Below, piece by piece: positions 1 through 64,000 of a DNA stretch of 64,000 nt. Source of the stretch: Mariniflexile sp. AS56 (GTDB taxonomy: Bacteria > Bacteroidota > Bacteroidia > Flavobacteriales > Flavobacteriaceae). The DNA lies in the NCBI RefSeq assembly GCF_030552475.1, contig NZ_JAUPED010000002.1, positions 248,001 to 312,000 on the forward strand, read 5' to 3'. Position 1 is the stretch's first letter. Each line of letters starts with the position of its first letter. Made by a program: the position numbers and the translations under genes. A model generated the notes under the pieces. It was not told the origin of the DNA. It saw nothing but the letters and a program-made list of their open reading frames with translations, and ran no database searches.

Positions 1-428
1 TCTTTTAAAAAATCATAGCGTTCCGTTTCGAAGTCCATTTGGCAATAATAATGATTTAATCCGTTTGTAACCATTAAATAAGTAGCGTTTAATACGCGGT
101 TATATTGTGCAATTTGGTCGAAAGTTTGCTGATTAATTGTGATTGAAGGCGCTTTACATTCTACAATTAAATGAATGCCACCGTTGGTGTTAAAAACAAC
201 AATGTCGTAGCGTTTTTTTAAATCGTTAACTATCAGTTCTTTTTCAATATTTATTAAGGATTTTGGGTATCCTTTTTCTTCCATTAAATATAGAATACAA
301 TGTTGGCGTACCCATTCTTCGGGTTGTAAAATCACAAACTTTTTGCGTATACAATCGAAAATAGAAATTTTATTTTCGCTATTTTTGAATCGAAACGGAA
401 ACTTTGGAAAATTAAGCTCTTGCAACAT
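1..428 (-). CDS. HsdR N-terminal-type nuclease-domain protein, 3' part outside the window
   Basis: The frame opens at an ATG (426-428) and runs off the left edge, so about 142 N-terminal residues are visible. They show a PD-(D/E)xK-like core: an aspartate in KKRYDIVVF followed by a glutamate and lysine in LIVECKAP. This is the arrangement of the N-terminal domain of type I restriction R subunits (HSDR_N_2 type). Short stand-alone versions of about 150 residues are common in flavobacteria and carry no helicase. No hsdM or hsdS is nearby, so a restriction role is not supported here. It is divergent from holA across a 121-base gap. Function unknown. Confidence 0.82.
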   Translation of the reverse strand, partial: MLQELNFPKFPFRFKNSENKISIFDCIRKKFVILQPEEWVRQHCILYLMEEKGYPKSLINIEKELIVNDLKKRYDIVVFNTNGGIHLIVECKAPSITINQQTFDQIAQYNRVLNATYLMVTNGLNHYYCQMDFETERYDFLK

Positions 429-549
429 TGGTGTATTTGTGTTTTCAAAGTTAAGATTCAAAAATTAAAACTCACAATATTCAAATACCAAATGCCATTT
501 TTTTTAAGATTGTAATTTGGTGCTTGTCTTTTTTGAAAATTTATAGAAT

Positions 550-1554
550 TTGGACGAAGTAAAACAATTAGTTACCGACATAAAAAACGGCAAATTGAAT
601 CCCATTTATTTTTTAATGGGTGAAGAATCTTATTATATAGATAAAATATCTGATTTTATTGAAGATACTGTACTATCTGAAGAAGAGCGTGGGTTTAACC
701 AAATGGTATTGTATGGACGCGATGTTACGGTTGAAGATGTGATTAGTAATGCCAAACGCTACCCAATGATGGCGGAGCATCAGGTTATTATTGTAAAGGA
801 AGCACAAGATTTATCGCGTACTATCGAGAAGTTGGTAGATTATGCTAAACAGCCGCAACCAACCACTATTTTAGTGTTTAATTATAAATATAAAACGCTT
901 GATAAGCGTAAAGCACTTTATAAAACGCTTAAAAAAACAGGTGTTGTTTACGAAAGTAAAAAGCTGTATGAAAACCAGGTAGCCGATTGGATTCGACGTG
1001 TTCTTTCCTCTAAAAACTATACTATAGCACCAAAAGCAGCACAAATGCTGGTGGAGTTTTTAGGAACCGATTTAAGTAAGATTAATAATGAGTTAGATAA
1101 ACTTCAAATAATTTTACCCAAAGGCACTCAAATTACGCCAGAGCATATCGAGGAAAATATAGGGATTAGTAAAGATTTTAATAATTTTGAATTACGCCAT
1201 GCTATTGGAGAACGTAATGCCCTCAAGGCTTTCAGAATTGTTAATTATTTTGCTGAAAACCCTAAAGATAATCCCATGGTTGTTACGGTGTCTTTATTGT
1301 TTAGTTTCTTTTCACAACTACTTCATTTTCATGGTTTGAGTGATAAATCACCGCGAAATGTGGCTTCAGCATTAAAGGTGAATCCATATTTTGTAAACGA
1401 CTATATTACAGCTGCTAGAAATTTCCCGATGCGGAAGGTGAGTGGTGTAATATCAACGCTTCGAGAGTTTGATGTTAAAAGTAAAGGTGTTGGTTCTAAT
1501 TCAGTTCCTCAGGGTGATTTATTAAAAGAGTTATTAGTAAAAATATTATCTTAG
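550..1554 (+). CDS. holA: DNA polymerase III subunit delta
   Basis: Delta subunit of the clamp loader, which opens the beta clamp ring for loading onto DNA. The 334-residue length fits the family. The N-terminal stretch NPIYFLMGEESYYIDKI is the characteristic start of the AAA+-like domain, which in delta lacks a working P-loop; the C-terminal helical collar domain follows from about residue 210. The start is a TTG: an in-frame TAG lies only two codons upstream (544-546), and the first internal ATG would remove the conserved N-terminus. Its neighbour, a divergent HsdR-N domain gene, is a common flavobacterial pairing. Confidence 0.93.
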   Translation: MDEVKQLVTDIKNGKLNPIYFLMGEESYYIDKISDFIEDTVLSEEERGFNQMVLYGRDVTVEDVISNAKRYPMMAEHQVIIVKEAQDLSRTIEKLVDYAKQPQPTTILVFNYKYKTLDKRKALYKTLKKTGVVYESKKLYENQVADWIRRVLSSKNYTIAPKAAQMLVEFLGTDLSKINNELDKLQIILPKGTQITPEHIEENIGISKDFNNFELRHAIGERNALKAFRIVNYFAENPKDNPMVVTVSLLFSFFSQLLHFHGLSDKSPRNVASALKVNPYFVNDYITAARNFPMRKVSGVISTLREFDVKSKGVGSNSVPQGDLLKELLVKILS

Positions 1555-1585
1555 TAGTTATTTAATTCATTATTAGTAATTTAAA

Positions 1586-2470
1586 ATGAAATACGCTACA
1601 CTTTTACTAGTAATTAGTTTCGTTGTACTTTCAGCTTGTAAACAAAACAAGAAGGAAGTTATAGCCCAAGCACCTATAAAAACAGAAATTGTTTTAACTA
1701 AATTATGGGAAACAGACACGTTGTTAAAAACCTGTGAGGCTGTTAGATATGATAAAGCCAAAGGCGTTATTTATGTATCTAATATTGGTGGAGTGCCTCC
1801 AACGGAAAAAGATGGAGACGGCAGTATGTCAATTATTAGTACTGAAGGGGAAATTCTGAATCAAAATTGGACTTCAGGTTTAAACGCTCCAAAAGGAGCT
1901 CAGTTCTATAATACTAAACTTTATGTAGCAGATATTGATGATATTATTAAAATTGATATGACTTCAGGTGCAGTAGAGAAGCGCATTCATGTTGAAAATT
2001 CCATATTTCTAAATGATGTAGATATAGATAGAAATGGAGATGTATATATTACAGATTCTCGAGATAGTAAAGTCTATAAACTGGTAAATGACGAAGTGTC
2101 GTTATGGTTAGATATGGATGGCGTGAACCCAAATGGCATCCTCGCAGAAAAAGACCGAATTCTGGTAGCATCCTACAGTAAAGGAGATTTGATAGCCATC
2201 AATAAAAAGACAAAAGCACGCACCGTTATTGCCACAGGTATTGTTGGTGGTGATGGTATTGTGGCTATAAAGGAAGGTTATATTGTTTCTACGTGGCCTG
2301 GTGAATTGTTTTTTGTTGACAAAATGAAGCCTGGTGCTGCCGCCACGAAACTATTAGATACTAAAGATGTGAAATTGAATGCTGCAGATATAGGCATTAT
2401 TCCTGAGAAAAACATCCTTTTGGTGCCTACTTTTTTTGGAAACAAGGTGGTTGCTTATCAAATTAATTGA
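1586..2470 (+). CDS. SMP-30/gluconolactonase-like lipoprotein
   Basis: A 294-residue exported lipoprotein. The signal peptide ends in the lipobox LSAC (Cys18). The rest reads as a beta-propeller of the SMP-30/gluconolactonase/LRE type, with repeated strands such as GVIYVSNIGG, NDVDIDRNGDVYITDS and GILAEKDRILVASY, where aspartate and asparagine residues occupy likely metal positions. Known relatives hydrolyse lactones, but many members have no assigned substrate, so the activity is inferred. It lies 31 bases after holA and ends immediately before the convergent transporter gene. Confidence 0.8.
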   Translation: MKYATLLLVISFVVLSACKQNKKEVIAQAPIKTEIVLTKLWETDTLLKTCEAVRYDKAKGVIYVSNIGGVPPTEKDGDGSMSIISTEGEILNQNWTSGLNAPKGAQFYNTKLYVADIDDIIKIDMTSGAVEKRIHVENSIFLNDVDIDRNGDVYITDSRDSKVYKLVNDEVSLWLDMDGVNPNGILAEKDRILVASYSKGDLIAINKKTKARTVIATGIVGGDGIVAIKEGYIVSTWPGELFFVDKMKPGAAATKLLDTKDVKLNAADIGIIPEKNILLVPTFFGNKVVAYQIN

Positions 2471-3964
2471 TCACATATACACGGAAATAGTGAGTACAAT
2501 CATAGTGAAAAGTAATAAAATAAGAACCAAAGGCATTACAAACTTCAGCCATTTATCATAACCAACTTTTACAATGGCTAAAGACGCTAAGATGAGTCCG
2601 GTAGGGTTAATAAACGCAAATAAGCCCATGCCATATTGGTATGCATTAACGATAAGTTCTCTTCCTATGCCCACACCGTCGGCTAAAGGAGATAAAATGG
2701 GCATGGTTAAAACGGCCATTCCTGAAGACGATGGTATGAAAAAAGATAAGCCACCATATATGTACAGCATAGCGTTAATAAATAGGCCTTTATTCATGCC
2801 GGTTGTGGCATTACTTGCGTAATATAATAAGGTGTCGCTTATTTGTCCGTCTTCTAGTAATACAGTTATACCACGTGCTACACCTATAATAAGGGCTACA
2901 CCAAGAAGGTCTCCGGCACCTTTAGCAAACAGATCTACAAAGGTATATTCATCAATTTTTGCTATAAATCCAATAAGGATGGAGCCAACTAAAAAAACAA
3001 CGGTCATTTCTAAAAACCACCATTCTAATTGAGATACACCGTAAATCATCACAACAAAGCACATGGCAAATAGGAACAGGATAATTCGTAAGCGTACAGA
3101 CAGTTTAACCGCAGAGTTTGTTGTGTTACCAAACATGGCCTCGATAGCTTCTTTCTGTTTAAAAATCACAGATTTTGAAGGGTCTTTCTTGACGCGCTGT
3201 GCATATCTAAGTGTATAAATAATACAAATGAGTACTCCTAAAACAAGCATGATCAAGCGACCTGTTAAACCTGTTGTCCAATTAATACCTGCCGCATCTG
3301 AAGCAATTATAGCACTAAACGGGTTGGATGTAGAACACATGGTGCCAATAGAAGACCCGAGGTAAATACAAGCCAGCGCTACGATGGCGTCATATTTAGC
3401 TGCTAAAAATATGGGAATAAGTATGGGGTAGAAAGCAATGGTTTCTTCGGCCAAACCAAAAGTGGTACCTCCAATGGCTATTAATGTGGTAACAAGAACT
3501 ATTAAAATATACTCTTTACCTTTAAGTGTATTAGCAAGCCAAGAAATACCTGCATCAAAAGCACCGGTAAAATTCATGATTCCTATTAAACCACCTATAA
3601 ACAAAACCAAAAAAATAATATCGGCTGCCTCAACAATACCTTTTATGGGCGATTGTAAAAAAGCGATAAGCCCTTGTGGTTTAGCTTCTACTTTTTTATA
3701 AGTATTAGGGATGCTAATGGGTTTCCAGATATCACCATTGGTGAATTTTTCTAACGGAATTTTTATTTCTAAAACATCTAAGGTTTCTTGTGAAGCATTT
3801 AAAGTTTCCTTTTCTTCTAAACTGGTTCGTGTAAATGTGTTTTCATCTTTATTATATGCTAAAGAATCAAATTTTCCCGAAGGGATTACCCAAGTTAATA
3901 GAGCAACCAAACCAGCTATAATAATAAGAACTGTTTGTGCTGTTGGAAATTTTATTTTTTTCAA
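2471..3964 (-). CDS. YfcC/DcuC-type anion carrier
   Basis: A 497-residue polytopic inner-membrane protein with about a dozen hydrophobic segments, beginning with TAQTVLIIIAGLVALLTWVI. The GGTTFGLAEETIAFYPILIP and GSSIGTMCSTSNPFSAIIAS segments are typical of the YfcC family (C4-dicarboxylate anaerobic carrier superfamily, ArsB/NhaD-like fold). A periplasmic insert of about 80 residues follows the first membrane segment. The substrate is not evident from the sequence; carboxylates or amino acids are plausible. It is transcribed toward the SMP-30 lipoprotein with no spacer between the stop codons, and I see no terminator hairpin there. Confidence 0.85.
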   Translation of the reverse strand: MKKIKFPTAQTVLIIIAGLVALLTWVIPSGKFDSLAYNKDENTFTRTSLEEKETLNASQETLDVLEIKIPLEKFTNGDIWKPISIPNTYKKVEAKPQGLIAFLQSPIKGIVEAADIIFLVLFIGGLIGIMNFTGAFDAGISWLANTLKGKEYILIVLVTTLIAIGGTTFGLAEETIAFYPILIPIFLAAKYDAIVALACIYLGSSIGTMCSTSNPFSAIIASDAAGINWTTGLTGRLIMLVLGVLICIIYTLRYAQRVKKDPSKSVIFKQKEAIEAMFGNTTNSAVKLSVRLRIILFLFAMCFVVMIYGVSQLEWWFLEMTVVFLVGSILIGFIAKIDEYTFVDLFAKGAGDLLGVALIIGVARGITVLLEDGQISDTLLYYASNATTGMNKGLFINAMLYIYGGLSFFIPSSSGMAVLTMPILSPLADGVGIGRELIVNAYQYGMGLFAFINPTGLILASLAIVKVGYDKWLKFVMPLVLILLLFTMIVLTISVYM

Positions 3965-4026
3965 TCTTAAATAATTTTATTAAGACTAAAGATAGTATTA
4001 TTTTAGTTCGATTTTAGATTATACCT

Positions 4027-4692
4027 ATGAATATTGATATACACGACAGTTGGAAGCCTTATTTAGAAACAGAATTTGCGAAGTCTTATTTTAAAGATTT
4101 AATAAGTTTTGTAAATTCGGAATATGCGAATAACACCTGTTTTCCTCCAGAAAATGAAATATTTAACGCTTTTAATCATTGTAAATTTGAAGACGTGAAA
4201 GTTGTTATTATAGGTCAAGATCCGTACCATGGTGATGGGCAAGCGAATGGTTTGTGCTTTTCAGTAAATGAAGGTATGAAGCACCCACCATCATTAATAA
4301 ATATTTTTAAAGAAATTGAGCGTGACTTAGGCATTCCGTATCCAGTAAGTGGAAATTTAACACGATGGGCAGACCAAGGTGTTTTATTGTTGAATGCAAC
4401 ACTTACAGTAAGAGCCCATGAAGCTGGGAGTCACCAAAAGAAAGGCTGGGAGTTGTTCACCGATTTTGTAATAAAATCAATAAGTGAAAATAAAAACCAT
4501 GTAGTTTTCCTGCTTTGGGGTGGTTATGCTAAAAAAAAGCAAAAGTTTATTGATTCCCAAAAACATCAAATTTTAACTACAGGACACCCATCTCCATTAA
4601 GTGCTAATAGAGGATTTTGGTTTGAAAATAAACACTTTAGTAAAACTAACTTCCTGTTGGAGCAAGTATTTGAGGCTCCTCTAAAATGGTGA
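4027..4692 (+). CDS. ung: uracil-DNA glycosylase, family 1
   Basis: Removes uracil from DNA at the first step of base excision repair. The water-activating motif GQDPYHGDGQANGL and the DNA-intercalation motif GHPSPLSANRGF are both intact, and LLLNATLTV lies between them as expected. The 221-residue length is normal for Ung. Divergent from the YfcC-type carrier across about 60 bases. Its 3' end overlaps by 47 bases the end of a convergent small membrane protein gene. Confidence 0.97.
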   Translation: MNIDIHDSWKPYLETEFAKSYFKDLISFVNSEYANNTCFPPENEIFNAFNHCKFEDVKVVIIGQDPYHGDGQANGLCFSVNEGMKHPPSLINIFKEIERDLGIPYPVSGNLTRWADQGVLLLNATLTVRAHEAGSHQKKGWELFTDFVIKSISENKNHVVFLLWGGYAKKKQKFIDSQKHQILTTGHPSPLSANRGFWFENKHFSKTNFLLEQVFEAPLKW

Positions 4693-4822
4693 TTTGAGGT
4701 TTAAGCACCACAGGAGCTTTGTTTCCCTTTACCGGTTTTATCGTTTTGTTAGAACTAAATTTTAGTAACAAAAAATTAAGAGCTACTAAACCAAATATTA
4801 AAAGAGTAATTTTAACTAACAT
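4646..4822 (-). CDS. small single-pass membrane protein, unknown function
   Basis: A 58-residue reading frame from an ATG at 4822. An in-frame ATG at 4849 would add nine residues. It starts MLVKITLLIFGLVALNFLLL, one clear transmembrane helix, then a basic stretch (KFSSNKTIKPVKGNK) that should stay in the cytoplasm. The last 47 bases overlap the 3' end of ung on the opposite strand. A plus-strand frame of similar size over the same DNA has no protein-like features. I do not recognise a named family. The helix plus positive-inside pattern supports a real gene, with moderate confidence. Confidence 0.55.
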   Translation of the reverse strand: MLVKITLLIFGLVALNFLLLKFSSNKTIKPVKGNKAPVVLKPQITILEEPQILAPTGS

Positions 4823-5121
4823 AGGCACGGGGGTTAAATTCATCGGCAATATACATAAAATTAAGTTAAAATGTATATTTATCAGACGAAAATTCGTAAC
4901 GCTGCAAATTTAACCAAAAAAAGACTACGCTCAAACAGTACTGAGTACTTATTCGAATTTCTCAAAAAACAGACTTTAGATTTGTTTATTTAACTATTTT
5001 TTAAGAGTTTTTTTGAGTTATGTTAAAAGCTTTTGTGGTAAAACTAAAAGCGGCTATTATTTTTTAATTTGAAGCAAGTGTTTTAATTAAATATAAATTA
5101 TTTTTGAGCAAAATATTAAAA

Positions 5122-5961
5122 ATGGAACAAGTTAATTGGAAAACCGTTAAAGAGTACGAGGACATCACCTATAAAAAGTGTAATGGTGTTGCTCGTATTG
5201 CGTTTAACAGACCAGATGTACGGAATGCTTTTAGGCCAAAAACAACTAGTGAATTGTATGATGCATTTTATGATGCTAATGAAGACGTTAATATAGGTGT
5301 CGTTTTGTTATCTGCTGAAGGGCCTTCTTCCAAAGATGGTATTTGGAGTTTTTGCTCTGGAGGCGACCAAAAAGCAAGAGGGCATCAAGGGTATGTAGGC
5401 GAAGATGGTTACCATCGATTAAATATTTTAGAAGTTCAACGTTTAATTCGTTTCATGCCTAAAGCTGTTATTGCAGTCGTGCCAGGTTGGGCTGTTGGTG
5501 GCGGACATAGTTTACACGTAATTTGCGATTTAACTTTAGCAAGTAAAGAACATGCTATTTTTAAGCAAACGGATGCAGATGTAACCAGTTTTGATGGTGG
5601 CTATGGTTCTGCTTATTTAGCAAAAATGGTGGGGCAGAAAAAAGCGCGTGAGATATTTTTCTTAGGAAGAAATTACTCCGCTCAAGAAGCCTTTGATATG
5701 GGTATGGTAAATGCCGTGGTTTCGCATAATGATTTGGAAGCGACCGCTTATGAGTGGGCTCAAGAAATATTAGGAAAATCGCCAACTTCAATAAAAATGC
5801 TGAAATTTGCTATGAATTTAACAGATGATGGTATGGTGGGACAACAAGTATTTGCTGGTGAAGCTACCCGTCTGGCCTATATGACAGAAGAGGCTACAGA
5901 AGGAAGAAATGCCTTTTTAGAAAAGCGAAAGCCTAATTTTGAAAAAAAATGGATTCCATAA
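5122..5961 (+). CDS. menB: 1,4-dihydroxy-2-naphthoyl-CoA synthase
   Basis: Crotonase-fold enzyme that cyclises o-succinylbenzoyl-CoA in menaquinone synthesis. The sequence has the crotonase N-terminus (GVARIAFNRPDVRNAF), the SFCSGGDQKARG oxyanion/CoA region, and the MenB-type segment TSFDGGYGSAYLAKMVGQKKA. I place the start at the ATG at 5122 (279 residues), because family members begin with a short MxxWKTVKEYEDITYKK leader; an in-frame TTG at 5104 would add six residues. It heads the men cluster, and its stop codon is one base from the menA ATG. Confidence 0.95.
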   Translation: MEQVNWKTVKEYEDITYKKCNGVARIAFNRPDVRNAFRPKTTSELYDAFYDANEDVNIGVVLLSAEGPSSKDGIWSFCSGGDQKARGHQGYVGEDGYHRLNILEVQRLIRFMPKAVIAVVPGWAVGGGHSLHVICDLTLASKEHAIFKQTDADVTSFDGGYGSAYLAKMVGQKKAREIFFLGRNYSAQEAFDMGMVNAVVSHNDLEATAYEWAQEILGKSPTSIKMLKFAMNLTDDGMVGQQVFAGEATRLAYMTEEATEGRNAFLEKRKPNFEKKWIP

Positions 5962-5962
5962 T

Positions 5963-6865
5963 ATGAAGAACCTTTCTATTTGGATTTCAACCATGCGTTT
6001 ACGCACGCTACCTTTATCTATTTCAGGAATTATTTTAGCCTCTTGTTTTGCGGAATATAACGGTTATTTTGACTGGTTAGTTTGTACTTTGGCTATTTTA
6101 ACAACTTTAAGTTTTCAAATTTTATCTAACCTCGCAAACGATTATGGCGATGGTATAAAAGGTACCGATAATAACGACCGTGTCGGGCCTGATCGTGCAA
6201 TTCAAACGGGGGTAATTTCTCCAGAAGAGATGTTTAATGCTATAAAAATTAACGTATTAATTTCTATAGGCTTAGCCTTCTTTTTAATTTTTACGGCGTT
6301 TGGTGTTAAGTATTTTTTCTTAACACTTATTTTCTTTGCACTTGGTATTGCATCGGTAGCTGCAGCTATTAGGTACACGGTTGGTAATAATGCCTATGGT
6401 TACAAAGGTTTAGGTGATATTTATGTGTTTGTGTTTTTTGGATTAATAAGTGTAATTGGCTGCTATGTTTTATATGCAAAAACAATAGACCATGTGGTGT
6501 TTTTACCAGCAATAACCATTGGTTTGTTAAGTGCTGCGGTTTTAAACCTGAATAATATGCGTGATATTGAATCTGATATAAAATCAGATAAAATTACCTT
6601 GGCGGTTAAATTGGGAGTTGTTAATGCGAAGAAATACCACATAACAATTGTTTGTTTGGCAATCGTTTTATCTAGCTTATTTGGCATCCTATATTTTACA
6701 TCCTTTTGGAATTTAATTTTTGTAGTGGCTTATATTCCTTTAATCATTCATATTAAAAAAGTATTAAAAAATTCAGATTCTAAATTGTTAGATCCCGAAT
6801 TAAAAAAAGTAGCCCTAACTACTGTTGCTTTAGCTGTATTAATGGGAGTTGGGCATATATTATAG
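5963..6865 (+). CDS. menA: 1,4-dihydroxy-2-naphthoate polyprenyltransferase
   Basis: UbiA-superfamily membrane prenyltransferase that attaches the polyprenyl tail to DHNA and makes demethylmenaquinone. There are about eight to nine transmembrane helices. The first aspartate-rich motif is in NLANDYGDGIKGTDNNDRVGP and the second in NNMRDIESDIKSDKITLAVK. The start at the ATG at 5963 gives 300 residues, the usual MenA length, and lies one base after the menB stop, which implies translational coupling. An upstream in-frame TTG at 5939 would overlap menB and is less likely. Confidence 0.94.
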   Translation: MKNLSIWISTMRLRTLPLSISGIILASCFAEYNGYFDWLVCTLAILTTLSFQILSNLANDYGDGIKGTDNNDRVGPDRAIQTGVISPEEMFNAIKINVLISIGLAFFLIFTAFGVKYFFLTLIFFALGIASVAAAIRYTVGNNAYGYKGLGDIYVFVFFGLISVIGCYVLYAKTIDHVVFLPAITIGLLSAAVLNLNNMRDIESDIKSDKITLAVKLGVVNAKKYHITIVCLAIVLSSLFGILYFTSFWNLIFVVAYIPLIIHIKKVLKNSDSKLLDPELKKVALTTVALAVLMGVGHIL

Positions 6866-6881
6866 AACTTAAAATTTGGAC

Positions 6882-8372
6882 ATGAAAAAAACATTCATTC
6901 TGCTAGTGTTTATTGTTTCGGCATTAGGTTATTCTCAAAATAAAACGACGCTTAAAGTTTTAGAAAGTCCAGAATTTCACGATGAAGTAAAATCTGGAGA
7001 AGTGCTTTCAATGCATACTTCTGAATCAGGCCTAAGTGGTGTTGTTAGAAATAGCCGAAAGCATTTGTTGTTTGATGTCTTTAACGAATCACTAGGAAGA
7101 ATTAAAAATGTTCAAATTGAAACCGATAGTGATGAAAATTATTGTGGCAATTTGTCTTTTGGTAATATTATAAAAATTTTCACTGTTTTTTCTCCATCAA
7201 AAAAAGAGCGTGTTTTGTATTGTCATGAATTTAATATTACTAATGGTAGTCACAAAAAAACGGAACTTTTTAAAGCAGAAGTAGAGAAGAATCAACCCAT
7301 ATTTTCCGGTGGTAACAAACGCCAAACAGGATTCGCTATGTCTCCTAATGGAGCCTATTTTGTTGTATCAACAGATGATATAAAGAAAAACTCGAATTCT
7401 TATACCGTTCGTGTATACAATACTAAAGATTTAAGTCTTGTTTATACAAAAACGTATCAAGAAAATACTGAAAAATTTTATGAACCAAATGATTTGTCTA
7501 TAGACGATTCAGGTAGTGTTTATGCACTTGGGAAATTATTTTTAGAAGGCAGATCTCAAAAAAAAGGCGGCAAAGCAAATTACAATTTTGTTTTAAACAA
7601 ATTAACTGCTTCTTCATATAAAACTACCAACGTTGAGTTTGGTAAAAATTATCATATAAGTTCATTAACTATAACAAATCAAAATAATTTAATACAATTA
7701 CTTGGTTTTTATTCCGAAGAAAATGTTAGAGGTATTAAAGGGGCATTATTTTTTAATGTTGACTCCGATAATATGGTTATTTCCGAAGGTAAATCATTTC
7801 ATTTACCAGAGTCTGTTTATAAAGATTTATATACAGAAACTAAAGCCGATAGAAAAAAAGATGATGAATTATCTAATTTCTATGTAGACTATGTCATTAA
7901 AGATAAACAAGGAAATACTTATATTTTAGCAGAAGAATTTTTTATAACTCATGTTTATATTTCCAATGGAATGGGTGCAGGATATATGCAAACAGTATTT
8001 CATTACAATACGGTTTTAGTATTGAAACTTAACCCTCATGGCGATTTAGAATGGGGTAGAAGCATTTTTAAACGAGATACATTTCCTTCGTATAATGCCT
8101 TTTTAAAGGATGGTGAATTACATGTTTTACTAAATTCTGGTAAAAATTTAACAGATAAAGAAGACGGAAGAGTTAAAGTCTCAAAAGGTTTTTTTGAATC
8201 TACATCATTATACGACATTGTATATAATTCAAAAGGTGATGTGGCTTACAACAAAATTCAAGACAATAAAAACAACACTATTTATTTGCCTTTTTATGGT
8301 ATCTTTAGTGATGAACGTTTTATTACTATTAGCAGTGGAGCGGGTAAAAAACAATTTTTAATTTTAGAATAA
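6882..8372 (+). CDS. secreted protein of unknown function, probable beta-propeller
   Basis: A 496-residue protein with a clean signal peptide (KKTFILLVFIVSALGYSQ) and no lipobox. The mature part has repeated strand patterns such as GFAMSPNGAYFVVSTDD, DLSIDDSGSVYALGK and YVIKDKQGNTYILAEE, resembling propeller or SBBP-type blades. I recognise no catalytic motif. The ATG at 6882 is preferred over a TTG two codons earlier because the signal peptide begins there. It sits inside the menaquinone gene run, 16 bases after menA, but nothing in the sequence links it to quinone chemistry. Confidence 0.75.
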   Translation: MKKTFILLVFIVSALGYSQNKTTLKVLESPEFHDEVKSGEVLSMHTSESGLSGVVRNSRKHLLFDVFNESLGRIKNVQIETDSDENYCGNLSFGNIIKIFTVFSPSKKERVLYCHEFNITNGSHKKTELFKAEVEKNQPIFSGGNKRQTGFAMSPNGAYFVVSTDDIKKNSNSYTVRVYNTKDLSLVYTKTYQENTEKFYEPNDLSIDDSGSVYALGKLFLEGRSQKKGGKANYNFVLNKLTASSYKTTNVEFGKNYHISSLTITNQNNLIQLLGFYSEENVRGIKGALFFNVDSDNMVISEGKSFHLPESVYKDLYTETKADRKKDDELSNFYVDYVIKDKQGNTYILAEEFFITHVYISNGMGAGYMQTVFHYNTVLVLKLNPHGDLEWGRSIFKRDTFPSYNAFLKDGELHVLLNSGKNLTDKEDGRVKVSKGFFESTSLYDIVYNSKGDVAYNKIQDNKNNTIYLPFYGIFSDERFITISSGAGKKQFLILE

Positions 8373-8398
8373 AACAATAATCTCTAAAAAATATAAAA

Positions 8399-9076
8399 AT
8401 GAAAATCACATTTTACGGTCATGCGAGTCTAGGTATACAAGTTAATGATATTCATATTCTTGTAGATCCGTTTATTTCTGGAAACCCGAAAGCAGCACAT
8501 ATAAATATAGATTCCATTAAAGCCGATTATATTTTATTAACGCATGCACATCAAGACCATATTTTGGATGTGGAAGCGATAGCAAAACGGACTAATGCGG
8601 TTATTGTATCAAATTTCGAAATTGTAGCCCATTTTGAAGCCCTAGGTTTGGAAGGTCACCCCATGAACCATGGTGGTAGCTGGGATTTTGAATTTGGTAT
8701 GTTGAAATACGTAAATGCCATCCATACCTCATCGTTTCCTGATGGAAAGTACGGTGGGCAACCTGGTGGTTTTGTTATAGAAGGTGAACATAAAAATATT
8801 TATATAGCAGGAGATACGGCGTTAACGTTTGATATGAAACTTATCCCTATGCGAACCAATTTAGATTTAGCTATTTTGCCTATTGGTGATAATTTCACAA
8901 TGGGTATTGAAGATGCTATTATTGCTAGCGATTTTGTACAATGCGATAAAGTTTTGGGTTACCATTTTGATACTTTTGGATATATTGAAATTGATCATGA
9001 AGAAGCTAAACGCAAATTTTTTGATAAAGACAAAGATTTGATGCTGTTAGAAATAGGTGAAAGCATAGAATTGTAA
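8399..9076 (+). CDS. UPF0173-type metal-dependent hydrolase (MBL fold)
   Basis: A 225-residue metallo-beta-lactamase-fold protein. The metal-binding motif is THAHQDH, followed by a distal AGDTAL segment and GYHFDTFGYIEID near the C-terminus, the pattern of the UPF0173/YtkL/UlaG-like hydrolases. The physiological substrate is unknown. The stop codon at 9074-9076 touches the menC start at 9077, so the two are probably translated together. It recurs in flavobacterial men clusters as far as I recall, which hints at a role near menaquinone or CoA-ester metabolism, but that is inference. Confidence 0.87.
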   Translation: MKITFYGHASLGIQVNDIHILVDPFISGNPKAAHINIDSIKADYILLTHAHQDHILDVEAIAKRTNAVIVSNFEIVAHFEALGLEGHPMNHGGSWDFEFGMLKYVNAIHTSSFPDGKYGGQPGGFVIEGEHKNIYIAGDTALTFDMKLIPMRTNLDLAILPIGDNFTMGIEDAIIASDFVQCDKVLGYHFDTFGYIEIDHEEAKRKFFDKDKDLMLLEIGESIEL

Positions 9077-10117
9077 ATGATTAAAGCATCTTATAAAAAA
9101 TACATTTTAAATTTTAAGCAAGCTAGTGGCACGTCTCGGGGTGTTTTAAAAACCAAGGAGACTTGGTTTCTTATTTTAAATTCTGAAGAAAAAAAAGGCA
9201 TTGGTGAATGTGGGATATTTAGAGGCTTATCAGTTGATGATAGACCCGACTACGAAGAAAAATTACAGTGGGTTTGTGAAAATATTCATTTAGGTTTAGC
9301 AGGGTTGTTACTTGAGCTAATCGAATTTCCAAGTATTCAATTTGGTTTGGAAACCGCATTTAAATCTTTAGAAAGCAGAGATCCTTTTGAAATATATCCA
9401 TCAAAATTTACAAATAATGAAGATGCCATACCTATAAACGGATTGATTTGGATGGGTTCTGAAGCTTTTATGAAGCAGCAAATTGAGTCTAAAATTAACG
9501 ATGGTTTCAATTGTATTAAAATGAAAATTGGTGCAATCGATTTTCAAACGGAAATCAAACTTTTAAAATCCATTAGAAAGGAATTCACGTCAAGAGACAT
9601 TGAGCTTCGCGTAGATGCTAATGGAGCTTTTTCAACTTCGGAAGCTTTAGAAAAGCTTAAAACACTATCAGATTTAGATATTCATTCCATTGAACAGCCC
9701 ATAAAACAAGGGCAAGTGGAAGCTATGACAACACTTTGCGCACAAACACCGTTACCCATTGCTTTAGATGAAGAATTAATAGGCGTGTTTTCTGTAACAG
9801 AAAAGCAAAAGCTGCTACAAACTATAAAACCCCAATATATTATTTTAAAACCGAGTTTAGTTGGCGGTTTTCAAGGTAGTGACACGTGGATTGAAATAGC
9901 AGAAGAAAACAAAATAGGGTGGTGGATAACTAGTGCTTTAGAAAGCAATGTGGGCTTAAATGCTATTGCCCAGTATACCTATACAAAACAAAGTAAATTA
10001 CCTCAAGGTTTGGGTACAGGTGGTTTGTTTACCAATAATTTTGATTGCCCCTTACAAGTAAAAAATGGTACTTTGCAGTACGTTAATAAAACAAATTGGA
10101 AATTTAATTTAGTATAA
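9077..10117 (+). CDS. menC: o-succinylbenzoate synthase (enolase superfamily)
   Basis: Dehydrates SHCHC to o-succinylbenzoate in menaquinone synthesis. The enolase-superfamily residues are visible: the KxK pair in CIKMKIGAIDF, metal ligands in LRVDANGAF, HSIEQPI and ALDEELIG, and the second-side lysine in YIILKPSLVGGFQG. The 346-residue length is normal. By sequence alone it could be called a dipeptide epimerase, but position between menB/menA and menE settles the assignment. It begins directly after the UPF0173 stop codon. Confidence 0.9.
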   Translation: MIKASYKKYILNFKQASGTSRGVLKTKETWFLILNSEEKKGIGECGIFRGLSVDDRPDYEEKLQWVCENIHLGLAGLLLELIEFPSIQFGLETAFKSLESRDPFEIYPSKFTNNEDAIPINGLIWMGSEAFMKQQIESKINDGFNCIKMKIGAIDFQTEIKLLKSIRKEFTSRDIELRVDANGAFSTSEALEKLKTLSDLDIHSIEQPIKQGQVEAMTTLCAQTPLPIALDEELIGVFSVTEKQKLLQTIKPQYIILKPSLVGGFQGSDTWIEIAEENKIGWWITSALESNVGLNAIAQYTYTKQSKLPQGLGTGGLFTNNFDCPLQVKNGTLQYVNKTNWKFNLV

Positions 10118-10118
10118 C

Positions 10119-11072
10119 ATGAAATACATACAACAAGCATATAAAGGTAAAAACGAACTTTGGATGTTCCTGCTTACAGCATCTATAATTTCAGGGGTTT
10201 TTGTTTTAAACTTTATAGCCTATTTATTTACCTCTCCAGAAGATTTAGATAAAGCTTACGAATTAATGAAGGGCATACCTGCAAATATTTCGCTGGTAAT
10301 GAATTTGTTACCTTTTGCATTTCTGTTAGGTTTACTTTTTGTATTTGTTAAATACGTGCATCAAAGAAGCCTTTTATCGTTAACTACGTCTAGAGGTAAA
10401 GTAGATATTGGTAGAATTATATTTTCTTTTTTATTGATTGTAACTATAACCTTAGTGAGTTTCGGAATTTCTTATTACTTAGATCCTTCGGAAATCGCCT
10501 TGCAATTTAATCTAGAGAAGTTTGTTGTATTATTTATAATAAGTATACTCCTGTTCCCTTTCCAAATAGGATTAGAGGAGTACTTATTTAGAGGGTATTT
10601 TATGCAACAAATTGGTATTATGGTTAAAAATAAATGGGTGCCTCTACTTATAACTTCTGTCTTTTTTGGTGTTGCACATAGTGCAAATCCAGAGGTTGCA
10701 GAACTGGGTCTTGTCGTGATGGTATTTTATATTGGCACAGGACTTTTATTAGGAATAATGACTTTAATGGACGAAGGCCTTGAATTAGCTTTAGGCTTTC
10801 ATTTAGGAAATAATTTATTGGCGGCCTTATTAATAACTTCAGATTGGTCGGCATTACAAACGGATGCTGTTTTTAGATATACAGCCGAAGAAGCGAATAC
10901 CACAGCTGCTGAAATTATAATGCCAGTTCTAATCTTGTACCCCATTATCCTATTTGTATTATCAAAAAAATATGGTTGGAGCGATTGGAAAGAAAAGTTA
11001 TTTGGAAAGGTCGTTGAACCTTTAAAAGAGGATGCTTTAATTTTAGAAGACAATAATTCAAGTGGAAATTAA
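10119..11072 (+). CDS. CPBP-family intramembrane metalloprotease
   Basis: A 317-residue membrane protein with about eight helices and the CPBP (CAAX protease and bacteriocin-processing, Abi) motifs: EEYLFRGYF with the glutamate pair, FFGVAHSANPEV with the first histidine, and GFHLGNNLL with the second. Family members cleave within the membrane or act as membrane factors; no substrate can be named here. It starts one base after menC, and its last bases overlap the GTG start of menE, so it belongs to the men transcript without an obvious quinone role. Confidence 0.88.
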   Translation: MKYIQQAYKGKNELWMFLLTASIISGVFVLNFIAYLFTSPEDLDKAYELMKGIPANISLVMNLLPFAFLLGLLFVFVKYVHQRSLLSLTTSRGKVDIGRIIFSFLLIVTITLVSFGISYYLDPSEIALQFNLEKFVVLFIISILLFPFQIGLEEYLFRGYFMQQIGIMVKNKWVPLLITSVFFGVAHSANPEVAELGLVVMVFYIGTGLLLGIMTLMDEGLELALGFHLGNNLLAALLITSDWSALQTDAVFRYTAEEANTTAAEIIMPVLILYPIILFVLSKKYGWSDWKEKLFGKVVEPLKEDALILEDNNSSGN

Positions 11073-12156
11073 TTATAACTTCATTCACGAACATTTTAAA
11101 ATAAATGGGCTTCATTATTCGTATATAGACCTTTTACAGTTTGCTTATTATTTTGTGAAAAATGGCGAAACTTACCAGCAAGAAATCGGGATATTTCTGC
11201 TTGATTGGTTAAATGCGAATGATTTTGTTGAAGTAAAAACATCAGGTTCTACAGGCATCCCGAAACCTATAAGAATAAAAAAGGATGCTATGGTACATTC
11301 TGCTTTAGCTACGGGCGAGTTTTTCAATTTAAAGGCTGGAGATACCGCTTTACATTGTTTGCCATCACAGTTTATTGCAGGTAAAATGATGCTAGTAAGG
11401 GCGATTATTTTAGGTTTAGAACTTGATATAATTAAACCTACTACCAAACCTGTTTTTGACTATACAAAACATTATCATTTTTGTGCTATGATTCCGTTGC
11501 AACTTGAAAATGCGTTGCGAAATTCTGATAAAATAAAAACCATTATTATTGGTGGCGCTGCGGTTTCAATAGCGCTAAAAGAGAAAATACAACGGGTGGA
11601 TTCTCATGTTTATGAGACTTATGGAATGACGGAAACCGTGACTCATATTGCGCTTAAAAAACTCAATAATTTCACTTCATTGCGAGAAGGTGCGACGAAT
11701 CAGCCTGTAGAATGTTATTTTAAAATACTTCCAAATATTAGTATTTCTAGAGATACAAGAGGTTGCCTTGTTATAAATGCTCCAAAGCTTTCAGAAGAAA
11801 AGATTATAACTAATGATATTGTAAATATTCATTCTAAAACTGAATTTGAATGGTTAGGGCGTTTTGATAACGTCATAAATTCCGGTGGCTTAAAATTATT
11901 TCCAGAGCAAATAGAAGCGAAACTTCAGAACAACTTGTCTCAACGTTTTTTTGTTAGTTCTATTCCACACGAAACTTTTGGAGAACAACTTGTTTTGGTT
12001 TTAGAAGGAAACGAAACCTTAATTGATCCTTCTATTTTTTCCGAATTAAAAAAACACGAAAAGCCCAAACATATTTTTAGTGTTAAGCAGTTTGTAGAAA
12101 CTACTTCGGGAAAAATTCAACGTACAAAAACCTTAGAACTAATCGATTTTAAGTAG
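11062..12156 (+). CDS. menE: o-succinylbenzoate-CoA ligase
   Basis: AMP-forming ligase of the ANL family that activates o-succinylbenzoate with CoA. Motifs: the P-loop VKTSGSTGIPKPI, YETYGMTETVTHI, WLGRFDNVINSGGLKLFPEQIE, and the C-terminal lysine region TTSGKIQRTKTLE. The protein is short for the family (364 residues), as is usual for flavobacterial MenE. The start is a GTG that overlaps the CPBP gene by 11 bases. It is the last gene of the cluster. menF, menD and menH are not in the window. Confidence 0.92.
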   Translation: MEINYNFIHEHFKINGLHYSYIDLLQFAYYFVKNGETYQQEIGIFLLDWLNANDFVEVKTSGSTGIPKPIRIKKDAMVHSALATGEFFNLKAGDTALHCLPSQFIAGKMMLVRAIILGLELDIIKPTTKPVFDYTKHYHFCAMIPLQLENALRNSDKIKTIIIGGAAVSIALKEKIQRVDSHVYETYGMTETVTHIALKKLNNFTSLREGATNQPVECYFKILPNISISRDTRGCLVINAPKLSEEKIITNDIVNIHSKTEFEWLGRFDNVINSGGLKLFPEQIEAKLQNNLSQRFFVSSIPHETFGEQLVLVLEGNETLIDPSIFSELKKHEKPKHIFSVKQFVETTSGKIQRTKTLELIDFK

Positions 12157-12266
12157 TTCAGAATTTATAAGTTGCAGCATCCTAAAATAATAATCTAGGA
12201 GTATTTTCCATACTCATACACTAAGATAATGGTGCATGCTATTCAATATAAAAGCCCAAATAAAGT

Positions 12267-13895
12267 TTAAACTTGTAAAACCCCGAGGTTAAAAGGCTTT
12301 TCAATAGGAGCGTGGTTTGCCGCTTCTATACCCATGCTTAACCATTTACGTGTGTGCAGCGGGTCGATAACTCCATCGGTCCAAATACGCGAAGCTGCGT
12401 AATAAGGAGACACTTGGTTATCGTATCTGTCTTTAATTTTATTAAAAAGTTCGTCTTCCTTCTCTTTAGTTATTTTTTCACCTTTCTTTTCTAAAGATGC
12501 TTTTTCTATTTGAAGCAGGACTTTGGCTGCCGAATTACCACTCATAACAGCGAGTTCTGCACTTGGCCATGCAACAATCAGTCTCGGGTCGTATGCTTTA
12601 CCACACATCGCGTAATTACCAGCTCCATAGCTATTACCTATAATTACTGTGAATTTTGGCACCACCGAGTTGCTAACGGCATTCACCATTTTAGCACCAT
12701 CTTTAATAATACCACCATGTTCACTTTTGCTTCCTACCATGAAACCTGTCACGTCTTGTAAAAACACCAAGGGTATTTTTTTCTGGTTACAATTTGCAAT
12801 AAAGCGGGTGGCTTTATCGGCGCTATCGTTATAAATAACACCACCAAATTGCATTTCGCCATTTGCTGTTTTAACTAACTTACGTTGGTTGGCAACAATA
12901 CCTACAGCCCAACCATCTATTCGCGCATAACAGGTGATGATGGTTTTTCCGTAGCCTGCTTTGTATTCATCAAATTCTGAATTATCAACCAAACGCTTAA
13001 TAATTTCATACATATCGTATTGATCGGCTCTCGATTTTGGCAGAATTCCGTAAATATCTTCAGGGTTCTCTTTAGGTTTGGCAGCATCAATTCGGTTATA
13101 ACCGGCTTTGTCAAAATCACCTATTTTACCTATTATATTTTTAATGGTATCTAAAGCATCTTTATCATCTTTGGCTTTATAATCCGTAACCCCACTAATT
13201 TCACAATGGGTAGTGGCACCTCCAAGTGTTTCATTATCGATGGTTTCTCCAATGGCTGCTTTTACCAAATAACTACCAGCTAAAAAGATACTTCCCGTTT
13301 TATCAACAATTAAAGCTTCGTCGCTCATAATGGGTAAATACGCACCACCAGCAACACAACTGCCCATAACAGCCGCAATTTGGGTAATGCCCATGCTACT
13401 CATTATGGCGTTGTTTCTAAAAATACGTCCGAAATGTTCTTTATCAGGGAAAATCTCATCCTGTAAGGGTAAATAAACACCGGCACTATCAACTAAATAT
13501 ATAATGGGTAGTCTGTTCTCAATAGCTATTTCTTGAGCTCTTAAATTCTTTTTGGCAGTAATAGGAAACCATGCACCCGCTTTAACGGTAGCGTCATTAG
13601 CAACCACAATGCATTGCTTTCCTTTTACATAACCTATTTTAACAACAACACCAGCAGAAGGGCAACCACCATGCGATTCGTACATGCCTTCACCTGCAAA
13701 AGCAGCAATTTCAATAGACTTAGAATTAGGATCTAATAAGTAATTAACACGTTCATGGGCTGTCATTTTACCTTTAGCACGTTGCTTCTCAATACTCTTT
13801 TTTCCGCCACCTAAATGGACTTGCGAAAGGCGATTATTAAGGTCTGATACTAATAATTTATTATGATCTTCGTTTTTGTTGAAGTTTAAATCCAT
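12267..13895 (-). CDS. acyl-CoA carboxylase, carboxyltransferase (beta) subunit
   Basis: A 542-residue biotin-dependent carboxyltransferase subunit. Both crotonase-like halves are present: the N half has GKMTAHERVNYLLDP and PIIYLVDSAGVYLPLQDEIF, and the C half has PLVFLQDVTGFMVGSKSEH and IGNSYGAGNYAMCGKAYDPR. The sequence resembles methylcrotonyl-CoA carboxylase beta (leucine breakdown) more than propionyl-CoA carboxylase, but substrate choice cannot be settled by eye. No biotin carboxylase alpha subunit is adjacent. It stands alone between men and the redox operon, convergent with menE. Confidence 0.9.
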   Translation of the reverse strand: MDLNFNKNEDHNKLLVSDLNNRLSQVHLGGGKKSIEKQRAKGKMTAHERVNYLLDPNSKSIEIAAFAGEGMYESHGGCPSAGVVVKIGYVKGKQCIVVANDATVKAGAWFPITAKKNLRAQEIAIENRLPIIYLVDSAGVYLPLQDEIFPDKEHFGRIFRNNAIMSSMGITQIAAVMGSCVAGGAYLPIMSDEALIVDKTGSIFLAGSYLVKAAIGETIDNETLGGATTHCEISGVTDYKAKDDKDALDTIKNIIGKIGDFDKAGYNRIDAAKPKENPEDIYGILPKSRADQYDMYEIIKRLVDNSEFDEYKAGYGKTIITCYARIDGWAVGIVANQRKLVKTANGEMQFGGVIYNDSADKATRFIANCNQKKIPLVFLQDVTGFMVGSKSEHGGIIKDGAKMVNAVSNSVVPKFTVIIGNSYGAGNYAMCGKAYDPRLIVAWPSAELAVMSGNSAAKVLLQIEKASLEKKGEKITKEKEDELFNKIKDRYDNQVSPYYAASRIWTDGVIDPLHTRKWLSMGIEAANHAPIEKPFNLGVLQV

Positions 13896-13981
13896 TGCTA
13901 ATTTAGTTTGAAGCTAAAATACAAAAGTTTCAATTATAGTATAACGAATGTTAATGTTTTATTAATTAATATTACACGGAA

Positions 13982-14034
13982 TTAGTCTCCTTGGAAACTA
14001 AATAATTTATTTCTATATTTACCATAGAAACTAA
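13982..14034 (+). promoter_or_regulatory. promoter with probable MarR-family operator
   Basis: TTAGTCTCC-TT-GGAAACTAA (13982-14001) is an inverted repeat with nine-base arms and one mismatched pair. A second half-site, GAAACTAA, lies at 14027-14034. A Bacteroidota-type promoter fits between them: TTG at 991-993 of the 13 kb block, a 20-base spacer, and TATATTTA at 14014-14021. The repeat would therefore cover the -33 region and the half-site would lie near the transcription start. The MarR gene two genes downstream is the obvious candidate regulator. Confidence 0.5.
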
Positions 14035-14077
14035 TTAGATTTTCGCTTTTGCGGAAATAAACCAAAACATTTTTTAA

Positions 14078-14608
14078 ATGAAAAAAATTATCGCTTTTGC
14101 AGGATCGAACAGTAAAGAATCAATTAATAAAAAATTAGCAACGTATGCAGCAAGTTTAGTAAGTGAAGCTGAAGTAACCGTCTTAGACTTGAATGATTTT
14201 GAATTACCCTTATTTGGTGTCGATTTAGAAGCAGAGAAGGGAATTCCAGAAAATGCACAACAATTTTTAGATATAATTAAATCGACAGATGGTATTGTTT
14301 TATCATTAGCAGAACATAATGGAGCTTATTCTACGGTTTTCAAAAATTTATTCGATTGGATGTCTAGAATTGAAGGAAAACTATGGAGCAATAAACCTAT
14401 GCTTTTAATGGCAACCTCACCAGGTGCTCGTGGTGGTGCCTCTGTGCTAGATGTTGCAAAGAATAGATTTCCTTTTATGGGAGGTCATATTGTTGCCGAT
14501 TTTTCATTACCAAGTTTTGACGAGAACTTTAAAGAGGGTCAGATTGTAAATTCAGAATTGAATTCTAGCTTATTAAAAGCTACAGAAACGCTTCAAAATA
14601 GTTTGTAA
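14078..14608 (+). CDS. NAD(P)H-dependent FMN reductase
   Basis: A 176-residue flavodoxin-like-fold reductase. The FMN phosphate-binding segment AFAGSNSKESINKKLA opens the protein; FELPLFGVDLEAEKGIP and HNGAYSTVFKNLFDWMSR match the NADPH-dependent FMN reductase family, and SPGARGGASVLD follows. It probably reduces flavin, quinones or similar electrophiles. First gene of a four-gene run (reductase, GNAT, MarR, pirin) behind a palindromic promoter, which suggests an inducible response to quinone-like or oxidative stress. That role is inference from context. Confidence 0.9.
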   Translation: MKKIIAFAGSNSKESINKKLATYAASLVSEAEVTVLDLNDFELPLFGVDLEAEKGIPENAQQFLDIIKSTDGIVLSLAEHNGAYSTVFKNLFDWMSRIEGKLWSNKPMLLMATSPGARGGASVLDVAKNRFPFMGGHIVADFSLPSFDENFKEGQIVNSELNSSLLKATETLQNSL

Positions 14609-14609
14609 T

Positions 14610-14894
14610 ATGGAAGTAAAGCAAATTGATAACGAGAAAAAAGGCGCTTTTTATATTGAAATGGACACCGTAAAAGTGGCTGAAATGACCTACTCTCACG
14701 CGAAGCCAAATAAAATTATTATAGACCACACAGAAGTGAGCGACACTCTAAAAGGGCAGGGTGTGGGCTATAAGTTGGTAGCTGCTGCGGTAGATTATGT
14801 ACGTACAAATAACTTAAAAGTGATTCCGTTATGTCCATTTGCAGCTGCTGTTTTCAAGAAGAAACATGATGAATATGTAGATGTTTTAGCCTAA
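14610..14894 (+). CDS. small GNAT-type N-acetyltransferase
   Basis: A 94-residue protein of the short Acetyltransf_CG/YjdJ type. It has the acetyl-CoA pyrophosphate loop LKGQGVGYKLVAAAVDYVR and the C-terminal VIPLCPFAAAVFKKK motif that marks this subgroup. The acceptor is unknown. It starts one base after the reductase stop and ends 11 bases before the MarR gene, so the three are very likely co-transcribed. Confidence 0.88.
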   Translation: MEVKQIDNEKKGAFYIEMDTVKVAEMTYSHAKPNKIIIDHTEVSDTLKGQGVGYKLVAAAVDYVRTNNLKVIPLCPFAAAVFKKKHDEYVDVLA

Positions 14895-14905
14895 ATAAAT
14901 AGAAA

Positions 14906-15343
14906 ATGGGAGATATAAGTAAAGATATCAATTCAAAATTTGATAACAACAGAGTAAAAGCGTTGTTGAATATTTTATATACAGCCAATTGGGTTTCAAG
15001 CTATCAAAATGAGTTTTTTAAACCATATGGTATATCACCGCAACAATATAATATTCTTAGAATATTAAAAGGAGCTGATGACCCTATAAATGTTCAGGTG
15101 ATTAAAGATAGAATGATAGAGCGTTCCCCAAATGCCACGCGTTTAATGGATAAACTCTGTGCTAAAAATTATATTAAACGTTTACCTGATGAACGCGATA
15201 GGCGTGTTGTTAAAATAATTATTACTCAAGAGGGCATTAATCTTTTAGAAACCATTCCCGTAAGTTTAAATAGTAAATTATTAAAAAATTTAACTGAGGA
15301 AGAAGCAGAACAATTAAGTAACCTGCTTGATAAAATGAGGTAA
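14906..15343 (+). CDS. MarR-family transcriptional regulator
   Basis: A 145-residue winged-helix repressor. The visible elements are an N-terminal dimerisation helix (ILYTANWVSSYQNEFF), the DNA-recognition region VQVIKDRMIERSPNATRLMDKL, and the wing KRLPDERDRRVVKIIITQEG, where DERDRR is the classic MarR wing motif. Regulators of this type often sense phenolics, quinones or thiol oxidation. The nearby palindrome at 13982-14001 is its likely operator, implying autoregulation of the whole operon. Confidence 0.92.
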   Translation: MGDISKDINSKFDNNRVKALLNILYTANWVSSYQNEFFKPYGISPQQYNILRILKGADDPINVQVIKDRMIERSPNATRLMDKLCAKNYIKRLPDERDRRVVKIIITQEGINLLETIPVSLNSKLLKNLTEEEAEQLSNLLDKMR

Positions 15344-15417
15344 CATTCTAGGGAAACAGGAGTTTGTTAAAAGTAATTAAAAATAAATCCGCCTCATCGG
15401 AAATAATAAATAATAAA

Positions 15418-16140
15418 ATGAAAATACTAATTCATAAAGCCAATAATCGTGGTGTTGCCAACCATGGTTGGTTACAGGCAAACCATTCATTTAGTTTTGC
15501 AAGTTATAATAATCCGGAAAAAGTCCATTTTGGTGCTTTACGCGTTTTAAATGATGATGTTATTGCCCCTAAGATGGGTTTTGGAACGCATCCACACGAT
15601 AACATGGAAATTATAACCATTCCGTTAAAAGGTGTTTTAAAACACAAAGATAACATGGGAGATACATGGTTATCTGTAATGCCAGGAGAAGTGCAGGTTA
15701 TGAGCGCGGGTACAGGTGTACAACATTCAGAAATTAACGGATCGGTAGATGACCATTTAAGTTTATTTCAAATTTGGGTATTTCCTAATAAGGAGGATGT
15801 GCAACCGAGATATGACCAAAAAGCATTTGATGAAAGTGAAAGAAAGAATAAACTTCAAACCTTAGTGTCTTCAATGGATGATCAGGAAGCTGGTAGTTTG
15901 AAAATTTATCAAGATGCTGTAATTTCCCGAATAGATTTAGATGAAGGCGCCGAATTTAAATACCAACTTAAAAGTGAAAATCACGGTGTTTATGTTATGA
16001 CTATTGATGGAAATGTGTCGATTGAAAACGAAAATCTAGAAAAACGTGATGCCGCCGGTATCTCGGAAACCGCATTTTTCACCATGAAAGCGGAAGCAGC
16101 TTCTAGTTTGTTATTTATTGAAGTGCCTATGAAGTTTTAA
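15418..16140 (+). CDS. pirin-family bicupin protein
   Basis: A 240-residue bicupin. The N-terminal cupin carries the metal-binding residues in GFGTHPHDNMEIITIPLKG and VQHSEIN; the C-terminal cupin is less conserved, as usual. The segment NHGWLQANHSFSFASYNNP is the pirin hallmark. Bacterial pirins have been described as quercetinases or redox-linked regulators; which applies is unknown. The ATG at 15418 is chosen because the family begins with a short strand; a TTG at 15364 would add 18 poorly conserved residues. Last gene of the MarR operon. Its stop overlaps the stop of the convergent glycoside hydrolase. Confidence 0.9.
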   Translation: MKILIHKANNRGVANHGWLQANHSFSFASYNNPEKVHFGALRVLNDDVIAPKMGFGTHPHDNMEIITIPLKGVLKHKDNMGDTWLSVMPGEVQVMSAGTGVQHSEINGSVDDHLSLFQIWVFPNKEDVQPRYDQKAFDESERKNKLQTLVSSMDDQEAGSLKIYQDAVISRIDLDEGAEFKYQLKSENHGVYVMTIDGNVSIENENLEKRDAAGISETAFFTMKAEAASSLLFIEVPMKF

Positions 16141-17768
16141 TTCATTTTTAAAATAATAGGCACAACTAAGTTATTATCGTCTTCATATGGAATGGAATTC
16201 ACAACTAACTCATTTACTTTTGAGTTGACGCCTCCTAATTTGTTGGTTTGTGTGAAATCACCAGCTTCATTATTGTTTTTATCTAAAGCTGAAACAACAA
16301 AAACTTTAGTATCCATTTGTGTTTGAGTTAATAAGAACTCATTTCCAGCGACTATATCGAGTATTTTAGAACCATCGTTCTGGTGTGTGATAGCTTGGGT
16401 TGCATTATCGAAAGCATAAACTACATATTTTACAGGTAGATCTCCATCTGAAGCCTTTTTTGGGGTGTCCCATAAAAGCTTTAATGGTTCAAACCGAATG
16501 TTTGCTGGTTTTATAGGGCTGATGGTGTCTTTACCCAAGCCCAAAATAGGTGGTGCAAACGATTTGTATTTAAAATGGTTTGCGTTTAATGCATGGTTTA
16601 AACCCTTTAAATTATTTTTTATTGCGGTATAACTGTATGCAATTTGACCAAAAGTAGCATCCATATGTGATTGCCTATTTTGGTTTATTTGATTCTGAAT
16701 TTCTGTAATTTCCCAGGGGTTTGTATGATCCATTTTATAGTAACCTTGGCTTACATATAATTGCTTGCAGTAAATTTTGGTTTGATCGTTCCACCATTTG
16801 GATAGGGCCACATAATCTTGTGCTTTCGTTATTTTCCAATACAATTGAGGTGCTAAATAGTCTACTTTACCTGAATTTAACCAAGCTAAGGGGTCACAAT
16901 ATAGGGCGCTAAAAGAAGAGGTTCCAGTAATACCAGAAGGTGTTCCCGCTTTCCAAATTCCAAAGGGGCTTACACCAAACACAATATTCTTATTTTGAAC
17001 AGTATTAATGGTTTGTATAGCATCGTAAACCATTCCAATCATTAAATTCACGTTATCTCTACGCCAATTTTCTATGGTAGCAATACTGGTTGGGTTATTT
17101 TCTTTGTATGTTTTTGCATCTTGAGGTTTGGATTCCATTCCAGAATATGGGTAGAAATAGTCGTCAAAATGAATACCATCAACATCGTACCTTTTAGCAA
17201 TATCTTCTACCACACGAACAATATACGCTCTTACGGCAGGCAGCCCAGGATTTAACATTTTTAAGGATAATGCTTTATCTGTATTACTTAGTTTGGCTTG
17301 AAAAGTCCATGTTGGGTGTAAATTAGCCACATTATTGGGGGCCAAAACCATAGCAGGTGTTTGTTTAACGCGATATGGGTTTAACCACGCATGTAAATCG
17401 AGACCACGTGCATGCGCTTCTGTAACAGCAAATTCCAAAGGATCCCACATTGGGTTGGGAGCAACTCCTTGTGTTCCTGTAAGCCAATAAGACCAGGGGT
17501 CGATGGTTGAAGCGTACAAGGCGTCGCTTTCTGGGCGTACTTGCAAGAAAACAGTATTGTAGCCGTTTGCCTTTAAATTATCTAAAATAGTAACAAGCTC
17601 TGCTTGTTGCACAGCTGGTGTCGCTTTCCTGTTTGTTGGCCAAGAAATACTAGATATGGAAGGCACAAAAACGCCTCTTAAATCGGCTTTAGGTGTGGTG
17701 GTTTGTTTACCTATTTGTGCTTGTACTACAACACAAAAGAACAGAAAATAAAGGGCAACTATTTTCAT
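16137..17768 (-). CDS. GHL10-type glycoside hydrolase (DUF187)
   Basis: A 543-residue secreted protein with a signal peptide (KIVALYFLFFCVVVQAQ). The catalytic TIM barrel is the glycosyl-hydrolase-like 10 domain: DLRGVFVPSISSISWP, NGYNTVFLQVRPESDALY, LDLHAWLNPYRV, DGIHFDDYFYPY and DYLAPQLYW. The aspartates in HFDDYFYP are the probable active-site acids. From about residue 420 there is a fibronectin-III-like domain. Relatives such as DigH cleave denuded peptidoglycan glycan strands, so a cell-wall role is possible but not proven. Confidence 0.88.
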   Translation of the reverse strand: MKIVALYFLFFCVVVQAQIGKQTTTPKADLRGVFVPSISSISWPTNRKATPAVQQAELVTILDNLKANGYNTVFLQVRPESDALYASTIDPWSYWLTGTQGVAPNPMWDPLEFAVTEAHARGLDLHAWLNPYRVKQTPAMVLAPNNVANLHPTWTFQAKLSNTDKALSLKMLNPGLPAVRAYIVRVVEDIAKRYDVDGIHFDDYFYPYSGMESKPQDAKTYKENNPTSIATIENWRRDNVNLMIGMVYDAIQTINTVQNKNIVFGVSPFGIWKAGTPSGITGTSSFSALYCDPLAWLNSGKVDYLAPQLYWKITKAQDYVALSKWWNDQTKIYCKQLYVSQGYYKMDHTNPWEITEIQNQINQNRQSHMDATFGQIAYSYTAIKNNLKGLNHALNANHFKYKSFAPPILGLGKDTISPIKPANIRFEPLKLLWDTPKKASDGDLPVKYVVYAFDNATQAITHQNDGSKILDIVAGNEFLLTQTQMDTKVFVVSALDKNNNEAGDFTQTNKLGGVNSKVNELVVNSIPYEDDNNLVVPIILKMN

Positions 17769-17814
17769 ATTATTTAAAATATATTCTATTTTTTGAAATC
17801 TAAATAGTGCTATG

Positions 17815-17829
17815 ATAGGTACTACCTAT
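17815..17829. promoter_or_regulatory. perfect palindrome upstream of the GHL10 gene
   Basis: ATAGGTA-C-TACCTAT is a perfect inverted repeat with seven-base arms around one central base. It lies 47-61 bases upstream of the minus-strand GHL10 start at 17768. An outer AAATAG/CTATTT pair extends the symmetry. The position is right for an operator or promoter-proximal site, but no regulator is identified. Confidence 0.35.
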
Positions 17830-18077
17830 TTAAATATAAAAAGCCTTTTCTGAGTGGCTATTAACATTCGTAACAAAAAACGGTTAAAATTAAATAATTT
17901 ATCAACACGAATATTCAATAGGATAATAAAAAATAGACATGATATCGTTTTTTCATCTTAGTCGTAAAAAGCTTTTTGAATTGTACTATTTTTAAATGTA
18001 AAAACAGGGTTTTTAAACAAGCTAAAATTAAACATCTAAAAGCATACTTTTTTATTTAAAAATACGATATTTGCCTA

Positions 18078-18208
18078 TGAATATGCGCAAGGGATTGCAG
18101 CGGCATCCTTTTTTATGTGTTCTCGATACTTCTAAGTAGTATTACAACACACAATACATAAAAAAGATAGAGCGTAAAGCCCGACCTTGTTTTTTCAAGG
18201 ATGCGCCC
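18078..18208 (+). ncRNA. structured RNA candidate, possibly of the Flavo-1 class
   Basis: A 460-base gap before the CAL67264-type gene contains a stretch with strong pairing. TTTTTTATGT (18109-18118) pairs with ACATAAAAAA (18156-18165) and encloses a second hairpin ATACT/AGTAT. CCTTG (18185-18189) pairs with CAAGG (18196-18200) around a T6 loop. GGAT (18092-18095) can pair with ATCC (18105-18108), while GCATCC (18103-18108) can pair instead with GGATGC (18199-18204). The blocks GCAAGGGATTGCAGCGGCATCC and AGCCCGACC...GGATGCGCCC recall a repeated flavobacterial RNA that I believe is Flavo-1; this is memory, not a covariance-model hit. Confidence 0.6.
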
Positions 18209-18228
18209 AAAAACTAAACAACTTTATT

Positions 18229-18411
18229 ATGGCAATGAATAAAAACACAGTATTGGCGTGGGCTACAACAATTATGATAATAGTAGGTGTCGCATTAATT
18301 TTAATGGGCGCGTTTAAATATGACGACGTCGCTGGTTGGGGTTTTGCATCTGTTGGTATTGGTTTTTTCGCCATCGCATGGGTATTCAATGCTTTAAAAG
18401 GGCGTGTATAA
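18229..18411 (+). CDS. CAL67264-family small membrane protein
   Basis: A 60-residue protein with two transmembrane helices: TVLAWATTIMIIVGVALILM and the GWGFASVGIGFFAIAWVFNA region, ending in KGRV. It matches my memory of the short flavobacterial CAL67264 membrane family, which has no known function. The ATG at 18229 is used, with another ATG two codons later. A longer frame opening at 18187 overlaps the RNA element and is not supported. It begins 20 bases after the structured RNA candidate, so the RNA may be its leader. Confidence 0.8.
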   Translation: MAMNKNTVLAWATTIMIIVGVALILMGAFKYDDVAGWGFASVGIGFFAIAWVFNALKGRV

Positions 18412-18500
18412 GTAGTTCGCAGTATTCTGTTAAGGCTTGCAGCATTTTTTAACTGTAAACCTATATCTTACAAATAGTAAATCTAAAATCATAATTAATT

Positions 18501-20192
18501 ATGTCTGACGATAAGAAAGTTATCTTCTCAATGTCTGGTTTAACCAAGACGTTTCCGGGGGCAAACACCCCAGTATTAAAAAATATTTATTTAAGCTTTT
18601 TTTACGGTGCCAAAATTGGAATTTTGGGTTTAAATGGTTCGGGTAAATCGACCTTACTTAAAATAATTGCTGGTGTAGAAAAGAATTATCAAGGTGATGT
18701 AACCTTTTTGCAAGATTACTCGGTGGGGTATTTAGAGCAAGAACCACAGCTTGATGAAAGTAAAACTGTTTTAGAAATTGTAAAAGAAGGTGCAGCGGAA
18801 ACCGTTGCTATTCTTGATGAATACAATAAAATAAATGATATGTTTGGTTTGGAAGAAGTGTATTCGAACCCAGACAAAATGGATAAGTTGATGGCAAAAC
18901 AGGCAGAGCTTCAAGATAAAATTGATGCTACGAATGCTTGGGAGTTAGATACTAAGTTAGAAATTGCCATGGATGCGCTTAGAACGCCCGATGGTGATAA
19001 AAAAATAGCGGTATTATCTGGTGGTGAACGCCGTCGTGTTGCTTTATGCCGATTGCTTTTACAAGAACCGGATGTGTTATTACTGGATGAGCCTACCAAC
19101 CACTTGGATGCAGAGTCTGTGCATTGGTTAGAACATCATTTAGCACAATATAAAGGAACCGTGATTGCTGTAACGCATGATAGATACTTTTTAGATAATG
19201 TAGCAGGATGGATTTTAGAATTGGATAGAGGTGAAGGAATTCCTTGGAAAGGTAATTACTCATCTTGGTTAGATCAAAAATCAAAACGTTTAGCGCAAGA
19301 AAGTAAAACAGCATCTAAGCGTCAAAAAACATTAGAACGCGAGTTAGAATGGGTACGTCAAGGTGCTAAAGGGCGTCAAACTAAACAGAAGGCGCGTTTA
19401 AATAATTACGATAAGTTAATGAGTCAAGACCAAAAACAACTTGACGAAAAACTTGAAATTTACATTCCTAACGGTCCTCGATTAGGTACCAATGTTATTG
19501 AAGCAGTAGGAGTAAGTAAAGGTTTTGATGATAAATTGCTTTATGAAGATTTAAACTTTAATCTTCCTCAAGCAGGAATAGTAGGTGTTATTGGACCCAA
19601 TGGTGCTGGTAAAACTACTATTTTCAGAATGATAATGGGTGAGGAAACGCCGGATAAAGGAGCGTTTCAAGTGGGTGAAACTGCTAAAATTGCTTATGTA
19701 GATCAAGCGCATTCGAATATTGATCCTGAGAAAACCATTTGGCAAAACTTTAGTGACGAGCAAGAGCTTGTTTTAATGGGCGGTAAAGAGGTGAACTCAC
19801 GTGCGTATTTAAGCCGTTTTAATTTCTCTGGAGGCGAGCAAAACAAAAAGGTGAAGCTGCTTTCGGGTGGAGAGCGTAATAGACTTCATTTAGCTATGAC
19901 GCTTAAAGAAGAAGGTAACGTGTTGCTTTTGGATGAGCCTACCAATGATCTTGATGTAAATACTTTACGTGCTCTAGAAGAGGGTTTAGAGAATTTTGCA
20001 GGTTGTGCCGTAGTAATATCGCATGATAGATGGTTTTTAGATAGAGTTTGTACGCATATTTTAGCGTTTGAAGGCGACTCTCAAGTATATTTCTTTGAAG
20101 GAAGTTTTAGTGAATATGAAGAAAATAAAAAGAAACGTCTGGGTGGTGATTTAACACCTAAGCGAATTAAATATAAAAAATTGGTACGCTAA
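18501..20192 (+). CDS. ettA: energy-dependent translational throttle ABC-F ATPase
   Basis: A 563-residue soluble ABC-F protein with two nucleotide-binding domains. Walker A motifs are GLNGSGKST and GPNGAGKTT; signature motifs are VLSGGERRRVALCRLL and LLSGGERNRLHLAMTL; both Walker B segments read LLLDEPTNHLD or LLLDEPTNDLD. Between them lies the P-site tRNA interaction motif region (ESKTASKRQKTLERELEWVR). EttA binds the ribosomal E site and gates the first peptide bond according to ADP/ATP ratio. A strong terminator follows. Confidence 0.95.
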   Translation: MSDDKKVIFSMSGLTKTFPGANTPVLKNIYLSFFYGAKIGILGLNGSGKSTLLKIIAGVEKNYQGDVTFLQDYSVGYLEQEPQLDESKTVLEIVKEGAAETVAILDEYNKINDMFGLEEVYSNPDKMDKLMAKQAELQDKIDATNAWELDTKLEIAMDALRTPDGDKKIAVLSGGERRRVALCRLLLQEPDVLLLDEPTNHLDAESVHWLEHHLAQYKGTVIAVTHDRYFLDNVAGWILELDRGEGIPWKGNYSSWLDQKSKRLAQESKTASKRQKTLERELEWVRQGAKGRQTKQKARLNNYDKLMSQDQKQLDEKLEIYIPNGPRLGTNVIEAVGVSKGFDDKLLYEDLNFNLPQAGIVGVIGPNGAGKTTIFRMIMGEETPDKGAFQVGETAKIAYVDQAHSNIDPEKTIWQNFSDEQELVLMGGKEVNSRAYLSRFNFSGGEQNKKVKLLSGGERNRLHLAMTLKEEGNVLLLDEPTNDLDVNTLRALEEGLENFAGCAVVISHDRWFLDRVCTHILAFEGDSQVYFFEGSFSEYEENKKKRLGGDLTPKRIKYKKLVR

Positions 20193-20212
20193 TAATGGTA
20201 CTACTTACAAAC

Positions 20213-20240
20213 AAAAAAGCCTGCTATTGCAGGCTTTTTT
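20213..20240. terminator. bidirectional rho-independent terminator
   Basis: AAAAAAGCCTGC (20213-20224), loop TATT, GCAGGCTTTTTT (20229-20240): a perfect 12-base stem flanked by A and T runs. It serves ettA on the plus strand and the two small membrane protein genes on the minus strand. Confidence 0.92.
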
Positions 20241-20262
20241 GTTTTATTTCTTATAATTATTA

Positions 20263-20460
20263 TTATTCATAAATATGGCCAGAGCCTAATTTATAATCTG
20301 AAAGATCTAAGTCATCAATAGCTTTTTTGTTTTCTTCAAATAAATTAACAGCATCTTGCCATTGGTTTTCTGGAGTAACTGTATATAAGCCAATTTTAGT
20401 TTTAAAAGCAACTAGTAAAAGTAATACGTTGAATATCGCAATGAAAATAAGTGATTCCAT
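20263..20460 (-). CDS. small membrane protein ending in GHIYE, unknown function
   Basis: A 65-residue protein: one N-terminal transmembrane helix (SLIFIAIFNVLLLLVAF), then an acidic soluble tail (NLFEENKKAIDDLDLSDY) ending SGHIYE. The neighbouring gene on the same strand has the same design and ends DGHMYGNK, so the C-terminal GH(I/M)Y signature is shared. No family name is recognised. The two genes are 16 bases apart and probably co-transcribed, ending at the shared terminator at 20213-20240. Confidence 0.65.
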   Translation of the reverse strand: MESLIFIAIFNVLLLLVAFKTKIGLYTVTPENQWQDAVNLFEENKKAIDDLDLSDYKLGSGHIYE

Positions 20461-20476
20461 GAAATTTTCAGGTTAA

Positions 20477-20722
20477 CTATTTATTGCCATACATATGGCC
20501 ATCGGTGAAATCTTTATATTTTTCTTCTTGTTTAGCCATTTCCTCGCTTAGTTTATCAAGGCGCTCATTTTCCTTCTTTAATTTGTACGATTTTCTAATA
20601 CCTAGAACTAATAGTATAGCAAAGAAAATAACAACTATAGTTAAAATGGTTACAATATCAGACTGGCTTACTGCAAGTATTTTAGGTTGAAAGCTGTTTA
20701 ATAGAAATTGGTGCATAGTCAA
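20477..20722 (-). CDS. small membrane protein with charged helix, ending GHMYGNK
   Basis: An 81-residue protein. A hydrophobic helix (DIVTILTIVVIFFAILLVLG) is followed by a strongly charged probable coiled coil (KSYKLKKENERLDKLSEEMA) and the tail TDGHMYGNK, which echoes the end of the downstream gene product. A second ATG at 20716 is a possible start. The layout suggests an anchored scaffold or assembly subunit, but no function can be assigned. First gene of the two-gene unit. Confidence 0.65.
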   Translation of the reverse strand: MTMHQFLLNSFQPKILAVSQSDIVTILTIVVIFFAILLVLGIRKSYKLKKENERLDKLSEEMAKQEEKYKDFTDGHMYGNK

Positions 20723-20993
20723 AGTAAAACATGATTAATTTGCACTTCAAATATAGTGTATTTTATTCACTAGTCCATTATATATTGCCGTAGTGGAAAT
20801 ATAAACGTAAGCCAAATAACACGGATATCTGTAGGCTATATAGCTTATTTAAAGTGTTTTAGGTGAGAAATTAAATAATACAGAGGTAATAAAATTTGTC
20901 AAATTTTATCAACAATATGTAATTATAGCAGCCATTTGATAATTTTTACCGAAATTGCTTCTCATACTTTAATGAACTTATTTATTATAAATT

Positions 20994-21575
20994 ATGCCTT
21001 CTGAAAATTTAAAAAATATAAAAACAGAATTACTTTCTAACAACTATTACACATTAAACAAATTGACCTTCGATTATAAATTAAGCAATGGAAACTGGGT
21101 GACCCAAGTTCGTGAATGTTATGATAGGGGAGATGGTGCTGGTATTTTGCTTTATAATAAAGAAAAAGGCACCATTATTTTAACAAAACAATTTAGAATG
21201 CCAACATTTTTAAATGATAATAAAGATGGGTTACTTGTTGAAATTTGTGCGGGTATGTTGGATAAGGATAATCCTGAAGCCTGTATTATAAGAGAAACAG
21301 AAGAAGAAGTTGGATATCGATTAAAGGAAGTTAAAAAAGTATTTGAAGCTTACTCTTCACCTGGTGTTATGACAGAAAAAATGCATTTTTTTATAGGTGA
21401 ATATACAGATGCTATGAAAGTAAATGAAGGTGGTGGTTTAGAAAGTGAACATGAAGATATAGAAGTATTAGAAATGCCATTTGAAAACGCCATCACGATG
21501 TTGAATAATGGTGAAATAAACGACACTAGGACCATCGTTTTATTACAGTATGCACTAATTCATAAATTAGTTTGA
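20994..21575 (+). CDS. nudK: Nudix hydrolase, GDP-mannose pyrophosphatase type
   Basis: A 193-residue Nudix enzyme. The Nudix box is GMLDKDNPEACIIRETEEEV followed by GY, with the REtEEEVGY core intact; the first glutamate of the generic box is an asparagine. The flanking CYDRGDGAGILLYN, KQFRMPTFLND and YSSPGVMTEKMHFFIGEY resemble E. coli NudK along the whole length, which hydrolyses GDP-mannose to GMP and mannose-1-phosphate. It converges with the GNAT gene, with only four bases between stop codons. Confidence 0.85.
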   Translation: MPSENLKNIKTELLSNNYYTLNKLTFDYKLSNGNWVTQVRECYDRGDGAGILLYNKEKGTIILTKQFRMPTFLNDNKDGLLVEICAGMLDKDNPEACIIRETEEEVGYRLKEVKKVFEAYSSPGVMTEKMHFFIGEYTDAMKVNEGGGLESEHEDIEVLEMPFENAITMLNNGEINDTRTIVLLQYALIHKLV

Positions 21576-21579
21576 TTCT

Positions 21580-22044
21580 TTAAAAAATCAATTCCATTTT
21601 TATGTCACTTCTTTTGTATGGTGAATTTGGTTCAATGGTTACTTCAATAAAACCATATTTTTTATAAATATAAATGGCGTTCTCTAATTTTCGATTGGAG
21701 TAAAGCGTGAGCTTTGGCAACTCTATAAATTTCGCAAAATCTATAGAATGTTGCATAAGTTGTTGCCCAATTTTAAAACCACGGTGTTTTGGTGAAACGG
21801 CCATTTTAGTAAGTTCAAAAAGGTTGCTAGTTCCCATAGGCATTAAAGCAACTGTACCTACAATCTCATTATTTAGTTTTGCAAAGAATATATGGCCTCC
21901 TTTGTTAATAATATAAGTTTCAGGTTTACTTAAAACTTCATCATCATATGGTTCTACATAAAAATAAGTTTGTAACCATTCTATGTTTAAATCGTAGAAA
22001 TGTTTAGCGTATTTATTTTCAAATGGTATGATTTCAATTTTCAT
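21580..22044 (-). CDS. GNAT-family N-acetyltransferase
   Basis: A 154-residue GNAT protein. The acetyl-CoA binding core is visible as LTKMAVSPKHRGFKIGQQLM, followed by LTLYSNRKLENAIYIYKKYG with the typical NxxAxxxYxxxGF pattern. The acceptor is unknown; the shape is that of general small-molecule or peptide acetyltransferases. Its start overlaps the end of the upstream arginase-fold gene by 11 bases, so the two form a translationally coupled pair. Confidence 0.9.
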   Translation of the reverse strand: MKIEIIPFENKYAKHFYDLNIEWLQTYFYVEPYDDEVLSKPETYIINKGGHIFFAKLNNEIVGTVALMPMGTSNLFELTKMAVSPKHRGFKIGQQLMQHSIDFAKFIELPKLTLYSNRKLENAIYIYKKYGFIEVTIEPNSPYKRSDIKMELIF

Positions 22045-23053
22045 GAGCGTTAATAAAATCTGCTATTAAATAAGTGATTAATTTTCCAACTTGTGTTTCT
22101 GTTTTTTTTGTGGGTGCCGCTTCACATATATGTAAATAGCAGGCATTTTCGTATTTTCCAAAATAAGAAACAAAACTTCTAGCTTTATTAACACTAAAAC
22201 CACTCGGTGTCATCGCGCTACTTGGTGTGTTTTCAATAGCATCACAATCTATTTCTATACCAAAAGGTTTATCGCCAACATGGTTATAGGCGCGTTCTAA
22301 AGTTTCTTTAAACTTGGTGTCTTTGGCAACTTCTAAGCTTTCAAAAGTATTGTATTTTACTAATTTTAATTTTTTAAGTGTTTTAAAGAGAACGTCAGAC
22401 GTGTAATTACGTTGCAGTCCAAACACAAAATAGTTTCTTAAAAATCCTTCCGCGTAAGCGTAACTAAAACCGTTACCGCTGTGCCTTCCTTCTTCTGGTC
22501 TAAAATCTGAATGCACATCAAAATTAATAGCATTTATAGCCTGTTTTAAAGCTAAACTGGCTCCTTTTATATTTCCGTATGCGTTGTTGTGGCCACCTCC
22601 AATAATAATAGGTTTTTTACCAGCAGAAACAATTAGTTGCACGATGTGGGTAACATGTTTATCTATGTTGCTCACCATTTTTCTGGCTTTAGAAATACTT
22701 TTCTTTTTAGAGGGGTCTAAAGCTGCAACCTTTAATAATTCATCTGTAAAATCGAGATGTCCTAAAATTAAAACTTTATTAGCTTTTGTAAACTCATTAC
22801 TTTGAATGTTTAATAACACTTTTAAAGCAGCGTCCCAAGCTTTAGAGGTACCTGTTTTGCCATAATTAGCATAGACCCCAACATCTTCTGGTAAACCAAT
22901 TATTACATGCGTAACGTCCAAACTTATAAGTTGTTCGTATATATTGGAAATGCTGGTTAATATTTGAATATGTTCACCAAATTTGGATTCACCTGGGCGT
23001 TTGTTTAATAATTCGTTTAATGCAGTATTGTTAAATAAAACCAGTTTATTCAT
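22034..23053 (-). CDS. arginase/formimidoylglutamase-family hydrolase
   Basis: A 339-residue ureohydrolase-fold enzyme. The binuclear metal motifs are GGGHNNAYGN, NFDVHSDFRPEEGRHSGN and IEIDCDAIENTPSSAMTPSG, equivalent to GGDHS, DxHxD and DIDxxDP of arginases. These variants are common in Bacteroidota homologues annotated as formimidoylglutamase or arginase. No other histidine-degradation gene is adjacent, so the substrate remains open (arginine, agmatine, formiminoglutamate or another guanidine compound). Confidence 0.85.
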   Translation of the reverse strand: MNKLVLFNNTALNELLNKRPGESKFGEHIQILTSISNIYEQLISLDVTHVIIGLPEDVGVYANYGKTGTSKAWDAALKVLLNIQSNEFTKANKVLILGHLDFTDELLKVAALDPSKKKSISKARKMVSNIDKHVTHIVQLIVSAGKKPIIIGGGHNNAYGNIKGASLALKQAINAINFDVHSDFRPEEGRHSGNGFSYAYAEGFLRNYFVFGLQRNYTSDVLFKTLKKLKLVKYNTFESLEVAKDTKFKETLERAYNHVGDKPFGIEIDCDAIENTPSSAMTPSGFSVNKARSFVSYFGKYENACYLHICEAAPTKKTETQVGKLITYLIADFINAHEN

Positions 23054-23169
23054 AAAAAAGTAAATAAATTTGAAATAAAAATACAGTATTATTTATTTAA
23101 AGCATTAAAAAAAATAAAGTATTATAATTAAAGAACAATTAGACTATTAAAACATTAAAACAAGTAATT

Positions 23170-24054
23170 ATGGAAAACAACAAAAGTAGTATGGGGCTTA
23201 AAGTAGCATTGGGTATCGCATTAGTTTTATTTTTAGGAACAGCATTCTACACAATGAATTTATATTCAAGTAGTTCGAAAGTGCAACAAGACTTAACCGA
23301 ACAAAAACAATTAGTAATGAACGATTTGAACGCAATGGCTAAGCAATATGATGTGGCTATTAGTGAAAATGATGTGGCTAATAAAGATTTAGTTGATGCA
23401 AGAGCGCGTATTCAAGGATTAATTGATTCGTTAAAAATTTCTGAAACTAACGTAAAGAGCTTATGGAGCTACAAACAAAAGTATGCGTCTTTACAAAAAG
23501 AAATGAATGCTTTATTAGCTGAAAACGATAAATTAAAAATTCAAAATTCTTATTTAGCAACCTCTTTGGATAGTACACGTGTTCGTTTAGAAGAACGTAC
23601 TATGTTTACAGATTCTTTATTAATTCAAAATAATGCTTTAGCTGAAGTTGTTTCTAACGCAGCTGTATTAGGAGCCGTAAACATGAAAGGTTTCGGAGTT
23701 ATTGAAAGAACTTCAGGTAAATTAATACCAACAGAAAGAGCAAGTCGTTCTGATAAAATTAGAGTTTGTTTTACAGTGCCTAAAAATAAATTAGTGCAAT
23801 CTGGAAACCAAGAATTATACGTTCAAGTTATTGACCCGAAAAACAATACTTTAGGTTTAAACGAACAAGTTAAATTTGGAGATAAAGCGTTAAACTACAG
23901 CATTATTAGTAAGTTTAATTACGAAAACGTGAGTTTAGATGTTTGTGAATTTGTTTCTTCGAAAGAGAAAACCGATTTTGAAAAAGGACGTTATATCATT
24001 AATGTTTTTAATGAAAAAGATTTAGTAGCAACATCTGAGTTTACTTTAAAATAA
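23170..24054 (+). CDS. membrane-anchored coiled-coil protein, unknown function
   Basis: A 294-residue protein. One N-terminal transmembrane helix (LKVALGIALVLFLGTAFYTM) is followed by a long coiled coil from about residue 37 to 160 (heptad-like runs such as LQKEMNALLAENDKLKIQNS), then a compact C-terminal beta domain of about 130 residues (DKIRVCFTVPKNKLVQSGNQ onward). It should sit in the inner membrane with the coiled coil in the periplasm. Similar proteins are widespread in flavobacteria as hypothetical proteins. Single gene, ended by a strong terminator. Confidence 0.8.
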   Translation: MENNKSSMGLKVALGIALVLFLGTAFYTMNLYSSSSKVQQDLTEQKQLVMNDLNAMAKQYDVAISENDVANKDLVDARARIQGLIDSLKISETNVKSLWSYKQKYASLQKEMNALLAENDKLKIQNSYLATSLDSTRVRLEERTMFTDSLLIQNNALAEVVSNAAVLGAVNMKGFGVIERTSGKLIPTERASRSDKIRVCFTVPKNKLVQSGNQELYVQVIDPKNNTLGLNEQVKFGDKALNYSIISKFNYENVSLDVCEFVSSKEKTDFEKGRYIINVFNEKDLVATSEFTLK

Positions 24055-24070
24055 ACCTCATATAACATTT

Positions 24071-24104
24071 AAAAAAAGCCTTAGGTGAACCCTAAGGCTT
24101 TTTT
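24071..24104 (+). terminator. rho-independent terminator
   Basis: AAAAAAGCCTTAGG, loop TGAAC, CCTAAGGCTTTTTT: a stem with flanking A and T runs, 17 bases after the stop codon of the coiled-coil protein gene. Confidence 0.92.
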
Positions 24105-24294
24105 GTATATAAATACGTTATTTTCAATACCTCTAAACAAATTTATGTGCAAATTGAAGAAAAATTGAATAAAGAATTATTATAAGGTGTAGTTTTAATT
24201 TCTAAAGAAATATTTTAATAACAATTTAATAATATTTTAGCAATAATAGAGTATCTAATCCCCTCCTAAATACTTTATAAATAGTCTTTATAAT

Positions 24295-24879
24295 ATGCAG
24301 GAAGCAAATCCTAATTTAGATTTTTTAAACACCTTTAGTAGCGTATCTGAAGATGTTGTTGATGAAATTTTGAAATTTTCTGAGTTTAAAACTGTAAAAG
24401 CAGGTACACAACTGGTTAAATTTAATGAAAAACCTCAAAAAGTATATATGCTTGTTTCTGGAGTTGTACGATGTTTTTTAAGTACAGAATCTGGAAAAGA
24501 ATTTAATAAAAGTTTTTATATGCATTTGGGTTTCTTTGGTCCATTAACTTCCTTGATTCAAAAAACACCGTCCTTATTTGTATTTGAAGCACTTCAAGAT
24601 TCAGAGGTTTATGAAGTTGATTTTGATGCACTAAGAGAATTATGTATTAGAAATGCATCTGTAAATATGCTGTATTCTAAAATATTAGAATCTATTTATA
24701 TGATGTATGAAAAGCGACTAGTGGAATTAATTTCGCTAGATGCTAAAGATAGATATTTTGAATTACAGAAGAAATTTGAAGGGATTGATGAGTTAATTCC
24801 GCAGTACCATATCGCCTCCTATTTAGGGATAACCGCAGTGCAATTAAGTAGGATTAGAAATAAAAATGATAGCAATTAA
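24295..24879 (+). CDS. Crp/Fnr-family transcriptional regulator
   Basis: A 194-residue protein with an N-terminal cyclic-nucleotide-binding-like beta roll (FKTVKAGTQLVKFNEKPQKV, then YMLVSGVVRCFL) and a C-terminal helix-turn-helix (IASYLGITAVQLSRIRNK). No FNR-type cysteine cluster is visible, so oxygen sensing by an iron-sulfur cluster is unlikely. The ligand and target genes are unknown. It lies between the coiled-coil protein gene and convergent fumC as a single gene, and shares the downstream bidirectional terminator with fumC. Confidence 0.9.
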   Translation: MQEANPNLDFLNTFSSVSEDVVDEILKFSEFKTVKAGTQLVKFNEKPQKVYMLVSGVVRCFLSTESGKEFNKSFYMHLGFFGPLTSLIQKTPSLFVFEALQDSEVYEVDFDALRELCIRNASVNMLYSKILESIYMMYEKRLVELISLDAKDRYFELQKKFEGIDELIPQYHIASYLGITAVQLSRIRNKNDSN

Positions 24880-24970
24880 CATTTGTTAACAGTTAGCACC
24901 ATGTTAAATTATATATTTGAAGAGAATTCTTAGAATATTTAGAAGGATTGATAGCTAACCAACCAACCAA

Positions 24971-25005
24971 AAAAAAACAGGTAAATATTATTTACCTGTT
25001 TTTTT
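24971..25005. terminator. bidirectional rho-independent terminator
   Basis: CAGGTAAAT, loop ATT, ATTTACCTG (24978-24998), bounded by A7 on the left and T7 on the right. It terminates the Crp/Fnr gene on the plus strand and fumC on the minus strand. Confidence 0.92.
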
Positions 25006-25025
25006 ATTTATATGAGATTAAGAAT

Positions 25026-26423
25026 TTATTTTAAACTCCCAACCATTTCTTCTGGTTTTACCCAAGCATCATAATCTTCAGCAGTAACGTAGCCTAAATT
25101 GATGGCTTCTTCTTTTAAAGTTGTTCCGTTAGCATGTGCTGTATTTGCAATTTCAGCTGCTTTATAGTAACCTATTTTGGTGTTTAACGCTGTTACTAAC
25201 ATTAAAGAGTTGTTCAATAGTTTTTTAATTACGTCGTGGTTTGGTTCTATACCAACAGCACAATGTTCGTCGAAACTAGCACAAGCATCACCAATTAATT
25301 GAGCAGATTGTATCGCATTTGCAGCCATTACTGGCTTAAATACATTTAACTCATAATGTCCTTGTAAACCTCCTACAGTAACAGCTACATCATTACCAAT
25401 TACTTGCGCACAAACCATGGTTAAAGCTTCACATTGTGTTGGGTTTACTTTTCCTGGCATAATAGAACTACCTGGTTCATTTGCTGGAATAATAATTTCA
25501 CCAATACCACTTCGTGGTCCAGAAGCCATCATTCTAACATCGTTAGCTATTTTATTTAAAGAAACGGCTAATTGTTTTAGAGCTCCATGTGTTTCAACTA
25601 TCGCATCGTGGGCTGCAAGGGCTTCAAACTTGTTTGGTGCTGTTATAAATGGAAGTCCAGTAAATTCTGCAATATATTCTGCAACACGTTTACTATAGCC
25701 TTTAGGTGTGTTTAAACCAGTTCCTACAGCTGTACCTCCTAATGCTAATTCACTTAAATGTGGCAATGTGTTTTCTAAAGCTTTTAAGCCGTAGTCTAAT
25801 TGAGCTACATAACCAGAAATTTCTTGACCTAAGGTTAGGGGTGTAGCATCCATTAAATGGGTACGTCCAATTTTTACAACATTTTTAAAGGCTTCAGATT
25901 TTTTCTTTAAAGTATCACGAAGTTGTTTTACACCAGGAATAGTTACTTCTACTATTTTTTTATACACAGCAATATGCATACCTGTTGGAAACGTATCGTT
26001 TGATGACTGTGATTTATTAACATCATCATTTGGTTGAATCGCTTTTTCTCCTTCACCTATAATTTTACCTGCTAATTGCTGTGCTCTATTGGCAATAACT
26101 TCATTAGCATTCATATTACTTTGTGTTCCAGAGCCGGTTTGCCATATAACAAGCGGAAATTGATCATCATGTTTGCCTTCTAATATTTCATTACAAACAG
26201 CAGCAATTAAATCACGCTTTTCAATAGGTAAAACACCTAACTCACAATTGGTGTAAGCAGCAGCTTTTTTTAAATAGGCAAATCCGTAAATTATTTCTAA
26301 AGGCATAGACGCCGAAGCTCCTATCTTAAAATTATTTCGAGAGCGTTCTGTTTGTGCTCCCCAAAGTTTATCGGCAGGTACCTTTACCTCGCCCATGGTA
26401 TCTTTTTCTATTCTAAAAGCCAT
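25026..26423 (-). CDS. fumC: class II fumarate hydratase
   Basis: Fumarase of the TCA cycle, interconverting fumarate and malate without an iron-sulfur cluster. The superfamily signature [13 protein letters not shown] is intact, along with [19 protein letters not shown]-like substrate contacts ([14 protein letters not shown]), [15 protein letters not shown] and [16 protein letters not shown]. The 465-residue length is standard. A TAACTTTG element on the minus strand (26448-26455) sits at promoter distance from the start. Single gene. Confidence 0.96.
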
Positions 26424-26612
26424 CGTTACATGATTTAATTTAAGTTACAAAGTTAATTGATTTATGGTTTTTATAAGTAAGAAATTTGTTTGTTTTTTAT
26501 AAACTTTTTTAACAGAGATATAACGTCTTTGTTTTATTTATTTGATCAAAATTGGGTAATTTAGCTTGTATAGAATACATTTAATTATTTAAATATAAAA
26601 ACATAACATATT

Positions 26613-27254
26613 ATGGCAACAATTAGATTAGGAGACGTTGCTCCAAATTTCACAGCAAAATCTACAGAAGGAGACATTAATTTTCATGATTGGTTAGGTG
26701 ATAGCTGGGGTATATTATTTTCACATCCTGCAGATTATACACCGGTTTGTACTACAGAATTAGGTACAGTAGCCAAATATAAACCCGAGTTTGATAAACG
26801 AAACGTTAAAGTAGTGGCATTAAGTGTTGATGGGTTAGAATCGCATAAAGGTTGGGTGAATGATATTAATGAAACCCAGAATACTACAGTGAATTTTCCA
26901 ATTATCGCAGATGATGATAAAAACGTATCTGAACTGTACGATATGATACATCCCAATGCAAATGATAAATTAACGGTACGTTCTGTATTTGTAATTGGTG
27001 ATGATAAAAAGGTGAAATTGATAATTACCTACCCAGCATCTACAGGTAGAAATTTTGATGAGTTGCTACGTGTTATTGATAGTTTACAATTAACGGCGTA
27101 CCACAAAGTGGCTACTCCAGCAAATTGGAAGAACGGAGAAGATGTGGTTATTTCTCCAGCTATTACAAACGAGCAAATTCCAGGCATGTTCCCAAAAGGG
27201 CATAAGGAAATTAAACCTTATTTAAGAATGACACCACAACCTAACTTAGATTAA
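26613..27254 (+). CDS. 1-Cys peroxiredoxin (Prx6 type)
   Basis: A 213-residue peroxidase reducing hydroperoxides. The peroxidatic cysteine is in SHPADYTPVCTTELG (Cys46) and it is the only cysteine in the protein, so there is no resolving cysteine. This, the length and the C-terminal extension (FPKGHKEIKPYLRMTPQPNL) place it in the Prx6/1-Cys group rather than AhpC. Cytosolic by absence of a signal. Single gene with a 190-base gap to the divergent fumC. Confidence 0.93.
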   Translation: MATIRLGDVAPNFTAKSTEGDINFHDWLGDSWGILFSHPADYTPVCTTELGTVAKYKPEFDKRNVKVVALSVDGLESHKGWVNDINETQNTTVNFPIIADDDKNVSELYDMIHPNANDKLTVRSVFVIGDDKKVKLIITYPASTGRNFDELLRVIDSLQLTAYHKVATPANWKNGEDVVISPAITNEQIPGMFPKGHKEIKPYLRMTPQPNLD

Positions 27255-27286
27255 GAAAGTTCTGTTAATAATTTTTGGTTTAACTA

Positions 27287-27317
27287 TTGTTTAACAAAAA
27301 CGGTTGCATTATCTTTG
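27287..27317 (+). promoter_or_regulatory. Bacteroidota-type promoter of the 58-residue membrane protein
   Basis: TTG (27287-27289), a 20-base spacer, then TATCTTTG (27310-27317), matching the TTG-N19-TAnnTTTG consensus known for flavobacteria with one extra spacer base. Transcription should start near 27323, giving a leader of about 25 bases before the ATG at 27348. Confidence 0.6.
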
Positions 27318-27347
27318 CGTAAGATTTTTTAATAGATAGATACAATT

Positions 27348-27524
27348 ATGTTTGATTTTGACCAATATTTAGGATTTTTAGCTTTTTTATCCATTTTAAC
27401 TTTAGGCTTCTGGTTAATGATTTTCTTATTAACTTTTGTAATTCCTTATTGGATTGGAGGTTCTTTAATTGAAAGATTAAAAGAAATTAGAGAAGAGAAG
27501 AAGGCGAAGCGTCAAAACTCATAA
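27348..27524 (+). CDS. 58-residue membrane protein, unknown function
   Basis: A short gene: ATG at 27348, TAA at 27522-27524. The product has one or two tightly spaced hydrophobic segments (YLGFLAFLSILTLGFWLMIF and LLTFVIPYWIGGSL) and a charged C-terminal tail (ERLKEIREEKKAKRQNS). It has its own consensus promoter and its own terminator, which strongly supports that it is expressed. I do not recognise a family. It stands alone between the peroxiredoxin gene and the TonB-type receptor. Confidence 0.72.
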   Translation: MFDFDQYLGFLAFLSILTLGFWLMIFLLTFVIPYWIGGSLIERLKEIREEKKAKRQNS

Positions 27525-27540
27525 ATAACCATATATTTTA

Positions 27541-27575
27541 AAAAAAAGGGAAGCTAATTTAGCTTCCCTTTTTTT
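27541..27575 (+). terminator. rho-independent terminator
   Basis: AAAAAAAGGGAAGCTAA then TTAGCTTCCCTTTTTTT: a near-perfect stem with a two- to three-base loop and a T7 tail, 17 bases after the 58-residue gene. Confidence 0.92.
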
Positions 27576-27654
27576 ATGCACTCATATTTTAAAACTTTGG
27601 TATTGGTTAAAGCCAATCTCTAGTTTATTAGAACAAATTGGTCGTATTTCAAAT

Positions 27655-27707
27655 AAAAAACAGCCTTGATAAATAAAAAACATTTTTATTTATCAAGGCT
27701 GTTTCAT
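27655..27707 (-). terminator. long perfect hairpin terminator of the TonB-type receptor gene
   Basis: CAGCCTTGATAAATAAAAA (27661-27679) pairs perfectly with 27683-27701 around a three-base loop; three more A/T pairs extend the stem to 22 base pairs. Read on the minus strand the hairpin is followed by a T-rich run. It lies about 50 bases past the receptor stop codon. Confidence 0.8.
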
Positions 27708-27755
27708 TTAAGATCTAGTTATAAAAACTATTTGTAATATGACACTCAAATAATA

Positions 27756-30191
27756 TTACCCGTCTATATCGAAACCTTCACCACGATTATTCGGGCGTTC
27801 TGGTTTCTTTTTCTGGTTAAAACGGTAAGTGAATGATAAATTAAACGATTGTCCTACTCTAAACTGTAAATCTCTGGTAGTATAAAATGTAGGAGTGTTT
27901 ATATCTCCTTTATAGCGTCGGCTGTTTAATAAATCACTAATATTAAAAGCGATAGAGGCTTTATCTTCAAATAAATCTTTACTCAACGCCAAGTTAATAG
28001 AAAATATACCATCTCGTGTATTTTGAGCATCTTTACTCGGCCCTCTATAATCCATATTAGTTTGCCAATCTATATTTCCAGGAAGGGTGTATTTATTGCT
28101 TAAACGAACGTTCCAACTCAAATTATCTGCATCATAATTCACACCATTATAGTCACCACGCGTCATGTTTTTAAATAAATTGAAATCGGTATTAATACGC
28201 CATTTTCTTGTTGGTGTATAGTTAACATTGAATTCATATCCAAATCGGTCTTCCTTAGCCATGTTAACCGGGGTTCTTTGAATAACCGGAATATCTTGTC
28301 CGTTAATTGAAACTGTTTCCCCTGTTTCAAAACTCACCCAATTACTTTCGTCTTTTTCATGTTGAAAATAAATAGAAGTACTCAAGGTTACTTTGCTAAA
28401 TCTGTTAAGGTAGCCTAGATCGAAAAGACCAGAATAACTAGGATCTAAATCAGGGTTTCCTTGAAATATATTGGTTAAACTGGTTCTTGAAGGGAACGGA
28501 TTTAGGTGGTGTCCGCGAGGTCTTTGAAGTCTTCTACTATAACCAAGCGTTAAGCTTTCTTTATCATTTAATTCATAACTAAAATTAATAGTAGGGAATA
28601 AACCAGTTATGTTTTTCTTTTTAAAATACCCCGTTGTTGGTTGGTCTATTGTTGTTTGTGTGTTTTCCATACGCAAACCAAATAGATATGAGAACTTATT
28701 AATTTTACTACCATATTGGGCATAAAGTGCACTAATATAGACTTTAAAATTAAATATATTGGATAAGGAATCATTTACAGTATAACTATCAGTGGCTTCA
28801 TTATACGTGTCTACAGCATAATCGGTAGATTTAGTGCTAAAATCACCACGATACCCAAGTTCAAATTGGCTGTTTTCACCTATAGGTAATACATAATCAG
28901 ACTGCAATAAAATGTTTTGTTGATTTTCTAAGGTTGTGATTTGCTCACTATTTACACCATCATTAACTATTATTGAATTTTTGTTATCATCATTATCTTC
29001 ATACTGAAAATCGAAGGTGAATTTATGGCCACTTGTTTTAAAATTTTTAGTGAAGTTTGTGGCATATTGTATGGTTTTACTATCACCAAATTCAGGTTCT
29101 AAACGAAGACTTTGTCCTGTTAAATTTAAATTTTCATCAAATTGAAATATTTTGTTTTCGGCATAGCGTTCGTTATCAGAGTCTCTATAAACTAAAGACG
29201 TTGTTAAAGAGGCCGAATCGTTTATATACCATTCTAAACCAATGTTTGAAGTAAGGCCTTTACTGGTGTTATCCCAATCATTTTTTTCATCAATATAATT
29301 CCCTTCAGCTTTATATTTTGTGAAGGTATACGAGTGCCCTGGAGACTCTCTGTAATTATAACTAGTTGTGCTAAAAAAGTTGATATCGCCCGTTCTATAA
29401 TTAACGTTTCCAGATATACCAGCAGAGTTGGGGTAACCCGCATTTGTAGTAATTGCGCCATTAAAACCTTGTAGTTTACTTCGACGTAAAATAATATTTA
29501 AAATACCTGCTGTTCCCTCAGATTGGTATCGAGCAGAGGGCGATGTGATAACTTCTACTTTTTCAATAGCATCTGCAGGCAGTTGGCGTAATGCTTCGGT
29601 AGAATTTAACCCGACTAAGCCTGAAGGTTTCCCATTTATAAGAATGGTGACGTTATCATTACCTCTTAGAGCAACGTTTCCTTCAACATCTACAGAAACT
29701 GAAGGGATATTATCTAGAACATCACTTACATTACCACCGCTAACAGTAAGGTCTTTACCTACGTTGTATATTTTTTTATCAAGTTTAATCTCAACAGTGG
29801 TACGTTCTGCAATAATTTCAACTTCACCTAAAGAAGCAAAATCTATTTCTAGAGAGATAGTACCTAAATTCACATTAGAATCTAGTTTTTTATTTGAAAT
29901 GGTTATTTTTTTATATGAAATGTATTCAATAGTGATATTATAAAGATCTTTGGCAACCTGAATACTAAACTCACCTTGAGTATCTGTAATACATCCATCA
30001 ACAATTTTATTATCTTTTTTACTAAAAAAAGCGATTGTGGCGTATTCTAAGGGTTCTCCTGTATCTTTATCTATAACTTTTCCAGTTATGGTAATATCTT
30101 TATCGGCTGCACTTTTTGAGCTTTTAGGAGTCGCGTGACTATATAATGTAAAAGTGAAGAGTAAAAGAAGTGGGAATAAAATTTTTGACAT
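27756..30191 (-). CDS. TonB-dependent receptor-like outer-membrane protein
   Basis: An 811-residue outer-membrane protein. After a signal peptide (MSKILFPLLLLFTFTLYSHA) comes a CarboxypepD_reg domain (KVIDKDTGEPLEYATIAFFS), a plug domain (GGNVSDVLDNIPSVSVDVEG, then VEVITSPSARYQSEGTAGIL) and a long beta-barrel of the OMP_b-brl_3 type (LGYSRRLQRPRGHHLNPFPS). The ATG at 30191 starts the signal peptide; a TTG at 30206 is in frame but unneeded. No SusD partner or TonB gene is adjacent, so the ligand cannot be guessed. TATTTTTG at 30217-30224 is a likely -7 box. Confidence 0.9.
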   Translation of the reverse strand: MSKILFPLLLLFTFTLYSHATPKSSKSAADKDITITGKVIDKDTGEPLEYATIAFFSKKDNKIVDGCITDTQGEFSIQVAKDLYNITIEYISYKKITISNKKLDSNVNLGTISLEIDFASLGEVEIIAERTTVEIKLDKKIYNVGKDLTVSGGNVSDVLDNIPSVSVDVEGNVALRGNDNVTILINGKPSGLVGLNSTEALRQLPADAIEKVEVITSPSARYQSEGTAGILNIILRRSKLQGFNGAITTNAGYPNSAGISGNVNYRTGDINFFSTTSYNYRESPGHSYTFTKYKAEGNYIDEKNDWDNTSKGLTSNIGLEWYINDSASLTTSLVYRDSDNERYAENKIFQFDENLNLTGQSLRLEPEFGDSKTIQYATNFTKNFKTSGHKFTFDFQYEDNDDNKNSIIVNDGVNSEQITTLENQQNILLQSDYVLPIGENSQFELGYRGDFSTKSTDYAVDTYNEATDSYTVNDSLSNIFNFKVYISALYAQYGSKINKFSYLFGLRMENTQTTIDQPTTGYFKKKNITGLFPTINFSYELNDKESLTLGYSRRLQRPRGHHLNPFPSRTSLTNIFQGNPDLDPSYSGLFDLGYLNRFSKVTLSTSIYFQHEKDESNWVSFETGETVSINGQDIPVIQRTPVNMAKEDRFGYEFNVNYTPTRKWRINTDFNLFKNMTRGDYNGVNYDADNLSWNVRLSNKYTLPGNIDWQTNMDYRGPSKDAQNTRDGIFSINLALSKDLFEDKASIAFNISDLLNSRRYKGDINTPTFYTTRDLQFRVGQSFNLSFTYRFNQKKKPERPNNRGEGFDIDG

Positions 30192-30216
30192 GATTGATTT
30201 TTGCAAATTAGACTCG

Positions 30217-30224
30217 CAAAAATA
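30217..30224 (-). promoter_or_regulatory. probable -7 element of the TonB-type receptor gene
   Basis: On the minus strand the sequence reads TATTTTTGC, matching TAnnTTTG. The predicted start of transcription would be about 20 bases before the ATG. No TTG element is found at the ideal -33 spacing, so support rests on the -7 box and position. Confidence 0.4.
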
Positions 30225-30290
30225 GGCATGGTTTAGTGCGTTTTTGTTAATTAAAAGTTAATTAACTTATCTTAATTTACAGCTCGGATT

Positions 30291-30632
30291 TTAAATAATT
30301 TCAGATATTTTTTCGGTGGGTCTGCCAATAGCAGCTTTGTTACCGTTAATTACGATTGGGCGTTCTATAAGTTTTGGATTTTTAACCATAGCCTCAATAA
30401 TTTGGTCGTCGTTTAAGTCTTTGTTTTTAAACTCAGTTTTCCAAACAGCTTCATTTTTTCTAACTAAATCTATTGGTTTTATAGCTAAAAGTTGAATAAT
30501 CTCTTTTAATTCAGTAGTTGTTAGAGTGTCTTCCAAGTATTTTACAACTTCGAATGGTTTTCCTGAATTTTCTAAAAGTTCTAGTCCGCAACGCGATTTA
30601 CTACAGCGGTTATTATGAAGTATTTTTATCAT
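30291..30632 (-). CDS. ArsC-family reductase, arsenate reductase type
   Basis: A 113-residue thioredoxin-fold protein of the ArsC/Spx superfamily. The catalytic cysteine is in HNNRCSKSRCGLELL, and the C-terminal ERPIVINGNKAAIGRP segment carries the arginines that bind the oxyanion. This favours a glutaredoxin-linked arsenate reductase over Spx, although no arsenic transport gene is nearby and the true substrate could differ. It overlaps the upstream HAD gene by one base, so prfB, HAD and this gene probably form one operon. Confidence 0.87.
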   Translation of the reverse strand: MIKILHNNRCSKSRCGLELLENSGKPFEVVKYLEDTLTTTELKEIIQLLAIKPIDLVRKNEAVWKTEFKNKDLNDDQIIEAMVKNPKLIERPIVINGNKAAIGRPTEKISEII

Positions 30633-31249
30633 TATAAATGAATATTATAGTTTTTTAACTGTTGAATGAGTTTCTCAGGATTTTCAAAATGAATACCGTT
30701 GATACCTAAAGCGTTTGCAGCTTCAATATTTCTTAAATTATCGTCAATGAATAGCGAGTTTTCAGGGGTGATATTGAATCTATCAAGCGTAATATCATAA
30801 ATATCTTTAAAAGGTTTTCTTGTTTTTTCATCACCTGAAACAACAATACCTTCAAACCATTGTAAAAACTCAAAACGTTTTTGGGCAATAGGGAAGGTTT
30901 CGTTACTCCAATTGGTTAGAGCAACGACTTTGTGTTTTTTAGACTTAATAAGTGTATCAAGAATTTTAACAGTGCCTTCAATAGCGCCTCCCAGCATGTT
31001 TTCCCAATCACCATAAAACATGTTTATATAATATTCTTGTTCAGGGAATTGTTTAATTAAATCTTGGGTAGCTAGTGCTAGCGGGTAACCTGCATCTTGG
31101 TTTTCATTCCAATCACTGGTGCAAACGTTCTGAAAAAACCATTGCATTTTCTCTCTATCTCCATTAAAAGCATCTAGGAAAACGTACTCAGGGTTCCAAT
31201 CAATTAAAACACCTCCAAGGTCGAAAATTATGGTGTCTATGTGTTTCAT
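30632..31249 (-). CDS. HAD-family hydrolase, YihX-like
   Basis: A 205-residue haloacid-dehalogenase-superfamily phosphatase. Motif I is [16 protein letters not shown], motif [12 protein letters not shown], motif [16 protein letters not shown] and motif [15 protein letters not shown]. The DLGGV form of motif I and the cap size resemble E. coli YihX and related sugar-phosphate phosphatases. The first nucleophile aspartate is present, but the second (usually DxD) is glycine here, as in many members of this subgroup. Its ATG overlaps the prfB stop codon as ATGA. Confidence 0.88.
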
Positions 31250-32356
31250 AATGTGTTGTTATCTTCCACTTTTTGGCCCATCATCATTAAATAGGCTTTT
31301 AAAAACGAGTTGATATTACCATCCATAACACCGTCTACATTACTAGTTTCATGTGCTGTTCTAACATCTTTAACCAGTTTGTAAGGTTGCATAACGTAGT
31401 TACGTATTTGGCTACCCCATTCAATTTTCATTTTTCCAGCTTCAATATCCTCACGTTGTGCCATTTGCTTTTGAAGTTCTATTTCATACAACTGCGATTT
31501 AAGCATTTGCATGGCTCTAGAGCGGTTATCGTGCTGAGAACGTGTCTCAGAGCATTGAATTTGAATTCCTGTTGGCTTGTGTGTTAATTGGACTTTAGTT
31601 TCTACCTTATTAACGTTTTGTCCACCAGCGCCACTAGAACGCGCCGTGGTAATTTCAATGTCTGCAGGATTTATTTCTATTTCAATAGTATCATCAACCA
31701 ATGGGTACACATAAACAGAAGCAAAACTGGTATGACGTTTCGCATTGCTATCAAACGGAGAAATACGAACTAAACGATGTACGCCATTTTCACCTTTTAA
31801 CCAGCCAAAAGCAAAATCGCCTTCAATCTCAATAGTTACCGTTTTTATACCTGCAACATCACCATCTTGAAGGTTCAGTTCTTTAACTTTAAATCCGCTT
31901 TTTTCAGCATACATAAGGTACATACGCATCAGCATACTTGCCCAATCGCAACTTTCTGTGCCACCAGCTCCAGCAGTAATCTGCAAAACAGCACTTAAGC
32001 TATCACCTTCATCCGAAAGCATGTTTTTAAACTCAATATCTTCAAGTAAATTAAAGGCTTTTAGGTATTGTTCTTCAACATCTTCGGCAGTAGATTCACC
32101 TTCTTTATAAAACTCGTAAAGAACTTCTAAATCTTCGGTAAGAGATTTGCCTTTATTATAATCTTCAACCCACTTTTTAGTGACACGAAGTGATTTCATA
32201 ATGACTTCGGCTGCTTTGGGATCATTCCAGAAATTAGGGTCGAAGGTTTTTTCTTCTTCGTTTTGTATTTCAATAAGTTTTCTATCTACGTCAAAGATAG
32301 TGCCTAAGTTTGTCGAGGCGGGTGTTTAGATCTTTAATTTGATCGGAAGTTATCAT
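31246..32356 (-). CDS. prfB: peptide chain release factor 2, expressed by programmed +1 frameshift
   Basis: RF2 recognises UGA and UAA stop codons. A 21-codon first frame starts at the ATG at 32354-32356 and ends at TGA (32291-32293); the main frame then continues from GAC at 32292 to the stop at 31246, giving 369 residues in total. The main frame contains the SPF stop-recognition tripeptide ([12 protein letters not shown]) and the GGQ catalytic motif ([13 protein letters not shown]). The shift lets RF2 limit its own synthesis. The distal frame alone has an ATG at 32199, but starting there would lose about 50 conserved residues. Confidence 0.95.
32290..32305 (-). promoter_or_regulatory. prfB: programmed +1 frameshift site of prfB
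   Basis: On the minus strand the sequence reads AGG CAC TAT CTT TGA C. The slippery CTT followed by an in-frame TGA and C is the classical RF2 shift site. The AGG is at the same codon position as the first AGG of the E. coli AGGGGGTATCTTTGAC site, but the GGG codon is CAC, so the anti-Shine-Dalgarno contact is weaker. Confidence 0.93.
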
Positions 32357-32374
32357 AGATTATTTTCTTTTGAA

Positions 32375-32382
32375 CAAAAATA
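32375..32382 (-). promoter_or_regulatory. probable -7 element of prfB
   Basis: The minus strand reads TATTTTTG, matching TAnnTTTG, 19 bases before the prfB ATG. This would leave a very short leader of about 12 bases. The -33 element is not clear. Confidence 0.4.
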
Positions 32383-32517
32383 GGATTTATAGCATCTAGT
32401 AGAAAGTAAAACATTCAATTTTTACGAATTTTTTCAAATTTAGTTTTTTGATAAATATTTAAATTCAATGTTGTTTTTTATAAAGTTATATCTTTTAAAG
32501 CTCTTCTTTTTAGTACT

Positions 32518-32554
32518 AAAAAAAGGACTCTGGAATAAAATTCCAAAGTCCTTT
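32518..32554 (-). terminator. rho-independent terminator of the repeat lipoprotein gene
   Basis: AAAGGACT, one mismatch, TGGAAT, loop AAA, ATTCCA, AGTCCTTT. The left flank is A7, which is T7 on the minus strand. It lies 37 bases after the stop of the large repeat lipoprotein gene. Confidence 0.88.
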
Positions 32555-32590
32555 AAATTATTTTATAATATAATAAGTTCTTAAACTACA

Positions 32591-35047
32591 TTATATTGAA
32601 CAGGTATTTCCTTTCTCGTCTGTATGACTAGTAACTAAAAATGTACCATTATTGTCTCCATCAACAGGGTCTGGGTAAGATCCTAAATCTCCAAAAGTAC
32701 TTTTGTGAGCATTTTTATTACCCAAAATGTCATCTGAACAGCTTGTATGAATTTGAGCCTGTGGTGAACCATTAACAGAATAGTACCACCAATTACCAAC
32801 ACTACCTAATGTTGGTGTTAATTTATCTCCAGGTTGTACATTTGAAAAAGTTTGAGAACCTCCTTTATCTCCAGTAACAACAATTGTAGCTCCTGAAGGT
32901 CCGTTATATGTAACAGTCATTTTTACAATTTTCCCATCACAATCACATGTATCTCCTTTAGGAGGACTAGTTTCAACTGGACATAATTCTCCACCTTCAC
33001 GACTTGCGCCACCAATTACTTTGAAATTACCAAATATCGCACCAGCACCGATTGGCACCGAGCAGCTAGTGTGTATTCTTTGTGATTCAACACCGTTAAC
33101 ATAAATGATGATTTCAGTACCTAAGGTCCCTTTGTCATCTTTACCAGAAAATGTAAATGTTTGTCCTGCTCCTACATTACCAGAAAATGCAACTATATTG
33201 TCTTTCTTTTGAACAACTTTAATATCAGCACTACTATTACCGTTAAATTGAAGATCTAATCTCGTTACTTTACCTTCACATTCACTACAATCGTCTCCAT
33301 TTGGAGGAGTTGTTGTTTCAACAGGGCATAACTCACCGCCTTCACGACTAGCCCCACCAATTACGGTATAGTTACCAAAAATGGCACCGGCTCCAATTTC
33401 AACAGAACAACTCGTGTGTATTTTTTGGCTTTCTTGACCATTTACATAAATCGTTATTTCAGTACCTAAAGTACCTTTGTCATCTTTTCCTGAGAAGCTA
33501 AAAATGGCTCCACCTTGAACATAGCCTTCAAAAGCAACTATATTATCTTTCTTTTGAACAACTTTAATATTAGCAGCCGTATTACTGTTAAATTGAAGGT
33601 CTAATCGGGTTACCTTACCTTCACATTCGTTACAGTCATCTCCATTCGGAGGTGTTGAGTTAATAGGGCATAATTCTCCACCTTCACGACTTGCTCCTCT
33701 AATTACTTCAAAGTCGCCACTAATTAAACCAGGACCTATTGGATTAGAACAACTAGTATGAATTTCAGTATGTTTTTTACCGTTTATATAGATAGTAATC
33801 TCAGAACCTAGCGTTCCTTTTTTATCATTTCCAGTGAAGCTGAAATTTTGTCCTGGCATTAACGTACCATCAAACACAATTTTTTCATCGTTTTCACCAT
33901 CTTTTTTAGTTTCAACAGTTACTTTAGCAGCTGATGCACCATTATATTGAAGTTCTAATTCCGTTATTTTACCTTCACATTCACTACAATCTTCTCCAGG
34001 AGTGGTTTCAATAGGACATAATTCGCCCCCGTCTTTACTAGCACCTCTAATTACTTCAAAATCACCACTAATTAAACCAGGACCTATGGGGTCAGAACAG
34101 CTAGTATGAATTTCAGTATGTTTTTTACCGTTTATATAGATAGTAATCTCAGAACCTAGTGTTCCTTTTTTATCATTTCCAGTGAAGCTGAAATTTTGTC
34201 CTGGCATTAAAGTACCATCAAACACAATTTTTTCATCGTTTTCACCATCTTTTTTAGTTTCAACAGTTACTTTAGCAGCTGATGCACCATTGTATTGAAG
34301 TTCTAACTCAGTAACTTTTCCTTCGCATTCAAAGCATTCAACTTCAACTTCTTTTGCAGGTACTTCTTTGGTAATAATAATTGCTTGTTTCCCTTCTGGA
34401 ATCAAAACGATTCCGAACTGTTCTCCACAACCAGGTATATAGCCTTGACCATTAGCTTCTGCAGCATTAGCTAACTCAATAGCTTTATGGATATTCCCAG
34501 GATCACTACCCCAAGTTCCTGTAGGGTCTGTTAAGTAAGTACAATCAACACAAAGTGAATCATCCAATAAAATCCAAATAGCATATTGAATATGACCAAA
34601 AGTATATTGTCCACCTAGAGGGCTGTTTTGACCTACATAGGATTGATTTAATAGCCAGTTAACTAAATCAAAATTTTCTGGCTTTTCAAATTCTCCAGCA
34701 GGTAGCGTTTCATAACTAGAATAAACTGCAAAATTAAATGGTCCTTCAACGTCAAGATTTAAATCCTGATCTACACACCAAGCAGGAATACCTACGCCAG
34801 CAAGGTTAGAATCTAAAATATCTAATGAAAAATAAGCATTATTTCCAGGTTTTGCAGTAGTTTTAGCACTTACTACGTCTGGTAAACTTGCGACTAGAGC
34901 CTCAATATCAGGTTCGCAATCTCCTGATATTAGTGATGATTTGCCTGAGAGGGACAAAAGACTGTCTCCATTAACGTCAATTGGTTCGGATTGGCACCCA
35001 AGGAATAGTACACTAATCCCTAGAATGGTAAAAATAATTTTTTTCAT
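32591..35047 (-). CDS. surface lipoprotein with thioester-like domain and tandem repeats
   Basis: An 818-residue lipoprotein: the signal peptide ends in the lipobox FLGC (Cys18), followed by QSEP, compatible with a Bacteroidota surface-export signal. Residues about 60-225 contain WCVDQDLNL (Cys91) and GHIQYAIWILLDD (Gln154), the spacing and motif (QxAIW) seen in Cys-Gln thioester domains of Gram-positive adhesins. Residues 239-818 are five repeats of about 115 residues, each beginning with a C(S/N)ECEGK-type motif and containing IHTSCSxPIGxG and GGELCP; the fifth is diverged. The repeats fit the DUF7467-like family. Function is not known; adhesion or surface display is inferred. Confidence 0.8.
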   Translation of the reverse strand: MKKIIFTILGISVLFLGCQSEPIDVNGDSLLSLSGKSSLISGDCEPDIEALVASLPDVVSAKTTAKPGNNAYFSLDILDSNLAGVGIPAWCVDQDLNLDVEGPFNFAVYSSYETLPAGEFEKPENFDLVNWLLNQSYVGQNSPLGGQYTFGHIQYAIWILLDDSLCVDCTYLTDPTGTWGSDPGNIHKAIELANAAEANGQGYIPGCGEQFGIVLIPEGKQAIIITKEVPAKEVEVECFECEGKVTELELQYNGASAAKVTVETKKDGENDEKIVFDGTLMPGQNFSFTGNDKKGTLGSEITIYINGKKHTEIHTSCSDPIGPGLISGDFEVIRGASKDGGELCPIETTPGEDCSECEGKITELELQYNGASAAKVTVETKKDGENDEKIVFDGTLMPGQNFSFTGNDKKGTLGSEITIYINGKKHTEIHTSCSNPIGPGLISGDFEVIRGASREGGELCPINSTPPNGDDCNECEGKVTRLDLQFNSNTAANIKVVQKKDNIVAFEGYVQGGAIFSFSGKDDKGTLGTEITIYVNGQESQKIHTSCSVEIGAGAIFGNYTVIGGASREGGELCPVETTTPPNGDDCSECEGKVTRLDLQFNGNSSADIKVVQKKDNIVAFSGNVGAGQTFTFSGKDDKGTLGTEIIIYVNGVESQRIHTSCSVPIGAGAIFGNFKVIGGASREGGELCPVETSPPKGDTCDCDGKIVKMTVTYNGPSGATIVVTGDKGGSQTFSNVQPGDKLTPTLGSVGNWWYYSVNGSPQAQIHTSCSDDILGNKNAHKSTFGDLGSYPDPVDGDNNGTFLVTSHTDEKGNTCSI
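32948..34333 (-). repeat. four tandem coding repeats of about 345-355 bp
   Basis: Units encode residues 239-353, 354-471, 472-586 and 587-700 of the lipoprotein. Units 1 and 2 are almost identical in protein over more than 100 residues and very close in DNA; units 3 and 4 form a second similar pair. The pattern suggests two rounds of duplication, the 1/2 pair being the more recent. Confidence 0.85.
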
Positions 35048-35263
35048 GTTTTTTAAGATTTTGATAATAGTTTTTTCAAATTACAAGTACGAAAATAAAT
35101 TTTATTTTAACCTTTTCATAAAAACATAGCCAATATACTATAAATAGTCGTTAACAAGTAAAAGTTTACTTTTAGCTCGAAATCATGTTTTTTGTAATAC
35201 TTTGAATACGATAGTTTTATATATTAAAAATTATTTATAAGTTTATTTCATATTTATTTACCT

Positions 35264-36280
35264 ATGATAATTGATTTAAGAAGCGACACCGTTACAAAAC
35301 CATCGAAAGACATGCTTCAAGCTATGATGCAAGCAAAAGTGGGAGACGATGTCTTTAGAGAAGATGAAACCGTTAACGAATTAGAAAAACGTATCGCCAC
35401 TATGTTTGGAAAACCTAGTGCCTTGTTTTTTCCAAGTGGCACCATGGCAAATCAAACAGCATTAAAACTACATACAAATCCTGGAGATCAAGTTATTTGT
35501 GATAAATATGCGCATATTTATAATTACGAATCTGGAGGCGCTTCTTTTAATAGTGGTATATCCTGTAAATTAATTGATGGTAATCAAGGCATGTTCACAG
35601 CAGAACAAGTATTAGAAGCTATTAATCCTGATGCTTACTATTATAGTCCGACACGATTGGTTGAAATTGAAAACACAGCAAATAGAGGAGGTGGTTCTTG
35701 TTGGAACTTTGATGAAATTTTAAAAATTAGAAAAGTATGCGACGAGCATCAATTGGGGTATCATTTAGATGGCGCACGCCTATGGAACGCTTTGGTTGAA
35801 AAAAATGAAAGCGCCAAACAATATGGAGATGTATTCGATACGATATCAATATGTTTAAGTAAAGGTTTAGGTTGTCCTGTTGGTTCTGTTTTAGTAGGAG
35901 ATGAAGCGATTATGAAAAACGCTCTTAGAATTCGAAAAGTTTTTGGTGGCAACATGCGACAGGCTGGTTTTTTAGCCGCCGCAGGACTTTATGCTTTAGA
36001 TCACAATATAAATAGACTGGCTGAAGATCATAAAAAAGCCAAAGAAATAGGGGAGACCTTGTCTAAACTGTCAATTATTAAAACAGTAGAACCTATTGAA
36101 ACCAATATTGTTATATTCAAACTGAATAAGGATGTTAACGAAAAGGATTTTATTCAAAAACTAACAGACAAGAAAATACATATTATAAGTATGGGGACTA
36201 ATAAGTTACGCATGGTGACTCATTTAGATTATACAGATGCTATGCATGAAAAGCTCATTCATACTTTACAAATCCTGTAG
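35264..36280 (+). CDS. ltaE: low-specificity L-threonine aldolase
   Basis: PLP enzyme splitting threonine or allo-threonine to glycine and acetaldehyde. The N-terminal IDLRSDTVTKPSKDML is the family hallmark. LFFPSGTMANQTAL is the phosphate-binding region, LDGARLWNA holds the aspartate-arginine pair at the cofactor ring, and the Schiff-base lysine is in SICLSKGLGCPVGSVL. The 338-residue length is normal. Single gene, divergent from the repeat lipoprotein across about 216 bases. Confidence 0.93.
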   Translation: MIIDLRSDTVTKPSKDMLQAMMQAKVGDDVFREDETVNELEKRIATMFGKPSALFFPSGTMANQTALKLHTNPGDQVICDKYAHIYNYESGGASFNSGISCKLIDGNQGMFTAEQVLEAINPDAYYYSPTRLVEIENTANRGGGSCWNFDEILKIRKVCDEHQLGYHLDGARLWNALVEKNESAKQYGDVFDTISICLSKGLGCPVGSVLVGDEAIMKNALRIRKVFGGNMRQAGFLAAAGLYALDHNINRLAEDHKKAKEIGETLSKLSIIKTVEPIETNIVIFKLNKDVNEKDFIQKLTDKKIHIISMGTNKLRMVTHLDYTDAMHEKLIHTLQIL

Positions 36281-36323
36281 CGTAGAATTGACCATCAGTC
36301 TAAAATCCATGTATCTAATAATT

Positions 36324-36647
36324 CTATTTAAACATATCCATACCGGGAATATTCGGCATACCTTCTTTAGCTACAGCAGCTAGTTCTGTTTCGTTTACAC
36401 TAGTTGCTTTAGCAATGGCTTTATTCAACGTAAGAATTAAATAATCTTCTAGTTGTTCTTTATCTTGTAGTAAAGAGTCATCGATAGCAATCGATTTTAT
36501 CGTTCTATTGGCTGTTAAAGTGATTTTCAGCTTACTATCATTGCTTTTTTCATCAATTAAAACCGTATCCAAGCGTTTTTTAGTCTCTTCTACTTTTTTC
36601 TGGGTTTCTTTAAGTTTCCCCATCATGCCCATCATATCTCCAAACAT
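36324..36647 (-). CDS. YbaB/EbfC-family nucleoid-associated protein
   Basis: A 107-residue DNA-binding protein. The ATG at 36647 gives [20 protein letters not shown], the usual N-terminus; a longer in-frame start at 36674 lies in the promoter and is rejected. The central [20 protein letters not shown] strand region and the amphipathic C-terminal helix match the family, which forms tweezer-like dimers on DNA. Members normally sit beside dnaX and recR; neither is here. Divergent from oligopeptidase B. Confidence 0.9.
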
Positions 36648-36669
36648 AATTATATAATTTATTATTCGG

Positions 36670-36696
36670 TACAAAGCTATTTAATTTTTATATTTT
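36670..36696. promoter_or_regulatory. divergent -7 elements for YbaB and oligopeptidase B
   Basis: On the minus strand TAGCTTTG (36670-36677) precedes the YbaB gene; on the plus strand TATTTTTG (36689-36696) precedes the peptidase gene. Both match TAnnTTTG and lie about 25 bases from their start codons. The -33 elements are not clear, and the two promoters would overlap, so their use may be mutually exclusive. Confidence 0.45.
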
Positions 36697-36720
36697 TGCC
36701 ACCTTAATTTAAGAATAAAT

Positions 36721-38787
36721 ATGTTATTGAAACCCACCCTTAAAGCACCTCAGGTTGCTAAAAAACCAAAAAAACTAACTAAGCATAAAGATGTAAGGGT
36801 TGATAATTATTATTGGTTAAACGATAGGGAGAATCCAGAAGTAATTGATTATTTGAATGCTGAAAATGCCTACACCAAGGAAGTTATGCAGCATACGGAA
36901 GGATTTCAAAAAGATTTATTTGAAGAAATGAAGGGGAGAATTAAGGAAGATGATTCATCTGTCCCTTATAAATTAAACGGTTACTGGTATATTACTCGTT
37001 ACGAAAAAGGGCAAGATTACCCTGTTTACCTTCGGAAAAAAGAGACTTTAGAAGCGCCAGAAGAAATTCTGTTCGATTGTAACATTATGGCTAAAGACCA
37101 TGCTTATTTCAATTTAGGTAGCATGTCCATTAGTCCAGATAATACATTGGTGAGTTTTTCAACCGATACCGTTGGCAGAAGGCAGTATACCATTCAAATT
37201 AAAAATTTAGTTACAGGAGAAATCTTTTCAGATAAAATTTTAAATACAACAAGCAGTTCTACTTGGGCTAATGATAATAAAACTTTGTTTTATTGCATAA
37301 AGGAAGAAGTAACCTTGCGTTCACATAAAATTTTCAAACATAAATTACACACAGACTGCAAGGAGGATATCGAGGTGTATCATGAATCTGATGAAACCTT
37401 TAATACGTTTGTTTATAAATCAAAATCAAAAAAATATTTGATTATTGGTTCGTCAAGTACCGTGTCTTCAGAATATCGTTATGTTAATGCTGATACCCCA
37501 GATGGGGAATTTGTATTGTTTGAAAAGCGTAAACGCGATTTTGAATATAGCATTGCGCATTATAATGATAGTTTTTATATCATTTCAAATTGCGATGGTG
37601 CAACGAATTTCAAACTTCTAAAAACAAGTGAACTTAAAACTGAAAAACGTTATTGGAAAGAGGTAATTCCTCATAGAGAAGAGGTTTTATTAGAAGATAT
37701 AGAAATTTTTAAAGACTATTTAGTAGTTAATGAGCGTGAAAACGGACTTAATAACTTACGCATCATGAGCTGGGACGGTACTGAAGATTATTTTTTACCA
37801 TTTGAAAGTGAAACTTACACAGCTTATATTGGCAGTAACCCCGATTTTGATAGTCATGTATTGCGTTATGCATATAATTCGTTAACCTCTCCAAGTTCGC
37901 TTATTGATTATAATTTCAAAACGAAATTGAGTGAAGTTAAAAAGGAACAAGAGGTATTAGGTGGTAAGTTTAATAAAGAGAACTACGAATCTAAACGTGT
38001 TTGGGCAACCGCACGCGATGGGGTAAAAGTACCTATGTCGTTGGTTTATAAAAAAGGAGTGAAGTTAGATGGTACAAGTCCGTTATTGCAATATGCTTAC
38101 GGTTCCTACGGTTCTACAATCGATCCATCTTTTTCTTCTGTAAGACTAAGTTTGCTAGATCGTGGTTTTATTTATGCTATAGCACATATTCGTGGCGGTG
38201 AATATTTAGGTAGAGATTGGTATGAAAAAGGTAAATTACTTCATAAATTAAATACGTTTCATGATTTTATAGATTGTTCAAAATATTTAATTGAACAAAA
38301 TTATACTTCCACAAAGCATTTGTATGCTTATGGTGGGTCTGCCGGTGGTTTACTAATGGGAGCGATTATTAATATGAACCCAGAATTGTATCATGGGGTG
38401 CTTGCTGCTGTTCCATTTGTAGATGTGGTTACAACCATGTTAGATGATTCAATTCCTTTAACGACAGGGGAGTATGATGAATGGGGGAATCCGAACAAAT
38501 TGGAGTATTATACTTACATGAAGTCTTATTCACCTTATGATAACGTAGAACCTAAAGAATACCCTAACATGTTGGTTACAACTGGATTACATGATTCTCA
38601 AGTGCAATATTGGGAACCTGCAAAATGGGTAGCCAAATTACGAGAGTTAAAAATTGATGAGAATAAATTATTGTTGCATACAGACATGGATTCGGGTCAT
38701 GGCGGGGCTTCAGGGCGTTTTGAAAGTCTAAAAGAAGTGGCCTTAGAGTACGCCTTTTTGTTAGATTTAGAAGGAATCCATGGTTAA
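36721..38787 (+). CDS. oligopeptidase B-like S9 family serine peptidase
   Basis: A 688-residue prolyl-oligopeptidase-family enzyme. An N-terminal seven-bladed propeller (about residues 70-410) caps the alpha/beta-hydrolase domain. The catalytic serine is in AYGGSAGGLLMGA, the aspartate in TGLHDSQVQYWEP and the histidine in DSGHGGASGRFE. RGGEYLGRDWYEKGKLLHK is typical of oligopeptidase B, which cleaves after basic residues in short peptides. No signal peptide, so cytosolic. The start at 36721 follows directly on a consensus -7 box. Confidence 0.9.
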   Translation: MLLKPTLKAPQVAKKPKKLTKHKDVRVDNYYWLNDRENPEVIDYLNAENAYTKEVMQHTEGFQKDLFEEMKGRIKEDDSSVPYKLNGYWYITRYEKGQDYPVYLRKKETLEAPEEILFDCNIMAKDHAYFNLGSMSISPDNTLVSFSTDTVGRRQYTIQIKNLVTGEIFSDKILNTTSSSTWANDNKTLFYCIKEEVTLRSHKIFKHKLHTDCKEDIEVYHESDETFNTFVYKSKSKKYLIIGSSSTVSSEYRYVNADTPDGEFVLFEKRKRDFEYSIAHYNDSFYIISNCDGATNFKLLKTSELKTEKRYWKEVIPHREEVLLEDIEIFKDYLVVNERENGLNNLRIMSWDGTEDYFLPFESETYTAYIGSNPDFDSHVLRYAYNSLTSPSSLIDYNFKTKLSEVKKEQEVLGGKFNKENYESKRVWATARDGVKVPMSLVYKKGVKLDGTSPLLQYAYGSYGSTIDPSFSSVRLSLLDRGFIYAIAHIRGGEYLGRDWYEKGKLLHKLNTFHDFIDCSKYLIEQNYTSTKHLYAYGGSAGGLLMGAIINMNPELYHGVLAAVPFVDVVTTMLDDSIPLTTGEYDEWGNPNKLEYYTYMKSYSPYDNVEPKEYPNMLVTTGLHDSQVQYWEPAKWVAKLRELKIDENKLLLHTDMDSGHGGASGRFESLKEVALEYAFLLDLEGIHG

Positions 38788-38872
38788 TAAAAAAAAAAGT
38801 TTTATTTTTGTCAGGTTTTAAGCTACAAAATATTATTTTAATAAATAGTTAAGTAGCTTGTAAAAAGCATTT

Positions 38873-39913
38873 ATGAAACACAGAAATCAAGTTTTTGATA
38901 ATGTATTAGACTTAGTAGGCAATACACCGCTTATTAAACTTAATAAAGTAGCTTCAAAATTCAAAGGGAAGTTTTACGCAAAAGTAGAATCTTTCAATCC
39001 AGGACAATCTTCAAAAGATAGGATAGCAACATATATAATCGAGGAGGCAGAACGAAAGGGTATTTTAACCCCTGGTTCCACCATCATCGAAACAACTTCT
39101 GGTAACACAGGGTTTAGTATTGCTATGGTAAGTATCATTAAAGGATATGATTGTGTTCTGGCTGTTAGTTCAAAGTCTTCTGCCGATAAAATAGACATGC
39201 TTAAAACCATGGGCGCTAAAGTATATGTGTGTCCAGCACATGTTAGAGCAGACGATCCAAGATCTTATTATCAAGTTGCAAAAAGATTACACGAAGAAAT
39301 GAAAGGTTCAGTGTATATCAATCAGTATTTTAACGAATTAAATATTGATGCACATTATAAATCTACAGGACCAGAAATTTGGAAGCAAACAGAAGGTAAA
39401 ATAACACACCTTATAGCGTGTAGTGGTACCGGAGGAACTATTTCTGGAACGGCAAAGTATTTAAAAGAGCAAAATCCAGATATTAAAGTTATTGGAGTTG
39501 ATGCTTTTGGGTCGGTTATTAAAAAATACCATGAGACCAGAGAGTTCGATGAAAAAGAAATTTACCCTTATAGAATTGAAGGTTTAGGTAAAAATTTAAT
39601 ACCTACAGCTACAAATTTTGATGTTATTGATGAATTTGTAAAAGTAACCGATGAGGAAAGTGCGCATACAGCTAGAGAATTAGCGAGAACTGAAGGACTT
39701 TTTGTAGGTTACACATCAGGAGCGGCAACACAAGCACTTAAACAACTTGGGGAACAAGGTGTTTTTAATGAAGATGATTATGTTGTAGTTATTTTCCCAG
39801 ATCATGGTTCGCGTTACATGAGTAAAGTTTATAGTGATAAATGGATGCAAGAGCAAGGTTTCTTTGACAGTGTCAATGCGGAAGCAATGCAGAGTATCGA
39901 GTACATAAAATAA
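38873..39913 (+). CDS. PLP-dependent cysteine/cysteate synthase-like enzyme
   Basis: A 346-residue fold-type II PLP enzyme. The Schiff-base lysine is Lys48 in [12 protein letters not shown], the substrate loop is TTSGNTGFS, and [15 protein letters not shown] binds the cofactor phosphate. Its C-terminal half ([20 protein letters not shown]) is longer than in CysK and resembles cystathionine beta-synthase cores. Enzymes of this branch make cysteine, cystathionine or, in sulfonolipid producers, cysteate. The next gene is an alpha-oxoamine synthase, so cysteate synthase is a serious possibility, although a terminator separates them. Plain cysteine synthase remains equally compatible with the sequence. 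Confidence 0.85.
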
Positions 39914-39931
39914 CATATATTAGTACATAAT

Positions 39932-39977
39932 AAAGAGATGGCATTTGTTTTAATAACAAAAAGTTATCTCTTTTTTT
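39932..39977 (+). terminator. rho-independent terminator
   Basis: AAAGAGAT (39932-39939) pairs with ATCTCTTT (39965-39972), with an inner TTGTT/AACAA stem, followed by a T run. It lies 18 bases after the PLP synthase stop codon. Confidence 0.8.
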
Positions 39978-40169
39978 ATTTTATAAATAATTGGAGGCTA
40001 AAAATTATGTACAAAGAATTTAAATATTTAATTTTGCACGAACTAACTAAAAACTAAAAAGTTTTTTAGCGAAGATTATAATCACTGTTATGTGTTTTTA
40101 ATTTAAGTAGTAAACCACTTCAAGTTAATAGTTAAGTCTTAATTTTAATTGCAATAAGATTTATAATAA

Positions 40170-41429
40170 ATGAAAGATTTATTCGAAAAAATTTATAAAG
40201 ACAAAGGACCATTAGGAAAATGGGCGTCTCAAGCTGAAGGATATTTTGTGTTTCCAAAATTAGAAGGACATATATCAAACAGAATGAAGTTTCAAGGGAA
40301 AGACGTAATCACTTGGAGTATAAATGATTATTTAGGCTTAGCGAATCACCCTGAGGTGCGTAAGGTAGATGGAGAAGCTGGTTTGGCTTATGGTTCTGCG
40401 TATCCAATGGGAGCTCGTATGATGTCTGGTCACACAGAACTTCATGAAACGCTTCAGAACGAACTAGCTGAATTTGTTAGTAAGGAAGCTGCTTATTTAT
40501 TAAATTTCGGATATCAAGGAATGGTATCTACTATTGATGCTTTAGTGTCTAAAGATGATATTATTGTATATGATGTAGATGCACATGCATGTATTATTGA
40601 TGGTGTACGTTTACATATGGGTAAGCGTTTTACTTATAAGCATAATGATATTGAAAGTTTAGAAAAGAACCTAGATAGAGCTACTAAAATGGCTGAACAA
40701 ACTGGCGGAGGGATTTTAGTGATTTCTGAAGGTGTTTTCGGTATGCGAGGCGAGCAAGGTAGACTTAAAGAAATTGCAGCGCTTAAAAGGAAATATACGT
40801 TTAGATTTTTGGTAGATGATGCACATGGTTTCGGTACTTTAGGTGCTACAGGTGCTGGAGCAGGTGAAGAGCAAGGTGTTCAAGATGATATTGATGTGTA
40901 TTTTGCTACGTTTGCAAAATCTATGGCAGGAACTGGAGCTTTTATAGCTGGTGATAAAGAAATCATGGATTATTTAAAATATAATCTACGTTCTCAAATG
41001 TTTGCTAAATCGTTGCAAATGCAATTAGTTGTTGGAGCAAGAAAGCGTTTAGAAATGCTTAAAACTATGCCAGAACTAAAAAATAAGCTTTGGGAGAATA
41101 CCAATGCATTACAGTCTGGACTTAAAGAAAGAGGTTTTGATATTGGAACAACACAAAGTTGTGTAACGCCTGTATACCTTAAAGGAAGTATTCCTGAGGC
41201 AATGGCCTTGGTTAAAGATTTACGTGAAAACTTCGGAATATTCTGTTCTATAGTAGTTTACCCCGTGATACCTAAAGGATTAATTTTACTAAGATTAATT
41301 CCTACGGCAACACATACCTTAGAAGATATCCAAGTTACTTTAGAGGCTTTTGATTCTATTAGAACGCGTTTAGAGAACGGAACTTACAAACGTTTATCGG
41401 CTGCTGTAATGGCTGCCATGGGCGAGTAA
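40170..41429 (+). CDS. alpha-oxoamine synthase, serine palmitoyltransferase or cysteate acyltransferase type
   Basis: A 419-residue fold-type I PLP enzyme that condenses an amino acid with an acyl thioester and releases CO2. The Schiff-base lysine is Lys250 in YFATFAKSMAGTGAF, the ring-stacking histidine is His139 in YDVDAHACIID, and DDAHGFGTLG holds the cofactor aspartate. The sequence is of the Bacteroidota sphingolipid type (N-terminal KGPLGKWASQAEGYFVFPKL) rather than Kbl or BioF. In sulfonolipid producers the same family uses cysteate to make capnine. Substrate cannot be decided by eye. Single gene with a terminator on both sides. Confidence 0.88.
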   Translation: MKDLFEKIYKDKGPLGKWASQAEGYFVFPKLEGHISNRMKFQGKDVITWSINDYLGLANHPEVRKVDGEAGLAYGSAYPMGARMMSGHTELHETLQNELAEFVSKEAAYLLNFGYQGMVSTIDALVSKDDIIVYDVDAHACIIDGVRLHMGKRFTYKHNDIESLEKNLDRATKMAEQTGGGILVISEGVFGMRGEQGRLKEIAALKRKYTFRFLVDDAHGFGTLGATGAGAGEEQGVQDDIDVYFATFAKSMAGTGAFIAGDKEIMDYLKYNLRSQMFAKSLQMQLVVGARKRLEMLKTMPELKNKLWENTNALQSGLKERGFDIGTTQSCVTPVYLKGSIPEAMALVKDLRENFGIFCSIVVYPVIPKGLILLRLIPTATHTLEDIQVTLEAFDSIRTRLENGTYKRLSAAVMAAMGE

Positions 41430-41451
41430 TAAATTATAAAATACAGTAAAT

Positions 41452-41482
41452 AAAAAAGAGCTTCCATTGGAAGCTCTTTTTT
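41452..41482. terminator. bidirectional rho-independent terminator
   Basis: AAAAAAGAGCTTCC, loop ATT, GGAAGCTCTTTTTT: a perfect 14-base stem between the convergent alpha-oxoamine synthase and GNAT genes. Confidence 0.93.
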
Positions 41483-41483
41483 A

Positions 41484-42605
41484 TTATATAATGTTTTTTC
41501 GTAATGTTTTTCGGCGTTTATAAACTACAGGGTCAAAATGTTTCCATATTTGATGGATCGCATGGTTGTCTTCTAGTTCGGGTGTTCTTATACAGGTTTC
41601 AATGCCTTTTTCTGTAAAAGTATTGTAGTATTCGTTAAAAATAACGGCATGTACACCTTTGTTTTGGTAATCGGGGTGGATACCTATTAAATAGAAAATA
41701 ACATCTTTACTGTGTTTCTTAGCTTGTAAGATGTGTCGGAAACCAAAAGGGAAAAGTTTACCATTCATTTTCTGTAAAGCTTTTGAAAATGCGGGCATTA
41801 CAATTGCGAATCCAACCAGTTCATTGTTCTTATCTACAACAAATTTGATGTATTCTGGATTAATAAAACTGATAAACTTCTTTTTAAAGTATTCTTTTTG
41901 AATGTCTGTAATGGCTACAAATGAAGATAAGTTTGCATAACTTTCATTAAATAAATCAAACATCTTGTCAACGTAAGGCATCACCTCTTCTGTTTTGGTG
42001 AATTTCAATGCTCTAAGTTGATAACGTCTTTTAATGAGTTCTTGAGCTTTGAAAAAGAATTCAGGTTTTACATTCTCAAAAGGGAATTTGCTTTCAGAAT
42101 ATGATTTTTCAACAACATAACCAGCATGTTCATAATGTTTAATATAATAAGGGTGGTTATACCAGGTAATCATCGTGGAAATAGATTCAAACCCTTCAGT
42201 CATAACACCTACCTTATCTAGGTTTGAAAAACCAACAGGACCTTCGGTATATTCTAAACCATGCGATTTACCAATGCTTTCCACTTGTTTAAATAGCGCT
42301 TCCGAAACGTCTAAGTCATCAATAAAATCAAACCAACCAAATCGCATTTTCTTTAATGTTTGGTTTTTTACTTCTAACCAATTAATAATAGCGGCAACGC
42401 GTCCCACAATTTCATTGTCCTTATAGGCTAGAAATAAACGCGCATCTGCATCATTAAACACGGGGTTTTCTTTTTTATTGAAGGTTTTTATTTCTTCACT
42501 AATAATAGGTGGGACCCAATATTTTGAGTCTTTATAGAGTTTAAATGGGAATTTTACAAAAGCCTTTAAATCGCTTTTTGTAGTTACTTCTTTTATTGAA
42601 ATCAT
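41484..42605 (-). CDS. large GNAT-fold acyltransferase, YghO-like
   Basis: A 373-residue protein. The N-terminal SDLKAFVKFPFKLYKDSKYW, then VPPIISEEIKTF and KKMRFGWFDFIDD, resembles the E. coli YghO group; the C-terminal half has GNAT features (YLIGIHPDYQNKGVHAVIFN). It is much longer than small-molecule GNATs and probably has two GNAT-like lobes. It converges on the alpha-oxoamine synthase gene. Because bacterial ceramide synthase has been described as a GNAT-superfamily protein, an N-acyltransferase role in sphingoid or capnoid lipid synthesis is a reasonable guess from context, not a demonstrated function. Confidence 0.8.
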   Translation of the reverse strand: MISIKEVTTKSDLKAFVKFPFKLYKDSKYWVPPIISEEIKTFNKKENPVFNDADARLFLAYKDNEIVGRVAAIINWLEVKNQTLKKMRFGWFDFIDDLDVSEALFKQVESIGKSHGLEYTEGPVGFSNLDKVGVMTEGFESISTMITWYNHPYYIKHYEHAGYVVEKSYSESKFPFENVKPEFFFKAQELIKRRYQLRALKFTKTEEVMPYVDKMFDLFNESYANLSSFVAITDIQKEYFKKKFISFINPEYIKFVVDKNNELVGFAIVMPAFSKALQKMNGKLFPFGFRHILQAKKHSKDVIFYLIGIHPDYQNKGVHAVIFNEYYNTFTEKGIETCIRTPELEDNHAIHQIWKHFDPVVYKRRKTLRKNII

Positions 42606-42625
42606 TTATGAATGTCGTAAATCTT

Positions 42626-43621
42626 TTAATTGAAATTTTGATCTTTTCTTTTGTTCTTTTTGTTATACTCTTCTATAACGTCGGTCGTTTTCTTTGATTT
42701 GTTTTTTCCAGAACCTTTTCCTTTTGAAGAATTGCCATTATCTATTTCTTTGTCTTCGTGAAAATCTAAACGGTAAGACATTCCAAAATTAACACCAAAA
42801 ACAGATGGCGTATCTTTTGTGTTAAAAGTAACCGCGGTGTCTAATTGGAAGTTTTTACTCCATAAATAACCGCCGCCAAATCTAAATAAATTATCAGCAT
42901 AAAAATCACTTTGTATGCCTTGGGTTTCTCCAAATATTACCCATTTAGGAGAGAATGAATGTGTTAATGTTAATATATATTGAAAATCAGACTGCTCTGT
43001 ACCAATTCGATCTTTAATTAAATTCAGAACAAAAACAAAGCCGCCAGATAAATTGTGCTGTGTAGCAATCATGATTTTCGGACTAAAACCTTCAACGCCT
43101 GGGGCAGTGTACGGGTTGTTTTCTGTGTCATAGTTAGCTCCTGCATATATTGATACTGCGGGTAATAACGACTTCCATTTAAAGCGATGGTTTGCTTTCC
43201 AACTAAATAAATTAGGTTTCTCGTTTTCTGAATTTTTATAAGGATCGTACACTAAATATTTAGCTCCAACGGTTAAATATTTAAAATTAGCGCGTTTATC
43301 TTCAGCTGAAATATTGGAGGTATAGGTTTTTGTGTCGCTTTGAAATGTTCCTTCAATATTAAGTTCTAACTGCTCCCATAATAAACCATAACGTGCAGCA
43401 AAATCGACACCTAAACCATCTACATCGTAACTTGTGGCAGGTGTTCGTTCTTCTTTAATCATATACGGGCCCACTTCAAGTTGTGCAACATTGGTGCCAA
43501 CAGAAAACGCACTTCTAGAAACACCAGGACGGTTGGAGTTTATAACATCGGTGTATTGCGAAAAGGCTTGCGTGCTTATTAAACTTATTAGGAAAAACAG
43601 GGTAGATTTGAATGGATTCAT
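42626..43621 (-). CDS. outer-membrane beta-barrel, MetA-pathway transporter type
   Basis: A 331-residue exported protein with a signal peptide (FKSTLFFLISLISTQAFSQ) followed by alternating strands typical of the Phenol_MetA_deg outer-membrane family: NRPGVSRSAFSVGTNVAQLE, TVGAKYLVYDPYKN, LPAVSIYAGANYDTEN and LDTAVTFNTKDTPSVFGVNF. After the barrel comes a hydrophilic, lysine-rich tail (about residues 290-331). The transported compound is unknown. Probably co-transcribed with the downstream GNAT gene, 20 bases away. Confidence 0.82.
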   Translation of the reverse strand: MNPFKSTLFFLISLISTQAFSQYTDVINSNRPGVSRSAFSVGTNVAQLEVGPYMIKEERTPATSYDVDGLGVDFAARYGLLWEQLELNIEGTFQSDTKTYTSNISAEDKRANFKYLTVGAKYLVYDPYKNSENEKPNLFSWKANHRFKWKSLLPAVSIYAGANYDTENNPYTAPGVEGFSPKIMIATQHNLSGGFVFVLNLIKDRIGTEQSDFQYILTLTHSFSPKWVIFGETQGIQSDFYADNLFRFGGGYLWSKNFQLDTAVTFNTKDTPSVFGVNFGMSYRLDFHEDKEIDNGNSSKGKGSGKNKSKKTTDVIEEYNKKNKRKDQNFN

Positions 43622-43776
43622 AACGGTGTTTTTAGTTATCGTAAATTATATTATTTACTGATGCTTAAAAAATACTGACTTAAGGCTTTCCAAATATAGA
43701 TATTTTATACTTTTTTTATCATTTTTGAACCTTTTTTAAGCAGATAGAATTGTATTTTTGTTAAAAATTATTTTTT

Positions 43777-44052
43777 ATGTTACAACAAGCATCTGTAACC
43801 GGTTTTATTAGAACGATTTTAATAATTATCCTTATTTATTATGGACTGAAGGTTCTTTCAAGACTGTTTGCGCCTTTATTACTTAAATATATAGCTAAAA
43901 AAGCAGAACAAAAATTTGGCGGGCAATTTCAACAACGTCCGCAGCAACAACCAACAAAGAAGGAAGGCGAGGTTTCTATAGACAAAGTTCCAAACGTAAA
44001 AACTTCAAATAAAGATGTTGGTGAATATGTGGATTACGAAGAAATTGACTAA
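43777..44052 (+). CDS. DUF4834-family membrane protein
   Basis: A 91-residue protein with one N-terminal transmembrane helix (FIRTILIIILIYYGLKVLS), a basic stretch (KYIAKKAEQKF), a glutamine/proline-rich linker and an acidic end (DVGEYVDYEEID). This is the DUF4834 pattern, a Bacteroidota family without a known role. TATTTTTG at 43753-43760 is a likely -7 box 17 bases before the start. It heads the YfhO operon, 30 bases upstream of that gene. Confidence 0.85.
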   Translation: MLQQASVTGFIRTILIIILIYYGLKVLSRLFAPLLLKYIAKKAEQKFGGQFQQRPQQQPTKKEGEVSIDKVPNVKTSNKDVGEYVDYEEID

Positions 44053-44082
44053 TTTCACATCCATTCTTTTTAATATAATTTC

Positions 44083-46509
44083 ATGCAGTTTTCAATAAAA
44101 AAACTTCTTCCACATTTCTTAGTTATTCTGGGTTTTGTAGTTATTTCATTAGCCTATTTTAATCCTGTTTTAAAAGGGGAACAAATTTTTCAAAGCGATA
44201 TCATGCAATATATTGGCATGAGTAAGCAGCAAAAAGATTTCAAAGAAAAAACGGGCGAAGAAACGTATTGGACAAATGGCGCTTTTGCAGGTATGCCAAC
44301 CTATCAATTAGGAGCAAAATACCCTCATAATTACATTAAAAAATTAGATTTAACACTTCGGTTTTTACCGCGACCAGCCGATTATTTATTTTTATATTTA
44401 ATAAGCTTTTATGTGCTTTTGTTAGTATTGAAAGTCGATTTTAAATTGGCAACTCTTGGGGCGCTCGCCTTTGGTTTTTCAACCTATTTAATTATAATTT
44501 TAGGAGTAGGACACAACAGTAAAGCGCATGCTATTGCTTATATGCCATTGGTTCTAAGTGGTGTTTTATTAACGTTTCAAAAACGTTATGTAGCAGGTTT
44601 TTTACTCACAACCGTGGCTATGGGGCTAGAAATGGTAGCCAACCATTTTCAAATGACCTATTATTTGATGTTATTGGTGCTTGTGCTAGGTGTTGCATAT
44701 TTAGTGGATGCTTATAAAAAGAAGGAACTGCCTCATTTTTTTAAAACCGTTGGAATTTTAATGGCTGCCGTTATTTTAGCCATCGCATTAAATGCGACCA
44801 ATGTATTGGCAACGCAAGAATATGTTAAAGAAAGTACGCGTGGAAAAAGTGAATTAACAATCAACCCTGATGGCTCTCCAAAAGAAGCAAGTTCTGGGTT
44901 AGACAGAGATTATATTACTCAATTTAGTTATGGTTTTGCTGAAACATTTAACCTGTTTATTCCTCGATTTATGGGCGGTGGTAACGGTGAAGATGTTGGA
45001 AGAGGCTCAGCTACTTATGAAGCTTTTCGAAAATTAGGTGCTACCACATCGCAAGCAGCACAAGAAGCAAAACACGCGCCTATGTATTGGGGTGATCAAC
45101 CTATTGTTGAAGCACCGGCCTATATTGGGGCTGTAGTGTTGTTCCTGTTTGTTTTTGCATTATTTCTGGTAAAAGGACGTTTAAAATGGTGGCTTGTTGG
45201 AGGATCTATCATGTCGCTTTTATTGTCCTACGGAAAAAACTTGGGCTTTTTAACCGATTTATTTATCGATTACGTGCCTATGTATAATAAATTCAGGGCA
45301 GTTACTTCAATTCAAATTATTTTAGAATTGTGTATTCCTGTTTTAGCAATTTTCGGATTGACCAGATTGTTTAATGATTTTGAAAAGAAAGAAGAAAAAT
45401 TAAAAGCACTAAAATATTCAGCGATTATAACAGGAGGTTTAGCGCTAGTATTCTTATTATTTAAATCATCTTTATTTGATTTTGTTGGAGGAAATGATGG
45501 TTACTACCGCCAGAATTACGGAGATGCCTTTGTAGATGCTTTGAAAGCAGATAGACAAACTATTTTTACGAATGATACCATTAGATCATTAATACTTGTA
45601 TTGCTTTCTGTAGGTGCTATTTATATGTATTTACAGAACAAACTGAAAGAAAAATGGGTAGTTGTTGCATTTGGTGCTCTTATTTTATTCGATTTGATTG
45701 GAGTTGATAGACGTTATGTTAATAATGACGATTTTGTTCCAGCGATTCAAGTTAATAAGCCTTTCCAACCGAATGAAGCCGATATAGAAATTTTGAAAGA
45801 CACCAGTTATTATCGTGTTTTCGATTTGGTAGGTGGTGCCGCAAAACCATCGTATTATCATAATTCTTTAAATGGTTATAATGCAGCAGAATTAAAACGT
45901 TACAGTGAACTATTCGATTTTTATATAGTTAAAAACAATATTAATGTGCTTAGTATGCTTAACACCAAGTATATTATTGCTCAAGATAATGAAGGTGCTA
46001 TATTTCCTTATGTGAATGACGATGCGAATGGACATGCATGGTTTGTAAAAGAATTAAAAGGTGTTTCTTCTTCAAATGAAGAAATAAAAACACTTGACAG
46101 TTTAGATAATAAAAACAAAGCGGTTTATAATTCAACTATTAATAAAAACATCCAAAACACTTACAACGTTGATTCTTTAGCGGCGATTAAACTTGTAAGC
46201 TACAAACCAAACTATTTAAAATACCAATCGAACAATGTGAATAAGGGGTTTGTAGTGTTTTCTGAAGTGTATTATGGGAATGGATGGAAAACCTTTGTAG
46301 ACGGAAAAGAAACAACCCATTTGCGTGTTAATTATACCTTGCGTGGTATGGAGGTTCCAGCGGGAAAACACACGATTGAATTTAAGTTCGATCCTGATGT
46401 TGTAAAAACAGGAAGTAGCATTGCTTTAGCGAGTTCTATTTTGTTTGGACTGTTGGTGCTTGGTGGTTTTTTCTACGAGTTTAAAAAGAAATCAAAAACA
46501 AGTGCGTAA
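44083..46509 (+). CDS. YfhO-family membrane glycosyltransferase-like protein
   Basis: An 808-residue protein with about 12-14 transmembrane helices and a long soluble segment from about residue 560. The first extracytoplasmic loop FQSDIMQYIGMSKQQKDFKE carries the aspartate expected in GT-C-fold enzymes, and the C-terminal part (VVFSEVYYGNGWKTFVDGKE) is the conserved YfhO C-terminal domain. In Firmicutes YfhO helps glycosylate lipoteichoic acid. Here it probably transfers sugars from a lipid carrier on the outer face of the inner membrane. Overlaps the following glycosyltransferase gene. Confidence 0.9.
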   Translation: MQFSIKKLLPHFLVILGFVVISLAYFNPVLKGEQIFQSDIMQYIGMSKQQKDFKEKTGEETYWTNGAFAGMPTYQLGAKYPHNYIKKLDLTLRFLPRPADYLFLYLISFYVLLLVLKVDFKLATLGALAFGFSTYLIIILGVGHNSKAHAIAYMPLVLSGVLLTFQKRYVAGFLLTTVAMGLEMVANHFQMTYYLMLLVLVLGVAYLVDAYKKKELPHFFKTVGILMAAVILAIALNATNVLATQEYVKESTRGKSELTINPDGSPKEASSGLDRDYITQFSYGFAETFNLFIPRFMGGGNGEDVGRGSATYEAFRKLGATTSQAAQEAKHAPMYWGDQPIVEAPAYIGAVVLFLFVFALFLVKGRLKWWLVGGSIMSLLLSYGKNLGFLTDLFIDYVPMYNKFRAVTSIQIILELCIPVLAIFGLTRLFNDFEKKEEKLKALKYSAIITGGLALVFLLFKSSLFDFVGGNDGYYRQNYGDAFVDALKADRQTIFTNDTIRSLILVLLSVGAIYMYLQNKLKEKWVVVAFGALILFDLIGVDRRYVNNDDFVPAIQVNKPFQPNEADIEILKDTSYYRVFDLVGGAAKPSYYHNSLNGYNAAELKRYSELFDFYIVKNNINVLSMLNTKYIIAQDNEGAIFPYVNDDANGHAWFVKELKGVSSSNEEIKTLDSLDNKNKAVYNSTINKNIQNTYNVDSLAAIKLVSYKPNYLKYQSNNVNKGFVVFSEVYYGNGWKTFVDGKETTHLRVNYTLRGMEVPAGKHTIEFKFDPDVVKTGSSIALASSILFGLLVLGGFFYEFKKKSKTSA

Positions 46510-47779
46510 AAAAGCACTCATAATAACATATTATTGGCCACCTGCAGGAGGTCCAGGGGTACAGCGTTGGTTAAAATTTGTGAAGTACTTACCTGAGTTT
46601 AATATTGAACCAGTCGTTTATATTCCAGAGAATCCCAATTATCCATTAATAGATGCTAGTTTGATGGCTGAAGTTTCAGAGGAATTAACCATCTTGAAAC
46701 ACCTTATTAAGGAACCTTATAAATTAGCGGGTTTGTTCTCTAAAAAAACATCAAAAACCATAAGTAAGGGTGTTATTTCTGAAAAGAAAACCCAGGGTTT
46801 TATTGAGAAAGCACTTCTCTTTATTAGAGGTAATTTTTTTATACCCGATGCGCGTAAAGCTTGGGTGAAACCTTCGGTTGCCTTTCTTTCAGATTATATA
46901 TCAAAAGAAAATATTGAAACTATAATTACTACAGGGCCACCACATAGTGTGCATTTAATTGGTTTGCAATTAAAAGAGCAACTAGGAGTGAAGTGGATTT
47001 CAGATTTTAGAGATCCGTGGACGACCATAGGGTATCATAAACAATTACGATTAACAGCATCTTCAAAAGCAAAGCATAAGGCCTTTGAAAAGCAGGTTTT
47101 AGCAACAAGCGATCAAATACTAGTTACCAGTTTCACGACGAAGAAAGAGTTTCAGCAACTCACCAATCAACCTATTGAGGTGATTACAAATGGGTATGAT
47201 AAAGAGTCGGTTGTGCCTTTTGAAATGGATTCAAAGTTTACATTAGCTCATATTGGATCGCTATTATCTAAACGGAACCCTGAAGTTTTATGGCGTGTCT
47301 TAAATGATTTGGTTTTGGAAAACGATTCTTTTTCAAAAGATTTTCAACTTAATTTTATTGGATTTGTAAGTGAAAATGTGCTTCACTCTCTTGAAAAATA
47401 TAATTTAAGTGACTTTGTAAATAACATAGGGTATGTGTCGCATAAAGAAGCTATAGCGTTTCAAAAAAAATCACAAATATTATTATTAATCGAGATTGAT
47501 TCCGTCGACACCAAATGTATTGTTCCAGGAAAGTTATTTGAGTATATGGTTTCTAATAGACCCATTATTGCTTTAGGGCCAAAAGATTCTGATGTTGAAA
47601 AAATAATCAAAGAAACGAATACTGGTCGCTACTTTAATTACGAAGAATACCATTTGTTAAAAACAACTATCTTAGAGCATTATACAGCATACAAAAATAA
47701 AATCTTGGAAGTTTTTCCTGTAGGTTTGCAAAAATACAGCAGAAAATCGCTAACCGAAGTATTATCGAAATTCATATAA
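46502..47779 (+). CDS. GT4-type glycosyltransferase
   Basis: A 425-residue GT-B glycosyltransferase. The N-terminal KKALIITYYWPPAGGPGVQR is the classic GT4/Glycos_transf_4 donor-side loop; the C-terminal domain carries IGYVSHKEAIAFQKKSQILL and PGKLFEYMVSNRPIIALGP, the EX7E-like region. The start is placed at a GTG (46502) that overlaps the YfhO stop by eight bases; the longer frame upstream reads out-of-frame YfhO sequence. Its stop codon abuts the flippase ATG. Acceptor and sugar unknown. Confidence 0.9.
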   Translation: MRKKALIITYYWPPAGGPGVQRWLKFVKYLPEFNIEPVVYIPENPNYPLIDASLMAEVSEELTILKHLIKEPYKLAGLFSKKTSKTISKGVISEKKTQGFIEKALLFIRGNFFIPDARKAWVKPSVAFLSDYISKENIETIITTGPPHSVHLIGLQLKEQLGVKWISDFRDPWTTIGYHKQLRLTASSKAKHKAFEKQVLATSDQILVTSFTTKKEFQQLTNQPIEVITNGYDKESVVPFEMDSKFTLAHIGSLLSKRNPEVLWRVLNDLVLENDSFSKDFQLNFIGFVSENVLHSLEKYNLSDFVNNIGYVSHKEAIAFQKKSQILLLIEIDSVDTKCIVPGKLFEYMVSNRPIIALGPKDSDVEKIIKETNTGRYFNYEEYHLLKTTILEHYTAYKNKILEVFPVGLQKYSRKSLTEVLSKFI

Positions 47780-49237
47780 ATGGGCATTGTTACATCGCAG
47801 TCGTTTAAAAATACCGTTTCCACCTATTTAGGTTTTGGTATTGGCGCGCTTAACACCTTGTTTTTATATACTTATTTTATTTCCGATGTGTATTATGGAT
47901 TGGTTGCTTTTATATTAAGTACCGCTAATATTGTTATGCCTCTTATGGCATTTGGTGCGCATAATACCATTATAAAATTCTATTCTACATTTAAAACAAA
48001 AAACTCGTTAAACAGTTTTTTAACCCTCATGTTATTGTTGCCTTTAACCTTGAGTATTCCTGTTGGTATTATAGGGTGTTTTACTTATGAAGCGATTGGA
48101 GAACTTTTATCTCAAAAAAACCCAATTGTTAAAGATTATGTTTGGTACATTTTTGCATCGGCGATTGCAATGGCTTATTTCGAAGTATTTTTTGCCTGGT
48201 CTAAAACCCAATTACAAACGGTTTTTGGGAATTTCATGAAAGAAGTGTTTCATAGAGTAGGTGTGATGCTGCTTTTATTTGCTGTTTATTTTAAATGGCT
48301 GGATGTTGAACAATTTATAGTAGGCGTTGTAATTGTATATGTTTTACGCATGCTCGTTATGAAACTGTATGCTTTTACTGTGAGACTCCCAGTTATTAAA
48401 TTTCAACGAATAGAAGGTTTGTGGTCTATTTTAAAATACTCAACATTAATTATTGTAGCCGGCTCTATTGCTACCATTATTTTAGATATCGATTCTTTTA
48501 TGTTGGGTATGTATATTCCAATTCAAGAAGTCGCGTATTATGGGGTCGCTATTTATATAGCTACGGTTATTGTAGTGCCTTCTCGGTCTATGCAGCAAAT
48601 TCTTCAGCCGTTAACAGCACAATATTTAAACGATAAAAACAAAGTTGCTCTTAAAGATTTATATGTCAGAAGCTCTCAAACCTTATTTATTATAGGAGGG
48701 TTTATATTTTTAATCATCCTTATAAACATAAACAGCATGTATCTTTTAATTCCGAAAGAGTTTAGCGGCGGCCTGGTGGTGGTGTTTTTGGTGAGTATCG
48801 CTAAATTATACGACTGTTTAATGGGGTGTAATAATGTGGTGTTGTTTAATAGCGATTATTATAGGGTTGTGCTGCTTTTTGGAGTTATACTAACCGTATT
48901 AACAGTGATTTTAAATATACTATTCATTCCTATGTTTGGTATTAACGGGTCGGCATTTGCTACGTTTCTAGCAGTTTCTGTTTATAATAGTATTAAAATT
49001 TATTTTGTGAAATCTAAATTTAATATGATGCCTTTTAATAAGGATACGGTCAAGGTTTTGTGCTTAATTATATTAAGTGTCTTGATTTTTTATTTTTGGG
49101 ATTTTCCTTTTCACCCAATAATTAACATTGCTTTAAAATCGTTATTAGCAATGGCGATGTATGTTTATGTTATTTTGAAGCTAAATGTTTCCGAAGATAT
49201 TTCCGGAGTCATTAAAAAGTATTTAAAACTTAAATAG
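47780..49237 (+). CDS. polysaccharide flippase (Wzx/MATE-like)
   Basis: A 485-residue protein with about 14 predicted helices and the layout of the oligosaccharide flippase family: FKNTVSTYLGFGIGALNTLF at the start, STLIIVAGSIATIILDIDSF at helix 7, and MFGINGSAFATFLAVSVYNS in the late helices. It probably moves a lipid-linked glycan across the inner membrane. It is the last gene of the DUF4834-YfhO-GT-flippase operon and begins directly after the GT stop codon. Confidence 0.9.
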   Translation: MGIVTSQSFKNTVSTYLGFGIGALNTLFLYTYFISDVYYGLVAFILSTANIVMPLMAFGAHNTIIKFYSTFKTKNSLNSFLTLMLLLPLTLSIPVGIIGCFTYEAIGELLSQKNPIVKDYVWYIFASAIAMAYFEVFFAWSKTQLQTVFGNFMKEVFHRVGVMLLLFAVYFKWLDVEQFIVGVVIVYVLRMLVMKLYAFTVRLPVIKFQRIEGLWSILKYSTLIIVAGSIATIILDIDSFMLGMYIPIQEVAYYGVAIYIATVIVVPSRSMQQILQPLTAQYLNDKNKVALKDLYVRSSQTLFIIGGFIFLIILININSMYLLIPKEFSGGLVVVFLVSIAKLYDCLMGCNNVVLFNSDYYRVVLLFGVILTVLTVILNILFIPMFGINGSAFATFLAVSVYNSIKIYFVKSKFNMMPFNKDTVKVLCLIILSVLIFYFWDFPFHPIINIALKSLLAMAMYVYVILKLNVSEDISGVIKKYLKLK

Positions 49238-49297
49238 TTGTTTGTTTTGTTAATTAGAAGAAATAAGAAAAAGAGTAATTACAAAGTGATTTAAAAC

Positions 49298-49346
49298 GGA
49301 AACCCCCACGATGTTGCTTTGAGGCAAACTTATCGCAGGGATTTCC
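49298..49346. other. compact stem-loop between convergent genes
   Basis: GGAAACCC (49298-49305) pairs with GGGATTTCC (49338-49346) with one bulged A; CGAT pairs with ATCG, and GTTGC pairs with GCAAAC with one bulge inside. The result is a nested, nearly continuous hairpin with no T run on either side. It lies between the flippase stop and the minus-strand secreted protein stop. It may be a factor-dependent terminator, an mRNA stabiliser or a short structured RNA. Confidence 0.5.
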
Positions 49347-49366
49347 AAACTAACCAACCAAAATTG

Positions 49367-50554
49367 TTACGATCGTCTTCTTGTTGTTGAAGATTCCGAT
49401 CTTGTATTTTTATTATCAGAGCTACTTCTCGATTGTGACGCCACGGGTTTGCTTTGTTGTGTAGACCTTGTAGCAGTTCTTTGTTGTGTTGCTCTTGGTG
49501 TACTTAGCGTGGTACGTTGCGTTACTTGCGGTGTGCTTCTGGTGTTTGAATTGCTTTTATTATATGTACGTTCATTATTGTTGTTTGGTTTATGGGTAAC
49601 CGTATTTTCTCTAGAATTTCTTGTATTATTGCTTCTAGAGTTGTTCTGAATAACAGTTCTATTACTGCTTTCTCGTGTGCTTCTAGAGTCTTTATTTTGA
49701 TAACTATTATCTCTAGACACCCTATTGTTATTAGCATTATCATATCTAGAATCAACGCGCTTTATTACTTGAGAGTTTCTTCCGTTATCATAACGTCTAG
49801 AGTTAGAATTTGATGCCTCTCTTTTCGAGTTTGCATATCTATTTACTTCAGTAACATTTCTAGAACTTCTGTTTGCAGTCGCATAACTTCTATTTCTAGA
49901 AACAGATTCACCATGTCTACTATAAACAGCTGTTTTTGGTCTGTGATTATTATAAAATGGTCTAGAGTACGTGTAACGAACAGGCGTGTAGTGTTGTCTA
50001 TATGGTCTGTTGTAAACTACGCAATAATCATATGATGGTACACTATAGTAACGGTGCCAAGGTCTTGAAACATAATGTCTGTTATAAACATTTATGTAAC
50101 CTGTGTAATGTGAAAACACATTGTAGTTATTATAATGCACATACAAACCACCAACACGATTTAAATTACCATAGTTGTTATAATTAATATCTACGTTTCC
50201 AACCTGTGTTACACGTCCGTAATAATCATAATAAATCGGTGTGTTTTCTACTTGAATGATAGCTCCATATTCATCGTACTGCACATAGGCGTTGTAATCA
50301 TAACCAGAGTTAAAACTAATATTAGCATGTGGCGATCCAATAGATATATTTAAATTGGAGTTGCCTCGTAAAATGTTGAAATCGAATTGCCCATCACGGA
50401 ATACTGAAAACTCGATACCGTCTTCAACAAAAATGAAAGAGTTTCCGTAACCGTTATCGTAAATGGTATTTGTATTGTCTGTGGTGTTTGTGGCTGCATT
50501 AACCGTAAATCCGGTAAGGATTAAACTAGCTAATAAAAATATATACTTTTTCAT
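49367..50554 (-). CDS. secreted protein with YG/VG repeats and basic low-complexity tail
   Basis: A 395-residue exported protein: signal peptide (KKYIFLLASLILTGFTVNAA), then about 140 residues homologous to the product of the gene at 53050-53718 (shared pattern FVEDGIEFSVFRDGQFDFN, then repeats such as YYDYYGRVTQVGNVDINYN). From about residue 205 the protein is a long tail rich in Ser, Asn, Arg and Thr with no cysteines, probably unstructured. No known domain is recognised. A sigma-54-like promoter lies 36-52 bases upstream. Surface, matrix or nucleic-acid binding roles are possible, but unproven. Confidence 0.75.
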   Translation of the reverse strand: MKKYIFLLASLILTGFTVNAATNTTDNTNTIYDNGYGNSFIFVEDGIEFSVFRDGQFDFNILRGNSNLNISIGSPHANISFNSGYDYNAYVQYDEYGAIIQVENTPIYYDYYGRVTQVGNVDINYNNYGNLNRVGGLYVHYNNYNVFSHYTGYINVYNRHYVSRPWHRYYSVPSYDYCVVYNRPYRQHYTPVRYTYSRPFYNNHRPKTAVYSRHGESVSRNRSYATANRSSRNVTEVNRYANSKREASNSNSRRYDNGRNSQVIKRVDSRYDNANNNRVSRDNSYQNKDSRSTRESSNRTVIQNNSRSNNTRNSRENTVTHKPNNNNERTYNKSNSNTRSTPQVTQRTTLSTPRATQQRTATRSTQQSKPVASQSRSSSDNKNTRSESSTTRRRS

Positions 50555-50589
50555 AAGTGTTAGTATTAATTGTGATACGATTAGATAAT

Positions 50590-50606
50590 TACAAACAACG
50601 TGCCAA
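50590..50606 (-). promoter_or_regulatory. sigma-54-like promoter of the YG/VG-repeat protein gene
   Basis: The minus strand reads TTGGCACG-TTGT-TTGTA, against the RpoN consensus TGGCACR-N4-TTGCW. The GG of the -24 box and the -12 dinucleotide are ten bases apart, as required; the -12 GC is GT. Transcription would begin about 25 bases before the ATG at 50554. The paralogous gene at 53050-53718 has an equivalent element. Confidence 0.6.
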
Positions 50607-50714
50607 AAATGAACTACGTTATTTAAGTGTCTGTTTATCAGTTAAAAAATTAGTTTGGGAATAGAGAAAATGTTAAAACTAACTAAAAACATTCTGCTTA
50701 GTATGTTTTTTAAA

Positions 50715-50722
50715 TACCTTTG
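50715..50722 (+). promoter_or_regulatory. -7 element very close to the TetR start codon
   Basis: TACCTTTG matches TAnnTTTG and ends only four bases before the ATG at 50727. If used, transcription would start at or next to the start codon, giving a leaderless or nearly leaderless mRNA. Confidence 0.4.
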
Positions 50723-50726
50723 CCAT

Positions 50727-51329
50727 ATGGAACAAGAGCTAAAGTCTGAACGTACCAAACAAATCATTATTGATGAGGCTTTTAAGCTGTTTTATGAAAA
50801 TGGTTTCAAAACAACAAGTATTGATAAAATAATGACGGCTACCAATTTGACTAAAGGTGCTTTTTATCATCACTATAAAGGCAAAAAGGAGTTAGGATTG
50901 GAAATAATCACTTCTAAATTGGAAAAAAGAGTCTTTCAAGGCATGATTTTGCCATTAACAGAATCTGGTGATGCTTTCAAAATATTAGAAACTACTTTTT
51001 TAGACCGTATAAAAACCTTTTCAATTTATGATAAGCAACATGGGTGCCCCATGAATAATTTTATAAATGAAATAGGGGATTTTGAATCTGTTTATCAAAT
51101 TGCTCTAAAAAACATTATTGAAGCATGGAAAGCAGCTTTAGTATTATTGATAGAAAGAGGGAAAGCCGAAAACTCAATCAATAAAGTAGTTTCCAGTCCT
51201 GCTGTTGCGGTGTATCTAATAAGTGCTTTTGAAGGTATTCGTGGCATTAGAAAATTATATGAAAATGATGTCATTATTGATGAATACATTTCCGGGTTAT
51301 CGCTCTACTTAAGTCTATTAAAAGCATGA
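50727..51329 (+). CDS. TetR/AcrR-family transcriptional regulator
   Basis: A 200-residue repressor. The N-terminal helix-turn-helix is AFKLFYENGFKTTSIDKIMT followed by LTKGAFYHHYKGKKELGLEI, the standard TetR DNA-binding domain; the C-terminal helical domain has the TetR_C_6-like GCPMNNFINEIGDF segment. The ATG at 50727 is chosen because upstream sequence in the longer frame is not TetR-like. It is 41 bases upstream of an SDR oxidoreductase gene, the usual arrangement of a repressor with the gene it controls. Confidence 0.92.
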   Translation: MEQELKSERTKQIIIDEAFKLFYENGFKTTSIDKIMTATNLTKGAFYHHYKGKKELGLEIITSKLEKRVFQGMILPLTESGDAFKILETTFLDRIKTFSIYDKQHGCPMNNFINEIGDFESVYQIALKNIIEAWKAALVLLIERGKAENSINKVVSSPAVAVYLISAFEGIRGIRKLYENDVIIDEYISGLSLYLSLLKA

Positions 51330-51370
51330 TTTTTTTCTAAAACTATCAATAATTTATAAATAATAATAAC

Positions 51371-52105
51371 ATGAATTTAAAAGATAAAGTTGTTCTTGTA
51401 ACAGGTGCTTCAAGAGGAATTGGTAAAGAAATCGCATTGCTTTTAGCTGAAAATGGAGCACGTGTTATCATCAATCATTCCAATAGTGAAGCTGATGCAC
51501 AGGTGGTGGCAAGCACGATAAAAAAGAATGGAGGAGAGTGTTTGGTTGTAAAAGCAGATGTAAGCCAAAGAAAAGAGGTAACTCAATTGTTTGACAGAGC
51601 TATTGCGGTTTATGGGAAAATAGATGTTTTGGTGAACAATGCAGGAGTTATGGTTTGTGAAAAGCTTAAAGATTCGACCCAAGAAGATTTTACCAGGCAG
51701 TTTGATGTGAATGTAAGAGGCATCTTTAATACCTTGCAGGAAGCTGATAGCAAATTAGCTGATAATGGAAGTATTATTAATTTTTCGTCGAGTACCGTGA
51801 AGTTAATGTTTCCAACTTATGCGTTGTATTCGGCTTCAAAAGCAGCAGTTGAGCAAATGTCTCGTGTGTTTTCTAAAGAAATAGGTAGAGGTATATCTGT
51901 AAATGCACTTGCTCCAGGTGCAACAGAAACCGATTTATTTTTAACAGGAAAATCTCAAGAAACCATAGATAAAATTAGTGCTATGAATGCCTTTAATAGA
52001 TTAGCAAAACCTATTGATATAGCGCGTGTTGTGCTGTTTTTAGCAAGTGATGATTCAAAGTGGATATCTGGACAAGTAATAGGTGCAAATGGTGCCTTAG
52101 TGTAA
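51371..52105 (+). CDS. SDR-family oxidoreductase
   Basis: A 244-residue short-chain dehydrogenase. The NAD(P)-binding motif is VTGASRGIGKEIA, the structural motif is VLVNNAGVM, the catalytic serine is in INFSSSTVKL, and the YxxxK pair is in YALYSASKAAVEQ. LAPGATETDLF and SGQVIGANGALV complete the classical pattern. An arginine or serine after the second strand (NHSNSE) slightly favours NADPH. Substrate unknown. Probably regulated by the TetR gene just upstream. Confidence 0.92.
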   Translation: MNLKDKVVLVTGASRGIGKEIALLLAENGARVIINHSNSEADAQVVASTIKKNGGECLVVKADVSQRKEVTQLFDRAIAVYGKIDVLVNNAGVMVCEKLKDSTQEDFTRQFDVNVRGIFNTLQEADSKLADNGSIINFSSSTVKLMFPTYALYSASKAAVEQMSRVFSKEIGRGISVNALAPGATETDLFLTGKSQETIDKISAMNAFNRLAKPIDIARVVLFLASDDSKWISGQVIGANGALV

Positions 52106-52129
52106 TATTAAAACCAAAAATTATATAAA

Positions 52130-52945
52130 ATGAAATTAAGATTAGTATCAACTATTATTTTAAGTATGTTCCTTTTGTCTTGTAAAGATAAAAAGCAATC
52201 GACACCAGTTCAAGAACCATCACCTACTTTCAAAAACAAGGGGCATGAATTGGTTTCTAATATGATAGAGAAAGCAGGGAGTTATCGCATGCTTCTTAAT
52301 AAAAAAGATGTTGTATATACGTATACTTATCAAACGCCTGATGGGAAAAAAGATGTTTCAACAGAGAAATACATGTTCAACGGCGAGTTGTCTTATGGGA
52401 TCTATAATAACCATGAACGTACATTGCCTGAGTTAGAAGGTGTGATCGAACAAGGGTATGACGGTAAAGGCTTTTGGCTAAAACATAACGGAGTTGTTTT
52501 AAGTGATCCAACCCAGTTGAAACGTGTAGCTTTCAATAGACCCACCAATTTTTATTGGTTCGCGATGTTTCAAAAATTATTAGATCCGGGGGTGAATTAT
52601 GAGTATTTAGGGGAAGAAGAAGTGAATAACACAGCATACAATGTTGTGAAGGTTACTTTCCAGTCAATCGATGATAAACCAACGGATATTTATCAGTTAT
52701 ATTTAAATAAAAACACACAATTGGTGGATCAATTTTTATTTACTGTGGCCGATTTTGGTGTGATAGAGACACCTTTTTTAATGGAACTTCAGTATGAGGA
52801 AGTTGATGGTTTATTGATGCCTACAAAAAGACAGTACAAAAAATCTACATGGCATGCAGATGTAAGTGAAGAGCCTTGGATTTATGTAACTTGGTCTGAT
52901 ATTAAATTTAATAACGGGTTGACAAAGGCAGATTTTTTACAATAA
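52130..52945 (+). CDS. lipoprotein, probable DUF6503 family
   Basis: A 271-residue lipoprotein with the lipobox FLLSC (Cys17). The mature part is a single beta-rich domain resembling the lipoprotein-carrier-like DUF6503 group (KGHELVSNMIEKAGSYRMLL, YDGKGFWLKHNGVVLSDPTQ, LQYEEVDGLLMPTKRQYKKS), a LolA/LolB-like fold by appearance. It is 24 bases after the SDR gene and ends at a strong terminator, so TetR, SDR and lipoprotein form one unit. Function unknown. Confidence 0.8.
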   Translation: MKLRLVSTIILSMFLLSCKDKKQSTPVQEPSPTFKNKGHELVSNMIEKAGSYRMLLNKKDVVYTYTYQTPDGKKDVSTEKYMFNGELSYGIYNNHERTLPELEGVIEQGYDGKGFWLKHNGVVLSDPTQLKRVAFNRPTNFYWFAMFQKLLDPGVNYEYLGEEEVNNTAYNVVKVTFQSIDDKPTDIYQLYLNKNTQLVDQFLFTVADFGVIETPFLMELQYEEVDGLLMPTKRQYKKSTWHADVSEEPWIYVTWSDIKFNNGLTKADFLQ

Positions 52946-52992
52946 ATGCTTTTTTTACATAGTTGAAACCTGTTTCGTTAAGGTTTACAAAT

Positions 52993-53031
52993 AAAAAATC
53001 CCGAAGTGCATCATGTGCTTCGGGATTTTTT
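52993..53031. terminator. bidirectional rho-independent terminator
   Basis: AAAAAATCCCGAAG (52993-53006) pairs with CTTCGGGATTTTTT (53018-53031); TGCA/TGTG extends the stem with two G-U pairs. It lies between the lipoprotein gene and the convergent secreted protein gene. Confidence 0.93.
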
Positions 53032-53049
53032 CATCTATGTGATTAAAAA

Positions 53050-53718
53050 TTAATGTTTTTTCTTTTTGTATTTTTTCATTTTTCCATCATGCTTGTAGTA
53101 GTAATGGTCATCTTTTTTGTAATGATGATCATCTTTGTCATTATAATGGTGTCCTTTACTTTTAGAGTGATCTATGCTACAAGAAGCTGTTCCGCACATG
53201 TTGCAGTTTGTATTATAGCTGTTTACATGACCGTGCATGGTTAATATTTCACCTCTGTGACTGTAGTTTAAGTACAAACCGCCAACTTGCATTAACAATC
53301 CATTCCCGCGATTGTAGTCAATATAGATATTACCAGCTCGTGTAATTTTACCATAACGATCATAATTTAAATTTACGTTTCCAATACGTCTTACGGTTCC
53401 GTCACGATCTCTATCAATTGATACACCTCTATTAAGATTATTAGAGCTGTATTGTACTGAAGCGTTTCGACCAGTGTAGCTTACATTAATAGAGTTTCTT
53501 CTAGAATTACTATCAGAATAATTGTTTCTAACATTGGTGTTAAAATCGAAACTACCATCAGGGAATATTAAAAATTCCACGTCGTGCTCTATAAATACAA
53601 TAGGTTGCGTATAGCTATTCCTGTATGTAGCGTCGTTGTTGTTATCGTTTGAATTTGTTGCTGATGCTGTTGTTAATGCCATTAACAAACCTGCAATTAA
53701 AAATACTGTTCTTTTCAT
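53050..53718 (-). CDS. secreted YG/VG-repeat protein with His/Lys-rich tail
   Basis: A 222-residue exported protein: signal peptide (KRTVFLIAGLLMALTTASA), then the same domain as the gene at 49367-50554 (FIEHDVEFLIFPDGSFDFN, YDRYGKITRAGNIYIDYN, MQVGGLYLNYSHRGEI). The C-terminal 60 residues differ: a cysteine cluster CNMCGTASC is followed by a tail very rich in His, Lys, Asp and Tyr ending in KKKKH. The tail could bind metals or polyanions. A sigma-54-like promoter lies about 65-80 bases upstream. Function unknown. Confidence 0.75.
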   Translation of the reverse strand: MKRTVFLIAGLLMALTTASATNSNDNNNDATYRNSYTQPIVFIEHDVEFLIFPDGSFDFNTNVRNNYSDSNSRRNSINVSYTGRNASVQYSSNNLNRGVSIDRDRDGTVRRIGNVNLNYDRYGKITRAGNIYIDYNRGNGLLMQVGGLYLNYSHRGEILTMHGHVNSYNTNCNMCGTASCSIDHSKSKGHHYNDKDDHHYKKDDHYYYKHDGKMKKYKKKKH

Positions 53719-53782
53719 AGTTCAAATATTTGAGATGTTGCCTACTCTTTAGCTTTTCGGCTCTCGCTGTTGCAATGTACAT

Positions 53783-53799
53783 TTCAATTTGCGTGCCAA
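53783..53799 (-). promoter_or_regulatory. sigma-54-like promoter of the His/Lys-tailed protein gene
   Basis: The minus strand reads TTGGCACG-CAAA-TTGAA, close to TGGCACR-N4-TTGCW with GG and the -12 dinucleotide ten bases apart; the -12 GC is GA. The predicted start lies about 54 bases before the ATG. A nine-base inverted repeat CAAACAACT/AGTTGTTTG (53805-53829) sits directly upstream and could bind a protein. Confidence 0.6.
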
Positions 53800-53804
53800 A
53801 AATT

Positions 53805-53829
53805 CAAACAACTAAAGGTCAGTTGTTTG
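53805..53829. promoter_or_regulatory. inverted repeat next to the sigma-54-like element
   Basis: CAAACAACT (53805-53813), a seven-base spacer, AGTTGTTTG (53821-53829): perfect nine-base arms, located just upstream of the -24 box. It might be an activator site or part of a small hairpin. Confidence 0.35.
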
Positions 53830-53915
53830 TGATTTATAATGTTTTGAAGTATGAAGTATTTTTATTTTGGGGGCCTTTGTTTTAATGAAAATAGCGGTCA
53901 AAAGGAGCTTAGTTA

Positions 53916-56699
53916 TTAAAGCTTATCTGCTAAATATTTTCCTGTTTCAGAACTTTTAATTTTGATAATATCTTCTGGAGTTCCTTTAGCGACTAGGTTT
54001 CCGCCAGTTTCCCCTCCACTGGGACCTAAATCAATAATATAATCGGCACATTTAATTAGGTCTATATTATGTTCTACAACTATAATGGAATGTCCTTTTT
54101 CAATTAGGGCATTAAAAGATTTTAATAGTTTTTGAATATCATGAAAGTGCAAACCTGTTGTTGGTTCATCAAAAATAAAGAGAGCTTTATCTTTATTAGT
54201 GCCTTTCCCTAAAAAGGAAGCTAGTTTAATACGTTGTGCTTCACCACCAGAAAGGGTAGAAGAGCTTTGACCTAAAGTAACATAACCTAAGCCAACATCT
54301 TGCAAAGGTTGTAGTTTGTTTTTTATTTTAGTTTGCTCGTTGGCTTCAAAAAAAGTAATGGCATCGTCTATGGTTAAGTTTAAAATGTCATCAATATTTT
54401 TGTTCGCAAAAGTTACTTCTAAAACCTCTTTTTTAAAGCGTTTTCCTTTACAAGTTTCACATTCTAAATGCACATCGGCCATGAATTGCATTTCAATGGT
54501 TACTTCACCTTCGCCTTTACAAGTCTCACAACGTCCGCCATCTACATTAAAAGAAAAGTGTTTTGCTTGGTAGTTACGTATGTTGCTTAGTTTTTGATTT
54601 GAAAACAAAGCTCGAATATCATCATAAGCTTTAATATAAGTCACCGGGTTGGATCGTGACGACCTTCCTATAGGGTTTTGATCGACGAATTCAATGTGTT
54701 TTATATTGCTGTAATTACCTTCTAAAGTGGTGAATTGTCCGGGTTTGTCCGAGAAATCTGTAAGTTTTTTTTGAATCGCTGGAAACAATATTTTTTTAAT
54801 TAACGTACTTTTTCCACTCCCAGAAACACCTGTAATAACAGTAAGCATACCGAGAGGAAAACGAACATCGATGTTTTTGAGGTTGTTTTCGCGAGCTCCT
54901 AAGATATCAATATAATACTTTGATGTTCTACGGGTTTTTGGTACTTCAATTTTTAGAGTTTCATTTAAGTATTGCGCTGTTAAGGAATTTGAAGCTAAAA
55001 TATCTTCATAGGTGCCTTGAGCGACCAATTCGCCACCAAAAGTCCCTGCTTCTGGACCAATATCAATAATAGTATCGGCAGCTTTCATAATGTCTTCATC
55101 GTGCTCAACTACAATAACGGTGTTTCCTAAATCACGTAATTGTTTTAAAACAACGATGAGGCGCTCGGTGTCTTTGGGGTGTAAACCGATACTAGGCTCG
55201 TCTAAAATGTACATAGAGCCTACTAAGCTACTTCCTAAGGAGGTTGCTAGATTGATACGCTGGCTTTCCCCGCCCGATAAAGTATTGGACCTTCTGTTCA
55301 GCGTTAAATAGTCTAACCCCACGTTGGCTAGAAATAATAAACGGTTATTAATTTCTTTTAAAAGCCTATTTGCTATTTGTGTATCGTAATCGTTTAGTTC
55401 TAATTGGTTGAAAAAGTTCGCTAACTTGTTTAAAGGCATTTCAACTAAATCGGTAATAGTTGCATTTCCAATTTTAACATAGTTGGCTTCTACGCGTAAG
55501 CGCTTGCCGTTACAGGTTTTGCATTTGGTTTTTCCGCGGTAACGCGACAACATGACGCGGTTTTGAATTTTATAAGCCTTAGATTCTAATTCGGTAAAAA
55601 ATGAATTTAAGCCTTCAAAATGCTGGTTGCCATTCCAAATAAGTTGTTTTTGTGTGTTGCTTAACTGAAAATAGGGTTTATGAATTGGGAATTCGAATTT
55701 ATGAGAATTGTTAACCAATTGGTCTCTGTACCAACTCATACTCTCACCACGCCAAGGGAAAATAGCGTTTTCATATACTGAAAGCGCTGTATTGGGGATA
55801 ACTAAATCATCATCAATTCCAACAATATCTCCATAGCCTTCACATTTAGGGCAGGCGCCATAGGGGTTATTAAAACTGAATAAATGAACATTTGGCTCTA
55901 AAAAATTAATGCCATCCATGTCAAATTTATTACTAAAAAAACGTTCTTTATTATCGCTTAAGGTTTCAATAGTACAATCGCCCTTACCTTCAAAAAAAGC
56001 AGTTTGAATAGCGTCTGCAAGTCTGTTTTGAAAATCTTCATCGTCTTTGTAGATAATACGATCTACAACCAATAAGATGTTGTCTTCTTTGTTTAGAGTG
56101 TCAACGTTGTCAATTCGAACAACGTCCTTGTTTACTTTTATTCTTGCGTAACCTTGTTGATGTAGGGCTTTAAGTTTGTCTTCTATAGTGCGTCCTTCTT
56201 CTACATGAATAGGAGCGAGGAGCAGTAGTTTTTCGCCTTCTGTAAATGTTTTTAAATAGTTTAAAACATCTGAAACGGTGTCTTTTTTCACTTCCAAACC
56301 AGAAACAGGTGAATAGGTTTTTCCTACTCTAGCAAATAATAGTTTTAAGTAATCATAAATTTCTGTAGTAGTCCCAACGGTTGATCGTGGGTTGGTAGAG
56401 TTCACTTTTTGTTCTATAGCAATGGCAGGAGCAATACCTTTTATATAGTCGACCTTGGGCTTGTTTAATCGTCCTAAAAATTGGCGCGCATAACTTGATA
56501 AGCTTTCTACATAGCGCCTTTGCCCCTCTGCATATAAAGTATCAAAAGCTAAACTGGATTTACCAGAACCCGACAAACCTGTAATTACGACTAATTTATT
56601 TCTGGGTATAACGACATCAATGTTTTTTAAGTTGTGCAGTTTAGCACCTTTAATAATGATGTTTTCTTTCGGGTTTACTTCGGAAATATTAGTAGTCAT
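53916..56699 (-). CDS. uvrA: excinuclease ABC subunit A
   Basis: A 927-residue damage-recognition ATPase of nucleotide excision repair. Two ABC cassettes are present: Walker [21 protein letters not shown] and [13 protein letters not shown]; signatures [12 protein letters not shown] and [12 protein letters not shown]. Zinc motifs [17 protein letters not shown] and [16 protein letters not shown] with CETCKGKRF are intact. The N-terminal [20 protein letters not shown] start is standard. Flavobacteria often hold a second uvrA paralogue, so this may be one of two. Single gene here. Confidence 0.96.
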
Positions 56700-56796
56700 A
56701 CGCTTTTAAAGGAATAATTTCGCAAAGATACTATAAGTATGGCAAGCTAAAAAATGCATAATACTTTAAATAAAAGTTAAAAAAACAGATTAAATC

Positions 56797-56828
56797 TTGT
56801 TTTTTTGGAATGATAATAGTTATATTTG
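56797..56828 (+). promoter_or_regulatory. promoter of the ECF sigma factor gene
   Basis: TTG (56797-56799), a 21-base spacer, and TATATTTG (56821-56828), matching TTG-N19-TAnnTTTG with two extra spacer bases. It gives a leader of about 100 bases before the ATG at 56936. Confidence 0.45.
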
Positions 56829-56873
56829 ATTCTATTAATCAATATTTTAAATAACTCTCGCCTATAGCAGAAC

Positions 56874-56931
56874 ATTACTTTTAACCCAAAAACCCCAAGC
56901 AGAGAACTTTTTTCTATGCACTAAAAGTAAT
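56874..56931 (+). promoter_or_regulatory. leader hairpin ending next to the sigma factor start codon
   Basis: ATTACTTTTA (56874-56883) pairs perfectly with TAAAAGTAAT (56922-56931) across a 38-base loop. The right arm ends five bases before the ATG at 56936. If formed, the stem would bury the ribosome landing zone, so it may control translation. Confidence 0.4.
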
Positions 56932-56935
56932 AATT

Positions 56936-57520
56936 ATGCAACACGAACTTATACAAGACGCTACGCTAGTTAGCAATTATATTAAAGGTGATGAAGGTGC
57001 CTTAGAAACTCTTATTTACAGGCACAAACAAAGAATTTACAGTTTTATTTACTCGAAAGTTTATGATAGAGATGTGGCTGAAGATATTTTTCAGGACACT
57101 TTTATTAAAGTAATTCGTACCCTAAAACGTGGAGCTTATAATGAAGAAGGTAAGTTTTTACCTTGGGTCATGCGTATTTCTCATAATTTGGTGATTGATT
57201 TTTTTAGAAAAAACAACAGAATGCCAAAATTTGATAATACAGATGAATTTAATATTTTCAACGTATTAAGTGATAGTAGTTTAAATGCTGAAAACAGCCT
57301 GATTAAAGAGCAGGTAGAAACAGATGTAAGACGTTTGGTTGAAGAGTTGCCCGCAGACCAAAAAGAAGTATTGCTAATGCGTATTTATGAGGATTTAAGT
57401 TTTAAAGAAATCTCAGACAAAACAGGTGTTAGTATCAATACAGCCTTAGGACGTATGCGTTATGCCTTAATAAACTTAAGAAAAATCATAGACAAGCATC
57501 ATATAATTTTAACGAATTAG
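56936..57520 (+). CDS. ECF-type RNA polymerase sigma factor
   Basis: A 194-residue sigma-70-family protein lacking regions 1 and 3. Region 2 reads LIYRHKQRIYSFIYSKVYDR, then VAEDIFQDTFIKVIRTL, and region 4 is LPADQKEVLLMRIYEDLSFK followed by EISDKTGVSINTALGRMRYA. No anti-sigma factor with a membrane helix is adjacent; instead a 48-residue protein follows 57 bases later. Its regulon is unknown. Confidence 0.92.
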   Translation: MQHELIQDATLVSNYIKGDEGALETLIYRHKQRIYSFIYSKVYDRDVAEDIFQDTFIKVIRTLKRGAYNEEGKFLPWVMRISHNLVIDFFRKNNRMPKFDNTDEFNIFNVLSDSSLNAENSLIKEQVETDVRRLVEELPADQKEVLLMRIYEDLSFKEISDKTGVSINTALGRMRYALINLRKIIDKHHIILTN

Positions 57521-57577
57521 TACAATAAAGTAAATTTAGTTGCGTTAATAACTTGAATTCACCCTTAAATTATTAAA

Positions 57578-57724
57578 ATGGCAAAAATTTACTCTGAAAA
57601 TTCTATTAAAAAATTGAACGAACTTGAACCGAGAGAAGAAACGGTTAATTTAATTTTAAATTACTCTAAAGCTTTAAGTGTTATTACTTGTAAAAACATG
57701 AAGTTTGAAGCGCTTCTAAACTGA
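57578..57724 (+). CDS. 48-residue protein downstream of the sigma factor
   Basis: A short gene: ATG at 57578, TGA at 57722-57724. The product is soluble and helical in appearance (IKKLNELEPREETVNLILNY, then SKALSVITCKNMKFEALLN), without membrane segment or export signal. It lies between the ECF sigma gene and a terminator, so it is probably on the same transcript. I recall close homologues in the same place in other flavobacteria, which would make it a conserved partner, perhaps a regulator of the sigma factor. Function is not known. Confidence 0.7.
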   Translation: MAKIYSENSIKKLNELEPREETVNLILNYSKALSVITCKNMKFEALLN

Positions 57725-57729
57725 GTCGT

Positions 57730-57768
57730 AAAAAGCCCTAATAACTATTTTATTTATTAGGGCTTTTT
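57730..57768. terminator. bidirectional rho-independent terminator
   Basis: AAAAAGCCCTAATAA (57730-57744) pairs with TTATTAGGGCTTTTT (57754-57768). It serves the sigma factor unit on the plus strand, and its right half overlaps the last codons of the minus-strand endonuclease III gene. Confidence 0.9.
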
Positions 57769-58415
57769 AATTTATAATAATCATCAATTACAGTTTGTCT
57801 ACCAATCGTTTTTGTGATGATGTCTTTTTCTAAATCCCAACCACGTGCGGGCGAATACTGTCTACCGTACCAAATAATTTGTAGATGCAAGTCGTTCCAA
57901 AGTTCTTCAGGAAATAATCGTTTAGCATCTTTTTCTGTTTGTACTACGTTTTTTCCGTTTGTTAAGTTCCAGCGATACATAAGTCTATGGATATGTGTGT
58001 CTACAGGGAAGGCGGGAACGCCAAAAGCTTGCGACATAACCACGCTTGCCGTTTTATGTCCCACCGCAGGGAAGGTTTCTAAAGTTTCAAAACTCTGTGG
58101 AACGATACCGTCATATTTTTCAATTAATATTTTTGAAAGTCCATGAATGCCTTTGCTTTTCATGGGTGATAACCCCACTGGTTTTATGATTTCTCGAATT
58201 TCTTCCACAGAAAGTTTAACCATATCATACGGATTATCAGCTTTCTCAAATAATAAAGGTGTGATTTGATTCACGCGAACATCGGTGCTTTGTGCAGACA
58301 TTAAAACCGCTATTAGTAAGGTGTAAGGGTCTTTATGGTCTAACGGAATGGGTATGGTTGGGTATAATTCTTTAAGCGTATTTATAACGAATTCTACCTT
58401 ATTTTCCTTTGTCAT
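57750..58415 (-). CDS. nth: endonuclease III homologue without cysteines
   Basis: A 221-residue HhH-GPD DNA glycosylase/AP lyase for oxidised pyrimidines. The helix-hairpin-helix is LETFPAVGHKTASVVMS with catalytic Lys121, and the catalytic aspartate is Asp139 in FPVDTHIHR. The C-terminal region (IIWYGRQYSPARGWDLEKDI) has none of the four cysteines that hold the [4Fe-4S] cluster in E. coli Nth; in fact the whole protein has no cysteine. It is thus a cluster-free variant. Divergent from bcp with 32 bases between the start codons. Confidence 0.9.
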   Translation of the reverse strand: MTKENKVEFVINTLKELYPTIPIPLDHKDPYTLLIAVLMSAQSTDVRVNQITPLLFEKADNPYDMVKLSVEEIREIIKPVGLSPMKSKGIHGLSKILIEKYDGIVPQSFETLETFPAVGHKTASVVMSQAFGVPAFPVDTHIHRLMYRWNLTNGKNVVQTEKDAKRLFPEELWNDLHLQIIWYGRQYSPARGWDLEKDIITKTIGRQTVIDDYYKLKSPNK

Positions 58416-58419
58416 GTTG

Positions 58420-58427
58420 TATTTTTG
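58420..58427 (+). promoter_or_regulatory. probable -7 element of bcp
   Basis: TATTTTTG matches TAnnTTTG, 20 bases before the bcp ATG at 58448 and within the 32-base gap to nth. A -33 element would fall inside the nth coding sequence and is not clear. Confidence 0.4.
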
Positions 58428-58447
58428 TAGAAACCAAAGTTACTATT

Positions 58448-58900
58448 ATGAATACATTAAAACAAGGAGACCAAGTGCCAAATTTCGAGGTGTTTGATGA
58501 ACAAGGAAACGTTATTAAATTATCAGATTATAAAGGGAAGAAGTTAGTGGTATTCTTTTACCCAGCCGCAAGCACGCCTACATGTACCGTTGAAGCATGT
58601 AATTTACGAGATCATTATAAGGAATTAGCAGATGCTGGTTATGAAATATTGGGCGTTAGTGCTGATACACAGAAAAAACAATCCAATTTTAAGAATAAAC
58701 ATGAATTTCAATACCCTTTAATAGCAGATGTCGATAAGGTTATGATTAATACGTTTGGCGTTTGGGGACCTAAAAAATTCATGGGTCGCACGTATGATGG
58801 GATTCATCGTAAAACATTTGTCGTTAATGAGGCGGGAGTCGTAGATCGTGTGATTGATGCCGTAAAAGCAAAAATACATGCTTCTCAAATATTAGAATAA
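58448..58900 (+). CDS. bcp: peroxiredoxin Q / thioredoxin-dependent thiol peroxidase
   Basis: A 150-residue atypical 2-Cys peroxiredoxin. The peroxidatic and resolving cysteines are five residues apart in PTCTVEACNLRDHY, the PrxQ/BCP arrangement. FYPAASTPTCT carries the active-site Pro/Thr set, and FGVWGPKKFMGRTYDGIHRK is typical of the family. The ATG at 58448 is preferred over one at 58409, which would start inside nth. Cytosolic; reduces hydroperoxides with thioredoxin. Confidence 0.94.
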   Translation: MNTLKQGDQVPNFEVFDEQGNVIKLSDYKGKKLVVFFYPAASTPTCTVEACNLRDHYKELADAGYEILGVSADTQKKQSNFKNKHEFQYPLIADVDKVMINTFGVWGPKKFMGRTYDGIHRKTFVVNEAGVVDRVIDAVKAKIHASQILE

Positions 58901-58936
58901 AAAAAAGCCTTCTCAAATTTAAGAAGGCTTTTTAGT
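58901..58936. terminator. bidirectional rho-independent terminator
   Basis: AAAAAAGCCTTCT (58901-58913) pairs with AGAAGGCTTTTT (58922-58933), directly after the bcp stop and before the stop of the convergent unknown gene. Confidence 0.9.
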
Positions 58937-58938
58937 TT

Positions 58939-60411
58939 TTACTTAGTATATTTTTTTCGTTTAGGTAGTACCAAGGGTTTCCTGGTGTATCCAAACATTC
59001 GGTAATCTTTAATTAAATCGGCAATACCTTCTGGTACCATGTTTTCCCATCCGCGTTCACCATCGCTAATCTGATTTAAAATTTCTCTAGAGAAAATGGT
59101 TAAGCATTTCTCATCAAAATCTTTGATATCTATGACTTTCCCGTTGTATTTAAAGAATTTATATAATTCCTTCATACGTGGATATACTTTTAAGTTTTCG
59201 CTATTTGTTAATTGACCTGTTTCAATGTCAATCATAGGGTATAGGTAAACTTTTAAATCTTTAAAGAATAATTTACCAAAGGCTTCCAATATACCTCCAC
59301 TTAAATGTCGATAGTATTTTTCATCAAAAATATCAACCAAATTGCTAACTCCCATGGCAAGTCCCATACGTGCTTTTGAGTAGTTAGAAAAGTACTCGAC
59401 AACCTTGTAGTATTCCTGAAAGTTAGATATCATAACAGAGTGTCCTAGAGAACATAACAAATCTGCTCTGTCCATGAAATCCTGTTCGTCAATTTCTCCT
59501 TCAGCACGTAAGTTGGAAAGGGTTATTTCGAAAACAACCTCCGTGTTGTCTGGGTCTACTTTTTTCTCGGCAATAAACATTTTATATGCATTTTCATACA
59601 TATCCATATTTACTTGCGTTACCGGTCTGAAACTACCTCTAAAAGCTAAAATGTTTTTCTTGTAAAATATGCGTGCAGGTAATACGTTTTTTCCATCAGG
59701 ACCAAACATTACCGCATCGGTCATACCGTTTTTAACAAGTTGCAAACTCATTAAGCGATTATCAACATTCTTAAATAAAGGACCTGAGAAATTAACAGTA
59801 TCAATTTCTAATTGATCTTTATCTAAATGGTCGTATAAGTAGCGTAGTAATTTTTTAGGCTCGTTGTACTTGTAAAAAGCACCATAAATTAAGTTTGTAC
59901 CAATAACGCCAAGTGTTTCTTGTTGAAGTCTCGCGTCTGTTTCTTTAAAACGGATGTGTAAAAGAACCTCATTATACTCTTGGTTTGGTTCTATTTGGTA
60001 TTTAATTCCAATCCAGCCATGCCCCTTAAACTGTTTTGCAAAATCGATAGTTGTTACGGTGTTTGCAAAAGAAAAGAACATTTTATTAGGATAATCTTTT
60101 CGTGAAAGGCGTTTTTCAATAAGGTCAATCTCATGATTAAGCATTTTTCTCAAACGAGGCTCTGTTACATAACGGCCATCATCTTCAGCGCCATAAATAG
60201 CATCACTAAAAGCCTTATCGTAGGCTGACATTGCTTTTGCGATGGTTCCGGAGGCGCCACCAGCTCTAAAAAAATGTCGACTTGTTTCTTGTCCAGCTCC
60301 AATTTCTGCAAACGTACCGTAAATGTTTTCATTTAGGTTGATGCGGAGTGCTTTGGTTTTTAATGACGGAATTTCTTCAAATTCCCTATCTCCCTTTAAG
60401 GTAATTTCCAT
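58939..60411 (-). CDS. conserved flavobacterial protein of unknown function, 490 residues
   Basis: A cytosolic protein without signal peptide or clear membrane segment. Regions that look conserved: ETSRHFFRAGGASGTIAKAM near the start, DDGRYVTEPRLRKMLNHEID, FFSFANTVTTIDFAKQFKGH, and GERGWENMVPEGIADLIKDY near the C-terminus, followed by the basic end RKPLVLPKRKKYTK. I recall homologues labelled nicotinate-nucleotide adenylyltransferase, but I see no HxGH nucleotidyltransferase motif, so I treat that label as unsafe. Abundant charged and aromatic residues suggest an enzyme or binding protein. Confidence 0.72.
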   Translation of the reverse strand: MEITLKGDREFEEIPSLKTKALRINLNENIYGTFAEIGAGQETSRHFFRAGGASGTIAKAMSAYDKAFSDAIYGAEDDGRYVTEPRLRKMLNHEIDLIEKRLSRKDYPNKMFFSFANTVTTIDFAKQFKGHGWIGIKYQIEPNQEYNEVLLHIRFKETDARLQQETLGVIGTNLIYGAFYKYNEPKKLLRYLYDHLDKDQLEIDTVNFSGPLFKNVDNRLMSLQLVKNGMTDAVMFGPDGKNVLPARIFYKKNILAFRGSFRPVTQVNMDMYENAYKMFIAEKKVDPDNTEVVFEITLSNLRAEGEIDEQDFMDRADLLCSLGHSVMISNFQEYYKVVEYFSNYSKARMGLAMGVSNLVDIFDEKYYRHLSGGILEAFGKLFFKDLKVYLYPMIDIETGQLTNSENLKVYPRMKELYKFFKYNGKVIDIKDFDEKCLTIFSREILNQISDGERGWENMVPEGIADLIKDYRMFGYTRKPLVLPKRKKYTK

Positions 60412-60668
60412 GTTACTATTTGGGTTACTTAATTATGTTAAACAAAGGTATCAAATAATAGAAGCAAATAAAAAATTAACTCTAATTTTGTTGGTAGATT
60501 TGAATCCTTTTAGTGAACACATAAAATGATTCAATTATTTTCTTATTTCTATAAAATAGATACGCCTTAATTATTGATTATTGCAAATGTAGCTGTTTTT
60601 AATGATAATTATTTTTAGAAATAAGCGATTGGTTGAAAATAAATTAAAAAACAGTAAATACTAATTTT

Positions 60669-61430
60669 TTGAAAATAACATTTTTAGGAACTGGAACTTC
60701 GCAAGGCATTCCCATTATTGGGAGTACGCACCCTGTGTGTTTAAGTTCTAGCAAAAAAGATAAGCGGTTACGTGTTTCTGTGTTGATAGAGTGGAATGGT
60801 TTTACGTATGTTGTTGACTGTGGGCCAGATTTTAGATATCAAATGTTACGCGCCAACTGCACGAAACTGGATGGAATTTTGTTTACACATGAGCATTCCG
60901 ATCACACTTTAGGTTTAGACGACATTAGGCCTTTTTATTTTAGACAAGGAGATGTCTCTATTTACGCACATAAACGTGTTTTGAAATCGCTAAAAACAAG
61001 GTTCGATTATATTTTTGCTACAAAGAATAGGTATCCTGGTGCTCCGACAGTCATTACAAATCGGGTTAAAAATGAAGTTTTTACTATAAATAATCAAGAG
61101 GTGATTCCTGTGAATGGGAAGCATGGTAATTTACAAGTCTTTGGTTTTCGATTTAATGATTTTGCTTATTTAACCGATATGAAAACGGTGAAAGATAAGG
61201 AGGTTGAAAAAATTAAAAACGTAAAGGTGTTAGTGATTAATGCGTTAAGGGTTGAGCCGCATCAAACACATTTTAATTTAGAAGAAGCTCTTGAATTTAT
61301 AGATAAGGTAAGACCTGAAAAAGCCTATTTAACACATATTAGTCATATGCTAGGTTTTCATGATGATGTTGAAAAAGCATTGCCAGAAAACGTTTTTTTA
61401 GCTTATGATGGTTTACAGATAACAATTTAA
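60669..61430 (+). CDS. MBL-fold metallohydrolase, PhnP-like
   Basis: A 253-residue metallo-beta-lactamase-fold phosphodiesterase-like enzyme. The N-terminal KITFLGTGTSQGIPIIGS, metal motif THEHSDHTLGLDDIRPF and late HISHMLGFHDDVEKALP match the PhnP/RNase Z-like branch. It starts with TTG at 60669, since the family N-terminus follows at once and no nearer ATG exists. The substrate could be a cyclic phosphate or nucleotide. No phosphonate genes are nearby, so PhnP itself is unlikely. Confidence 0.87.
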   Translation: MKITFLGTGTSQGIPIIGSTHPVCLSSSKKDKRLRVSVLIEWNGFTYVVDCGPDFRYQMLRANCTKLDGILFTHEHSDHTLGLDDIRPFYFRQGDVSIYAHKRVLKSLKTRFDYIFATKNRYPGAPTVITNRVKNEVFTINNQEVIPVNGKHGNLQVFGFRFNDFAYLTDMKTVKDKEVEKIKNVKVLVINALRVEPHQTHFNLEEALEFIDKVRPEKAYLTHISHMLGFHDDVEKALPENVFLAYDGLQITI

Positions 61431-61440
61431 ATTTTACAAA

Positions 61441-61941
61441 ATGAAACAGAAAATTTTCATGTACTTATTCGTTTTTTCTATACTACTGATATTGTTTCAG
61501 TACGTAAACGCTAAACGTGTTTTTGCAGATATGGACCGTAAATTAGATGGCTACAAAACACAAGCAGAACGCTATAAAGATTCCGTAGCAGTTTTACAAA
61601 ATGAAAATTTAGATTTATCACATTTCAATTTTGAAAGAAATGAAGACGCTATAAGTTATTTTGAAAACAAGGGGTATAATGTAGCGGAATTGGTGCCTTT
61701 AATAAAAGATGAACTTTACAGATTGAATGAAGAAAAAGGCGAACACCCTATCATCCCTTATGCTTCAGAAGAAGGGAAGCGCATGATGATTAACACGGTG
61801 AAACTATTGAACCATAAATGGATCGTTGCCGATTTCTCAGACGGGCAGTATTGGGGTGAATTGTTTTTAACGTATCAAATTACAGAAGGCAAGCAACTAA
61901 AATTTAATTTGGTTGAATCGTTTCTGTACCCTTTTAATTAG
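61441..61941 (+). CDS. membrane-anchored protein of unknown function
   Basis: A 166-residue protein with an N-terminal anchor (KIFMYLFVFSILLILFQYV), a short coiled coil (DRKLDGYKTQAERYKDSVAV) and a C-terminal globular domain (INTVKLLNHKWIVADFSDGQ, then YWGELFLTYQITEGKQLKFN). It follows the MBL hydrolase by 10 bases and is probably co-transcribed with it. Homologues are uncharacterised as far as I know. Its stop overlaps the stop of the convergent gene by a few bases. Confidence 0.75.
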   Translation: MKQKIFMYLFVFSILLILFQYVNAKRVFADMDRKLDGYKTQAERYKDSVAVLQNENLDLSHFNFERNEDAISYFENKGYNVAELVPLIKDELYRLNEEKGEHPIIPYASEEGKRMMINTVKLLNHKWIVADFSDGQYWGELFLTYQITEGKQLKFNLVESFLYPFN

Positions 61942-62308
61942 CTTTCACCTTGTAGGCAATCCCTTTTTGTTTTTTTGTATCACCCACATAAGAGTATTCG
62001 TAGGTGTATGAAGAATCTGTGGTTGTTAGTATTTTTAAATGAATATCCTTTCGTTCTGCCATATTCTTTGGGTTTATGGTTTTGAAAATAACTTCACAGT
62101 CATTTATCCAGCGTAATTGAGAAGAATCTGTTTTCTTATTGTAAATTTCGATTTGCAGCGCTTCTGTACGATTGAATTTCGATTTATACAATTCACCATC
62201 AATAGTGACCTCGCTGTAGAATTCACCTGTCTTAAAATCGGTGCAATTACGAGAAGTTTCGTAGCAGCTAAAAAAACTCAATAAAACGAAGAGGTATACT
62301 AATTTCAT
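61934..62308 (-). CDS. small exported protein of the family mislabelled DNA topoisomerase IV
   Basis: A 124-residue protein with a lipoprotein-like start (KLVYLFVLLSFFSCYETSRN; Cys15). The mature part (NCTDFKTGEFYSEVTIDGEL, RWINDCEVIFKTINPKNMAE, YEYSYVGDTKKQKGIAYKVK) is a compact beta domain. I recall flavobacterial homologues carrying the label DNA topoisomerase IV, which the sequence does not support. Function unknown; probably a periplasmic or outer-membrane lipoprotein. Confidence 0.72.
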   Translation of the reverse strand: MKLVYLFVLLSFFSCYETSRNCTDFKTGEFYSEVTIDGELYKSKFNRTEALQIEIYNKKTDSSQLRWINDCEVIFKTINPKNMAERKDIHLKILTTTDSSYTYEYSYVGDTKKQKGIAYKVKAN

Positions 62309-62349
62309 AATTAAAAATTTCAGTACAAAACTACTAAACTTAAATAGTT

Positions 62350-62754
62350 TTAATTCTGAAAATTTTTAAAACTTCCGTCAGAATAAAAAATAACAATGCG
62401 TTCTATTGTTTTATCATCTTTTATCTGGGGCTCTATATGATTCTCAATTACAGGAAGAGGTGATGGTGTTGCAATTGGTATTTCTGGTGTTGTTGGTTTA
62501 ACCGTGTTTTGATCGACGGTTTTATTTGATGACGGAAATTCACCTTTACCATTTAGTAGCCAATACAATTCAACTTCCGGAAAAGCAGAAAGTATCTTTA
62601 AAACAAATTCCAAGCTTGGTTTATTTCTACCCGATAAAATATGCGATATACTAGAGCGTTGCACGCCTATCTTTTCAGCGAAAGAGGATGCGGATTCTCC
62701 GTAGTAATCGATGACTTTTTGCAGTCTTTTAGTAAAAGCTTCTGTGTTTATCAT
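62350..62754 (-). CDS. XRE-family helix-turn-helix transcriptional regulator
   Basis: A 134-residue regulator. The HTH is SSFAEKIGVQRSSISHILSG followed by RNKPSLEFVLKILSAFPEVE, the lambda-repressor/XRE type common in flavobacteria. The C-terminal half is a proline/threonine-rich linker (TVKPTTPEIPIATPSPLP) and a short tail, with no protease or sensor domain visible. A perfect palindrome overlaps its own start codon (62754-62768), which suggests autorepression. Target genes may include the divergent carboxypeptidase. Confidence 0.88.
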   Translation of the reverse strand: MINTEAFTKRLQKVIDYYGESASSFAEKIGVQRSSISHILSGRNKPSLEFVLKILSAFPEVELYWLLNGKGEFPSSNKTVDQNTVKPTTPEIPIATPSPLPVIENHIEPQIKDDKTIERIVIFYSDGSFKNFQN

Positions 62755-63030
62755 TGTAACTGTTACAAATGTGTTTTAACGTTACAAATGTAGCATAATA
62801 AGTCTGAACGAAACGTAAATACTGTGTTAAATATTGATTCATAGTAAATTAAAGCTTTAACATATGTGGTTTAATAAACTGAAAACAAGTCATTTAGTAT
62901 GTCATTTTAATTAATCTATGAATTTCGTTTACATTCTTAATCAAATGCTTGTTTCTCATGTATAACATTGTAAACAAAACAAGTGTTTTTGTTGTTTACA
63001 ATTGTAAATTAGTAATTGTTTACATTTGTA
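62754..63030. promoter_or_regulatory. divergent promoter region with repeated TGTAAA/C palindromes
   Basis: TTGTAAC-T-GTTACAA (62754-62768) overlaps the XRE start codon. TACA-AA-TGTA (62783-62792) and TACA-TT-TGTA (63021-63030) contain the -7 boxes TACATTTG for XRE and the carboxypeptidase, respectively. ATTGTAAACAA (62967-62977) and TTGTTTACAAT (62992-63002) form an 11-base inverted repeat, and TTTACAATTGTAAA (62995-63008) is a perfect palindrome. More GTTTACA copies lie near 62929 and 63017. The shared half-site is TTGTAA(A/C). Confidence 0.55.
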
Positions 63031-63045
63031 GCCTAAATTAGTAAC

Positions 63046-64000
63046 ATGCAAACAGAACTTATAGAATCATTATTTTCAACGTATAAAGAATCAACTTTAA
63101 ACCACCGTTATATTACCAATAAACACATCGAACCTTTGTTGGAAAATATGGCTCATAAAGTGCAAATGGAGACCCTTGGTCATTCCGTTTTAAATCGCCC
63201 TATTTATGGTATTAAAATAGGTACAGGCTCTAAGCGTATTCTTATGTGGTCTCAAATGCATGGTAACGAATCGACCACAACAAAGGCTTTGTTTGATCTA
63301 TTAAACACGCTTTTTGATGAGAATTCATCTGTAAGCCACATTTTAAATGCGTGTACCTTATATATAATACCTATTTTAAGTCCTGACGGGGCAAATGCCT
63401 ATACCCGTATAAATGCCAATCACATCGATTTAAATAGAGATGCTCAAGATTTAACACAACCAGAAAGTAAGGTGTTACGAGCAGCCTTTAACGCCTTTAA
63501 ACCTCACTATTGTTATAATTTACATGGGCAACGTACTATTTTTAGTGCGGGTAAGACTAATAACCCTGCTACAATCTCTTTTCTGGCACCGGCTCAAGAT
63601 GAGGCATGTACCATTACCCCAAATAGAAAAAGGGTTATGGAGGTTATTGCTGTCATGAATGAAGCGCTACAAGCCGTTATACCCAATCATGTAGGGGTTT
63701 ATGATGATGCCTTTAATATAAACTGTGTTGGAGATGCATTTCAATGTGAAAACGTGCCAACTATTTTGTTTGAAGCAGGGCATTCACCTAATGATTATGG
63801 TAGGGAAGAAACAAGACGTCTTATTTATATGTCTTATATCGCTTCGTTAGATTATATTTCAAAAAATGAAGTATCTGGTGCTTATTATGAACCTTATTTG
63901 TCGATTCCAGAGAATGAAAAATTATTTTTAGACATTATTATTAAGAATGCTAAAATAGGAAGGGGTAAAGAAGCTATTATAACAGATATAGGAATTTTAT
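63046..64000 (+). CDS. M14-family zinc carboxypeptidase, cut by the right edge
   Basis: The ATG at 63046 opens a frame that stays open to the window end, giving 318 visible residues. The zinc-binding pair is in WSQMHGNESTTTKALFD, the third ligand histidine in YNLHGQRTIFSA, and the catalytic glutamate in TILFEAGHSPNDYG; IPILSPDGANAYTRINANHI with DLNRDAQ is the substrate region. No signal peptide, so probably cytosolic. Members trim C-terminal residues from peptides or cell-wall fragments. It has a -7 box (TACATTTG) and lies divergent from the XRE gene. Confidence 0.88.
   Translation, partial: MQTELIESLFSTYKESTLNHRYITNKHIEPLLENMAHKVQMETLGHSVLNRPIYGIKIGTGSKRILMWSQMHGNESTTTKALFDLLNTLFDENSSVSHILNACTLYIIPILSPDGANAYTRINANHIDLNRDAQDLTQPESKVLRAAFNAFKPHYCYNLHGQRTIFSAGKTNNPATISFLAPAQDEACTITPNRKRVMEVIAVMNEALQAVIPNHVGVYDDAFNINCVGDAFQCENVPTILFEAGHSPNDYGREETRRLIYMSYIASLDYISKNEVSGAYYEPYLSIPENEKLFLDIIIKNAKIGRGKEAIITDIGIL

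Follow-up and report, generated by a model that had tools for sequence, protein, structure and literature searches.

Two paralogous genes for predicted exported proteins in Mariniflexile sp. AS56 are very probably transcribed by the sigma-54 RNA polymerase from a conserved -24/-12 promoter, jointly with at least one lipoprotein gene, as parts of a cell-surface regulon. This assignment is based on sequence comparisons, which start from a contiguous stretch of 64,000 nucleotides (the window) containing both genes. In the window, the pattern TTGGCACG-N4-TTGNW has exactly two matches, one upstream of each gene (Table 1), where 0.04 would be expected, and none of 100 dinucleotide shuffles of the window gave two. 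This bears out the claim of an earlier note that the element precedes both paralogues and is found at no other intergenic site of the window. The whole genome of 4.65 Mb contains four copies of TTGGCACG-N4-TTG and none of the reversed pattern. Three of these sites are located 36-65 nt before genes of exported-looking proteins and the fourth resides inside a coding sequence. A promoter model trained exclusively on relatives of genes 1 and 2 places gene 2, gene 1 and an unrelated lipoprotein gene on another contig as the top three of the genome (150 of 3802 candidates scored).

Table 1. Features of the two loci, with positions referring to the window.
Feature	Position	Strand	Description or basis
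Gene 1, predicted exported protein	49367..50554	-	395 aa ORF
Gene 1, N-terminal part with conserved domain, repeated beta-hairpins	50075..50554	-	80-sequence alignment, AlphaFold2 model
Gene 1, predicted transcription start	50578..50579	-	about 25 nt before ATG; spacing and conservation peak
Gene 1, sigma-54-type promoter, TTGGCACGTTGTTTGTA	50590..50606	-	-24 TTGGCACG (50606-50599), N4, -12 TTGTA (50594-50590)
Gene 2, paralogous predicted exported protein	53050..53718	-	222 aa ORF, short K/H/D-rich tail
Gene 2, predicted transcription start	53771..53772	-	about 54 nt before ATG; spacing and conservation
Gene 2, sigma-54-type promoter, TTGGCACGCAAATTGAA	53783..53799	-	-24 TTGGCACG (53799-53792), N4, -12 TTGAA (53787-53783)

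The product of gene 1 consists of a signal-peptide-like N-terminus, which was assigned by eye, a repeat domain and a long basic tail of 235 residues that is rich in Ser, Arg, Asn and Thr and carries a net charge of +32. It has no match in either Pfam or NCBIfam. Both open reading frames were confirmed at their proposed coordinates, and the description of their products as the same exported domain with different tails holds, as the two proteins are 34% identical in an alignment of 170 columns (E 2e-23) while their tails differ. They are the only members of the family that were detected in the genome of Mariniflexile sp. AS56.

The element is strongly conserved in related loci from many genera. 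TGGCA-N6-TTG is found upstream of all 80 gene 1 relatives in a sample comprising the best 80 of at least 249 confirmed relatives. In 42 of 47 relatives of gene 2 the element is located within 250 nt (40 with TTG and two with ATG), and in the other five the site is found more than 250 nt upstream, ahead of an inserted ORF for an exported protein of 148 aa. A distant set of 80 homologues from 67 genomes, in which a requirement of 95% identity over 400 nt yields no match to the first set, contains the strict pattern in 79 cases and ATG in the remaining one, with best scores of 9-12 compared to 7-11 (median 8) in shuffled sequences (one shuffle each). Thus, TGGCA with its GG is present in 202 of 207 upstream regions (80 of gene 1, 42 of 47 of gene 2 and 80 of the distant set), and the spacing to the -12 box, as counted by TTG, is fixed in 80/80, 40/42 and 79/80 sites, respectively. 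A degenerate version of the pattern has 126 matches in 965 kb of DNA from relatives, of which 117 are upstream of homologues of genes 1 and 2 and none is on the opposite strand. Eight of the other nine precede one family of 148-aa exported proteins and one is unassigned, and 50 permuted patterns each gave 0-7 matches. In relatives of the lipoprotein gene, for which 30 loci were taken of 42 matching genomes among 60 and the host's own copy was left out of the counts, the -24 box is found in 29/29 and the full core in 26/29 cases. A conserved sigma-54 promoter that is common to genes 1 and 2 would imply that both are switched on jointly.

The proposed sigma-54-like character of the promoters holds with respect to the -24 box and the spacing, whereas the -12 boxes read TTGTA and TTGAA instead of TTGCA or TTGCT and are in this respect non-standard, a deviation that is retained in relatives. 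At genes 1 and 2 and in the distant set, C directly follows the TTG in only one of 202 regions, compared to 22 of 40 at groES. Against a background of 14%, this avoidance corresponds to a binomial p of 2e-12, with the sequences not being fully independent. Given this avoidance, we classify the promoters of genes 1 and 2 as a variant of the sigma-54 promoter. They agree with the canonical consensus TGGCAC-N5..7-TTGCT (PMC12316311) in the -24 box, in the spacing and in TTG at -12 but differ in the base thereafter. The C in TTGC is a strong but not an absolute preference, as validated promoters with a deviation at this base are named in the same source. The -24 box TGGCA is found in 39 of 40 groES regions, at sites that were chosen as best -24 match, and the groES counts vary with this choice, as 29 of 40 scored at least 9 under one choice and the looser choice used here favours the -24 box. 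A weight matrix derived from genes 1 and 2 does not exceed a score of 8 in any of 30 groES regions (maximum 4.2, compared to a median of 26.3 in the training set and to less than 3.8 in 99% of shuffles), and since it does not recognise groES, the two promoter classes were compared position by position. The avoidance of C at -12 in sigma-54 promoters of surface proteins, unlike at groES, is a new observation with respect to the open-licence PubMed Central literature searched.

Sigma-54 promoters of this kind have a precedent within the Flavobacteriaceae. In Flavobacterium psychrophilum, transcription starts at SM4 (sigma-54) promoters were mapped by 5'-end RNA-seq at genes of exported proteins, lipoproteins and chaperones, together with reporter mutagenesis at remFG-sprCDBF (PMC9723704). 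The principle is thus known, and the assertion of the earlier note that RpoN control of uncharacterised surface proteins in Bacteroidota is little described does not stand. The correspondence is one of promoter type, with -24/-12 elements preceding genes for exported proteins and lipoproteins whose function is unknown, and it extends to the three PF00158 proteins predicted there and the three strong ones found here. The SM4 genes may include homologues of genes 1 and 2. In the available part of that study, groES is listed as SM4 promoter, and a single motif accompanies two main expression clusters with unnamed activators (PMC9723704). In contrast, the surface set and groES described here diverge in the -12 base and in a conserved upstream block. 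Our results would provide a large bacterial family with a sigma-54 surface regulon that can be tested and has a precisely defined promoter signature.

The genome encodes one intact copy of rpoN, with its AID, CBD and DBD domains all present. Since Sigma54_DBD is detected in 298 of 298 sampled genomes of the family, the presence or absence of rpoN is uninformative as a test. Candidate activators include three strong PF00158 proteins and six weaker matches (E 7e-9 to 8e-4). Together with the conservation of the element, these findings support the predicted co-regulation by RpoN and an activator.

Among the candidates, EBP2 combines a PF00072 receiver with a PF00158 AAA+ domain, and no HTH was matched by Pfam in the host protein. 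The 20 relatives read terminate shortly after an ELRNV(V/I)ERL stretch, and best-match open frames span 387-425 aa across 119 genomes, with EBP2 found in all 119 sampled genomes of the family. Walker A, Walker B and receiver aspartate motifs are present in the host protein and in the 20 relatives. Its loop reads GAFTSA instead of GAFTGA in the host, and in the relatives GAFTSA (16), GSFTGA (2) or GSFTSA (2). The occurrence of a REC-AAA+ activator without DNA-binding domain in every sampled genome, with GAFTSA in the host and most relatives, is a further new observation. EBP2 resembles the group 5 response regulators FlgR and CtcC, which also lack a DNA-binding domain (PMC7175178, PMC3930126, PMC7482065), but it differs in its loop, in its presence in all sampled genomes of one family and in having a regulon that is a predicted one. 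A recent survey retained only activators bearing GAFTGA (PMC12316311), a filter that would drop EBP2, as the string is absent from the host protein and from most relatives read. Promoters of the type of genes 1 and 2 deviate from the TTGCT of the survey consensus and hence may have been under-scored, with the survey matrix having been retrained class by class (PMC12316311).

We tentatively propose EBP2 as activator of the surface-protein promoters. After phosphorylation, it would act from solution on the waiting sigma-54 polymerase, and the lack of a strong conserved enhancer would follow from such action without DNA binding. It is likewise a new observation that no strong conserved upstream block was found at gene 1, gene 2 or in the distant set, where the best 15-nt windows contain 0.16-0.26 bits per position, whereas the identical method detects a strong block at groES (0.83 bits per position). 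At the lipoprotein gene, the best window of 0.37 bits is uninformative as the whole upstream region is conserved. Enriched upstream k-mers include nothing strong at gene 1, and strong ones at gene 2 were rejected as regulatory signal because they probably originate from neighbouring coding DNA. The distribution of EBP2 does not tie it to genes 1 and 2, since the gene family is present in 108 and absent in 11 of the 119 genomes, and all 11 contain EBP2. Covariation of loop and promoter was discarded, as G095 combines a GSFTGA loop with a TTGTA promoter. The 12 genomes of lowest EBP2 identity (58-78%) include 10 of the 11 without the gene family (the exception being G102), most of which are small, plus G103 and G072. 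In the three of the 11 that allow EBP4 to be used as a control, the divergence of EBP2 is greater than that of EBP4 in G015 and G035 and smaller in G019. We regard the divergence of EBP2 as an unproven hint of a link to the gene family. If EBP2 is correctly assigned, it would offer a natural test of promoter choice by a sigma-54 activator that does not bind DNA. EBP3 (REC-AAA+-HTH) was rejected as general activator, as orthologues defined by E below 1e-150 are found in 33 of 119 genomes and are missing from 76 of the 108 that carry the gene family.

With even more reserve, we consider two sub-classes of sigma-54 promoters in Flavobacteriaceae, a groES class with an upstream block and often C at -12, and a secreted protein and lipoprotein class without strong conserved enhancer, which rejects this C and would be served by a family-universal, DNA-binding-free activator with mostly a GAFTSA loop. 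Specificity would then be set in the core promoter, at the contact with the activator loop, and not in an enhancer. Somewhat unlikely, in our view, is that EBP4 drives the promoters of genes 1 and 2 via a weak or lineage-variable upstream site. This AAA+ protein carries a Fis-type HTH (HTH_8). Its gene is flanked by miaB-like and lptE-like genes and was found no more than about 6 kb from groES in 38 of 40 genomes. The best upstream windows of both genes and of the distant set modestly exceed a jittered null (0.05-0.06 bits), and at gene 1 conservation rises to 0.73 bits at position -27 relative to the first T, as would suit such a site. Against a role of EBP4 stands the much stronger block at groES, and the sequence CTG-N6..10-CAG, found within 60 nt upstream in 14 of 40 groES regions, is present in only two of the 202 others. 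Additionally, G006 retains the promoter (L271) while EBP4, which may be encoded elsewhere, is not found beside its groES.

The avoidance of the usual C at -12 could also indicate an operator or the site of another sigma factor that merely resembles a -24/-12 promoter. We regard this as improbable in light of the GG and the G, which are invariant and spaced as in sigma-54 promoters, the fitting distance to the start codon and the identical -24 box at groES, which is listed with an SM4 promoter in F. psychrophilum (PMC9723704). Conservation also peaks at the predicted transcription start. Counted from the first T of TTGG, index 27-28 has 0.87 and 1.53 bits at gene 1 and 0.87 and 0.80 bits at gene 2. 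The sigma-A box TAnnTTTG is found in just 27 of 202 regions and within 250 nt of neither gene in the window. Plain inheritance, in which a short intergenic segment was passed on along with its gene and for which the synteny of the locus with conserved neighbours in most of 80 loci might speak, is hardly credible, as it is contradicted by the 0.006-0.017 bits per position in the flank at -50 to -120 nt compared to 1.4-1.7 in the 17-nt core (distant set and gene 1), and by the presence of the element before the lipoprotein gene.

The exported domain controlled by the putative sigma-54 promoters weakly resembles YD/Rhs beta-repeats. An AlphaFold2 model of the N-terminal part of gene 1 has pLDDT values of 85-93 at residues 91-150 (mean 72). 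Its top Foldseek matches are RhsA and teneurins, with E 0.03-0.06 for the top four, none at or below 0.001, probabilities of 0.63-0.97 and TM-scores of 0.29-0.38 by query length. The best sequence match, teneurin-4, is equally weak (E 0.05). A Pfam search of 80 family members at E 0.1 revealed no RHS/YD repeat and only 11 other families, each matched weakly and in one member. The domain differs from the shells of RhsA and teneurins in its few repeats, and no toxin domain was seen. Each of the two products may combine a short repeat domain of the YD/Rhs-like type with a basic tail, and both are perhaps exported to the envelope or surface under envelope or surface-growth stress.

Both open reading frames described in an earlier note, together with the promoter-like site preceding each of them, were confirmed at their positions in the window (table). 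As claimed, the encoded proteins are paralogous (34% identity over 170 columns, E 2e-23) and constitute the only two family members found in the 4.65 Mb genome of the host. The exact promoter pattern matches twice in the window versus an expected 0.04, and two matches were obtained in none of 100 shuffles. Genome-wide, TTGGCACG-N4-TTG is found four times, at gene 1, gene 2, a lipoprotein-like gene on contig C45 and within a coding sequence, with no match in the host genome if the pattern is read backwards. The proposed control by RpoN and an enhancer-binding activator is matched by the host's gene content, which includes a single rpoN, whose product contains AID, core-binding and DNA-binding domains, and nine PF00158 matches. 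Of the latter, three are strong (E ≤1e-67) and six weaker (E 7e-9 to 8e-4).

Features of the window, the host and related loci
Feature	Location	Strand	Description
Gene 1	49367-50554	-	exported protein, 395 aa
Gene 1 promoter	50590-50606	-	candidate sigma-54 site, -12 TTGTA
Between paralogues	50655-52945		TetR regulator, short-chain dehydrogenase (SDR), lipoprotein-like gene
Gene 2	53050-53718	-	paralogue, 222 aa
Gene 2 promoter	53783-53799	-	candidate sigma-54 site, -12 TTGAA
EBP2	L002:1081-2244		activator candidate, REC-AAA+, 387 aa, loop GAFTSA; Pfam detects receiver, AAA+ and lid, no HTH
EBP3	L003		activator candidate, REC-AAA+-HTH (HTH_8 by Pfam); kinase upstream, glutamate-dehydrogenase-like gene downstream (by eye)
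EBP4	L004		activator candidate, AAA+-HTH (HTH_8 by Pfam), loop GSFTGA; adjoins lptE-like gene (by eye), groES ~2 kb further
Site without long ORF	L129 (C10:936-958)		sigma-54-like, 16.2 bits
148-aa family	L021 3083-3700		exported, directly behind gene-2-type promoter

The element is conserved among relatives. In loci picked by protein similarity alone, TGGCA-N6-TTG precedes all 80 gene-1 relatives (the best 80 of 249 confirmed), mostly at 48-55 nt from the ATG. Gene-2 relatives are present in 47 of these loci and carry the element within 250 nt upstream in 42 cases (40 TTG, 2 ATG), while in the remaining five, including a gene-2 fragment in L038, it is located further up, preceding an inserted exported ORF of 148 aa. 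A degenerate pattern, designed after inspecting the upstream regions of relatives and leaving out the C after TTG, yielded 126 matches in 965 kb of their loci, every one on the strand of the genes, versus 0-7 for 50 permuted patterns. These comprise 77 at gene 1, 40 at gene 2 and nine elsewhere, of which eight precede members of the 148-aa family (with the start unread in L050) and one (L081) is unassigned. Besides L021, this family occupies the same place in L017, L022, L031, L033, L038, L040 and L050, and, where gene 2 comes after it, appears to have become the leading gene of the operon.

Members of the gene family occur in 108 of 119 sampled Flavobacteriaceae genomes, and the element extends to an independent set of 80 homologues from 67 genomes by our count, taken as consecutive rows of the family match list (E 1.6e-54 to 1.3e-27), which leaves out stronger rows and the seven weakest. 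At a threshold of 95% identity over 400 nt these 80 have no match in the first set, nor, at 85%, among themselves. The strict core is found in 79, the other one carrying ATG for TTG, with best scores of 9-12 versus 7-11 (median 8) after one shuffle each. In information profiles aligned on the -24 box, the 17-nt core contains 1.4-1.7 bits/position at gene 1, gene 2, the C45 lipoprotein and the distant set, whereas the region from -120 to -50 contains 0.006-0.017 in the distant set and gene 1, 0.06 in gene 2 and 0.23 in the lipoprotein. A smaller peak coincides with the predicted start site (index 27-28). Gene-2 relatives display a second conserved stretch, with consensus CCAAA and up to 1.76 bits, at index 40-44 from the first T of TTGG, presumably in the 5' untranslated region.

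In a study on Flavobacterium psychrophilum, promoters with the sigma-54 motif SM4 are described at groES, dnaK, grpE, lon, htpG and clpB, and also at remFG-sprCDBF and several exported unknown proteins, with the suggestion that co-expression clusters may each have their own activator (PMC9723704). We compared groES promoters of 40 family genomes, choosing sites as best -24 match. Among these best matches the -24 box is the same as in genes 1 and 2 (TGGCA in 39/40), whereas a C after the -12 G is found in 22/40 groES sites but in 1/202 sites of genes 1 and 2 plus the distant set and in 0/29 of the lipoprotein. Upstream of the groES box in L284-L323, a block with consensus CTGAAAATTTGTCAG (from the 29 best sites) is conserved at -25 to -11, which is likely the site of an activator or heat-shock regulator. 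The best 15-nt upstream window reaches 0.83 bits/position in groES, compared to 0.21 in gene 1 (top single position 0.73 bits at -27), 0.26 in gene 2 and 0.16 in the distant set, values that are low next to groES yet above a jittered null of 0.05-0.06. The corresponding window of the lipoprotein (0.37) is uninformative since its entire upstream region is conserved.

As activator of the gene 1 and gene 2 promoters we tentatively favour EBP2, which may drive both. Each of the 119 sampled genomes contains it, the open frame measuring 387-425 aa; the 20 relatives read (L324-L343) reach their C-terminus shortly past an ELRNV stretch and carry the loops GAFTSA (16), GSFTSA (2) or GSFTGA (2). No histidine kinase was recognised by eye beside EBP2 in the 3.5 kb host locus. 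In its REC-AAA+ organization without HTH, the host protein resembles FlgR and CtcC, which the literature classes as group 5, describing H. pylori FlgR as active without DNA binding and, in a PspF structure, contact of the loop with the -12/-11 region (PMC7175178, PMC3930126, PMC7482065). EBP4, found close to groES in 38/40 genomes, is a real rival for the same promoters, if a somewhat less likely one, and what probability remains falls to EBP2 and EBP4 acting both, or to another activator. EBP3 is not generally required, since its orthologue is missing in 76 of the 108 genomes containing the gene family.

A sequence-only promoter model built from 77 gene-1/2 promoters of relatives and applied to the host genome ranked gene 2 first (E 1.6e-4), followed by gene 1 (2.0e-4) and the C45 lipoprotein (0.005), among 18 places at E 10 (150 scored of 3802 first-look candidates). 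For the lipoprotein no Pfam match was found. All 29 of its relatives examined, the host copy not included, retain the -24 box, and 26 retain the full core (2 TCG, 1 TAG). The 15 lower-ranked places are regulon leads rather than findings: three (L130, L134, L135) stand 28-75 nt upstream of exported or lipoprotein-like ORFs and one 17 nt upstream of a miaB-like ORF, with most others located within ORFs. No ORF of at least 50 aa shares the strand of the L129 site within the 2.5 kb locus; the site could be the promoter of a small RNA.

Signal peptides, lipoboxes and several gene names were assigned by eye. An AlphaFold2 model (pLDDT 85-93 for residues 91-150, mean 72) retrieves RhsA and teneurins as top Foldseek matches, at E 0.03 or worse and query-length TM-scores <0.4, and a sequence profile also places teneurins first, weakly (E 0.05). 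In light of these weak matches and since Pfam detects no RHS repeat, the exported domain is YD/Rhs-like by resemblance, not by membership. The tail of gene 1 comprises 235 residues with a net charge of +32, that of gene 2 51 residues rich in K, H and D. We infer an envelope or surface function.

The recurrent locus order is uvrA, gene 2, variable genes, gene 1, wzx-like, glycosyltransferase-like and YfhO-like; among the 80 loci, some ending early, wzx-like genes are found in 75, glycosyltransferase-like in 74, YfhO-like in 73, uvrA in 56 and gene 2 in 47. The interval between the paralogues differs in length and content among relatives, with the SDR of the window matched in 2/80 loci and its TetR and lipoprotein-like genes in 0/80 (E 1e-10), which makes it a possible hotspot for insertions between uvrA and a polysaccharide gene block.
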